Notes: generated by a model not told the origin, from the sequence alone. DNA of 41,141 nucleotides from an uncultured Planctomycetota bacterium (GCA_900696535.1 CAADGM010000056.1:1-41141), one strand, 5' to 3'. Numbered from the stretch's first letter, positions 1 through 41,141 are shown. Numbers and translations: made by a program.

Positions 1-1385
1 GCCGCGGCGTCACCGGGGTTCGTGACCGTCACAGTGTGGACGATCTCGTCGCATACCGTCACTTCGGGCGTGCAGGTCTTCTGGAGCTGCAGCGCCGCCT
101 CGCTGATGCGCGTCTCGCAGCCGTCCTGGGCGGTGAGGCCCTCGTCCGTGCGAACGCTGGCCGTGTTCTGGAAGGTGCCCTTCCGCGTGCCGCGGACGAC
201 CACCTCGGCGCGCCACGTGCCGCCGCCCGGCAGCGTCCCGCCGGACCACGTCAGTGTCCGGCCCTGAGGCGTCGCGGGCGGATTGGCCGAGACGAAGTCG
301 ATGCCGTCAGGCAGCGGATCGGTCACGACCACGCCGTTGGTCGGAACCTGCGACGGGTTGGTGACCACGATGTTGTAGCTGAACTGCTCACCCAGCATCG
401 CCTGGGCCACGCAATCCTTCTGAATCGCGATCTTCGGGCCGATCCAGGTCTTGCTCGTCCGGCCGACCGCGACGGTCATCTCCGGCTGGCAGCACTGGTC
501 ATTGCCGCCGCGAACGATCGTAATCTCGACGTTGTTCGTGCCCTCGGCGGGACGCGCCTGGTTGAGCGTCGTCCGGGCCATGCCCTGGGCGTCGGTCATG
601 ACCGTGATCGAGTCACCGCCGCCGGAGAACGAGCCCGCCGGCCCGTCCAGAATCCGGTACGTCACCTTGTAGCCGGCCAGCGGCGAGCCATCCGAAGCCT
701 TGTTGACCCGGGTCACGAACTCGTGGGGCGTCCCGGTGGGATTGGTCGCGGCGGCCGGGAACTCCCAGACGACGTCCATCCACCGCTTGACGGCGAAGGC
801 CTTGTGCTTGCTCCAGTCGTAGATGCCTGGAGCGTAGGCCACGATGTGCGTCTCACCCTCGATGGGCGAGGTGATCGCGATCCAAGTCTGGCCCTCCTCA
901 AGGAGGATGTCGTCAGCCGGGTTGCCCGTGCCCATGGCGATGCGGTCCGGCCGCTTCTTGAAGAAGTTCCGCTTGTCGCCGTCGCTCGTGTGCGTGACGG
1001 CGAAATCGTTGGTCACCTTGATGCCGCGGCTCTGCCGCCAGCCGGCGGAGTCGACCTCGACGATGTCGCCTACGCTGCCATCGGAGAGAATCCACTCGAC
1101 GCGGCGGTTCGGGAGGCCCCGGCCGTCCTTGTCGCGAACGGTCGCGATGAGGATGTGTTGCGTCCGGACCGGGTTGGTGTCCTCAAGGGGCGTGATCTCG
1201 ATGGACGCCGCATACGGGTCCCACTGGTTGGCCTGCTCGCCCGGGGGCGCCGCGTAGGACCGCTGCAGGTCGCCACCATAGGGCCACGTCCATGCGTGCG
1301 GCATGTGGTTACGGCAGCCGGCGAGGGCCATCACGGCCACGCACCAGGCTGTCACGCCGACGATCTGTCGTGCTCGTCTCGTCAT
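1..1385 (-). CDS. Surface lipoprotein with Big-like and DUF11-like domains (C-terminus beyond window)
   Basis: The frame stays open from an ATG at 1385 to the window edge (461 codons seen), so the 3' end is missing. The N-terminus MTRRARQ, a hydrophobic stretch and the lipobox ALAGC (Cys24) indicate a lipoprotein signal peptide. Residues about 45-290 read as beta-rich, immunoglobulin-like Big-type repeats (for example VRDKDGRGLPNRRVEW and TDAQGMARTTLNQARP). From about residue 320 the DUF11 'conserved repeat' pattern appears: YNIVVTNPSQVPTNGVVVTD, then a second copy starting HTVTVTNPGDAA. Such proteins are usually exported and anchored to the envelope, with structural or adhesive roles; no enzymatic motif is visible. 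A GGGAG ribosome binding site lies just upstream of the ATG. The exact role is unknown. Confidence 0.85.
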   Translation of the reverse strand, partial: MTRRARQIVGVTAWCVAVMALAGCRNHMPHAWTWPYGGDLQRSYAAPPGEQANQWDPYAASIEITPLEDTNPVRTQHILIATVRDKDGRGLPNRRVEWILSDGSVGDIVEVDSAGWRQSRGIKVTNDFAVTHTSDGDKRNFFKKRPDRIAMGTGNPADDILLEEGQTWIAITSPIEGETHIVAYAPGIYDWSKHKAFAVKRWMDVVWEFPAAATNPTGTPHEFVTRVNKASDGSPLAGYKVTYRILDGPAGSFSGGGDSITVMTDAQGMARTTLNQARPAEGTNNVEITIVRGGNDQCCQPEMTVAVGRTSKTWIGPKIAIQKDCVAQAMLGEQFSYNIVVTNPSQVPTNGVVVTDPLPDGIDFVSANPPATPQGRTLTWSGGTLPGGGTWRAEVVVRGTRKGTFQNTASVRTDEGLTAQDGCETRISEAALQLQKTCTPEVTVCDEIVHTVTVTNPGDAA

Positions 1386-1494
1386 TTGTTGCTCCCGTGT
1401 TCCTAGAACACTTCCGATGAATTCCAGCTTCGCCTCGCGCCAACACGGCGAACTTGTCTGGAGTACGTGACTTAGAAAGTGCCGAGCGTGCGGC

Positions 1495-1523
1495 AGTATG
1501 ACAACTCGATCCGCCAGCCGCAA
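1495..1523 (-). promoter_or_regulatory. Candidate sigma-70 promoter for the surface lipoprotein
   Basis: On the minus strand TTGCGG (1523-1518) is followed after exactly 17 nt by CATACT (1500-1495), about 110 nt upstream of the ATG at 1385. The -10 box runs directly into GCCGCAC, resembling other -10 regions in this window. Assigned by consensus match only. Confidence 0.45.
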
Positions 1524-2438
1524 GGGCGCGCGCCCGAGAACTTATCGCGGCATAAACCTTCTTCTCGGCTTGGTGGCGCGGGCGTGTCGAACCAGCGGCG
1601 CACGCGCGGTCGGTCTTAGCCCCATCGGCTCCCTCACACACCGCCTTGACTGCATCTAATCGCCTATCCAAAAGCGATTTACGAGAAGCGAAACAGACCC
1701 GCGTCGGCTAATCGTCACCTACTGCGCCGCACGCAGGCGCGGCGCGCTCACCGCGCGGCACTCGCGCTGTCAGGTTGCGTTCTCGCTCGCAGCTGACGAC
1801 TGCTTGCCGCTGCGCTTCGAGGAAAGAGTGCGCGCCGCCACTCTCAGACTGTCGCATGACGGACCATCGCCAGCGCAACCCACACTCCCGGCCCGTGCCG
1901 GGGTCCCTACGACAAGCGTTACACCTGTTGTCCAGCACGAACTGCCGGTGCGCGGGACGAGACTCTTTAGTATAGGTCGGTCGGTCAACATCAATCAGTA
2001 CCGAACGCGAAAACGCAGATGGTCGAGCCATTGGTCCCCTCAGCGATGACACCCAGTAAACATGCACCTCTTCGGTGCTGCAATCGACTCAAAGCGTGCC
2101 CAAGCCTCGGCGAATGACGATCAGTCGTCAGACGCCGCCAACACCACCGCCCCGCCTCGCGCCAAGCACGCGCTGCGTACTCCCCGCGCGATCGCCGAGA
2201 CGACGAACGAGTGCGCGAAGTGACGGCACACCGTCCTATGGCTAGGACGAATCATGCGGCTCTCACGTAGCGTCTCGAAACCACGCGTACCGGAAAACCC
2301 GGGCACGCCGGCCCAACCGGCCTCCCCGCCTTACCACCAGGGCGTGACGACGCGCGAGCGCTTCGCGGTAACCCACCAGGGATTGTGACGTTATGGTTAG
2401 CGTCGAGATCGCCTGCAATCCGGTCGGAATTGAGCTAT
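1524..2438. other. Long intergenic stretch without recognisable gene
   Basis: About 0.9 kb (1.05 kb with the lipoprotein leader) holds no protein that resembles a known family. The short open frames here (for example 1708-2067 minus and 2121-2306 minus) give basic, Arg/Ser/Ala-rich products without motifs or a clear ribosome binding site. I looked for tmRNA, RNase P RNA, SRP RNA and CRISPR structure and saw none. It could hold an unrecognised ncRNA or be decayed sequence. Confidence 0.5.
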
Positions 2439-2521
2439 TGGGCGCGGGTGGATTCGAACCACCGTAGGCTTTCGCCAACGGGTTTACAGCCCGTCACCAT
2501 TGGCCACTCGGTCACACGCCC
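2439..2521 (-). tRNA. tRNA-Tyr (anticodon GUA)
   Basis: The minus strand folds as a class II tRNA. The acceptor stem is GGGCGTG paired with CGCGCCC (one G-U pair) with discriminator A at 2439. The anticodon arm is ACGGG-CTGTAAA-CCCGT, giving anticodon GTA (Tyr). The variable arm is long, with GGC-GAAA-GCC, and the T arm is GGTGG-TTCGAAT-CCACC. The 3' CCA is not encoded; the next bases are ATA. The length of 83 nt and the long variable arm fit bacterial tRNA-Tyr. Confidence 0.96.
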
Positions 2522-2561
2522 AGCCATGAGGGGTCAGAGACCCCGGCCAACGAGCCTGACT

Positions 2562-2590
2562 ATGTTACGTTCTGTCGGCGGCGGCTGCAA
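2562..2590 (-). promoter_or_regulatory. Candidate promoter of tRNA-Tyr
   Basis: On the minus strand TTGCAG (2590-2585) is separated by 17 nt from TAACAT (2567-2562), which would start transcription about 30-35 nt before the mature tRNA 5' end. The leader contains a small perfect hairpin, GGGGTC-TCT-GACCCC (2530-2544). Confidence 0.5.
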
Positions 2591-2661
2591 GACGGCCGCA
2601 GCAATCCGAGCGAGGGCGTGATCTCATACTCGGCCGTGGGGGCCCGCGCCAGTCAGCCGCC

Positions 2662-2719
2662 CCTTGCCACGCTGTCACGGTTTCACCTTGTTGCCTTGTC
2701 ACGCTGTCCCCTTGTCACC
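2662..2719. repeat. Degenerate 8-bp tandem array, unit about GTGACAAG
   Basis: Read on the minus strand, roughly seven consecutive 8-mers follow one pattern: GGTGACAA, GGGGACAG, CGTGACAA, GGCAACAA, GGTGAAAC, CGTGACAG, CGTGGCAA. The same unit recurs at the end of murJ (2932-2966) and inside gcvP (24117-24202). Confidence 0.7.
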
Positions 2720-2776
2720 CCCCGCACCGCCCCGCCTCGATCCCCCAGGCGGCACGGCCACATCGGCCCTCCTGAT

Positions 2777-2804
2777 TTCACGCAGAGGCGCAGAGGCGCG
2801 GAGA
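2777..2804. repeat. Short 8-9-bp tandem array, unit about GCGCAGAG
   Basis: The plus strand reads CACGCAGAG, GCGCAGAG, GCGCGGAG, AG, about three degenerate units. It lies between two GTGACAAG-type arrays and a 14-bp repeat, in sequence with no gene. Confidence 0.6.
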
Positions 2805-2848
2805 GATCGATCCAATCTACCCATTCGGGCGGCATCCGCCCGCGCAAC

Positions 2849-2884
2849 CTGTTCCCGGTTCCCTGTTCCCGGTTCCCTATTCCG
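2849..2884. repeat. 14-bp tandem repeat CTGTTCCCGGTTCC, about 2.5 copies
   Basis: Two perfect copies of CTGTTCCCGGTTCC (2849-2862, 2863-2876) are followed by the partial copy CTATTCCG. It is non-coding and lies just downstream of the murJ stop codon. Confidence 0.75.
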
Positions 2885-2931
2885 CCCGTGCCGCCGCGGC
2901 GCCCAACCTTCATCGCCGCGCCGGCCCCCGC

Positions 2932-2966
2932 GCCTTTGTCACCTTATCACGTTGTCACCTTTTCCC
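2932..2966. repeat. 8-bp tandem array overlapping the murJ 3' end
   Basis: Read in the murJ direction this is AAGGTGAC, AACGTGAT, AAGGTGAC, AAAGG, the same 8-bp unit as the array at 2662-2719. The TGA stop of murJ (2949-2947) comes from the second unit, so the last residues of MurJ (EKVTT) are written by the array. Confidence 0.7.
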
Positions 2967-4608
2967 CACGGCGCCGCCGCGGCGCCAAGAGCCGCACCTC
3001 GCCGAGCCGCAGGACGGCGGCCGCGATGACGAACACAGCCGTGCCCGCTGCCAGGAGCCCGAGCGTCTCGACGCTGCTGCGAAACAGGCCCTGCGGAAGC
3101 GACTGCGTCCACGCTGTGACGAGCGGGCGCAGCACCAGAAGCGCCGCGGCGGCCGCAGCGGCCGCGAACACCATCCGCGCCAGCGCACCGAGCGTGCTGC
3201 GGTCGAAGACGGGCGACTGCGTGCGCCGCTGGAGTGCCAGAAGCCCCGCGACGACGGCGAGCGACGAGGTCACCGTGGAGCTGATGGCGAAGGCCGCCTC
3301 GCGGATGCCCTCGAACCAGACCAGCGCAAGACTGATGGCGACGTTGAGCGGAAGGCACACCACGCTGATTGCCAGCGGCGTGCGCACATCTCCGAGACTG
3401 TAGAACGCGCGGGAGACGATGTGCTGCGCGCAGAAAGCCCACATCGCCAGGCCGTAGTACATCAGGACGTGCGAGGCGCGGACGGTGTGCTCGGGCGTGA
3501 AGTTGCCGCGCTCGAACAGCAGCCGAGTGAGCGGCTCGGCCAGCACGATCATCATCACGCCCGCCAGCAGCCCCTCGAAGACGGCGAGGCGGAAGGACTG
3601 GCGCACCTCGGCGGTCCAGGCCGGCCACGCGCCGCGGGCGGCAAGCCGGCTGAACTCGGGCAGCGCCGCCGTGGCCAGCGAGATCACCAGCACGCCCAGG
3701 GGGAACTGGTAGAGCCGCTGGGCGTAGGTGACCGCGGAGAGGGCGCCCTCGGTGAGCGGGTAGGTGAAGCTCCACGCGAGGAAGCGCGTGGTTTCCGGCG
3801 TACCGCGGACGTGGGTGAGCAGCGTGCAGATCTGGGCGTCGAGAAACACGCCGAAGGCCAGCACACCCTGCCCCAAGGCGACCGGCCCGAGCAGCGCGAG
3901 CATGCGCTGGACGGTCGGGTCGCGCGGCTCGAAGCGCCAGCCCAGCTCCACGCCGCGCCGCCGCAGGGCGGGGTACAGGAACACGAGCTGCGCTGCGCCG
4001 GCGACGAGGACACTCACCGCGACGACGTAGACCTGGGCCTCGGGCTGGCCGGGGAACAGGCGCGGGGCGACGCCGGCCAGGGCCGCGATCATGACGACAT
4101 TGAGCACAATCGGCACGGCCGCCGCGGGCACGAAGCTGCCCAGGCAGTTGAGAATGCTGGAGAGCAGCGCCAGCACGCAGATGCTCAGCATGAAGGGCAG
4201 CATCACCAGCGTCAGGCCCAGCAGCAGTGAGCGCGGGGCCGCCTTCTCTGGCACAGTCGGCGTGAGCCACACCGCCGCGATGATGAGTGCGATGAGCACG
4301 CCGATAGCGACGAGCGCGAGCGTCATCAGCGCCAGGGTTCGGGCCAGCAGTCGCCACGCCGCCGGGCGTCCCTCGGTCTCCAACGTGCGCGTGAAGGTCG
4401 GGACAAACACGGGCGCCATGGCCCCTTCGCCGAAGAGCCGGCGAAGCAGGTTGGGCAGTTGGAAGGCGTAGGAGAACGCGTCCTGCACCCAGCCGAGCCC
4501 GAAGGCCTGGGCGAGCAGGACGTCGCGCGCCAGCCCGGTCACGCGCGAGGCCAGCGTGCAGACCGCGATCAGCTTGGCCGAGGACACGACGCTGGCGCGG
4601 CCTGCCAT
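2947..4608 (-). CDS. murJ: Lipid II flippase MurJ
   Basis: This 553-residue polytopic membrane protein belongs to the MurJ/MviN family, which moves lipid II across the inner membrane for peptidoglycan synthesis. The N-terminus is typical, with ASRVTGLARDVLLAQAFG followed by AFQLPNLLRRLFGEGA, the conserved TM1-TM2 region with the functionally important arginines. Many hydrophobic segments follow, consistent with about 14 helices, and FVPTFTRTLE and PLTEGALSAVTYAQRLYQFP are also family features. It starts 7 nt after the stop of the upstream Xer recombinase gene, so the two are probably co-transcribed. The C-terminal residues come from an 8-bp repeat array, so the original stop may have been replaced. 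Confidence 0.95.
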   Translation of the reverse strand: MAGRASVVSSAKLIAVCTLASRVTGLARDVLLAQAFGLGWVQDAFSYAFQLPNLLRRLFGEGAMAPVFVPTFTRTLETEGRPAAWRLLARTLALMTLALVAIGVLIALIIAAVWLTPTVPEKAAPRSLLLGLTLVMLPFMLSICVLALLSSILNCLGSFVPAAAVPIVLNVVMIAALAGVAPRLFPGQPEAQVYVVAVSVLVAGAAQLVFLYPALRRRGVELGWRFEPRDPTVQRMLALLGPVALGQGVLAFGVFLDAQICTLLTHVRGTPETTRFLAWSFTYPLTEGALSAVTYAQRLYQFPLGVLVISLATAALPEFSRLAARGAWPAWTAEVRQSFRLAVFEGLLAGVMMIVLAEPLTRLLFERGNFTPEHTVRASHVLMYYGLAMWAFCAQHIVSRAFYSLGDVRTPLAISVVCLPLNVAISLALVWFEGIREAAFAISSTVTSSLAVVAGLLALQRRTQSPVFDRSTLGALARMVFAAAAAAAALLVLRPLVTAWTQSLPQGLFRSSVETLGLLAAGTAVFVIAAAVLRLGEVRLLAPRRRRGEKVTT

Positions 4609-4615
4609 GCCCGGC

Positions 4616-5641
4616 TCACTTTCCGTCGCGCCTGGCGTCGCTCGCCGCCCCGCCGCGCGGGTGGAAGCGCGCGTGCACCTCCTTGAGCCGGCGGGTCTGG
4701 ACGTGCGTGTAGATCTCGGTGGTGGCGATGCTGGCGTGGCCGAGGAGTTCCTGCACGACGCGCAGGTCCGCCCCGCCTTCGAGCAGGTGCGTGGCGAAGC
4801 TGTGTCGCAGCGTATGCGGGCTGACCTGGCCCGGGATGCCGCGCCGCGTGGCCTCGCGCCGCACCAGTCGCCATACGGCCGTTCGCTCGATCGGGCCGCC
4901 GGTGCGCGAAAGGAAAAGCGGGATCGTCGCGCGCGTGGCGCGCGTCAGCGGCAACGGCCAGCGGCCGCGCTGAGCCCCAAGTTCGACCAGTCGCGGCCGC
5001 AATTCGGCGAGGTACGCTTCGAGCGCGACCCGAGCCGGTCGACCCAGAGGAACGACGCGCTCCTTTCTGCCCTTGCCCAGACAGCGGACGAACTGGGCCG
5101 CGAGGTTCAGATCGCCTTCGCGCAGGGCGCACAGCTCGCTGACACGCAGCCCGCTCGCGTAGAACAGCTCCAGGATCGCCCGGTCGCGCACGCCGAGCGC
5201 CGCGTCCAGGTCCGGCGCGGTGACCAGCTCAGCCGTCCGGTCGAGACTGAGTGTCTTGGGCAGCCGCTGCCAGCGCTTGGGCAGCTCGACGAGCGCGGTC
5301 AGGTCGGCGGGAACCTGCCGCGTGATGTGCAGCCAGCGGAGCCACATGCGTAGGGCGACCACGCGTCGCGCGAGCGTCGTCTCCTTGTGGCCGAGCGCAC
5401 TCTGCTCGACGAGGTAGTCCTGAACCAGGTTCGCGTCGATGCGCGACCAGTCCTCGACCCCCCGCCGCAGCAGGTACGCGCCGAACCGCAACAGGTCCCG
5501 GCGGTACGCCTCGACCGTGAGCGGCGCCAGCCCCAACTCGACATTCTGATAGACCCGAAACGCTGCGAGCGACTGCGCGAACCCCGGCGAGCACTCGGGA
5601 ACGTCCGACGATGATGCAGCCCCGCGGCGCGCGTGCGGCAT
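4616..5641 (-). CDS. xerD: Tyrosine recombinase XerC/XerD
   Basis: This 341-residue site-specific recombinase is of the Xer type, which resolves chromosome dimers at dif during division. The N-terminal SAM-like core-binding domain (about residues 20-120, with LTVEAYRRDLLRF) precedes the catalytic domain. The tyrosine-recombinase residues are all visible: R166 (ASGLRVSELCAL), K190 (GKGRKERVVPL), H276 and R279 (HTLRHSFATHLLEGG), H302 (LLGHASIATTEIYTHV) and nucleophile Y311. ATG 5641 is preferred because GAGGG lies just upstream; ATG 5659 is an alternative. It is somewhat longer than the usual 300 residues, with about 20 extra at the N-terminus and an insertion near residues 213-240. XerC and XerD cannot be told apart here. 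Confidence 0.92.
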   Translation of the reverse strand: MPHARRGAASSSDVPECSPGFAQSLAAFRVYQNVELGLAPLTVEAYRRDLLRFGAYLLRRGVEDWSRIDANLVQDYLVEQSALGHKETTLARRVVALRMWLRWLHITRQVPADLTALVELPKRWQRLPKTLSLDRTAELVTAPDLDAALGVRDRAILELFYASGLRVSELCALREGDLNLAAQFVRCLGKGRKERVVPLGRPARVALEAYLAELRPRLVELGAQRGRWPLPLTRATRATIPLFLSRTGGPIERTAVWRLVRREATRRGIPGQVSPHTLRHSFATHLLEGGADLRVVQELLGHASIATTEIYTHVQTRRLKEVHARFHPRGGAASDARRDGK

Positions 5642-5694
5642 GGCAGCCCTCGCATCCATGCAGGCAGGCTCCGGGCCTCCCTGCCCGCGCCGGC

Positions 5695-5700
5695 AGTATA
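5695..5700 (-). promoter_or_regulatory. Candidate -10 box of the xer-murJ operon
   Basis: The minus strand reads TATACT followed immediately by GCCGGCG, about 54 nt before the ATG. No good -35 is visible. It resembles the TATACT-GCCCGCC motif at ilvC. Confidence 0.35.
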
Positions 5701-5720
5701 CCCCGCTGCGGGGGCGTATG

Positions 5721-5749
5721 CTGACACGCCGGCAGCGTGCCGCTATTCT
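5721..5749 (+). promoter_or_regulatory. Candidate sigma-70 promoter of the L,D-transpeptidase gene
   Basis: CTGACA (5721-5726) and TATTCT (5744-5749) are separated by 17 nt, close to consensus, about 50 nt upstream of the GTG start at 5802. It overlaps the region of the divergent xer promoter. Confidence 0.5.
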
Positions 5750-5801
5750 CTCAAATGAAGCCAGGAAGGCGGCCGCGCATCGCCGGCCCAGGAGGTGGCT
5801 C

Positions 5802-7106
5802 GTGGTTCCGCTCGTGTATCGCAGCAGTCTGCGCAAGGCGGTGGTGAAGCGCCGCGTGCCCACGCTGTGGCTCGGAGTCGGCGCGGCCGGGCTCGTGGTC
5901 GTCGTTCTGGGTTGGGCGCTGCTGCGGCCCTCCGCCGCGCCGAGCACGATTGGCGATGGGCTCGCGGAGGACGGGGCTGCCGCTGTCGAAACGCCGAGTC
6001 AGGCAGCCCCGAGCAAGTCGGCCGACGCGACCAAGGGTCAGCCAGGCGCTGGGGGGCGAACCGGAGCCGCCGTGAGCGAGACAACCGGCACGAAGGGGAC
6101 GGGTTCGGCGACCGAACCGAAGCGTGTCCCCGAGGGCATCCCGCCGATGGCGACCCAGGCCGGCGCCACGCCGCCTTCCGCAACCAGTCCCCCCGCGCCC
6201 GCAACTCAGCCAGCGCTTCGCCCCGTCGCGGCCCCGCCGGCGCAGCCACCCGCCGCCACGCAGCCGGTGATTCCGACGCCGACGGTAAGCTCTCCTCCGG
6301 CGCTCCCGGAGCCCGACCCCACCGCCGCGCGCGCTCGCGACGAGACGCGCAGCGGAAACGCGCAGATCGAGGTCGCTCGCCGGCAATACGACGCCGGCGA
6401 GATGCTCGCCGCGCGCAGCACGCTCAACGCGCTGCTCGCCGCCGGCCGGCTGGCGCCCGCCGAGGACCGCGAGGCGCGCGCCCTGCTCACCCGCATCGCC
6501 GACGAAACCGTCTTCGGGCGCCGCGCGGCGCCCGACGACCCGCTCATCGACGCCTACACGGTCCAGCCCGGCGACGTGCTCATCAACATCGGCAAGCGCA
6601 ACGGCGTGCCCGCCGAGGCGATCATGGCGATGAACGGCATTACGGACGCCCGCCGGATCCGCGCGGGTCAGAAGCTCAAGCTCCCGCGGCAGCCGTTCCA
6701 CGCCCGCATCGTCAAGTCGCAGTTCCGGCTCGATGTGTATCTGGGCGACCAGTACCTGCGCAGCTACCGCGTCGGCCTCGGGGCCGAAGGCGGCACACCC
6801 GAGGGCGTCTGGCGGGTGAAGGACCGCCTGGCGAACCCGACCTACTACCCGTCCGAGTCCTCGCCCCACAAGCGAATCATCCCGCCGGATGATCCGAACA
6901 ACCCGCTGGGCGAGTACTGGATCGGGCTGGAGGGTGTTGATGGTGGCGCGGTCGGCCAGGTCGGCTACGGCATCCACGGGACGATCGAGCCCGAGTCGAT
7001 CGGGAAAGCTGTCTCCCTCGGTTGCGTCCGCATGCTCAACGAGGACGTTGCGTTTCTCTTCAAGCTGATGCAGCCCGGCAAGTCCACAGTCACGATCGTG
7101 CCGTAA
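5802..7106 (+). CDS. Membrane-anchored LysM L,D-transpeptidase (YkuD family)
   Basis: The predicted product (434 residues) forms or edits peptidoglycan cross-links, or attaches proteins to them. A short basic N-terminus and a hydrophobic anchor (residues about 23-43) are followed by a long Pro/Ala/Thr-rich spacer to about residue 175. Next comes a short helical region, a LysM domain from residue 252 (YTVQPGDVLINIG), and the catalytic domain from about 304. The YkuD signature is present as H392 (GIHGTIEPESIG) and C408 (SLGCVRM). GTG 5802 is chosen because AGGAGGT (5790-5796) stands 5 nt upstream. An upstream in-frame ATG at 5718 would add a poorly conserved, Arg-rich leader. It is divergent from the xer-murJ operon, also wall-related. 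Confidence 0.9.
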   Translation: MVPLVYRSSLRKAVVKRRVPTLWLGVGAAGLVVVVLGWALLRPSAAPSTIGDGLAEDGAAAVETPSQAAPSKSADATKGQPGAGGRTGAAVSETTGTKGTGSATEPKRVPEGIPPMATQAGATPPSATSPPAPATQPALRPVAAPPAQPPAATQPVIPTPTVSSPPALPEPDPTAARARDETRSGNAQIEVARRQYDAGEMLAARSTLNALLAAGRLAPAEDREARALLTRIADETVFGRRAAPDDPLIDAYTVQPGDVLINIGKRNGVPAEAIMAMNGITDARRIRAGQKLKLPRQPFHARIVKSQFRLDVYLGDQYLRSYRVGLGAEGGTPEGVWRVKDRLANPTYYPSESSPHKRIIPPDDPNNPLGEYWIGLEGVDGGAVGQVGYGIHGTIEPESIGKAVSLGCVRMLNEDVAFLFKLMQPGKSTVTIVP

Positions 7107-7124
7107 GACGCGCTACGGGCGCGG

Positions 7125-7913
7125 CTACGGCGAGTTGCTCTCGCTCGTTTCCTGTTCACGCTCGCCGACTTCAGCTTCAGCCCCCTCCCCGCTGACAGCG
7201 ACCGGTGGCTTGCCGCGCGCTTCCGTGTAGGCCGTGGTGAACTGGCTCCAGGCCGCCTCGAAGCGGGCCTTCTCCAGGAAGTCCGACCCGCCCCCGGCGT
7301 ACGCCACCGCGTAGTACTCGCGCCCCATGAGCTTGCAACGGGCGTAGGCGACGATCCAGTCGCCGGGATCCTGCCGGCCTACATCGGGGACGAACACGAT
7401 GTTGCCTGCGCTCTCGTCGCCCGGCAGAGGAAGTATGCCGGCCGGGACCTTTCCGGTCGTGACAAGGAGCTGGAGGTCGGTCGGGTGCGCGCTGTAGTCG
7501 GAGTAATACTGCTCCAGGCCGGCCGCAATCACGTGCACGCTCGCGACCGAGCGGAAGCCATGCACGAAGTCGCGCACGACCGGGATCGAGGCAGCCATTC
7601 CCGTAACCATGACGACCGGCAAGACCACGCACCCCAGCACCGCGCTGAAGCCGCCCGTGACCAGCCCGGTCACCGCCCGCCCCGCGCCGCCGAACAGCGC
7701 CGGCTTCGAGTTCGCATTGACCAGGGCGATGATCCCGCAGACGGCCGCGATCAGCCCGAGCAGCGGCCCGGCGCAGATGCACAGCGTGGGGATGCTCAGC
7801 AGCCCCAGCACCAGCGCGGTGGTCGCCAGCCCGGTCCGTCGCGGCGACGGGATGGAAAAAGTGTCTGAATCCGTCGGCGGCGGCGACGGCGGGTAATTGG
7901 CTGTCACGTTCAT
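7125..7913 (-). CDS. DUF4190-like membrane protein, function unknown
   Basis: A 262-residue protein begins with a Pro-rich cytoplasmic segment (PPSPPPTDSD). Two hydrophobic regions follow (about 28-65 and 81-110) with the pattern TGLATTALVLGLLSI...GPLLGLIAAVCGIIAL, typical of DUF4190 proteins. The C-terminal half (about 115-262) is soluble and starts with a Tyr-rich segment (LEQYYSDYSAHPTDLQLL) that resembles pseudopilin-like periplasmic domains of planctomycetes, though this is inference. No catalytic motif is seen. ATG 7913 is preferred on resemblance to family N-termini; GGGAG abuts it unusually closely, and ATG 7967 is the alternative. It is convergent with the L,D-transpeptidase gene, 18 nt away. 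Confidence 0.75.
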   Translation of the reverse strand: MNVTANYPPSPPPTDSDTFSIPSPRRTGLATTALVLGLLSIPTLCICAGPLLGLIAAVCGIIALVNANSKPALFGGAGRAVTGLVTGGFSAVLGCVVLPVVMVTGMAASIPVVRDFVHGFRSVASVHVIAAGLEQYYSDYSAHPTDLQLLVTTGKVPAGILPLPGDESAGNIVFVPDVGRQDPGDWIVAYARCKLMGREYYAVAYAGGGSDFLEKARFEAAWSQFTTAYTEARGKPPVAVSGEGAEAEVGEREQETSESNSP

Positions 7914-8004
7914 CTCCCTGCTCAGATGCGGGGCGTCCGCACCGGAACCGGCCCCGCCTGCCTGCATGAATTCGCCCCGCGACGCCGGGTATTCGCCGGC
8001 CGCG

Positions 8005-9420
8005 CTAGGCGCTGACCGGCAGCACCCGCTCGCTGGGGTGGGTCATCTCCGCGGGGTCCAGCGCCGCCCGGAGCTGGCCCTCCGGCAACACGCGCTTCTC
8101 CATCGCGACCTGGCGAACGGTCTTACCCGAGGCAGCGGCCTCCTTGGCGATCGCTGCCGCGGCGTCATAACCGATCAGCGGCGCCAGACTTGTGCACATG
8201 GCCAGCGACTGCTCCACGAGTTCCTCGCAGCGCTGCCGGTTGGCCCGCAGCCCGCGGACGCACTTCTCGTCGAATACGCGGACGGCCGCCCCCAGAATCC
8301 GCACGGACTCCAGCACGTTGTGAGCCATCACCGGCATGCCCACGTGCAGGTCCAGGTTGCCGAGCGTCGCGGCGGCGTAGGTCACCGCCGCGTCGTTGCC
8401 GATCACCTGCGCGCAGGTCTGGAGCATCGCCTCGCAGATGACGGGGTTGACCTTCCCCGGCATGATCGAGCTTCCCGGCTGCGTTTCCGGGAGCAGCAGC
8501 TCGCCCAGGCCGCAGCGGGGGCCGCTGCCCAGCCAACGGATGTCGTTAGCGATCTTGGTCAGGCCGATGGCGATCGTGCGGAGCACGCCCGAGGCCTCGA
8601 CCACCGCGTCCTTGGCCGCCTGGGCCTCGAAGTGGTTCTGCGCCTCGTGGAAGGACTCGTGCGTCTCGTGGTTGATGATCTCGCACACCAGCCGGGCGAA
8701 CTGCGGATGCGTGTTGATGCCCGTCCCCACCGCCGTGCCCCCGATGGCCAGCTCGCGCAGGATAATGATCTTGCCCATGATGCGGCGGTCACAGTGGGCG
8801 ATCTGGCTGGCGTAGCCGCTGAACTCCTGGCCCAGGCGAATGGGCGTGGCGTCCATCAGGTGCGTGCGGCCGATCTTGATGATGTCGTGGAATTCCTCGG
8901 CCTTGGCTTTGAGCGCCTTGTGCAGCGCATGCAGCGCCGGCATGAGGTCCTGGTGGAGCGCTTCGACGATCGCCACGTGCATCGCGGTCGGGATGACGTC
9001 GTTGGACGACTGACCCATGTTCACATGGTCATTGGGGTGCACCAGCTTGGAGCCGACCGCGCCGCCCAGGACCTGCGTGGCCCGGTTCGCGATCACCTCG
9101 TTGGCGTTCATGTTCGTGCTGGTGCCGGAGCCGGTCTGGAAGATGTCGAGCACGAAGTGGGCGTCGTGCTGCCCCCCCATCACCTCGCGCGCCGCCTGCT
9201 GGATCGCCGAGGCAACCTTCACGTCCAGCCGCCCGAGCTTCTTGTTCGCTTCCGCCGCGGCGAATTTGATCAGACCCAAGGCCCGGATGAACCGCCGACC
9301 GAAGCGGTAACCGCTGATTGGGAAGTTCAGCACGGCACGCTGGGTCGACGCGCCCCACAACGCCGACGCCGGCACCTCCATCTCGCCCATCGAGTCCTTC
9401 TCAATCCGCATTTCGCCCAT
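8005..9420 (-). CDS. fumC: Class II fumarate hydratase
   Basis: A 471-residue enzyme interconverts fumarate and malate in the TCA cycle. The signature GSSIMPGKVNP with the mobile catalytic serine loop is intact. Other superfamily motifs are GSGTSTNMNANEVIANRA, HPNDHVNMGQSSNDVIPTA and GRTHLMDATPIRLGQEF. The class II form is oxygen-stable and lacks an iron-sulfur cluster. Methionines at 9438, 9420 and 9411 compete as start. 9420 gives MGEMRIEKDSMGEMEVP, closest to the usual fumarase N-terminus, with a weak GAGGG upstream. The gene is transcribed divergently from ilvC across 169 bp. Confidence 0.95.
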   Translation of the reverse strand: MGEMRIEKDSMGEMEVPASALWGASTQRAVLNFPISGYRFGRRFIRALGLIKFAAAEANKKLGRLDVKVASAIQQAAREVMGGQHDAHFVLDIFQTGSGTSTNMNANEVIANRATQVLGGAVGSKLVHPNDHVNMGQSSNDVIPTAMHVAIVEALHQDLMPALHALHKALKAKAEEFHDIIKIGRTHLMDATPIRLGQEFSGYASQIAHCDRRIMGKIIILRELAIGGTAVGTGINTHPQFARLVCEIINHETHESFHEAQNHFEAQAAKDAVVEASGVLRTIAIGLTKIANDIRWLGSGPRCGLGELLLPETQPGSSIMPGKVNPVICEAMLQTCAQVIGNDAAVTYAAATLGNLDLHVGMPVMAHNVLESVRILGAAVRVFDEKCVRGLRANRQRCEELVEQSLAMCTSLAPLIGYDAAAAIAKEAAASGKTVRQVAMEKRVLPEGQLRAALDPAEMTHPSERVLPVSA

Positions 9421-9576
9421 GGCTCGTGCCCTCTGCATGCGTGTGCCAGACGTTCGCGTTCACACCCGCCGGGCCGACCCATGCGGTGCGGCCCCGTGAC
9501 CGGGTCCAGAGCCCGAAGTCTAATCGCAACCCCCCGCCGCGGCGAGACACGCCGGCAGCGGCCGGCGCCGGCACCC

Positions 9577-9582
9577 TATACT
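9577..9582 (+). promoter_or_regulatory. -10 box of ilvC, predicted leaderless transcript
   Basis: TATACT ends 7 nt before the ilvC ATG, with GCCCGCC between. Transcription from such a box would begin within a base or two of the start codon. No Shine-Dalgarno sequence is present. The -35 region is GC-rich and poorly conserved. Confidence 0.5.
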
Positions 9583-9589
9583 GCCCGCC

Positions 9590-10591
9590 ATGAACATCAT
9601 TCGCCCCCCCGAACCGGAACAACTGGCACTCCGGCTACGCGGCCTGCGCATCGCGGTACTCGGATACGGCGCCCAGGGACACGCCCACGCGCAGAACCTC
9701 CGCGACGCCGGCTGCGACGTCGTGGTCGGCCTGCGACGCGGGAGCCCGCGCTGGGAGCCCGCCTGCCTGGACGGACTGCACGTGGAGGAGACCGCCGCGG
9801 CCGTGAGCGGCAGTCGCGTCGTGATGATGCTCCTGCCGGACGAAGTTCAACCCGAGGTCTACGCGCGCGATGTGGCGCCGCGTCTGGAAGCCGGCGCGTA
9901 CCTGGGCTTCGCGCACGGCCTGGCGATCGCGTTCGGCAAGCTCGTGCCCGGCCCCCGGGTGAACACGTTCCTGGTCGCGCCGAAGGGGCCGGGTACGCTG
10001 GTACGTCGGCGATTCGTCGAGGGCGGCGGCGTGCCGTGTCTCATCGGCGTCGGGCAGGACCCCGCTGGCGACACGCGCGACGTGGCCGTTGCCTATGCGT
10101 GTGCAATCGGCGGTGGTCGGGCCGGGTTGCTCGAAACGACCTTCCGCGACGAGGCCGAGACCGACCTTTTTGGGGAGCAGGCCGTGCTGTGCGGCGGCCT
10201 GTCCGAATTGATCCGGGCGGGCTTCGAGACGCTCGTCGAGGCGGGCTACGCGCCCGAGCTGGCCTACCTCGAGTGCCTGCACGAGTGCAAGCAGGTCGCC
10301 GACCTGATCCAGCGGCACGGCATCGCGGGCATGCGCCAGCACATCAGCCACACGGCCTGCTACGGCGACCTGTCCCGCGGGCGTCGCGTGATCGGCCCGG
10401 CGGTGCGGGCGGCCATGCGCGAGATTCTCGCCGAGGTGCGGAGCGGCGCGTTCGCCGACGAGTGGCTGGCCGAGCACGCGGGCGGGTGCGAGCGCATGCG
10501 CGCCGCGGCGCAGCGCGACGCCGACCACCCGATCGAGCAGGTCGGCGCGCGCCTGCGGGCGGAGCTGCCGATGATGCTGCCACCGGCGTGA
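9590..10591 (+). CDS. ilvC: Ketol-acid reductoisomerase, divergent class I form
   Basis: A 333-residue protein belongs to the family that converts acetolactate to dihydroxy-isovalerate (and the isoleucine counterpart) with NADPH and Mg. The Rossmann motif GYGAQGHAHAQNL (25-37), the NADPH loop GLRRGSPRW, FAHG with catalytic H109 and APKGPG are present. The metal ligands D192 and E196 (TDLFGEQ), E228 and E232 (LECLHECK) are all kept. Substitutions stand out: the usual SISNTAEYG substrate loop reads HISHTACYG (251-259), and GPGH is GPGT. It stands alone, with no ilvB, ilvN, ilvD or leuA nearby. It may be a working KARI or a paralogue with another substrate. Confidence 0.85.
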   Translation: MNIIRPPEPEQLALRLRGLRIAVLGYGAQGHAHAQNLRDAGCDVVVGLRRGSPRWEPACLDGLHVEETAAAVSGSRVVMMLLPDEVQPEVYARDVAPRLEAGAYLGFAHGLAIAFGKLVPGPRVNTFLVAPKGPGTLVRRRFVEGGGVPCLIGVGQDPAGDTRDVAVAYACAIGGGRAGLLETTFRDEAETDLFGEQAVLCGGLSELIRAGFETLVEAGYAPELAYLECLHECKQVADLIQRHGIAGMRQHISHTACYGDLSRGRRVIGPAVRAAMREILAEVRSGAFADEWLAEHAGGCERMRAAAQRDADHPIEQVGARLRAELPMMLPPA

Positions 10592-10604
10592 GCCCCTCAG
10601 CGCA

Positions 10605-10652
10605 GGAACTCGGGGACAGCGGCGCGACACGCGGCTGTCCCCGACGAGTTCC
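10605..10652 (+). terminator. Long hairpin after ilvC, likely terminator
   Basis: GGAACTC-GGGGACAGC (10605-10620) pairs with GCTGTCCCC-GAC-GAGTTCC (10634-10652), about 16 base pairs with a 3-nt bulge and a 13-nt loop. No T-tract follows. It lies between the convergent ilvC and lipoprotein genes and could serve both strands. Confidence 0.6.
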
Positions 10653-10676
10653 GACCGCTCGCGGTCAGTGGTGCGC

Positions 10677-11378
10677 CTACTTCTCCGACGTGTGCACGCT
10701 CTTGGTCGGTGTCTGCACGTCCTGCGTCATCACGCACTTGCCGGCCTTCTTGCAGGCTTCGCTGCCGCAGCACTTGCCGTCGCCCTTGCCATCGGCGCAG
10801 CAAGCCATCTGGCACTTGCCTGTTTCACGGCACTTCGGGTTGCTGCACTTCTTTGGATCGCCTCCGCACTTGCAGCCCGAACACGCGCAGTCCTTCGCTG
10901 ACAGGCCCTTGATCTCCATGTACGTCGCCGCGACCTTCGCGACCTTCATCCCCCCCGCGTACTTGGCCATCTGGTCCTTGGACGCGCCCTTCTGCTCGAG
11001 GTAGTGCTTGGCCGCATCCGCAGGCATGTCGTACATCGACAGCGTGCCTTCAACGACCGCGTGCTTGCCCTTGGCCGTGGCCGGCAGCATGCACTTGCCG
11101 TTCGCACACGCACAGGCCACAAGCACAAGCCGGTCCATGTCCGTCTCGTCAGCCTTGCCCGCGACCTCGAACCACGGCTCACCCGTGCACACGCCGGAAA
11201 TCACGCCCTTGACCCGCACCGGCTTGCCAGCCAGGTCTGCCGACTTCGCATGAACTTTCTCGGCCGACATCGCGGCGGGCGCATCGCTCATGGGTGTGCC
11301 GCACTTCATCGTGCCGGCGCAACCCGTCAGCACTGCCAGACTCACCACCACCGCCACGAGCACACTGATACGTCGCAT
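10677..11378 (-). CDS. DUF4920-like lipoprotein with cysteine-rich C-terminal tail
   Basis: A 233-residue predicted lipoprotein has signal peptide MRRISVLV...AVLTGC with lipobox Cys20. The middle (about 45-160) matches the DUF4920-like lipoprotein at 36522-37049: VRVKGVISGVCTGEPWFEV against VCVEGYITAVCPGSGCWIEL, and the following helix-rich stretch also aligns. The two are paralogues. Residues 164-215 form a tail with 13 cysteines in CxC, CC and CxxC spacings, resembling a metallothionein or metal-binding module. GAGGAG stands 9 nt before ATG 11378; ATG 11384 is also possible. A role in binding metal in the envelope is inference; the function is unknown. Confidence 0.75.
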   Translation of the reverse strand: MRRISVLVAVVVSLAVLTGCAGTMKCGTPMSDAPAAMSAEKVHAKSADLAGKPVRVKGVISGVCTGEPWFEVAGKADETDMDRLVLVACACANGKCMLPATAKGKHAVVEGTLSMYDMPADAAKHYLEQKGASKDQMAKYAGGMKVAKVAATYMEIKGLSAKDCACSGCKCGGDPKKCSNPKCRETGKCQMACCADGKGDGKCCGSEACKKAGKCVMTQDVQTPTKSVHTSEK

Positions 11379-11509
11379 GGACATGTTCTCCTCACCGCGA
11401 ACCATCCGCCGCTCGGCCGCCCAATCCGCGCGAATCGGGCCCGGCGAAGGCGGGAAGTCTACAACTGCGTGCCAGCGCCCGCCAGATCGCGACGGCGTGA
11501 ACTCGCGTC

Positions 11510-11660
11510 CGACAGCCCGAATTGGCGTGCTGCCCAGCCCGTGGGAGCGCTCGGCAACCCGAAGGGGCGTACAGCGCAGCGAAAGCGAGCGCTCGGCAAC
11601 TCAAAGTGGCACACCGCGCAGCCCAAGGGAGTGCTCGGCAGCCCGAAGGGCTGTTCGATA
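11510..11660. repeat. Degenerate tandem repeat, 21/42-bp period
   Basis: GCTCGGCAACCCGAAGGGG, GCTCGGCAACTCAAAGTGG and GCTCGGCAGCCCGAAGGGC recur 42 bp apart. Related CAGCCCGTGGGA, CAGCGAAAGCGA and CAGCCCAAGGGA segments lie between, giving an underlying 21-bp period. A frame through it would encode a 7-residue repeat, but no convincing gene uses it. It lies between the pilT-type gene and the upstream end of the lipoprotein gene. Confidence 0.6.
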
Positions 11661-11664
11661 GTAG

Positions 11665-11702
11665 CCGTGGGCTAGTCCGCCGCAGGCGGACGCCGCCCAC
11701 GG
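11665..11702. repeat. REP-like palindrome
   Basis: Outer arms CCGTGGGC (11665-11672) and GCCCACGG (11695-11702) enclose inner arms TCCGCC and GGCGGA with a GCA loop, giving a two-part imperfect hairpin. It is followed by a second hairpin at 11724-11740. Together they may end transcription of the seven-gene operon. Confidence 0.6.
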
Positions 11703-11723
11703 TTGGTGCGGTGGACGTGAGCA

Positions 11724-11740
11724 CGACCCTGTAAGGGTCG
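11724..11740. terminator. Perfect 7-bp hairpin downstream of the PilT-like gene
   Basis: CGACCCT-GTA-AGGGTCG lies about 40 nt beyond the stop of the minus-strand operon. There is no T-tract, so terminator function is uncertain. It could equally be part of a dispersed REP-like element with the neighbouring palindrome. Confidence 0.4.
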
Positions 11741-11779
11741 TCGAAATCACGCTGCGCGGCGTGGTTTCGTGCGGCGCGC

Positions 11780-12832
11780 CTAAGCGCTCCGCTGGCGGAA
11801 GGCCTGTGGATCGCGCGCGATCGTGATGGCCGTGTCGTACGATATGTCCCCCTTCTGGTAGAGCTCCAGGAGCGCCTGGTCCATCGTGACCATGCCATAC
11901 TTGCGGCCGGCCTGGAGCTCGCTGTAGAGCTTGTGCACGGTGTTCTCGCGGATGTTGTGCCGCACGCCCCCCGTGCCCACCAGGACTTCGCAGCACAGCA
12001 CGCGGCGACGACTGGCCGCGTCCGGCAGCAGCACCTGCGAGATCACCGCCTGGAGCACGTTGGCCAGCATCAGCCGCACCTCGAGCTGCTGCGCCGCCGG
12101 AAAAGCGGAAATCACCCGCTGCACCGATTGCGTCGCGTCTGGCGTATGCAGCGTGCCGATCACGAGGTGGCCCGTCTCGGCGGCCAGCAGCGCCGTGTAG
12201 ATCGACTCCCGGTCGCGCAGCTCGCCGATGCCGATCACATCAGGGTCCTGGCGCAGCGCGTGCAGCAGCGCGCCGCGGAACGAGCGCACATCGGTCAGCA
12301 CCTCCTGCTGAATCACCAGGGCCCGCTTGTGGACGTGCGTGTACTCGATCGGGTCCTCGATCGTGATGATCTTCTTGCGAGACTCGGCGTTGATCCGGTC
12401 GATCAGGTAGTGGAACGTCGTCGTCTTGCCCACGCCTGTCGGGCCCGTCAGCAGCACCAGGCCGTTCGGACGGCGGGCAAGCTCATCCACCAGCGGCGGC
12501 AGCCGCAACTCCTCACGCGTGCGAATGGCCGGCTCGCTCAGCCGGATGGACAGCTCCGGATGACCGTTCCGGAAGTAGACGGTCACACGAGCCCGCTCGC
12601 GGTCGTCGCTGCTCAGTGAGAAACAGAGCTGCCAGCGCCGTTCGAGCCGCGCCCGCTGGCTCTCGTTGAGGCATGAGAAGATCATCTCGCGGAGCTGCTC
12701 CGCGGTCATCGCCTCGCCCTTGGCCGTCACCACATCGCCGTCGATCCGCAGCAGCGGCGGCAGGCCGACCACGACGTGAATGTCGCTCGCGCCGTGCTTG
12801 CGGCCGGCCTGGAGCAGCGTCTTCAGCGTCAT
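11780..12832 (-). CDS. PilT-family ATPase, last gene of the seven-gene operon
   Basis: A 350-residue hexameric secretion-type ATPase of the PilT/PilU family. Domain order is an N-terminal PAS-like domain (DIHVVVGLPPLLRIDG) and a RecA-like core. Walker A is GPTGVGKT (130-137), the Asp box ITIEDPIEYTH (157-166), Walker B DPDVIGIGE (196-204) and the His box GHLVIGTLHT (221-230). A C-terminal IRENTVHKLY...GMVTMDQAL segment matches the AIRNLIRE region of PilT. All catalytic residues are present, so it should be active. The start overlaps the stop of the TPR gene by 4 nt (ATGA). Family members drive pilus retraction, but no pilin or pilus assembly gene is nearby. A role serving the unknown operon is inferred. 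Confidence 0.9.
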   Translation of the reverse strand: MTLKTLLQAGRKHGASDIHVVVGLPPLLRIDGDVVTAKGEAMTAEQLREMIFSCLNESQRARLERRWQLCFSLSSDDRERARVTVYFRNGHPELSIRLSEPAIRTREELRLPPLVDELARRPNGLVLLTGPTGVGKTTTFHYLIDRINAESRKKIITIEDPIEYTHVHKRALVIQQEVLTDVRSFRGALLHALRQDPDVIGIGELRDRESIYTALLAAETGHLVIGTLHTPDATQSVQRVISAFPAAQQLEVRLMLANVLQAVISQVLLPDAASRRRVLCCEVLVGTGGVRHNIRENTVHKLYSELQAGRKYGMVTMDQALLELYQKGDISYDTAITIARDPQAFRQRSA

Positions 12833-13617
12833 GACCGCCGCCTCCAGCCCAGGAGACGCCGCAGAAGCCCGCCAAGCACCGAGCTGCGCTCCAGCGCATC
12901 GAGTGCCGAACGCGGCTCGGTCCATTCCGGCGCCAGCTCCCCCGCATGGCCGAAACTGTCCCGCGCGGCTGAGGCCAGCCCGAGCTGCACCTGGCACTGG
13001 CCCAGGAGCAGCCAGGGGTAGCCGTGTTCGGGCTGAAGCGTGACGGCCTGCTTCACGTAGCGAACGGCGGCGGCGAAGCGTCGGTAGTGCTGGAGCACGC
13101 GGGCGACGACAACGTGGTCGAACCAGTCGGCCGCCGGGCTTTGCACCGCCTTCTCGAAGCAGGACTCGGCCAGGCGCTGCCCCGCGGCGAGGAGCACCTC
13201 GCCACGGACGACCCAGCGCCAGGGCGAATCGCCGGCGGACTGCATGGCGTTGTCGCTCAGCCGGCGGGCGGTCTTGAGGTCGCGCAGGCGGGCAACGGCC
13301 TGCGCCTCGGCCGCCAGCAGATCACCGTGGTTGCGGAACAACTGAAGGGCCTTCTCGCTCCACACGCGGGCCTCGTGGCACTCGTCGAGCTGAACCAGCA
13401 TCTGCACCTGTCCAACCCAGGCGACAACCAGCGCGCGGTCCTCTCCCAGCGCCCGCGTGTAGAGCCGCAGGGCCTCCTCGAAGCGGCCCCACTCGTCCGC
13501 CCGCCGCGCCCGCGCTAACAGCGTGGCGGGCAGGTCCTGCCCGGCGCGCACCTGCTCCGTCGCGCGCTGCTCCGCGCGGGGCGACTCGAACTCCAGGTTC
13601 GTGAACCGCTTCGACAT
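12829..13617 (-). CDS. TPR-repeat protein
   Basis: A 262-residue protein without a signal peptide or membrane segment. Helix-turn-helix repeats with TPR spacing cover residues about 28-245, for example ADEWGRFEEALRLYTRALGED and FAAAVRYVKQAVTLQPEHGYPWLLLGQCQVQLGLASAARDSF. TPR proteins act as scaffolds. The gene starts 7 nt after the S26-like gene and overlaps the PilT-like gene by 4 nt, so tight translational coupling is likely. It may link the membrane protein upstream with the ATPase downstream, which is inference. The C-terminus ends in a basic patch (LLRRLLGWRRRS). Confidence 0.8.
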   Translation of the reverse strand: MSKRFTNLEFESPRAEQRATEQVRAGQDLPATLLARARRADEWGRFEEALRLYTRALGEDRALVVAWVGQVQMLVQLDECHEARVWSEKALQLFRNHGDLLAAEAQAVARLRDLKTARRLSDNAMQSAGDSPWRWVVRGEVLLAAGQRLAESCFEKAVQSPAADWFDHVVVARVLQHYRRFAAAVRYVKQAVTLQPEHGYPWLLLGQCQVQLGLASAARDSFGHAGELAPEWTEPRSALDALERSSVLGGLLRRLLGWRRRS

Positions 13618-13624
13618 CTATGCC

Positions 13625-14650
13625 TTACTCCACCGCCCCGAATCGGGACCACGGCCGGAGACGCCAGAACACGCGACCGACGATCTCGTGCCGCGCAACT
13701 CGGCACGCGTCGAGCAGACCACCGCGCACCTCGTTCTCGTGTCCACTGATCGCACCGAGGTACTGGCTCGCCCGACTTGGGAAGACGACGAACTCGTCCG
13801 GGCCCAGTTGCCATTCGAGATCGATCGGCCAGGTCACGTCCGACAGGGGTCGCCCCCGACCCTGCGGGACCTGGCCGTTAACCTTCAGGCCGCCGTAGTG
13901 AAAGACCACGACGTCGCGGGGGATGCCCACGATGCGGTCGACCACGTGTCCCGCCCTGACCAGGACTGGGCCCGGACGCGAGGGCCGCACCTCACGAAAC
14001 ACGAGGTCGCCCCGCTCCAGCGGGCCGCGCCGCAGCCACGGTCCCTCGATCAACAGAACATCGTTCGTACCCGCCTCGAACGGAGCGTCGAGCGAGCCGA
14101 CGGGCATCACCACGGCAAACCGCGACACCAAGCCCGCCAGCGGCCGGTACGCGGCCAGGTACAACCCCACGAATGCGACCAGGCCGAAGAGAAGTCGCGT
14201 CAGCGCTCCCGTGTAGTTCAGGTTGCTGCCGAACAGGTGAAGCACGGCGCTGGCGTGCACGCTGATTGCCAGCCACCACCACAGCGCCCCGGCACCCGAG
14301 CCGACCACGGCCACACTCGCGATCAGAAGCCCTGTCCACGCAGACAGAAACAGGGCGCCGGCCAGCCACTGCCTTATTCGAAGCTGCCCGAGCCCCGGCA
14401 CGACCGAGCACGCCAGCGCCGCCCACGGAAGGGGCTCCGGCGCCAGCCGGCGCACGGCCCCCACAATCCACCCCAGATCCGGCACAGGCACGCCCAGCCC
14501 GTTCCACGCGCGGCTGAGGCGCGTCCGCAGCCGCAGGCGCGAGGCCCGCGGCGGCGCAATGGCGACGCTGCCAAGCACAAGCGGGCTGGCGCATCGCGCA
14601 CATGTCCTGAGGCCGGGGAGGTTCTCGAAGTGACACGCCGCGCACTGCAT
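13625..14650 (-). CDS. Zinc-ribbon membrane protein with signal-peptidase-like (S26) domain, probably inactive
   Basis: This 341-residue protein starts with a zinc ribbon (C3, C6, C17, C20). Hydrophobic helices follow from about 72 to 172, including VVPGLGQLRIRQWLAGALFL, a TM2/DUF5683-like pattern. The C-terminal domain from about 183 has the type I signal peptidase fold: GSLDAPFEAG (box B, Ser186), ERGDLVF (box C), VDRIVGIPRDV (box D) and a GGLKVNGQ strand. In box D the catalytic Lys of the usual KRVVGLPGD is Asp238, and the box E motif GDNRxxSxDSR is not recognisable. Catalysis as a normal Ser-Lys signal peptidase is therefore unlikely. It may bind rather than cut exported peptides. It sits between the DUF2997 and TPR genes in the operon. 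Confidence 0.82.
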   Translation of the reverse strand: MQCAACHFENLPGLRTCARCASPLVLGSVAIAPPRASRLRLRTRLSRAWNGLGVPVPDLGWIVGAVRRLAPEPLPWAALACSVVPGLGQLRIRQWLAGALFLSAWTGLLIASVAVVGSGAGALWWWLAISVHASAVLHLFGSNLNYTGALTRLLFGLVAFVGLYLAAYRPLAGLVSRFAVVMPVGSLDAPFEAGTNDVLLIEGPWLRRGPLERGDLVFREVRPSRPGPVLVRAGHVVDRIVGIPRDVVVFHYGGLKVNGQVPQGRGRPLSDVTWPIDLEWQLGPDEFVVFPSRASQYLGAISGHENEVRGGLLDACRVARHEIVGRVFWRLRPWSRFGAVE

Positions 14651-14671
14651 TGTCAGTCGCTCCGGAGCGGG

Positions 14672-14887
14672 TCAGCCATCCGCGCGGCGCTGGTGAAGCT
14701 CGGTGTTGAAGCGCACCTGCTGATCGGGTTCGTAGTACTCGCGCGTCAGGCTTCGCCGCACCTCGTGGCCGACGAGTTCCTTCAGCAGTTCCGCGTACTT
14801 GAGACAACGCGGCCCCTTGGCACCCTTGATTTCCACCATGACCTGGCCGCTTGCGCTGATCGTGATAAGCAGTTCGGCGTGGTCCAT
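14672..14887 (-). CDS. DUF2997-family small protein
   Basis: A 71-residue protein reads ELLITISASGQVMVEIKGAKG, then CLKYAELLKELVG, a pattern I recognise as DUF2997. Family members carry a short beta-hairpin domain and are found next to DUF1257 and Ycf46-type ATPase genes in cyanobacteria and planctomycetes. There is no membrane segment. The single Cys in GPRCLKYAELL is part of the family pattern. It is 19 nt downstream of the DUF1257 gene. Its function is not known. Confidence 0.8.
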   Translation of the reverse strand: MDHAELLITISASGQVMVEIKGAKGPRCLKYAELLKELVGHEVRRSLTREYYEPDQQVRFNTELHQRRADG

Positions 14888-14906
14888 CTGCGTGCCTCCG
14901 AGCGGC

Positions 14907-15356
14907 TCAGAGCCGTATGTGCACCCGCACCGAGTCGTCAGCCAGGCGCTCCTGCTGCACGATCTCGCCGTCGCGGCTCTTCAGCTCGGTGAGCAGCTTG
15001 TGGTAGATGAACTGCTGCACGATGCGGCCGGCCACGTCGTCGGCCATGCGCTGCAACCCGCGCTTCGAGTGGCGCGTGCCGCGGGCGCACACGCGGCAGC
15101 GACCCTGCGCGTCCTGGCGCACCTCGATGGTCACGTCGCCGCGCTGAAGCTCGATCGTCTCGTTCGTGGCCAGCTCGGACCCGACCACCTCGGACTCGGC
15201 GATCTCCGCTTCGGCGAAGTTCTCAACCTTCTCGGGCCGACGCCCGGCCTGCGGCCGGACCGCGTAGCCCAGCGCCGCCGCTGCGGCCACCGCGGCCGCC
15301 GACACCGCCGGCCAGGACGCAATGACGATCGGCGTCAGCACGACAACTGCACTCAC
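14907..15356 (-). CDS. DUF1257 (Ycf35-like) protein
   Basis: A 149-residue protein starts at GTG 15356, overlapping the ATPase stop by 3 nt. The C-terminal half (RIVQQFIYHKLLTELKSR, then DDSVRVHIRL) matches the DUF1257/Ycf35 C-terminal pattern in which a conserved YHK precedes an acidic strand. The N-terminus PIVIASWPAVSAAAVAAAAA is Ala-rich and more divergent than usual for the family. A CxxC pair (CRVC) lies near residue 98. In plastids and cyanobacteria Ycf35 is conserved without a settled function. Assignment rests on the C-terminus and on its neighbours. Confidence 0.7.
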   Translation of the reverse strand: MSAVVVLTPIVIASWPAVSAAAVAAAAALGYAVRPQAGRRPEKVENFAEAEIAESEVVGSELATNETIELQRGDVTIEVRQDAQGRCRVCARGTRHSKRGLQRMADDVAGRIVQQFIYHKLLTELKSRDGEIVQQERLADDSVRVHIRL

Positions 15357-16966
15357 GGGACACTTCCAATCTCCTGGGGCTGGGCGTCGATCTCGAGCTT
15401 GCGGCGTGTCGAGGGCACGTCGCGTAGGTCGCGCCGCGCGGCCGGCCGCGCCCGGCCCTGGGCCCAGGTTCGCAGGGCGGTGATTTCCTCGGCCATCGTT
15501 CTGGACAGGGGCACGGTCGCCTGAAGGGCCGCCAGGATGTCGCCGGTGACGATGTCGCGCCCCAGCGGGAACGCGTCGTACAGCGCACTGACCACGGCCT
15601 CCTCGATCTCGGCACCGCTGAAGCCGTCGCTCGCCTCGGCCAGCCCCTCGAGGTCGAACTGCTCGACGCGGCGACCGCGCTTGGCCAGGTGAATCTCGAA
15701 GATTCGCCGGCGCTCCGGCGCGCTCGGCAGGTCGACAAAGAAGATCTCGTCGAGGCGCCCCTTGCGGAGCAGCTCGGGCGGGAGCTGCGAGATGTTGTTG
15801 GCGGTGGCCAGCACGAAGACCGGCTTCTGCTTCTCGCTCAGCCAGGTGAGAAACGTGCTCATCACGCGGGCGGTCGTGCCGCCGTCCGTGCCGCCGGAGG
15901 CCTGCGAGCCGCTCATCGCCTTGTCGATCTCGTCCACCCACAGCACGACGGGTGAGATGCTCTCGGCCACGCCGATCGCCCGACGGATGTTCTCCTCGGA
16001 CGAGCCGACCAGACTCGAGAACATGCGGCCCACGTCGAAGCGGAGCAGGGGCATGTTCCAGGCGCTGGCCACCGCCTTCGCGCACAGGCTCTTGCCGCAG
16101 CCCTGCACACCCACGAGCAGCACGCCCTTCGGCGCCGGCAGGCCGTACTCCCGCGCGGCCTGCGAGAAGGCCGCGGCGCGCTTGGTCAGCCAGCCCTTGA
16201 GCTCGTCCAGCCCGCCGGTGTCCTCCATGACCGCCTGCGACTCGTAGTAGTCAAGCAGCCCGCTCTTGCGGATGATCTGCCGCTTCTCCGAGAAAACCGT
16301 CGACACGTCGGCGGCGGACAGATTCCCGTCGCTGATGATGGTCTTGGCGAAGACGTTCTCGGCTTCCTGAAGGGTCAGCCCAAGCGCCGCCTGGATCAGC
16401 CGCTCGCGGTCGCGCGGACCGAGCTCGATCCTGATGTTCGTGGCCGCGGCGACATCCTCGCAGATGCGGTGGAGCAGCAGGTCCACCTCGTCCGTTCCGG
16501 GCAACGGGTAGTCAATGACGCACAGGTCCTTCTCCAGCTCCCGGGCGACGTCGAGAACGGGCGCCGTGATCACGATGGTCTTGTAGCTGTCGGACAGCGC
16601 CTGCGCGACCTCGCGAAGCCGCCGAATCACGCCCACGTTGCAGTCCCGCGGGCGGATGAACATGTGGAAGTCCTTCAGCAGGTAGATCGCGGGCTCCTTC
16701 TGCTCGATCACCGCGGACAGCGCCTCGACGGGGTCAGACAGCCCCTTGCCCCGGGGCCCACCGGCGCCGTCGCCAGCGCGCAACAAGCCAGTGGTGACCG
16801 ACCACGTATAGAGCTGCTTGTTGCGGCGTTCGGCCAGCGCGACCAGCCGCTGCTCGACGCGGCGCTCCTCCCACGTGACCACGTAGATCACCGCGTACCG
16901 CGCGCGGATGAGCGTCTCGAGCTCGTCGATGGGGGCCGCCGTACGACTCCTGGCCGGCTCACTCAC
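15353..16966 (-). CDS. Ycf46-like AAA+ ATPase
   Basis: A 537-residue cytoplasmic ATPase. The N-terminal region (about 13-180) has the Ycf46 pattern [20 protein letters not shown] and [12 protein letters not shown]. It looks like a second, degenerate P-loop-like fold. The AAA module has Walker A GVQGCGKS (286-293), Walker B VLWVDEID (DE 345-346), sensor 1 ATAN (387-390), an Arg region [10 protein letters not shown] (401-410) and sensor 2 GFSGAEIEE (448-456). All catalytic parts are intact. It starts at GTG 16966, overlapping the radical SAM gene by 8 nt, and its stop overlaps the DUF1257 start. Ycf46 homologues in cyanobacteria are linked to carbon use, but its substrate here is unknown. Confidence 0.9.
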
Positions 16967-18032
16967 AATGGGGCACCTCCGCGCACGCCTGGACGTCGGC
17001 CCGGGCTGCCAGCACCGGGTCGCCCGGCGCCAGCGCGTGCAGAATCGGCAGCAGCGACGCGCTCAGGTCGTGGCAATAGATGCGGCCGTCGCGTCCGATC
17101 GTCACGCGGGCCGTGCCGACCTCGGCGCCGGTCCCCCCCGCGACCGGCGCCGAGCGATCCAGCGTGGGCGTCTGCCAGACGAGGCGGCTGTCGCGCAGCA
17201 GCGCGATCGCGCGGGCCACGTCGCGACGCGTGTTCAACCGGCCCAGCTCGGGGTCCACCGACGCCGGCCCCACCGGCACGTATCCGGGATAGAGCTGGAA
17301 GCGGAGCCCGGGCAGCGCATCCGAGAGCCAGCGCACGATGGGCCGCAGGCAGCACTCCACGTGCCCGGGCAGCAGCACGTGACGCACGATCACCGCGGCG
17401 CTCCGCGTGGCCTGGAGCAGGTTCGCGCGAGCCACGCGGGTGTAGTCCGGGATGCGGGCAATGCGCGCCGCGCACGCGTCCTGCCCGAACTTCAGGTCCG
17501 CCAGGTACCAGCCCACCACGCCGCTCAGCAGGTCCAACACCACCGGCGACATGTACAAGTTCGTGTTGATGGCCAGCGGCAGGCGGTTGTCGGTCGCCTG
17601 CGCCAGCGCGAGAAGCGTGTGGACGTGCAGCGTCGGCTCGCCGCCCAGAACGCTGATGCATTGGGCTCCCCGCGTCACAGCACGCTGGAGCGCCTCGGCC
17701 AGCGCGGCCGGTACAACCAACTCACCCGCCCCGGGATCGAAGGCCTGCGGCGCCTCGTCGCAGAAGCTGCACCGGAAGCTGCACCCGCCCAGGAAGACGC
17801 GGTACGCGGGGACCAGCTCCGGCTCCTCGTTGTAGCTCAGGTAGTGCTTGTAGACGCGGCTCTCCGCGCTCAGGCCGCACTTGCCCCGCTGGCCGGCGAC
17901 GCGGTCCACGCCGCACCGCCACGCGCACAGGCGACAGTCGCGCAGCATCCGCCGGGCCGCGAGCCTTCGGCGCTCCAGCGATTGGGCCGTCGGCCGCGCG
18001 GGGTCGAGGGGCTGGCTGTGCGCTTGGGGCAT
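16959..18032 (-). CDS. Radical SAM protein, PflA-like subgroup with extra N-terminal Cys cluster
   Basis: A 357-residue radical SAM enzyme. The 4Fe-4S/SAM motif is GGCSFRCSFC (C84, C88, C91). A second Cys set, C33, C36, C40 and C52 (CRLCAWRCGVDR and KCG), precedes it. This matches a PflA-like family of unassigned activase-type proteins. SAM-binding GGEP (from about residue 145) and a TIM-barrel core follow. ATG 18032 is chosen because GGAG stands 8 nt upstream; ATG 18038 is also possible. It is the first gene of the seven-gene operon. No glycyl radical enzyme or other obvious substrate is encoded nearby. Confidence 0.88.
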   Translation of the reverse strand: MPQAHSQPLDPARPTAQSLERRRLAARRMLRDCRLCAWRCGVDRVAGQRGKCGLSAESRVYKHYLSYNEEPELVPAYRVFLGGCSFRCSFCDEAPQAFDPGAGELVVPAALAEALQRAVTRGAQCISVLGGEPTLHVHTLLALAQATDNRLPLAINTNLYMSPVVLDLLSGVVGWYLADLKFGQDACAARIARIPDYTRVARANLLQATRSAAVIVRHVLLPGHVECCLRPIVRWLSDALPGLRFQLYPGYVPVGPASVDPELGRLNTRRDVARAIALLRDSRLVWQTPTLDRSAPVAGGTGAEVGTARVTIGRDGRIYCHDLSASLLPILHALAPGDPVLAARADVQACAEVPHCE

Positions 18033-18090
18033 GACCATCGCTCCGGACCGCGTCGGCCGGATAACGGCGCCACGGTTCCTCAACGCGCTG

Positions 18091-18120
18091 TTGAGCCGGG
18101 CCACCCCGGCTCCATAGAAT
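18091..18120 (+). promoter_or_regulatory. Candidate promoter of the sigma factor-kinase operon
   Basis: TTGAGC (18091-18096) and TAGAAT (18115-18120) are separated by 18 nt, about 70 nt upstream of the sigma factor start. Assigned by consensus match only. Confidence 0.45.
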
Positions 18121-18187
18121 CACTACGCGAAGGGCTGGGGTCGCTCGCAACGTGTCGGCGCCAGAGTCCGGAATGTCGAGGCCGACC

Positions 18188-18790
18188 ATGCCGTCCGACG
18201 CCGAATCCCGAGATGCCCGGGGGCTCATGCCGCTGGTCTACGACGAGCTGCGCGGTGTCGCGGAGCGGTTCTTGCGCCGTCAGCCGGCCGGCTTCACGCT
18301 CCGCCCAACCGAGCTGGTCCACGAGGCGTGCCTGCACCTGATGCAGCACGGTCACGCGGACTGGACGAGCACGGGGCACTTCCGCGCCATCGCCACGCAC
18401 AAGCTCTGGCAGATTGTGGTCGACCAGATCCGCCGGCGCTGCGCCGCGAAGCGCGGCGGCGCCCTCGCCCGCGACGTGGCCGAGCCGCAGGCCGGCACGG
18501 CTCCGCCGCCGCCGGCCGCGCCGCGTCGGCACGTCTCCCCCGAACAGGTGACCGTGGAGTGGCGCGATCGGGACGTGGACCTGCTCGACCTGGCCGACGC
18601 ACTGGCCGGATTGGCGGACGAGAGCCGACGGCTGCATGACGTGGTCATGCTGCACTGGTTCGGCGGCCTGACGCATGCCGAGGTCGCCGCGCACCTGGGC
18701 GTCAGCCCGAGTACCGCCGAGAAGGACTTCCGCTACGCGCTGGCGTGGCTGCGCCGGCGCATGGAGTCGGAGACGCCGCATCGCGACTAG
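18188..18790 (+). CDS. ECF-type RNA polymerase sigma factor (planctomycete type)
   Basis: A 200-residue sigma factor. Region 2 runs over about 14-90 (LMPLVYDELRGVAERFLRRQ, then LRPTELVHEACLHLM). Region 4 covers about 140-195 with the helix-turn-helix HAEVAAHLGVSPSTAEKDF. The two are joined by a Pro-rich linker. The pattern matches the Sigma70_ECF family, abundant in planctomycetes and often paired with Ser/Thr kinases. ATG 18188 is chosen because GAGG stands 6 nt upstream. An earlier ATG (18173) and a GTG (18152) have weaker sites. The Ser/Thr kinase gene follows after 7 nt, with no anti-sigma factor gene, so control by phosphorylation is likely. Confidence 0.9.
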   Translation: MPSDAESRDARGLMPLVYDELRGVAERFLRRQPAGFTLRPTELVHEACLHLMQHGHADWTSTGHFRAIATHKLWQIVVDQIRRRCAAKRGGALARDVAEPQAGTAPPPPAAPRRHVSPEQVTVEWRDRDVDLLDLADALAGLADESRRLHDVVMLHWFGGLTHAEVAAHLGVSPSTAEKDFRYALAWLRRRMESETPHRD

Positions 18791-18797
18791 CCTGCAC

Positions 18798-20093
18798 ATG
18801 CGGGTCCGCGCCCTGCTGGACGCGGCGCTCGAGCAGCGCACAACGCTGCGGACGCACTTCCTGCGCGCCACGGCCAGCGACGCCGACGTGCTGCGCGAGG
18901 CGCTCGCCTTGCTCCCGCACTATGCCGCCGTCTCGCAGCGGTCACCCGATCCCGTAGCCACCCATCCGGCCATCTTGCCGGGCACAACGACGCTTCGGCA
19001 GGCGCTGGGCTTCGAGAGCGCGGAGCACCTGCCGGACTGGGAGCCGCCTTTCGCGATCCCGCCCTACTACGCCGTCGTGGAGGTGGTCGGAGCCGGTGGC
19101 ATGGGCGTCGTCTACCGCGCGGTCGACTCGCGACTTGGGCGCGAGTTCGCGGTCAAGCTGCTGCGCAGCCGGCTCCGCTCCAGCGAGGACCGCCGCCGCT
19201 TCAAGCATGAAGAGGAGCTGCTCCGCCAGCTTCACCATCCCGGAATCGTCCGCCTTCTGCACGGCGGAGTGGCGACGCGCGTGTACCCCGCCGCCGGGGG
19301 CGACGTGATCGATGAGCGGCCGTTCTTCGTCATGGAGTTCGTGCGGGGCCGCTCGCTGCTCGACTACGCCACCGCGCAGCGGCTCAGTAGCTTGCAGCGC
19401 TTGTCGCTCTTCGTCGCCATCTGCGCGCCGGTCGAGTACGCCCACCACCGCGGCGTCGTCCATCGCGACCTCAAGCCGGAGAACATCCTGGTCGACCAGT
19501 CGGGCCAGCCGAAGGTCCTCGATTTCGGGATCGCCCGGCTGATGTCGCTGGTGCCCGCGGGGCTCGGGCCGCCGGGCCGGTTCACCGGGACGGTTGCGTA
19601 CGCCAGCCCGGAGCAATGGTCGGGCCGCGACGACGCGCTCACGCCGGCGAGCGACGTGTACACGCTGGGCCTGATCCTGCACGAACTCCTCACGGGACAG
19701 CTCCCGCTGCGGACGCGCGGCCGCGTTCAGCTCGATCTGCGAAGCGTCGCGCTGCCCAACGGCGGGCCGGATGCCGCGGCCCGCACGCCGGCGTTTCGCT
19801 ACGCGGTTCGCGCGGTCATTGCGGCGGCGCTGCGCAAGACGTCCGGCCGGGGCTACACCGACGCGGGAGAGATGGCCACGGACCTGTCGGCCATCGTCTC
19901 GACATACGCCACAGGTCGGACGTGGCGCGAGTGGCTGGCCCGCCTGGGCCAGGTTGGGGTGTCGGGGCCGGTCCGCCCGGAAGGCCGGGACGCGGGCCAC
20001 GACCGGGCCACGCACGAGCGCCTGCTCGCGGCGATCCTCCGGCGGCGGGTCGGGCAGGCGATGGACGACGACGTGCTGCACGACCCACCGTAA
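18798..20093 (+). CDS. Cytoplasmic Ser/Thr protein kinase
   Basis: A 431-residue Hanks-type kinase. A roughly 85-residue N-terminal region (helical, ending FAIPPYYAVVEVVGAGG) leads into the kinase domain. The glycine loop is GAGGMG (98-103), the ATP-binding lysine K120 (FAVKLL), the catalytic loop VHRDLKPENI (HRD 222-224), DFG is 242-244 and the activation segment ends in YASPE. All key residues are intact, so it should be active. No transmembrane, PASTA or WD segment is seen, unlike many planctomycete kinases. ATG 18798 lies 7 nt after the sigma factor stop with no clear ribosome binding site, which suggests translational coupling. The sigma factor is a likely target or partner, which is inference. 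Confidence 0.9.
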   Translation: MRVRALLDAALEQRTTLRTHFLRATASDADVLREALALLPHYAAVSQRSPDPVATHPAILPGTTTLRQALGFESAEHLPDWEPPFAIPPYYAVVEVVGAGGMGVVYRAVDSRLGREFAVKLLRSRLRSSEDRRRFKHEEELLRQLHHPGIVRLLHGGVATRVYPAAGGDVIDERPFFVMEFVRGRSLLDYATAQRLSSLQRLSLFVAICAPVEYAHHRGVVHRDLKPENILVDQSGQPKVLDFGIARLMSLVPAGLGPPGRFTGTVAYASPEQWSGRDDALTPASDVYTLGLILHELLTGQLPLRTRGRVQLDLRSVALPNGGPDAAARTPAFRYAVRAVIAAALRKTSGRGYTDAGEMATDLSAIVSTYATGRTWREWLARLGQVGVSGPVRPEGRDAGHDRATHERLLAAILRRRVGQAMDDDVLHDPP

Positions 20094-20147
20094 CCGCCGC
20101 CCCGGGCACGCGCGGCAGCTCCGGTCGCCGCCCTCACCGGGTTGGGG

Positions 20148-20153
20148 TAGCAT
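20148..20153 (+). promoter_or_regulatory. Candidate -10 box of gcvH
   Basis: TAGCAT is followed directly by GCCCGCT, 60 nt before the gcvH ATG. The -35 is not recognisable. It shares the -10 plus GCCCG pattern seen at other genes here. Confidence 0.35.
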
Positions 20154-20213
20154 GCCCGCTCGGCGGACGCGCCCAGCGACCGGCCGGCATGGGTTCAGAA
20201 GGAGTGCCCGGGC

Positions 20214-20594
20214 ATGGCGGTTCCCAGCGATCGCAAGTACTCGAAGACGCACGAATGGTTCAAGGCGAACGGCCAGACCGTGACCATCGGCATCACGCAG
20301 TTCGCCGCCGACGAGCTCACCGACATTACCTTCGTCGACCTGCCCAAGGTCGGCGCGACGATCACGGCCGGAACACCCTTCGGCGAGATCGAGTCCGTGA
20401 AGGCGACGGCCGATCTCAAGACCTCGATTTCGGGTCAGGTCGTCGAGGTCAACCGGCGGCTCGCCGATGAGCCCGGGCTCGTCAACAGCGATCCGTTCGG
20501 CGAGGGCTGGATGCTCCGTGTCCAGGTCTCGGATCTCGCGCCGCTGGCCGCACTGATGGACGGACCGGCGTACGACCAGGTCACGGCGAAGTAG
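20214..20594 (+). CDS. gcvH: Glycine cleavage system H protein
   Basis: A 126-residue lipoyl carrier protein shuttles the aminomethyl group from GcvP to GcvT and on to Lpd. The lipoylation site is K63 in EIESVKATADL. YSKTHEW at the N-terminus, FVDLPKVGA, and LVNSDPFGEGWMLRV near the C-terminus are family features. AAGGAG stands about 9 nt upstream of the ATG. gcvP follows 1.3 kb downstream with an unrelated gene between. gcvT is not in this window. Confidence 0.97.
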   Translation: MAVPSDRKYSKTHEWFKANGQTVTIGITQFAADELTDITFVDLPKVGATITAGTPFGEIESVKATADLKTSISGQVVEVNRRLADEPGLVNSDPFGEGWMLRVQVSDLAPLAALMDGPAYDQVTAK

Positions 20595-20640
20595 GCGAGG
20601 GTTGCTCTCGCGCAAAGAGCACGGGGACTGGAGGGACACG

Positions 20641-21579
20641 GTGCTCCGCCGTCCACGCGTCGCCACGCTGCTGCTCGTCGTCGTGGGCGCGGCGATCTCG
20701 TGCCAGGCCCCGCGAACGGCGCCGACGCCGGCGTCATCCCGAAACACCGACGGTGCGCCGCCTGCCCTCCACAACGTCCAACGCGTTACGGACTCGCTGA
20801 TCAGCGGGAGCATGCCGCAGGGAGACGCGGGCTTCGACGCCCTGCGCGAACTGGGCGTGCGGACGATCATCTCCGTCGACGGAGCGACGCCCGACGTCGA
20901 ACGAGCGCGAGCCCGGAGCATGCGCTACGTGCATGTTCCGGTCGGTTACGACGGCATCCGGCCGGACGCGGCGGCGATTCTCGCACGGGCGGCCCGGGAC
21001 TTGCCGGGCCCGATCTACCTCCACTGCCACCACGGCAAACACCGCGGGCCGGCCGCGTGCGCGCTCATCGCCGTGATGCTGGGGCAGATGTCAACGCAAG
21101 ACGGCGAGGCGTTCCTCCGGCTGGCCGGGACGTCGCCCGACTATCCGGGCTTGTTCGCCAGCGTGGCGGCGGCGCGGCCGATCACGCCAGCGGAACTTGA
21201 CGCCGTGCCGCCCTCGTTTCCGGAAATCGCCCCGCGTCCGGCCTTCGTTCAAGCCATGTCGATGGCGCAGGACGCCTACGACCACCTGGTCGAGATCCGC
21301 GACGCCGGCTGGGCCGTCCCGCCGCACCATCCGGACCTCGTCCCCGCGGCCGAGGCCGCCCGGCTCGAAAGCCTGCTTCGCGGCTTGCAAGACGACCAGG
21401 AGACCCTCCGGCGACCGGACGGTTTCCGGCATTTGATGGCCGCCAGCCAGGCCGCCGCCGCGGCGCTGGAGACCGCCATCGTCTCGGCGGCACCGGCCGC
21501 CGAGTTGGCAGCCCGGCTATCGGCCGTGGGGCATACGTGCCGCGACTGCCATGTCCCCTATCGTAACCCCGCGCGATAG
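20641..21579 (+). CDS. Exported fusion of dual-specificity phosphatase-like and cytochrome c'-like domains
   Basis: A 312-residue protein with an N-terminal signal of the type VLRRPRVATLLLVVVGAAISC, where Cys21 may be a lipidation site (lipobox AISC is imperfect). Residues about 40-190 form a DSP/PTP-like domain with the P-loop HCHHGKHRG (nucleophile C129, R135) and an upstream Asp-rich loop (YDGIRPD) that could supply the acid. Residues about 205-312 are helical and end in CRDCHVPYR (C300, C303, H304), the covalent haem site and C-terminal pattern of cytochrome c'. GTG 20641 is preferred because GGAGGG lies 5 nt upstream. It lies between gcvH and gcvP. The substrate is unknown; export makes it unlikely to counteract the nearby kinase. 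Confidence 0.78.
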   Translation: MLRRPRVATLLLVVVGAAISCQAPRTAPTPASSRNTDGAPPALHNVQRVTDSLISGSMPQGDAGFDALRELGVRTIISVDGATPDVERARARSMRYVHVPVGYDGIRPDAAAILARAARDLPGPIYLHCHHGKHRGPAACALIAVMLGQMSTQDGEAFLRLAGTSPDYPGLFASVAAARPITPAELDAVPPSFPEIAPRPAFVQAMSMAQDAYDHLVEIRDAGWAVPPHHPDLVPAAEAARLESLLRGLQDDQETLRRPDGFRHLMAASQAAAAALETAIVSAAPAAELAARLSAVGHTCRDCHVPYRNPAR

Positions 21580-21875
21580 CCATTCACGTACCAACCCGGT
21601 CCGAACGCACTGCGGGCGTAGCATGCCCAGCGTCCGCGCACAGTCCCGCCGCAGTCAGCGGCGCGGCGCGTCGGCCCCTGCCGCCGCGTACCCCGGCTGG
21701 CGCTGAAGTGCCCGCCCACGGGCCCTCCCGCTACAATCTGCACACTGGCGCTGGCCGTCGCCGATGCGCGACCGGCCAAGCGTCGCGGGGCGGCAGGTTG
21801 CCGACAGCGGACGCCGCGCGAGGCGCGTCCGGGGTTGCCGGCCCGATCCGCCGCCCGCCCAGCGAGGAGTGCTGA
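21580..21875. other. Intergenic region upstream of gcvP with two -10-like boxes
   Basis: This 296-bp stretch holds TAGCAT-GCCCAGC (21619-21624) and TACAAT (21732-21737) as possible -10 elements without clear -35 boxes. I looked for a glycine riboswitch and saw no matching conserved core. GAGGAG upstream of ATG 21876 serves as ribosome binding site. Nothing else is recognisable. Confidence 0.45.
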
Positions 21876-24851
<2,976 letters not shown>

Positions 24852-24879
24852 GCATGGCAGCGATGAAGCAGACACTCAC

Positions 24880-24933
24880 CACGAAGGACACCAAGGTCAC
24901 GCTTACCACGAAGGACACGAACAACACGAAGAC
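24880..24933. repeat. 9-bp tandem array, unit about CACGAAGGA
   Basis: Six consecutive 9-mers run CACGAAGGA, CACCAAGGT, CACGCTTAC, CACGAAGGA, CACGAACAA, CACGAAGAC, just after the gcvP stop. The units resemble the GGCACGAA array inside lpd. Confidence 0.75.
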
Positions 24934-24973
24934 GAGAGCAAGTTGCTGGGGACAGGCGGCCTGGCCCGGCAGG

Positions 24974-25098
24974 AGAGTCAACCCCCCCATGTCCAACGAG
25001 TAGCGTCAGCCCCCCGAGTCCGATGAGTAGCGTCGGACCTCCGCGTCCGACGTTCGCCGCACCCCGACTGGCCGTCGGACACGGGGGTCCAACGCTAC
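24974..25098. repeat. 27-bp direct repeats plus an inverted copy, between convergent genes
   Basis: A divergent copy (about 24974-24997) and two clear copies (24998-25024, 25025-25051) follow the pattern GAGTAGCGTCRGMCCYCCG... TCCGA. An inverted copy (25074-25098) pairs with 25027-25051: GTAGCGTCGGACCTCCG against GTAGCGTTGGACCCCCG, about 21 of 25 matching. This can form a long stem between gcvP and the second pilT-type gene, and may act as a bidirectional terminator. Confidence 0.65.
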
Positions 25099-25116
25099 GA
25101 ACGCACGGCGCGTGCG

Positions 25117-26256
25117 CTAGCCCGGACCGCCGCCGCGCTTAATGCGGTGCACGAGCGTCTGGGCGCTGGTCTTGATTCCGGTGAGGCGGCTCTTGAGGGC
25201 CTCGCGGCTGGGGGCGTACTCCATGGCGATGTCCGTGTAGACGAGCCCCTGCTCGATCAACTCGACCAGCGAGTGCGTGAAGTTGCGCATGCCCACGTCG
25301 GTTGAGCCGGCGATGATCTCGGGGATGTCGGTGTCGCCGCCCTCGCGGATCTTCTCGCGAACCACCGCGTCGCCCAGCAGCACTTCGGTCGCCGGCACCC
25401 GGGAGATCGCCGGATCGATGGCCGGAACCAGCCGCTGCGCGCAGATGGCCTTGAGGGTGTTGGCCAGCGAGCTGCGGATGAAGGCGTGCTGGTCGGCGGG
25501 GAAGAACTCGAGGATGCGGCCCAGGGCCTGCATCGCGTCGGCCGTGTGCAGCGTGCAGAACACCAGGTGGCCCGTCTCGGCGGCCTGCAGCGCCGCCAGC
25601 AGCGTCTCCCGGTCGCGCGTCTCGCCGATGAAGATGATGTCCGGGTCCTGCCGGACCGCGTGGCGCAGGGCCTCGGCGAAGTTGGGCACGTCCAGTCCGA
25701 TCTCGCGCTGGCTGACGATGGCCTTCTTGGGCTTGAAGGTGTACTCGATCGGGTCTTCCACGCTGATGATGTTGACCGACTGCAACTCGTTGATGTGGTC
25801 GATCATCGCCGCCTGGGTCGTGCTCTTTCCGCAGCCCGTCACGCCGCACACGATGATGATCCCCTCGAACGTCTCCTCGGCCAGTTTCCTGTAGATCGGG
25901 GGCAGCCGCAGCTCCTCGAAGCTGGGCACGCGACCCTTGACCCGGCGAATCGCGGTGTGCATCTGGTCGCACGAGCGCAGGATGTTGATCCGGAACCGGT
26001 CGCCGTTCGGCAGGTTGAAGGCGAAGTCCAGCCCGCCCTTCTCCTCCCAGATGCCCTTGCGGTGCTCGGGAATGATGGGCTCCATCAGCCGCTCGATGTC
26101 GCGGCTGTTCACCTCGAACGGCGCCATGCTCGTCCGTCGAAGCTCACCACCAATGCGGTAGCATGGGGGGACGCCGGTCTTGAGGTGCAGGTCGCTGGCT
26201 CCCAGCGACTCCATCTTCTGGAGCAGCGGAATAATCGACTCGGGGCGCGTGCTCAT
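25117..26256 (-). CDS. PilT/PilU-family ATPase
   Basis: A 379-residue pilus-retraction-type ATPase. The N-terminal domain contains SDLHLKTGVPPCYRIGGEL. Walker A is GVTGCGKS (138-145), the Asp box ISVEDPIEYT (164-173), Walker B DPDIIFIGE (204-212) and the His box GHLVFCTLHT (229-238). The C-terminal segment (VVREKIREGG, about 318-327) corresponds to the AIRNLIRE motif. ATG 26256 has AGGA about 7 nt upstream. It is distinct in sequence from the PilT-like protein at 11780-12832, so they are not recent duplicates. No other pilus gene is nearby; type IV pili are presumably encoded elsewhere. A TATGCT box at 26319-26324 may be its promoter. Confidence 0.92.
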   Translation of the reverse strand: MSTRPESIIPLLQKMESLGASDLHLKTGVPPCYRIGGELRRTSMAPFEVNSRDIERLMEPIIPEHRKGIWEEKGGLDFAFNLPNGDRFRINILRSCDQMHTAIRRVKGRVPSFEELRLPPIYRKLAEETFEGIIIVCGVTGCGKSTTQAAMIDHINELQSVNIISVEDPIEYTFKPKKAIVSQREIGLDVPNFAEALRHAVRQDPDIIFIGETRDRETLLAALQAAETGHLVFCTLHTADAMQALGRILEFFPADQHAFIRSSLANTLKAICAQRLVPAIDPAISRVPATEVLLGDAVVREKIREGGDTDIPEIIAGSTDVGMRNFTHSLVELIEQGLVYTDIAMEYAPSREALKSRLTGIKTSAQTLVHRIKRGGGPG

Positions 26257-26394
26257 CAGAGTTCCTTGCGCAGGCCGCAGCGCGGCGCCGACGCGGAGAG
26301 TTGGCGGATCCTCAACTGAGCATAGCACGCCGGGGCAGGCGGTGACAGGGCAACGTGCGCGCCCGGTCGAAGGGCGATCCAGCCGCAGGCCGGG

Positions 26395-27828
26395 CTACGC
26401 CTCAACGCGATGCACGAGCACGACGTTCGTCTCCCCCGGGCTCAGCGGCGCCGTGGAGCCCACCACGACAATCTGGTCGCCCTCGACCACAAGCCCGCTG
26501 CGCATCAGGATCGAGTCCACGCGCGAGATGAGCTCCGCCGGATTCTCGGTCGGCTCGGTCCGCACCGGGACCACGCCGTACAGCAGGTTCATCCGCCGCC
26601 AGGTCCGCTCGTCGTGCGTCAGCCCGACCACCGGCATGGGCAGGCGATGGCGTGCCACCAGGCGCACGGTCGTCCCCGTCGCCGACCATACGGCCACCAG
26701 CCGAACGCTCAGGTCCAGCGCTGCGCGCGCCGCCGCGTGGGCCAGTGCCGCGGGCGTTCGGAAGTAATACGGCAGGTCATCGCGCCGGGAGTGCCGCGGC
26801 TGCTTGTCGAGGTACTCCGCCGCGGCCGACACGACGTGGCTCATCATCTCGACGGCCTCGACCGGGTAGCGGCCGGCGGCCGTTTCGCCCGAGAGCATGA
26901 CGGCGTCGGCCTGGTCGAGAACCGCGTTGGCGACGTCGCTCACCTCCGCCCGCGTGGGCATCGGGTTGTCCATCATGCTCTGGAGCATCTGCGTGGCGAC
27001 GATCACCGGGACGCCCTGCCGCCGACAGCGCTGCACGATCTCCTTCTGAATCAGCGGCACGCGCCAGACGTCCGTCTCGACGCCCAGGTCTCCGCGGGCC
27101 ACCATCACCCCGCCGGCGTGGTCGAGCAGCTCGCTCAAGTGGTCCAGCGCCTCCGTCTTCTCGATCTTGACGACGACCGGCAGGCTGCTGCCGAGCGACT
27201 TGAGCAGTCGCTTGAGCTCGTAGAGGTCATCGGGCTGTCGGACGAAGGACAGGGCCAGGTAGTCGAGCCCACTACGCACCGCCCAGGTGGCGTCGACGCG
27301 GTCCTTCTCGGTCAGGGCCGGCGTGGAGAGCCGGCTGTCGGGCAGGTTCACGCCCTTGCGGCTGCGTACGACCCCGCCCACGACGACCTCGCAGATCAAC
27401 TCGTCCTGGCGGCGCTCGCGAACCACCAGCCGAACGAGGCCGTCATCGATGAACACGCGCTGCCCCACCTGGACGTCTTCCACGATCCGGTCGTACGAGA
27501 CGCGCAGGCGCTCGGCCGCGCTCGGCCCAGGACCGCGCGTCAGGGCGACCGCGGCGCCGGCCGCAAGGAGCGCCGAGTCGCCGACCAACTCGGTCAGGCG
27601 GATCTTCGGCCCGCAGAGGTCGCCGAGCACGGCGATGGGCTCGGATCGCTCGGCCGCCAGCTCGCGAATCACTGCCAGTGTGCGCCCGTGCGTCTCCAGG
27701 TCGCCGTGGCTGAAGTTCAGGCGAAAGACGTCTGCGCCGGCGTCCATGAGGCGGGCGATGACTTCCCGCGTCGAGGAGGCGGGGCCGAGCGTCGCGACGA
27801 TCTTCGTTCGGGCCAGGGCAAGTGACAC
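26395..27828 (-). CDS. pyk: Pyruvate kinase
   Basis: A 477-residue glycolytic enzyme transfers phosphate from phosphoenolpyruvate to ADP. The active-site segments are FRLNFSHGD, GDLCGPKIRL, the signature VVVKIEKTEAL with the catalytic Lys and Glu, MVARGDLGVE and MLSGETAAGRYPVEAV. Length is typical of bacterial forms, with a C-terminal domain (ALAHAAARAALDLSVRLVAVWSATG) related to allosteric control. GTG 27828 is chosen because GAGG stands 6 nt upstream and the KIVATLGPAS motif is then correctly placed. It follows gatA by 67 nt, probably in the same transcript. Confidence 0.95.
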   Translation of the reverse strand: MSLALARTKIVATLGPASSTREVIARLMDAGADVFRLNFSHGDLETHGRTLAVIRELAAERSEPIAVLGDLCGPKIRLTELVGDSALLAAGAAVALTRGPGPSAAERLRVSYDRIVEDVQVGQRVFIDDGLVRLVVRERRQDELICEVVVGGVVRSRKGVNLPDSRLSTPALTEKDRVDATWAVRSGLDYLALSFVRQPDDLYELKRLLKSLGSSLPVVVKIEKTEALDHLSELLDHAGGVMVARGDLGVETDVWRVPLIQKEIVQRCRRQGVPVIVATQMLQSMMDNPMPTRAEVSDVANAVLDQADAVMLSGETAAGRYPVEAVEMMSHVVSAAAEYLDKQPRHSRRDDLPYYFRTPAALAHAAARAALDLSVRLVAVWSATGTTVRLVARHRLPMPVVGLTHDERTWRRMNLLYGVVPVRTEPTENPAELISRVDSILMRSGLVVEGDQIVVVGSTAPLSPGETNVVLVHRVEA

Positions 27829-27895
27829 GGATAACCTCGAAGCGTCGTAAGCCGAGTCGGACGCGCGGCGCCGTCGTCCGAGTGAGTCGGGCGCG

Positions 27896-29380
27896 TCACG
27901 CCGCCGCAACGATCGCTGGCCGCCGCTGGTGCCAGTCGGTCTCGCGCTCATGGAGCCGCGCGGCCTGGAGCAACCGGACCTCCTCGAACAGCGGCGCCAT
28001 CAGTTGCAGGCCGATGGGCAAGCCGCCCTGCGAGAGCCCACACGGAATCGAGACGGCCGGCACGCCCGCCAGGTTCGCAGCGATCGTATAGATATCCGCC
28101 AGGTACATCTGGAGCGGGTCGGCGGTCTTCTCGGCCAGACGGAAGGCGGGCGTGGGCGAGGTAGGCCCGGCGATGATGTCGCACTGCGCGAAGGCCGCGT
28201 CGAAGTCGTCCTTGATCCGCCGGCGGACTTTCAGCGCCTGGTTGTAGTACGCGTCGTAGTAGCCGGCCGACAGCGCGAACGTGCCGAGCATGATGCGCCG
28301 CTTGACCTCGGCGCCGAAGCCCTCGTCGCGCGAGGAGCTGTAGAGATCGACGATGTCCTTGGGGCGGGGCGTGCGATGGCCGTAGTGAACGCCGTCAAAG
28401 CGCGCCAGGTTGCTGGACGCCTCCGCGGTCGCCACCAGGTAGTACGTCGCGACCGCGTACGGCGAGTGCGGCAGCGAGATCTCGATGGTCTTCGCGCCGA
28501 GCCGCCGGTACACGTCCAGCGCCGCCTCCACCGCCGCGCGGGTTTCGTCGTCCAGTCCGGCCGCGAAGTACTCGCGCGGCACGCCGATCCGCAAGCGCGG
28601 CGCCAAATCCGCCAGGTGTGCGTCGTCGAGGGCCGCCACATAGTCGGGCACGGGCTGTTCCGCGCTGGTCGAGTCGTGCGGATCGCGGCCGGCCAGCACC
28701 GCCAGCATCAGGGCCGCATCGCCCACGGTGCGGGCGAGCGGCCCCACCTGGTCCAGGCTCGAGCCGTACGCGACCAGGCCGTAGCGCGACACCCGACCGT
28801 ACGTCGGCTTGAGCCCGACGATCCCGCAGAGCGAAGCGGGCTGGCGAATGGACCCGCCAGTATCGGAGCCGAGCGCCAGCGGGACCATGTCGGCCGCGAC
28901 CGCCGCCGCCGATCCACCCGACGAGCCACCCGGTACGCGTTCCGTGTCCCAGGGGTTGCGGGTCGGGAAGTAGCCGCTGTTCTCGGTCGACGAGCCCATC
29001 GCGAACTCGTCGAGGTTGGTCTTGCCGATGATGATGCCGCCGGCCCGCTCGATCCGCTCGACGACGGTCGCGTCGAAGGGCGAGGCGTAGCTCGCGAGCA
29101 TCTTCGATCCGCAGGTCGTCCGCCCGAACGTGGTGCAGATGTTGTCCTTCACCGCGACGGGCACGCCCGCGAGCGGCCCGACGGGTCGCCCCGCGGCCAC
29201 ATCGGCGTCGATCGCGCTAGCCCGCCGTCGCGCGTGCTCCGCCGTCACCTCCAGGAACGCGGAGAGGCGCCCGTCGAGCGTCGCCACGCGAGCCAGGGCC
29301 GCCTCGCAGATGCTGACGGCAGATCGGCGACCAGCGGCGACGTCAGCCGCGAGCACCAGCGCTGAATCCGAAGCGGTCAT
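27896..29380 (-). CDS. gatA: Asp/Glu-tRNA amidotransferase subunit A
   Basis: A 494-residue amidase hydrolyses glutamine to provide ammonia for converting Asp-tRNA(Asn) or Glu-tRNA(Gln). The Ser-cisSer-Lys triad is intact: K78 (GVPVAVKDN), S153 ([12 protein letters not shown]) and S177 ([14 protein letters not shown]). [18 protein letters not shown] is typical of GatA. ATG 29380 has GGGAG 4 nt upstream. gatC is 109 nt upstream on the same strand, while gatB is not in the window. The gene therefore implies indirect Asn- or Gln-tRNA charging. Confidence 0.97.
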
Positions 29381-29489
29381 CGCGCTCCCTGTCGAGGGCC
29401 ACTCGTCCGGGCCGAGCTGCTGTTCAGTGTCCGGGGAATGGAGCGGGCGGGCAAGCGGCCGCGGCTTGCAAGGATGCCGTGCCGCGCGG

Positions 29490-29798
29490 TCAGGCCCCGG
29501 CGCCGGGGTCCAGTACCGCAGGGACCTTGAAGAAGCGCCCTTCGCGGAGCGGGGCGTTGGCCAGGGCGGCGTCGACGTTGTCGAACGGGGCCGGGTCATC
29601 GTCCCGCATCACGTTCGTCAGCGGCAGGGGATGCGCGAGCGGCTCGATCCCCGCCGTGTCCACGGCGCGAAGCTGCTCCACGTAGGCCAGGATGTCGCCC
29701 AGTTGCCCCCGGAAGAGCCGCACTTCGTCGTCGGTGAGATTGAGCCGCGAGAGCTTGGCGATGCGGCGAACGACGGACTCGTCGATCGGCTGGCTCAT
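29490..29798 (-). CDS. gatC: Asp/Glu-tRNA amidotransferase subunit C
   Basis: A 102-residue helper subunit of GatCAB stabilises GatA. The pattern [35 protein letters not shown], then [16 protein letters not shown] and [13 protein letters not shown], is typical of the family. It lies 9 nt downstream of rpmB and 109 nt upstream of gatA. Confidence 0.95.
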
Positions 29799-29807
29799 GC
29801 GCTGAGG

Positions 29808-30071
29808 CTATTCGGCGGCCGGTGCGGGCTTCCAGTCACGCCTGACCGGCTTGGTAATCAGGCCCATGCGGATCGCCTTGGCGCTGACGCGAATCCGGCA
29901 CACGCGCCCCTCAATCACGGCGCGCACTTTCTGGATGTTGGGCTTGAACTTACGGCTGCTGTGGCCGGTGACCTTGCGACCCACGCCGCCGAGGTACTTG
30001 GCCTTTCCGCGGCGCGTGATCTGCCCGCCGAAGACCGTCTTCTTGCCTGTGAACGCACACTCGCGGGCCAT
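29808..30071 (-). CDS. rpmB: Ribosomal protein L28
   Basis: An 87-residue large-subunit protein with the L28 pattern MARECAFTGKKTVFGGQI, then KVTGHSSRKFKPNIQKVRAVI and RIRVSAKAIRMGLI. The ATG at 30071 has GAGG about 5 nt upstream. It is the first gene of the minus-strand run rpmB-gatC-gatA-pyk. Confidence 0.96.
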   Translation of the reverse strand: MARECAFTGKKTVFGGQITRRGKAKYLGGVGRKVTGHSSRKFKPNIQKVRAVIEGRVCRIRVSAKAIRMGLITKPVRRDWKPAPAAE

Positions 30072-30134
30072 GACACCCTCGCATTCTCGCCGCGCAGCCT
30101 CCGCGGGCCTGAGCGGCATACAGCCGAGCCACGC

Positions 30135-30163
30135 AGGATAGTCCATCGGGCGGGGGTGGTCAA
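30135..30163 (-). promoter_or_regulatory. Strong candidate promoter of rpmB operon
   Basis: The minus strand has TTGACC (30163-30158), a 17-nt spacer, and TATCCT (30140-30135). This is the closest match to sigma-70 consensus in the window. The leader would be about 55-60 nt. Confidence 0.6.
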
Positions 30164-30237
30164 CGGGGCAAGTCGCCGGCCTGGCGATCTCCGGACAGCC
30201 GGGCCCTACCCGAGTGGCCTGCCCGGCGGCGGGGGAT

Positions 30238-30243
30238 TATCCT
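30238..30243 (+). promoter_or_regulatory. Candidate -10 box of the pepP-acc operon
   Basis: TATCCT is followed directly by GCCCGCA, 42 nt before the pepP ATG. The -35 region is weak (TGGCCT at 30215-30220). Confidence 0.4.
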
Positions 30244-30285
30244 GCCCGCACCCTCCGACCGCGCGGTCCGAGAAGGAGGCGAGTC

Positions 30286-31377
30286 ATGGCCATTTCCCGG
30301 GCGTCCGTACCCGAGCCCTATGCTGCGCGCCTCGCGTCCGTTCGAGACACGCTGACCCGGCGCAAGCTGGACGCGTACTTCGTCCACGACCGGATGGACC
30401 AGTACTGGCTGACGGGTTTCAGCGGCGAAGACGGGTCCGTAGTCCTCACGGCGGACCACGTGGTGCTGCTGACCGACGGTCGGTTCGACGAAGCGGCGAC
30501 GCGCGAGGCCCCCTACGCCCGCAAAGTCCTCCGCAAGGTGCGCGGGCCGGAGGCCAACGCCAAGGAGATCAAGCGGCTGCGCGTCCGCCGGATCGGCTTC
30601 AACCCGGACCAGGTGTCGGTTCGCGAGTTCAACGAGCTGGGCAAGCTGATCCGCCCGGCCCGGCTGCTTGCGACCGACGACCCGATCCGCCCACTCCGGA
30701 TGCAGAAGACCCCCGGCGAGATCGACCGCATCCGCCGGGCCATCCACGTCGCGGAAGAAGCCTTCAAGGCCGTGCGCAAGTGGATTCGCCCCGGCGTGAC
30801 CGAGCGTGAGGTCGCCGCGCAGATCGAGTTCGAGATGCGCCGGCGGGGCGCGCAGGGGCCGTCGTTCCCGACCATCGTGGCCTTCGGCCCGAACTCGTCG
30901 CTGCCACACTACGACTCGGGGGATCGGCGCTGGATGGACAGCGAGCCGGTGCTGATCGACTGGGGAGCACAGGTGGACTGGTACTGCTCGGACCTGACGC
31001 GCGTGTTCTGGACCGGCGCGGTGCTCCCGGAGTACCGGACGATCACCGATGTCGTCCGCCAGGCCCATGACGCGGCGATTGAGGCGGTGCGGCCGGGCGC
31101 GAAGGCCGCGTCGGTTGACGCCGTCGCCCGCCGGCTGATCACCAAGGCGGGCTACGGCAAGGAGTTCAACCACGCGCTGGGGCACGGTTTCGGCCTGCGC
31201 GTGCACGAGGGGCCGCGCGTCGGGCGGAAGTCGAAGGACGTGCTGCGGCCCGGCATGGTTGTCACGATCGAGCCCGGCATCTACATTCCGGGCGTCGGCG
31301 GAGCACGGATCGAGGATGACGTGCTCGTGACGGAAACGGGTCACGAGGTTCTCTCGTCCCTCCCCACGACGGTGTGA
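30286..31377 (+). CDS. pepP: Xaa-Pro aminopeptidase (M24 family)
   Basis: A 363-residue metallopeptidase removes N-terminal residues next to proline. The creatinase-like N-terminal domain (residues about 10-130) precedes the M24 domain. The metal site residues are visible in DWGAQVDWYCSDLTR (two Asp), LGHGFGLRVHE (His), IEPGIYIP (Glu) and ARIEDDVLV (Glu). The ATG at 30286 has AAGGAGG 6 nt upstream. pepP immediately upstream of accB and accC is a common bacterial arrangement; here efp is absent. Confidence 0.93.
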   Translation: MAISRASVPEPYAARLASVRDTLTRRKLDAYFVHDRMDQYWLTGFSGEDGSVVLTADHVVLLTDGRFDEAATREAPYARKVLRKVRGPEANAKEIKRLRVRRIGFNPDQVSVREFNELGKLIRPARLLATDDPIRPLRMQKTPGEIDRIRRAIHVAEEAFKAVRKWIRPGVTEREVAAQIEFEMRRRGAQGPSFPTIVAFGPNSSLPHYDSGDRRWMDSEPVLIDWGAQVDWYCSDLTRVFWTGAVLPEYRTITDVVRQAHDAAIEAVRPGAKAASVDAVARRLITKAGYGKEFNHALGHGFGLRVHEGPRVGRKSKDVLRPGMVVTIEPGIYIPGVGGARIEDDVLVTETGHEVLSSLPTTV

Positions 31378-31432
31378 ATTGGAGATTCCTGGCGGGTCGC
31401 CTCCGCGAGGCGGCCGCCCACGGCGAGACCCC

Positions 31433-31906
31433 ATGGCAATAGACGTGGACCAGATCAAGGCCCTGATCGAGCTCATGGTCGGCAACGACCTCAGCCGCCT
31501 GGAACTGCGTGACGGCGAGACACACATCCTGATGCGCCGCGGGCAGCCGGTCATCGCGACGGGGCTCGCGCCCGTCCCCGCCCCCGTGATGCCCGCTGCA
31601 TCGCCCGCTGCCGTGGCGACCCAGCCGTCTGGCACCCCTCCGGCCGCGGCCGCGCCGGCGAGCAACGAGGTCATCATCCGGTCGCCGATGGTGGGCACGT
31701 TCTACGTGTCCGCCGAACCGGGCGCAGCGCCGTTCGTCCAACCCGGGTCGGTGGTGAACCCGAACACGATCGTGTGCCTCATCGAGGCGATGAAGGTGTT
31801 CAACGAGATCAAGGCGGAGGTCTCGGGCCGCGTCTCGCGCGTCCTGGTGCGCAACGCGGAAGCCGTCGAGTTCGACCAGCCGCTCTTCGCCATCGAGCCG
31901 GCCTGA
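31433..31906 (+). CDS. accB: Biotin carboxyl carrier protein of acetyl-CoA carboxylase
   Basis: A 157-residue carrier. The N-terminus ([22 protein letters not shown]) and Pro/Ala-rich linker (about 45-77) are followed by the biotinyl domain with the attachment lysine K121 in [12 protein letters not shown]. The tail [12 protein letters not shown] is typical. The ribosome binding site is weak. The gene is followed after 19 nt by accC. Confidence 0.95.
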
Positions 31907-31925
31907 GGCCGGGGGCACAGCGCCG

Positions 31926-33272
31926 ATGTTCACACGCATCCTGGTGGCCAATCGTGGCGAGATCGCGCTGCGGATCATCCGCGCCTGCCGCGACTTGGGC
32001 GTGCAGGCTATCGCCATCTGCTCCAAGGCCGATCGCGACGCCGCCTATCTCAACCTCGCGCACGACGTCATCTGCATCGGGCCCGAGTCGTCCGCCCAGT
32101 CGTACCTCAGCGCGGCCGCGATTATCTCGGCCGCCGAGATCGCCGACGTGCAGGCTATCCACCCGGGCTACGGCTTCCTGGCCGAGAACGCCCGCTTCGC
32201 GCAGATGTGCCGTGACTGCCGGATCGAGTTCATCGGGCCGAGCGTGGAATCGATGGGAGCCCTCGGCGACAAGGTCGCGGCGCGCAAGCTGGCCAAGCAG
32301 GCCAAGGTCCCCACGGTCCCGGGCAGCCAGGGCGCCGTCGAGAATGAGGACGAGGCCGTCGCCATGGCCGAGAAGGTCGGCTACCCGGTCATGATCAAGG
32401 CGGCGGCGGGCGGCGGCGGCCGGGGCATGCGTGCCGCGCACAACGAGGCCACGCTGCGCACGTTCTTCCGCCAGGCCCGGGCCGAGGCCGAGGCCGCCTT
32501 CAAGGATGGCAGCCTGTACATCGAGAAGCTCATCGAGCGCCCGCGGCACGTCGAGGTGCAGCTCCTGGGTGACCCCCGGGGCAACATCGTCCACCTCTGG
32601 GAGCGCGACTGCTCGCTCCAGCGCCGCCATCAGAAGCTGGTCGAGGAGTCGCCCTCGCCCCACATCTCCCCGCGCACGCGGCGCAAGCTCTGCGAGGCGG
32701 CGGTGCGCCTCGCCCGGACGGCCGGCTACTACTCGGCCGGCACGTGCGAGTTCCTGGTGGACCAGGAGGAGAACTTCTACTTCATCGAGGTCAACGCGCG
32801 GATCCAGGTCGAGCACCCCGTCAGCGAGCTGGTCACCGGGCTGGACCTGGTGCAGTGGCAAATCCGGATCGCGGCGGGCGAGCCCCTGAAGCTCAAGCAG
32901 GAAGACATCCCGCAGTTCGGGCACGCGATCGAGTGCCGGATCAACGCGGAGGATCCGGACAACGGGTTCCGTCCTTCGCCGGGGAAGATCACCGAATTCG
33001 TCGCGCCGGGCGGCCCCGGCGTGCGCCTGGACACGCACGCCCACGCGGGCTACACGGTCAGCCCCTACTACGACTCGCTGATCGCCAAGCTCCTGGTTCA
33101 CCGGGCCTCGCGCGGCGAGGCGATCGCGGCCATGTCACGAGCGCTTGGCGAGTTCGTCATCGGCCCGATCAAGACCACGATCCCGATCCACCGCGCGATC
33201 TTCGAGCACCCGGACTTCATGCGGGGGGACGTCGACACCGGCTTCGTCGAGCGGGCGTTCAACCAGGGGTAA
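31926..33272 (+). CDS. accC: Biotin carboxylase subunit of acetyl-CoA carboxylase
   Basis: A 448-residue ATP-grasp enzyme carboxylates the biotin on Acc[19 protein letters not shown] marks the N-terminal domain, [12 protein letters not shown] is the glycine-rich ATP loop and [20 protein letters not shown] and [12 protein letters not shown] are catalytic-site segments. The full length is typical of the stand-alone subunit. Confidence 0.97.
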
Positions 33273-33306
33273 GCGCCGCACGCTCCCCTGACTGTCGGAG
33301 TCTCTC

Positions 33307-34740
<1,434 letters not shown>

Positions 34741-34744
34741 GCGT

Positions 34745-34811
34745 TGAGGAGCCGAGGAGCTGAGGGGCTCAGGGGTTACGGGGCAAGAGCGTGAGGCACT
34801 GAGGAGCCGCG
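34745..34811. repeat. 8-bp tandem array between lpd and POT gene, supplying its ribosome binding site
   Basis: The array is TGAGGAGC, CGAGGAGC, TGAGGGGC, TCAGGGGT, TACGGGGC, AAGAGCG, TGAGGCAC, TGAGGAGC, CGCG. It begins just after the lpd stop and ends at the next ATG (34812). The last unit gives GAGGAG 6 nt before the start codon, so it doubles as a Shine-Dalgarno site. Confidence 0.75.
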
Positions 34812-36395
34812 ATGAGCACGTCCGTCCCGACTGGCGCCGGAGCGTCCGGTTCGACCGGGTCCACGTCCACCGCTTCCGCGAGCGGCGAATCCGCGCCGGG
34901 CAAGCCCAGCTTCGGTCCGGCCTTCTGGGTGCTCAACAGCATCGAGATGTTCGAGCGGCTGGCGTACTTCGGGGTGCGCGTGGTCGTGCCCATCTACATC
35001 ATGCAGGCCGACGAGCCCGGGGGGCTGCACCTGACCGCCGCCCACAAGGGCACGATCTACGCGTGGTGGTTCATCTTCCAGTCGATCCTGCCCATGTTCA
35101 CGGGCGGCTTCGCCGATCGCTACGGCTTCAAGCGCACGATGGCCGTCTCGATCGTCATGAACATGATCGGCTACGTCCTGATGGCGTTCATGCGCGACTA
35201 CTGGTCGTTCTTCGCCGCCGTCATGGTTCTGGCGACGGGCACGGCGTTCTTCAAGCCCAGCATTCAGGGCTCGATCGCGCAGAACCTCACCAAGGCGAAT
35301 TCGTCCGTCGGCTGGGGCATCTTCTACTGGGTGGTCAACATCGGGGGCATCGTCGGGCCGTTTGTCTCGGCCCTCATCTTCCCGCCCGACGCGTCGGAGC
35401 GCGGCTATGCACACTGGCGGCTGCTGTTCCTGTGCTCGGCCGGGTTCACGGCCTGCAACCTCCTGCTGCTTCTGTGCTTCAAGGACGTGCCCAGCGGCGC
35501 CGACAAGACCGGCAACCCGCTCACCGTCTTCGTCCGCACGATCGTGAACATCTTCGAGCCGCGCCTGATCACCTGGCTGCTGATCATGTCCGGCTTCTGG
35601 CTGATGATGTACCAGCTCTGGGACCTGCACCCGAACTTCATCGTCGACTGGGTGGACAGCTCCGGACTGGCCGCGGCGATCTCGTGGCTGCCAACCGGCG
35701 CGTACAACACGCTCGTCGAGCACACGCCCCGGGGCGACCAGATCAAGCAGCAGATGCTGCTCAACCTCAACGCGGGCTTCATCGTCTGCTTCATGATCGT
35801 CATGTCGTGGCTGGTGCGGAACATGCGGACGCTCAGCGCCATGCTGATCGGCATGACGGTCGCGACGGGCGGTATCCTGGTCGCAGGCCTGACCAGCAGC
35901 GGCTGGATCCTGGCCCTGGGCATCATCTTCTTCTCGATCGGCGAGATGCTCACCGGCCCGAAGAAGAACGAGTACCTCGGCCTGATCGCCCCGCCGGGCA
36001 AGAAGGGGCTCTACCTGGGCTACGTGAACATCCCCGTCGGCGTGGGCGGCTACATCGGCTCGCACATGGCCGGCTACCTCTACGGCCACTACGGCGAGAA
36101 GGCCGTTCTCGCCCTGCGCTACATCGCCGAGACCATGCCCGAGCGGCTGGCCGCGCCATGGGACGGACGCGTCGCCTCGCTCGAAGCGGCGGTGGGGCTG
36201 AAGCGCACTGAGGCGTTCACGCAGCTCATGGAATGGAGCGGACTGGACGCGGTGGCGGCCACGCGGCTGCTGTGGGACACCTACAACCCGCAGTACGCCG
36301 TCTGGGTCCCGTTCGCAGCCGTGGGCGTGGTCGCCACGATCGCCCTGGCGATCTTCGGCCAGATGGCCAAGCGCTGGAAGGACATGAACGCCTAG
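34812..36395 (+). CDS. POT/PTR-family proton-dependent oligopeptide transporter-like protein
   Basis: A 527-residue polytopic membrane protein in the major facilitator superfamily. The POT signature ExxER lies in helix 1 as EMFER (45-49, SIEMFERLAYFG), followed by FADRYGFKRTM in the loop between helices 2 and 3 and FFKPSIQGS. About 12-14 hydrophobic helices are visible. A Ser/Thr-rich N-terminus (residues 1-33) is long for the family. Substrates are probably di- or tripeptides, by family. A partial peptide ABC transporter gene ends the window and pepP lies upstream, so peptide use fits. The start codon follows an 8-bp repeat array. Confidence 0.82.
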   Translation: MSTSVPTGAGASGSTGSTSTASASGESAPGKPSFGPAFWVLNSIEMFERLAYFGVRVVVPIYIMQADEPGGLHLTAAHKGTIYAWWFIFQSILPMFTGGFADRYGFKRTMAVSIVMNMIGYVLMAFMRDYWSFFAAVMVLATGTAFFKPSIQGSIAQNLTKANSSVGWGIFYWVVNIGGIVGPFVSALIFPPDASERGYAHWRLLFLCSAGFTACNLLLLLCFKDVPSGADKTGNPLTVFVRTIVNIFEPRLITWLLIMSGFWLMMYQLWDLHPNFIVDWVDSSGLAAAISWLPTGAYNTLVEHTPRGDQIKQQMLLNLNAGFIVCFMIVMSWLVRNMRTLSAMLIGMTVATGGILVAGLTSSGWILALGIIFFSIGEMLTGPKKNEYLGLIAPPGKKGLYLGYVNIPVGVGGYIGSHMAGYLYGHYGEKAVLALRYIAETMPERLAAPWDGRVASLEAAVGLKRTEAFTQLMEWSGLDAVAATRLLWDTYNPQYAVWVPFAAVGVVATIALAIFGQMAKRWKDMNA

Positions 36396-36408
36396 CGGGC
36401 CCGCCGGA

Positions 36409-36437
36409 TTGGCGCTCAGCGGACATGCCGGTATCCT
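36409..36437 (+). promoter_or_regulatory. Candidate promoter of the DUF4920-like lipoprotein
   Basis: TTGGCG (36409-36414) is 17 nt from TATCCT (36432-36437), about 85 nt upstream of the ATG. Consensus match only. Confidence 0.4.
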
Positions 36438-36521
36438 TGCAATCTTGCGAGCCAGCCCGGTAGCTGGACGCGGCCGTGCCGCGCGGTCCTGACCGGGCAG
36501 TACCGAAGGAGGCGACTGCTC

Positions 36522-37049
36522 ATGCGCCGCGCGATTCTCGTGTCCAGTGTCGTGTCCCTGATTCTCCTCGCGGGTTGCCAGGCCGGTGGGAACAAGGCCG
36601 TGTTCGGCGAGAAGGTCGAAGGCAAGCCCCCCACCATGAAGGTGGACAAAGTGCTCGACCAGACGGCGCAGCTCGAAGGCAAGATGGTCTGCGTCGAGGG
36701 GTACATCACGGCGGTGTGCCCGGGGTCCGGCTGCTGGATCGAGTTGTCCGACCAGAAGGACAAGACCGACAAGATCGTCAAGGTCTGGTTCGTCTACGAC
36801 AAGGACGAGATGGGCCGCGTGCCAGTCGAGGCGATCGGACACAAGGCGATGGTCCAAGGCAAGCTGGTCATGCAGGAGGTCTCGGTCGAGGAGCTGAAGC
36901 ACTTCGCCGAGGAGAAGGGCATGTCCCGCGAGGAGATCAACCGGACCATCACGAAGCCCACGAAGGAGCCCTGGGTCGAAGGTGCGTACGTGGTGATCGA
37001 AGGCATCAAGCCCGCCGAGGCCCGCGCCTGCCCCGGAAGCCATAGCTGA
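36522..37049 (+). CDS. DUF4920-like lipoprotein
   Basis: A 175-residue predicted lipoprotein has signal peptide MRRAILVSSVVSLILLAGC (lipobox Cys19). The rest matches the DUF4920-like pattern, VCVEGYITAVCPGSGCWIEL, then WFVYDKDEMGRVPVEAIGHK and GKLVMQEV, thought to be an OB-type small domain. AAGGAGG stands about 10 nt upstream of the ATG. It is a paralogue of the middle of the Cys-rich lipoprotein at 10677-11378 but lacks the tail. The function is unknown. It is convergent with ftsH. Confidence 0.8.
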   Translation: MRRAILVSSVVSLILLAGCQAGGNKAVFGEKVEGKPPTMKVDKVLDQTAQLEGKMVCVEGYITAVCPGSGCWIELSDQKDKTDKIVKVWFVYDKDEMGRVPVEAIGHKAMVQGKLVMQEVSVEELKHFAEEKGMSREEINRTITKPTKEPWVEGAYVVIEGIKPAEARACPGSHS

Positions 37050-37111
37050 CGTCGCGACCCGCGGACCGCGACGCCTCGTGCGAGTGAGCCGGCGTCGCTG
37101 CCGGGCGCCGG

Positions 37112-39157
37112 CTACGCCGGGCTGGGCAGCGGCCCGGCTTCGGCGTCGCTGGATGGCTTCTTGACCGGGCGGGCCAGGATGGCCTCGGCCCCGCGCCGCT
37201 CGGCTTCCTGGGTGATCAGGTCGGCGACGGTGGGCTTGTCGAGCGCCTCGCCGGCCATCAGCGCCCGCACTTCCTCCCCGCTGAGCGTCTCGTACTTCAG
37301 CAGCGCCTGCGCGATCGCCTCGAGCTTGTCGCGGTGCTCCAGCAGGACCCGCCGCGCGTCGGCATACCCTGCATCGACGATCTTCTTCACTTCCTCGTCG
37401 ATGATCTGGGCGGTCTGCTCGGAGAACTCCTTGCCCTGGCCAAAGTCGAAGCGCGGCCGGCCCGAGATCTGCTCGTCGCCGTAGTACACGAAGCCGAGCC
37501 GCTCGCTCATCCCCCACTCCGTGATCATCGTGCGAGCCAGGGAAGTCACCTGCCGGATGTCGCTCGACGCCCCGCTGTTCACGTCGTAGCCGAGCATCTC
37601 CTCGGCGATGCGGCCGGCGCACAGGACGCGTAGCGTGGCCTCGATATACGCCCGGCTGTACGTCTGGCGGTCCTTCTCGGGCAGCGAGAACGTGGCTCCG
37701 CCGTACGGGCCGCGCGGGATGATGCTGACCTTGTGCACCGGGTCGGCATCCTTGAGGAGGCACTGCACCAGCGCGTGGCCGGCCTCGTGGTAGGCGGTCA
37801 GGACGCGCTCCTTCTCGTCGATCACGCGGCTGCGCTTGGCGCGACCCCAGCGGACCTTGTCGCGGGCTTCTTCGAGGTCCTCCAGTTCGATGGCGTCCTT
37901 GCCGGCCATCGTGGCCAGCAGGGCCGACTCGTTGATGATCGCCGCGAGGTCCGCCCCGCTGAACATCGGCGTCCCGCGCGCGATCCGGTGCAGCTTGGGC
38001 TCCAAGGGCGGCTGGATCTTCACTTTGCGGGCGTGGACCTTGAGAATCTCGAAGCGCCCCTTCACGTCGGGCAACGGCACGTACACCTGGCGGTCGAAGC
38101 GGCCGGGCCGGATCAGGGCCGGGTCGAGCACGTCGGCCCGGTTCGTGGCGGCGATGACGATCACCTGGTCGTTGCTGTCGAACCCGTCCATCTCGACCAG
38201 GATCGCGTTGAGCGTCTGCTCGCGCTCGTCGTGCCCCCCGCCGTTGTAGCCCATGCCGCGACGACGACCGACTGCGTCGATCTCGTCGAGGAAGATGATG
38301 CAGGGCGAGTTTTCCTTGGCCTGGCGAAACAGGTCGCGCACGCGCGAGGCGCCCACCCCGACGAACATCTCCACGAAATCCGAGCCGGAGATCGAGAAGA
38401 ACGGCACCTCGGCCTCGCCGGCGATGGCCTTGGCCAGCAGCGTCTTGCCGCAGCCCGGGTCACCGACCAGCAGCACGCCGCGCGGAATGCGCCCGCCCAG
38501 CCGGGCGAAGCGCTTGGGGTTCTTGAGGAACTCGACGATCTCGAAGACCTCTTCCTTGGCCTCCTCCACGCCGGCCACGTCGGCGAAGGTGACGTTGGTG
38601 TGCTCCTTGGTCATGACGCGGTGCCGGCTGCGGCCGAAATTGCCGAGCATGCCCGGCCCGCCCCCGCTCTGGCGAAGCTGGCGGAAGAGCAGGAACCAGA
38701 TGATGCCGAAGAGGATCAGCCAGGGGATGAACGAGAGCATGATGTTCATGAACAGGTTGCTGCTCGGTTCGCTGGCGATCTCGACGCGCTTGGGGCTCTT
38801 CTCGTTGATCTGCTTGCGGAGGTCCTCGATCTTGTCGGCCACCTTGAGGTAGGTCACCTCAAAGGTCTTCATGCCCGGGGGCGCGTTGGCCGGGGGCTCG
38901 AAGAATTCGCCGATGATCGAGTCCTCGCGGATGACGACCTTGGCGATCTGCCCGTTCTCGACGTGTGTCCAGAACTTGGTGATGTCGATCTTGTTCGTCC
39001 GGTTCATGCTCTGCTGGAGCATGATCAGGAACACCAGCCCGAGACCGACGATGATCACCCAACTGAAGATGCCGCGCGACATGCGCACGGGCGGGCGCGG
39101 GGGGCCGCCGCCCTCACCACCACTGCGCGGCCGGTTGCCGTTGTTCTCTTCGGGCAT
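37112..39157 (-). CDS. ftsH: ATP-dependent zinc metalloprotease FtsH
   Basis: A 681-residue membrane protease degrades misfolded membrane proteins and regulatory proteins. Two transmembrane segments (about 29-48 and 134-159) flank a periplasmic domain. The AAA domain has Walker A GDPGCGKT (232-239), Walker B IIFLDEID (DE 291-292) and the [22 protein letters not shown]. The zinc protease motif is HEAGH (457-461), with a third ligand Asp likely in SGASSDIRQ. The Gly/Arg-rich cytoplasmic N-terminus is longer than in E. coli. It is downstream of lptE on the same strand, with a strong hairpin between. Confidence 0.97.
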
Positions 39158-39190
39158 AGATCAATCCTGGACGGTCGACCGAGGTAAGCC

Positions 39191-39233
39191 CGCCCGGGCC
39201 TATCGGCCGCCGCCTGCGGGGCCGGCCCGGGCG
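39191..39233 (-). terminator. Strong hairpin between lptE and ftsH
   Basis: Perfect 10-bp arms CGCCCGGGCC (39191-39200) and GGCCCGGGCG (39224-39233) enclose 23 nt that can pair further. There is no T-tract. It may weaken read-through from lptE to ftsH or protect mRNA ends, an inference. Confidence 0.45.
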
Positions 39234-39237
39234 CCGG

Positions 39238-39735
39238 TCACCAGTCCTCGTACATCCGGGCCACGATCTGCCGGGCCATCGCGTCGACCACGCGGTTCTC
39301 GGCAAACCGGTCGCTCTCGCCCGCGGGCGGCAGGGTGTCGACCGCGGCAAGCTGCACCGGAACGTCCGCCAGCATCTTTCCGCTTCGCAGGTCGCGCCAC
39401 TGCATGCGCACGGCCAGCGTGGTCTGCTTGTCCCGCGGCTGGCGGGAGCGGAAATCCTCGGCGAACGCCGCCTGCCGGACCTCCAGCACCTCACCCGTCA
39501 GTATCGTATCCGCCTTCTCCCGCGGGGCGAGCCGATAAGGCGTATCGCTGCCGATGCGCTTCTTGACCGCCTCGGTGAGCTGGAATTCGAGGTCCCGGCG
39601 GAACTCCTTCGAGCCGAACATGTCCACGTACACGGTTTGCACGTCCGTCCGATACGGCCCTCCCGCGCGATAACCGCACCCCGTCTGGACGAAAAGCGAC
39701 AGGCCCAGCGCGAGCCATAGAACGTTGCGGGTCAC
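39238..39735 (-). CDS. lptE: LPS-assembly lipoprotein LptE
   Basis: A 165-residue lipoprotein of the LptE family, which plugs LptD for lipopolysaccharide insertion in the outer membrane. The signal peptide ends FVQTGC (Cys20), followed by GYRAGGPYRTDVQTVYVDMF, the typical LptE start. Mid-protein LEFQLTEAVKKRIG is also typical. The GTG start at 39735 overlaps the upstream bamD-like stop by 4 nt (GTGA). It supports an LPS-containing diderm envelope. Confidence 0.88.
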   Translation of the reverse strand: MTRNVLWLALGLSLFVQTGCGYRAGGPYRTDVQTVYVDMFGSKEFRRDLEFQLTEAVKKRIGSDTPYRLAPREKADTILTGEVLEVRQAAFAEDFRSRQPRDKQTTLAVRMQWRDLRSGKMLADVPVQLAAVDTLPPAGESDRFAENRVVDAMARQIVARMYEDW

Positions 39736-40745
39736 GATCCGCGCTCCTGGGTTTCTCCGCGATCCTCGCCGGGCAGCCCGGACTCGACGCCCATCGCCCG
39801 CAGCCGCGCCCGGGCCTGGGCCTCGCCGAGCGTGCCGGGCCAGTCGGTCAGGATGCGGCGGTAATAGAACTTGGCCGCGTCAAGCTGCCGGGTCTTCTCG
39901 TACCACTGAGCCACGTAGAGGTCCTTCTCGGCGCGCTTCTCCCGGATGCCGTCGCGGCGCGCGGCGGCATTCTCGCGGGCGGCCAGCGCCGGGAACGTGT
40001 CCTGGAGCTGACGATAGCGCTCGTCGGCGTCGATGAGCGACTGGTCGTCATACGGGACGCCGGGGAAGCTCGCCTCGGCCGCCTCCGCCGAGCGCACCAT
40101 CGCCAACTGCACGTAGCGGCCGCTCGGGTACTGCCGGGCCAGGTTGGCGTACTCGTCCTGGGCGATCTGCATCTCGCCGCGCTCGAAGAAGAAGTCACTC
40201 CGCAGGCGCAGGGCCAGCTCGCCGAGGCGCGAGCCCGGGGCTCGCTGCCAGACGCGGTCGAGGATCTCGACCCCGTCGTCGTAGGCGGGCAAGCGGAGCA
40301 CATAGAGCACGATCCGCTTTTCACCCGCAAGAAACGCCCGGGCCACGTCGATGCAGCGGCCCTGCGCGAGGTTGAAGAGCTCGCCGCTCGTGCTGTCGGC
40401 GACCAACTGGTACTTCTCGACGGCGCGCCAGTAGTCCTTCGATTCGAAGTATGTCTCGCCGACCAGGAACTCCGCCTCGTCGATCCGCTCGGAGTCCGGG
40501 TTCTCCTTGATCCACTTCTTGAGCAGGGGCCGGGCCTTGCCGGGCTGGCCCTCGGCGATCAGCCGCCGGGCCTCGTCAAGTTCGCCCGCCGGCGCGCCGG
40601 TCTCCGGCACCACGGGCTGGTCCACCCACTCCCCTTCTTCGGGGTCGAGCACCTGCCGCTCGCGGTACTTGGGTTCCTGCGCAAGCGGCGCGAGCGTCGC
40701 GATGATCACGGCGATCGAGAGCCAGCCGGTCGGGACTGCGATCAT
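39732..40745 (-). CDS. BamD/YfiO-like TPR outer-membrane assembly protein
   Basis: A 337-residue exported protein resembles BamD/YfiO. The N-terminus MIAVPTGWLSIAVIIATLAP is signal-like but has no lipobox Cys, unlike typical BamD. TPR-like units follow: DEARRLIAEGQPGKARPLLK, DEAEFLVGETYFESKDYWRA and GEMQIAQDEYANLARQYPSG. ATG 40745 follows a TATAAT box by 7 nt and needs no leader; a further upstream ATG (40754) would lie over that box. It is the first gene of the presumed bamD-lptE-ftsH operon. The gene could equally be a generic outer-membrane TPR protein, so the family name is held with caution. Confidence 0.8.
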   Translation of the reverse strand: MIAVPTGWLSIAVIIATLAPLAQEPKYRERQVLDPEEGEWVDQPVVPETGAPAGELDEARRLIAEGQPGKARPLLKKWIKENPDSERIDEAEFLVGETYFESKDYWRAVEKYQLVADSTSGELFNLAQGRCIDVARAFLAGEKRIVLYVLRLPAYDDGVEILDRVWQRAPGSRLGELALRLRSDFFFERGEMQIAQDEYANLARQYPSGRYVQLAMVRSAEAAEASFPGVPYDDQSLIDADERYRQLQDTFPALAARENAAARRDGIREKRAEKDLYVAQWYEKTRQLDAAKFYYRRILTDWPGTLGEAQARARLRAMGVESGLPGEDRGETQERGS

Positions 40746-40752
40746 GCCGGGC

Positions 40753-40758
40753 ATTATA
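40753..40758 (-). promoter_or_regulatory. -10 box of the bamD-like operon, predicted leaderless transcript
   Basis: The minus strand reads TATAAT-GCCCGGC-ATG. The box ends 7 nt before the start codon, the same spacing as at ilvC. No Shine-Dalgarno sequence is visible. Confidence 0.5.
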
Positions 40759-40799
40759 GGCCCGCCAGACGGCCGCGCCACGTCGCCATGCTTCGACCG

Positions 40800-41141
40800 T
40801 CATCCGGCCTGGTCCGCGCTCACCCCGGCCTTCCAGCAGGCAACTGAGCGGCCCGGCGATCGTGGCTCCAGCCCCGGGACCGCGGACCGGCAGAGCGGGT
40901 CGCCTTCTCCCACGGGGCACCGGGGATGGAACGGGCAGCCCGCCGGCCGCCGCACACCTTCGGGCACGTCGCCAGGTATAACGGGCAGGCGCTGGCGGCG
41001 GTCGTCGGGCGACATCGCATGCAGCCGAGTGACGCAGTCGAGCAGCGCCTGTGTGTACGGGTGAAACGGGCGGTCAAGCACCTCGGCCGCCTCGCCGTGC
41101 TCGACGACGCGTCCGGCGTACATCACAGCCACCGCGTCCGC
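40800..41141 (-). CDS. Oligopeptide/dipeptide ABC transporter ATP-binding protein, C-terminal part
   Basis: The last 113 codons of a gene that continues past the window edge (5' end missing). The frame reads ADAVAVMYAGRVVEHGEA, the conserved segment after Walker B in OppD/DppD-type ATPases, followed by RPFHPYTQALLDCV and the C-terminal oligopeptide-transporter cysteines (CPFHPRCP, then CRS and CW) that hold an iron-sulfur cluster in DppD-type proteins. The ATP-binding core lies outside the window. It is followed by the divergent-looking promoter region of the bamD-like operon. Confidence 0.88.
   Translation of the reverse strand, partial: ADAVAVMYAGRVVEHGEAAEVLDRPFHPYTQALLDCVTRLHAMSPDDRRQRLPVIPGDVPEGVRRPAGCPFHPRCPVGEGDPLCRSAVPGLEPRSPGRSVACWKAGVSADQAG

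Follow-up and report, generated by a model that had tools for sequence, protein, structure and literature searches.

We found that an operon in the genome of an uncultured Planctomycetota bacterium is one co-inherited gene set made of two parts. The first is a stable trio of an AAA+ ATPase, a TPR protein and a PilT-family ATPase, and the second, which is lost as a block, comprises a radical SAM enzyme (rSAM), the small protein SM, a DUF1257-like protein, a DUF2997 protein and a pseudo-signal-peptidase. A short C-terminal tail is tied to this five-gene second unit and is common to the ATPase and a membrane partner. From the sequences, the operon products appear to form a membrane-linked machine, hitherto undescribed, that combines two ATP-driven motors with dead proteases as membrane components and a radical enzyme. 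The window analyzed here is the whole stretch of 41,141 nucleotides (GCA_900696535.1 CAADGM010000056.1:1-41141), and the features of the operon are listed in Table 1.

Table 1. Features of the operon, in order of transcription
Feature	Position	Strand	Basis
Radical SAM enzyme, catalytic part (residues 1-307)	17112..18032	-	Pfam PF04055, E 3e-13; family alignment with invariant Cys
SM, eighth conserved protein, fused to the rSAM C-terminus (residues 308-357)	16959..17111	-	A gene of its own in most relatives
AAA+ ATPase, Cdc48-like clade, called Ycf46-like	15353..16966	-	PF00004, E 6e-30
ATPase C-terminal tail motif RRKLEI (residues 521-526)	15389..15406	-	Conserved tail in relatives
DUF1257-like (Ycf35-like) protein, hydrophobic N-terminus	14907..15356	-	Family profile against cyanobacterial plasmid DUF1257 protein
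DUF2997 protein, invariant Cys28	14672..14887	-	PF11211, E 5e-11
Membrane pseudo-signal-peptidase, N-terminal zinc ribbon	13625..14650	-	Profile to SpsB; Foldseek
TPR protein (putative scaffold)	12829..13617	-	TPR Pfam families, E down to 1e-10; family alignment
PilT-family ATPase, intact motor motifs, operon-specific clade	11780..12832	-	TIGR01420, 386 bits

Operon layout and component proteins

An initial annotation had described seven co-directional, near-overlapping genes, and all seven ORFs (positions 11780-18032, minus strand) are indeed intact. From rSAM to PilT the successive spacings are -8, -4, 19, 21, 7 and -4 nt, as annotated except that the ATPase and DUF1257 genes overlap by 4 nt rather than 3. 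The seven genes are real, but the count missed an eighth core gene hidden in the C-terminus of rSAM. In most loci this gene, SM, stands by itself as a small ORF between rSAM and the ATPase; in the window and a few relatives it is joined to the rSAM gene. The core gene count is thus eight, rising to nine in many relatives that also carry a pseudo-rhomboid. Matches above threshold in Pfam or NCBIfam were obtained for the radical SAM, AAA, DUF2997, TPR and T2SSE/PilT families.

The radical SAM assignment stands, with PF04055 above threshold and a CxxxCxxC cluster motif. The enzyme also has an N-terminal four-Cys motif and a conserved PGHxxCC, and its best PDB match is pyruvate formate-lyase activating enzyme (E 3e-11). 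No conserved Cys was found in the SM family. We do not claim SM as a DUF2997 paralogue, the match being limited to a 15-column hairpin (probability 75%).

The ATPase has intact Walker A and B motifs, sensor 1 and arginine residues, as in classic AAA proteins (PF00004), and the closest solved structures to its domain are those of Cdc48/p97. As a putative Ycf46 relative, it was compared with cyanobacterial plasmid ATPases encoded beside DUF1257 and DUF2997, to which it is 44-45% identical. The family alignment places SLVG at the pore loop. Threading AAA+ motors usually have an aromatic residue in this loop, and SLVG is without one. The second motor was annotated as an intact PilT, and it is a true member of the PilT/PilU family, scoring 386 bits against TIGR01420 (cut-off 319) with motor motifs whole in the alignment. 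Operon-encoded PilT proteins form one clade (support 100/99), apart from the six PilT paralogues in the window's genome.

The DUF2997 label was confirmed by PF11211 (42.7 bits against a gathering cut-off of 24.1, E 5e-11), and Cys28 is invariant in the family. The DUF1257 label fared less well, since PF06868 (DUF1257/Ycf35) gave no Pfam match to the window protein above the gathering score; it is nevertheless supported at the family level, where the profile matches an annotated cyanobacterial plasmid DUF1257 protein (itself 104 bits against PF06868) with E 1e-8. Alignment of the family to three other DUF1257 proteins with hhalign covered the C-terminal half only (probability 70%), and a fold search with a model of the protein (pLDDT 72.7) returned nothing significant. 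Cys90 is conserved and near-invariant in this family.

A further component had been called a degenerate signal-peptidase-like membrane protein, part of a combination that suggested a membrane-linked machine, and profile, fold and family residues support both descriptions. On its own, the window protein is only weakly related to S26 peptidases (E 0.056), but the family profile matches the signal peptidase SpsB with E 9e-13, and an AF2 model (pLDDT 87.8) matches SpsB in Foldseek (E 1e-4, probability 1.0). Homology and fold are thus those of a type I signal peptidase (S26), with about three putative transmembrane helices, but the Ser-Lys dyad is absent: the catalytic Lys is missing in 56 of 56 family members (the position holds D, G, A, E, N, S, R or V) and the region of the catalytic Ser is not conserved. 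A zinc ribbon is found in 39 of the 56 members and a PPR motif in 51. A second membrane gene, with a rhomboid fold, adjoins the start of rSAM in 22 loci, and none was found in the window. Neither the catalytic Ser nor the catalytic His is conserved in that family. Judged by these residues, the two membrane proteases are catalytically dead, which rules out an active signal peptidase or an active rhomboid.

Conservation across planctomycetes and verrucomicrobia

Clustering of the seven genes is far beyond chance. Among about 150 genomes of the class, chosen independently of the operon genes, the S26-like gene occurs in exactly seven (the window's own included), which belong to seven different families. 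The same seven genomes encode DUF2997 and an ATPase that shares 56% identity or more with that of the window, a perfect co-occurrence, and all seven gene families are in identical order and strand in each of the six other genomes (6/6, from six other families). The DUF1257-like family was found in 17 of 392 genomes from the phylum, and its coordinates adjoin the ATPase in 14 of these.

For a wider set, GTDB species genomes were scanned with the ATPase alignment and the best 80 of 412 loci were retained. These are mainly from Planctomycetota and Verrucomicrobiota, besides a single MAG labelled Armatimonadetes and a few labelled otherwise; since they were chosen by ATPase likeness, they gauge conservation around the ATPase and not prevalence. 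All seven genes are present in 43 of the 53 loci of Planctomycetota and Verrucomicrobiota with adequate flanks (2 kb or more upstream and 7 kb or more downstream). The full eight-gene order was observed in 46 of 87 loci, many of the 87 being cut by contig ends. Gene order is held at low protein identity across phyla (minimum 14-54%, depending on the family), and the flanks are not kept. Distance matrices for the seven proteins in 51 loci correlate at 0.72-0.94, in part because all seven follow the species tree. The adjacency proposed in the initial annotation is therefore conserved, and its contrary, in which only DUF1257, DUF2997 and the ATPase stay together while the other four genes vary freely, is not what we observed. 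The operon genes very probably constitute one functional unit. The operon is also carried by two complete genomes (G209 and G229), whose ATPase shares 88-89% identity with the one in a Gimesia MAG; from this identity we infer that both are Gimesia-like planctomycetes, which are likely hosts for laboratory work.

Loss of a five-gene block

We followed 14 apparently incomplete loci into their genomes. In six (L026, L047, L059, L060, L070 and L072) the absent genes were located elsewhere in the genome, mostly in a second cluster with the order DUF1257-DUF2997-S26-TPR-PilT, and two others (L048 and L057) are partial. The remaining six, all verrucomicrobial (L046, L052, L061, L069, L084 and L091), have kept the ATPase and TPR genes and lost the five-gene block, defined as rSAM, SM, DUF1257, DUF2997 and the pseudo-signal-peptidase. 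In these genomes rSAM and DUF1257 were not found genome-wide, SM was not found at the locus, S26 matches are weak and confined to the peptidase domain, and DUF2997 is absent except in L084, which has two copies, both away from the locus. In five of the block-lacking loci the ATPase and TPR genes lie close together without any block gene in the interval, and PilT is still present in the block-lacking loci that were read. PilT and TPR were retained in the core of every genome examined. On the ATPase tree, the block-bearing and block-lacking states must change into one another five times, so the block was lost in at least five independent events that left the ATPase, TPR and PilT behind. Incompleteness of MAGs could mimic the absence of single genes, against which stand the five loci where the ATPase and TPR genes lie close together.

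A C-terminal tail linked to the block

In nearly all block-bearing loci the ATPase ends in a pattern of basic, hydrophobic, E and hydrophobic residues, for example RRKLEM, RRKIEL or RRMEL, with the consensus R-[KR]-[LIM]-E-[LFI]. The window ATPase reads TRRKLEI, followed by 11 more residues. Of 79 loci classed as block-bearing, which are loci without demonstrated block absence and include some truncated ones, 77 have the tail, compared to 0 of 6 block-lacking loci (Fisher 6e-8); given the relatedness of the loci, a safer count than this P value is that of the five independent events. Both exceptions (L067 and L068) retain the tail on the pseudo-rhomboid, and verrucomicrobial pseudo-rhomboids bear the same tail as the ATPase. 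A count over 1267 ORF ends gave strict matches for 71 ATPases and 12 pseudo-rhomboids and for no other protein, against 0.2 expected. ATPase paralogues in the class that lack DUF1257 and DUF2997 neighbours have other ends (R[CY].[PC]AD or similar).

That the tail is a genome-wide sorting tag is not indicated, with zero strict matches in 500 genes sampled from two genomes. A ribosome-binding-site artefact is contradicted by synonymous codon variation (GAA 41, GAG 33), which shows that selection acts on the protein, and by a median distance of 77 nt to the next gene. An 'LEF' motif at the N-terminus of the TPR protein looks similar to the tail, but it is kept where the tail is lost and was not counted as its counterpart.

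We see about an even chance that the second unit docks at the tail or modifies it. Of the block members, rSAM correlates best with the canonical tail, on account of tail-bearing systems outside the PVC phyla: it is present in every canonical-tail system looked at, Treponema included, in what is a small sample. A more specific and rather doubtful proposal is that rSAM, with SM, recognizes or covalently modifies R-x-[LIMF]-[ED]-[LFI]-COOH on the AAA+ motor and on one unrelated membrane partner, which would be the pseudo-rhomboid in Verrucomicrobiota and a helix-hairpin-helix (HhH) protein on actinobacterial plasmids. If correct, this recognition would be a new peptide-tag code linking a radical enzyme, an unfoldase and a membrane receptor. 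The tail offers a simple experimental handle for finding which component reads it.

Possible functions

We tentatively favour, at somewhat less than an even chance, a machine in which the AAA+ and PilT motors remodel membrane or envelope proteins. The pseudo-signal-peptidase, together with the pseudo-rhomboid in many relatives, would bind client polypeptides of the membrane or envelope without cutting them, and the AAA+ ring would pull or remodel the client. PilT would serve as a second, membrane-facing motor, coupled to the AAA+ ring by the TPR protein, and DUF1257, DUF2997 and SM may be adaptors. The rSAM/adaptor unit might engage or modify the tail R-x-[LIM]-E-[LF] common to the ATPase and membrane partner, and control or mature the machine through it. 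Handling of clients would resemble that by Derlin-p97 or rhomboid-FtsH, without the machine being a member of either group. We count for remodelling the conserved gene order, the pieces that are kept, the joint loss of block and tail, the shared tail, the dead proteases, the Cdc48/p97-like ATPase and the chaperone neighbours. Counted against it are the SLVG pore loop, the lack of a pseudo-rhomboid in the window, the presence of the zinc ribbon in only 39 of 56 members, the small number of chaperone neighbours and the role of other PilT motors, which work on pili. The remodelling model does not account for the leucine pore loop or for the missing pilus genes beside the operon. Lon and Hsp20 genes lie near some verrucomicrobial loci, and GrpE and Hsp70 genes lie beside one cyanobacterial plasmid relative. 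These neighbours fit a protein-handling role, though they are few and may reflect one clade.

Alternatively, the operon may be an accessory of a type IV pilus or pseudopilus, in which PilT retracts a particular pilus, the AAA+ and TPR proteins regulate or recycle pilins and the pseudo-peptidase holds pilin-like substrates. We regard this as unlikely. The intact motifs and true family membership of PilT, and its permanence with TPR in the core, are as this explanation would have it, but no pilin, PilB, PilC or PilQ recurs among the conserved neighbours, the operon PilT stands apart from its six paralogues, and rSAM, DUF1257, DUF2997 and the tail are left unexplained. Equally improbable is a peptide maturation system in which SM, DUF2997 or the tails would be the substrate that rSAM modifies, and the product would be handled or exported by the membrane protein, PilT and AAA+ ATPase. 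The position of SM beside rSAM, the joint loss of rSAM and tail, and the occurrence of rSAM with every canonical tail looked at, that of Treponema among them, are consistent with maturation. However, in several loci SM and rSAM form one polypeptide, which is unusual for a cleaved precursor, SM has no conserved Cys, and the operon is without a transporter or an active peptidase.

A chaperone for the assembly of metal cofactors or redox proteins is very unlikely. In Synechocystis, DUF2997, ycf35 and the ferredoxin gene fed7 form a cluster (PMC4284462), and the invariant Cys of DUF2997 and near-invariant Cys of the DUF1257-like family would suit such a role, but genes for ferredoxins or metalloenzymes are not among the recurrent neighbours of the PVC operon, and the pseudo-proteases and PilT would be unexplained. 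We reject the explanation that unrelated genes are held together by inherited synteny alone: the phyla are related and some synteny is therefore inherited, but order is kept at low identity across phyla while flanks are not, the operon is patchy within the class, where ATPase, S26-like protein and DUF2997 always occur together (7/150), and the block and tail have repeatedly been lost together.

Planctomycetes and verrucomicrobia have unusual membranes. If the remodelling model is correct, they carry a dedicated two-motor machine built around dead proteases, and the unexplained plastid and cyanobacterial proteins Ycf35 (DUF1257), DUF2997 and Ycf46 would join a wider class of AAA+ adaptor modules.

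Related systems

The component families are known and largely uncharacterized, and the eight-to-nine-gene machine with its tail matches no known system that we found. In the literature searched, which excluded most subscription journals, so that absence is not proof, the combination is nowhere described. Cyanobacteria and plastids have the same three families (Ycf46, Ycf35 and DUF2997), which occur together on cyanobacterial plasmids as ATPase, DUF1257 and DUF2997; these sets differ in having no PilT, TPR, pseudo-peptidase or long rSAM alongside and an ATPase tail that reads VPLQLDIR[QS]. Of the further DUF2997 loci examined in this class, most are part of a module with ThiF, DUF1257, a related Ycf46-like ATPase and DUF3150, in which E1-like ThiF and DUF3150 take the place of rSAM, S26, TPR and PilT; a JAB-like match in this module is below the cut-off.

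Two published accounts describe rhomboid-fold membrane proteins that work with an AAA motor, namely the catalytically dead Derlins with p97 in ERAD (PMC8641752) and YqgP with FtsH (PMC7231995). To that extent they resemble our pseudo-rhomboid-bearing relatives, whereas the window has no rhomboid, and its operon adds PilT, rSAM and a pseudo-signal-peptidase. The retraction motor of type IV pili shares family and motor motifs with the operon PilT, which belongs to a clade of its own and has no recurrent pilus genes beside it.

Four actinobacterial plasmids carry an operon of ATPase, a 141-aa protein, DUF2997, HhH membrane protein and short rSAM. It is similar to ours in its ATPase, DUF2997 and rSAM and in having a similar tail on both the ATPase and the membrane protein; it differs in lacking TPR, PilT and the pseudo-peptidase and in its short, Fer4_12-type rSAM. 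Comparison gave no support for the 141-aa protein as a DUF1257. On a Treponema plasmid, rSAM adjoins a 50% identical ATPase ending in RKLEM, inside an injection-like VgrG/baseplate cluster in which DUF1257 and DUF2997 were not found.

An anti-phage defence system was discarded as an explanation, as PADLOC gave overlaps with the ATPase domain only (IetA and mad8). A viral origin was likewise rejected, with DUF1257 of the operon type absent from viral contigs and DUF2997 absent from phage records. Distant relatives of the ATPase (about 32%) are found in mycobacteriophages.

Genes flanking the operon

The operon is followed directly by a gene for a Cys-rich protein with a lipoprotein-like N-terminus, whose sole match, a weak one, is to DUF4920. 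Inspection by eye of the stretch between the operon and this gene showed short, GC-rich, degenerate repeats, which vary on 'ctcggcaacccgaaggg'. On the other side lies a divergent ECF sigma factor gene, and in about 19-24 verrucomicrobial loci an ECF sigma factor gene is found upstream of the radical SAM gene, on the same strand as the operon. Genes for Lon protease and Hsp20 are near the operon, or its ATPase-TPR-PilT remnant, in six loci of Verrucomicrobiota (L047, L052, L065, L069, L075 and L091).

Features in the window and in other genomes
Feature	Location	Strand
Cys-rich protein	window 10677-11405	-
GC-rich repeats	window 11500-11700	
ECF sigma factor	window 18152-18790	+
Second PilT-family gene	window 25117-26328	-
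Related ATPase (L099) and like genes	G000:C156:33191-34690	
Radical SAM and ATPase, Treponema succinifaciens plasmid	L174 6345-8500	
Tandem DUF1257-like genes	L013 5034-6005	

Relatives of the operon genes in other settings

Many genomes of the class Phycisphaerae encode an ATPase of the L099 type, which is approximately 40% identical to the operon ATPase and lacks its conserved C-terminal motif (R-[KR]-[LIM]-E-[LFI]); DUF1257 and DUF2997 were absent beside this gene in the loci read. On a plasmid of Treponema succinifaciens, a radical SAM gene and a 50% identical ATPase ending in RKLEM are surrounded by a VgrG/baseplate (contractile injection-like) cluster. A distant relative of the operon ATPase (approximately 32% identical) is carried by several hundred plasmids in the plasmid records, mostly conjugative and mainly enterobacterial, and likewise by mycobacteriophages.

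A distinct planctomycete module combines ThiF, DUF1257, DUF2997, a Ycf46-like ATPase and DUF3150 (loci L100, L101, L102-L104, L107, L108, L110 and L111). Some of its ATPases end in RKRQVEV or RRRRVTV, and the module of L100 includes a weak JAB match. DUF1257-like genes form a tandem pair in one relative (L013).

Seven PilT-family genes in the window's genome scored above the cut-off. The second such gene on the operon's own contig is approximately 38% identical to the operon PilT.
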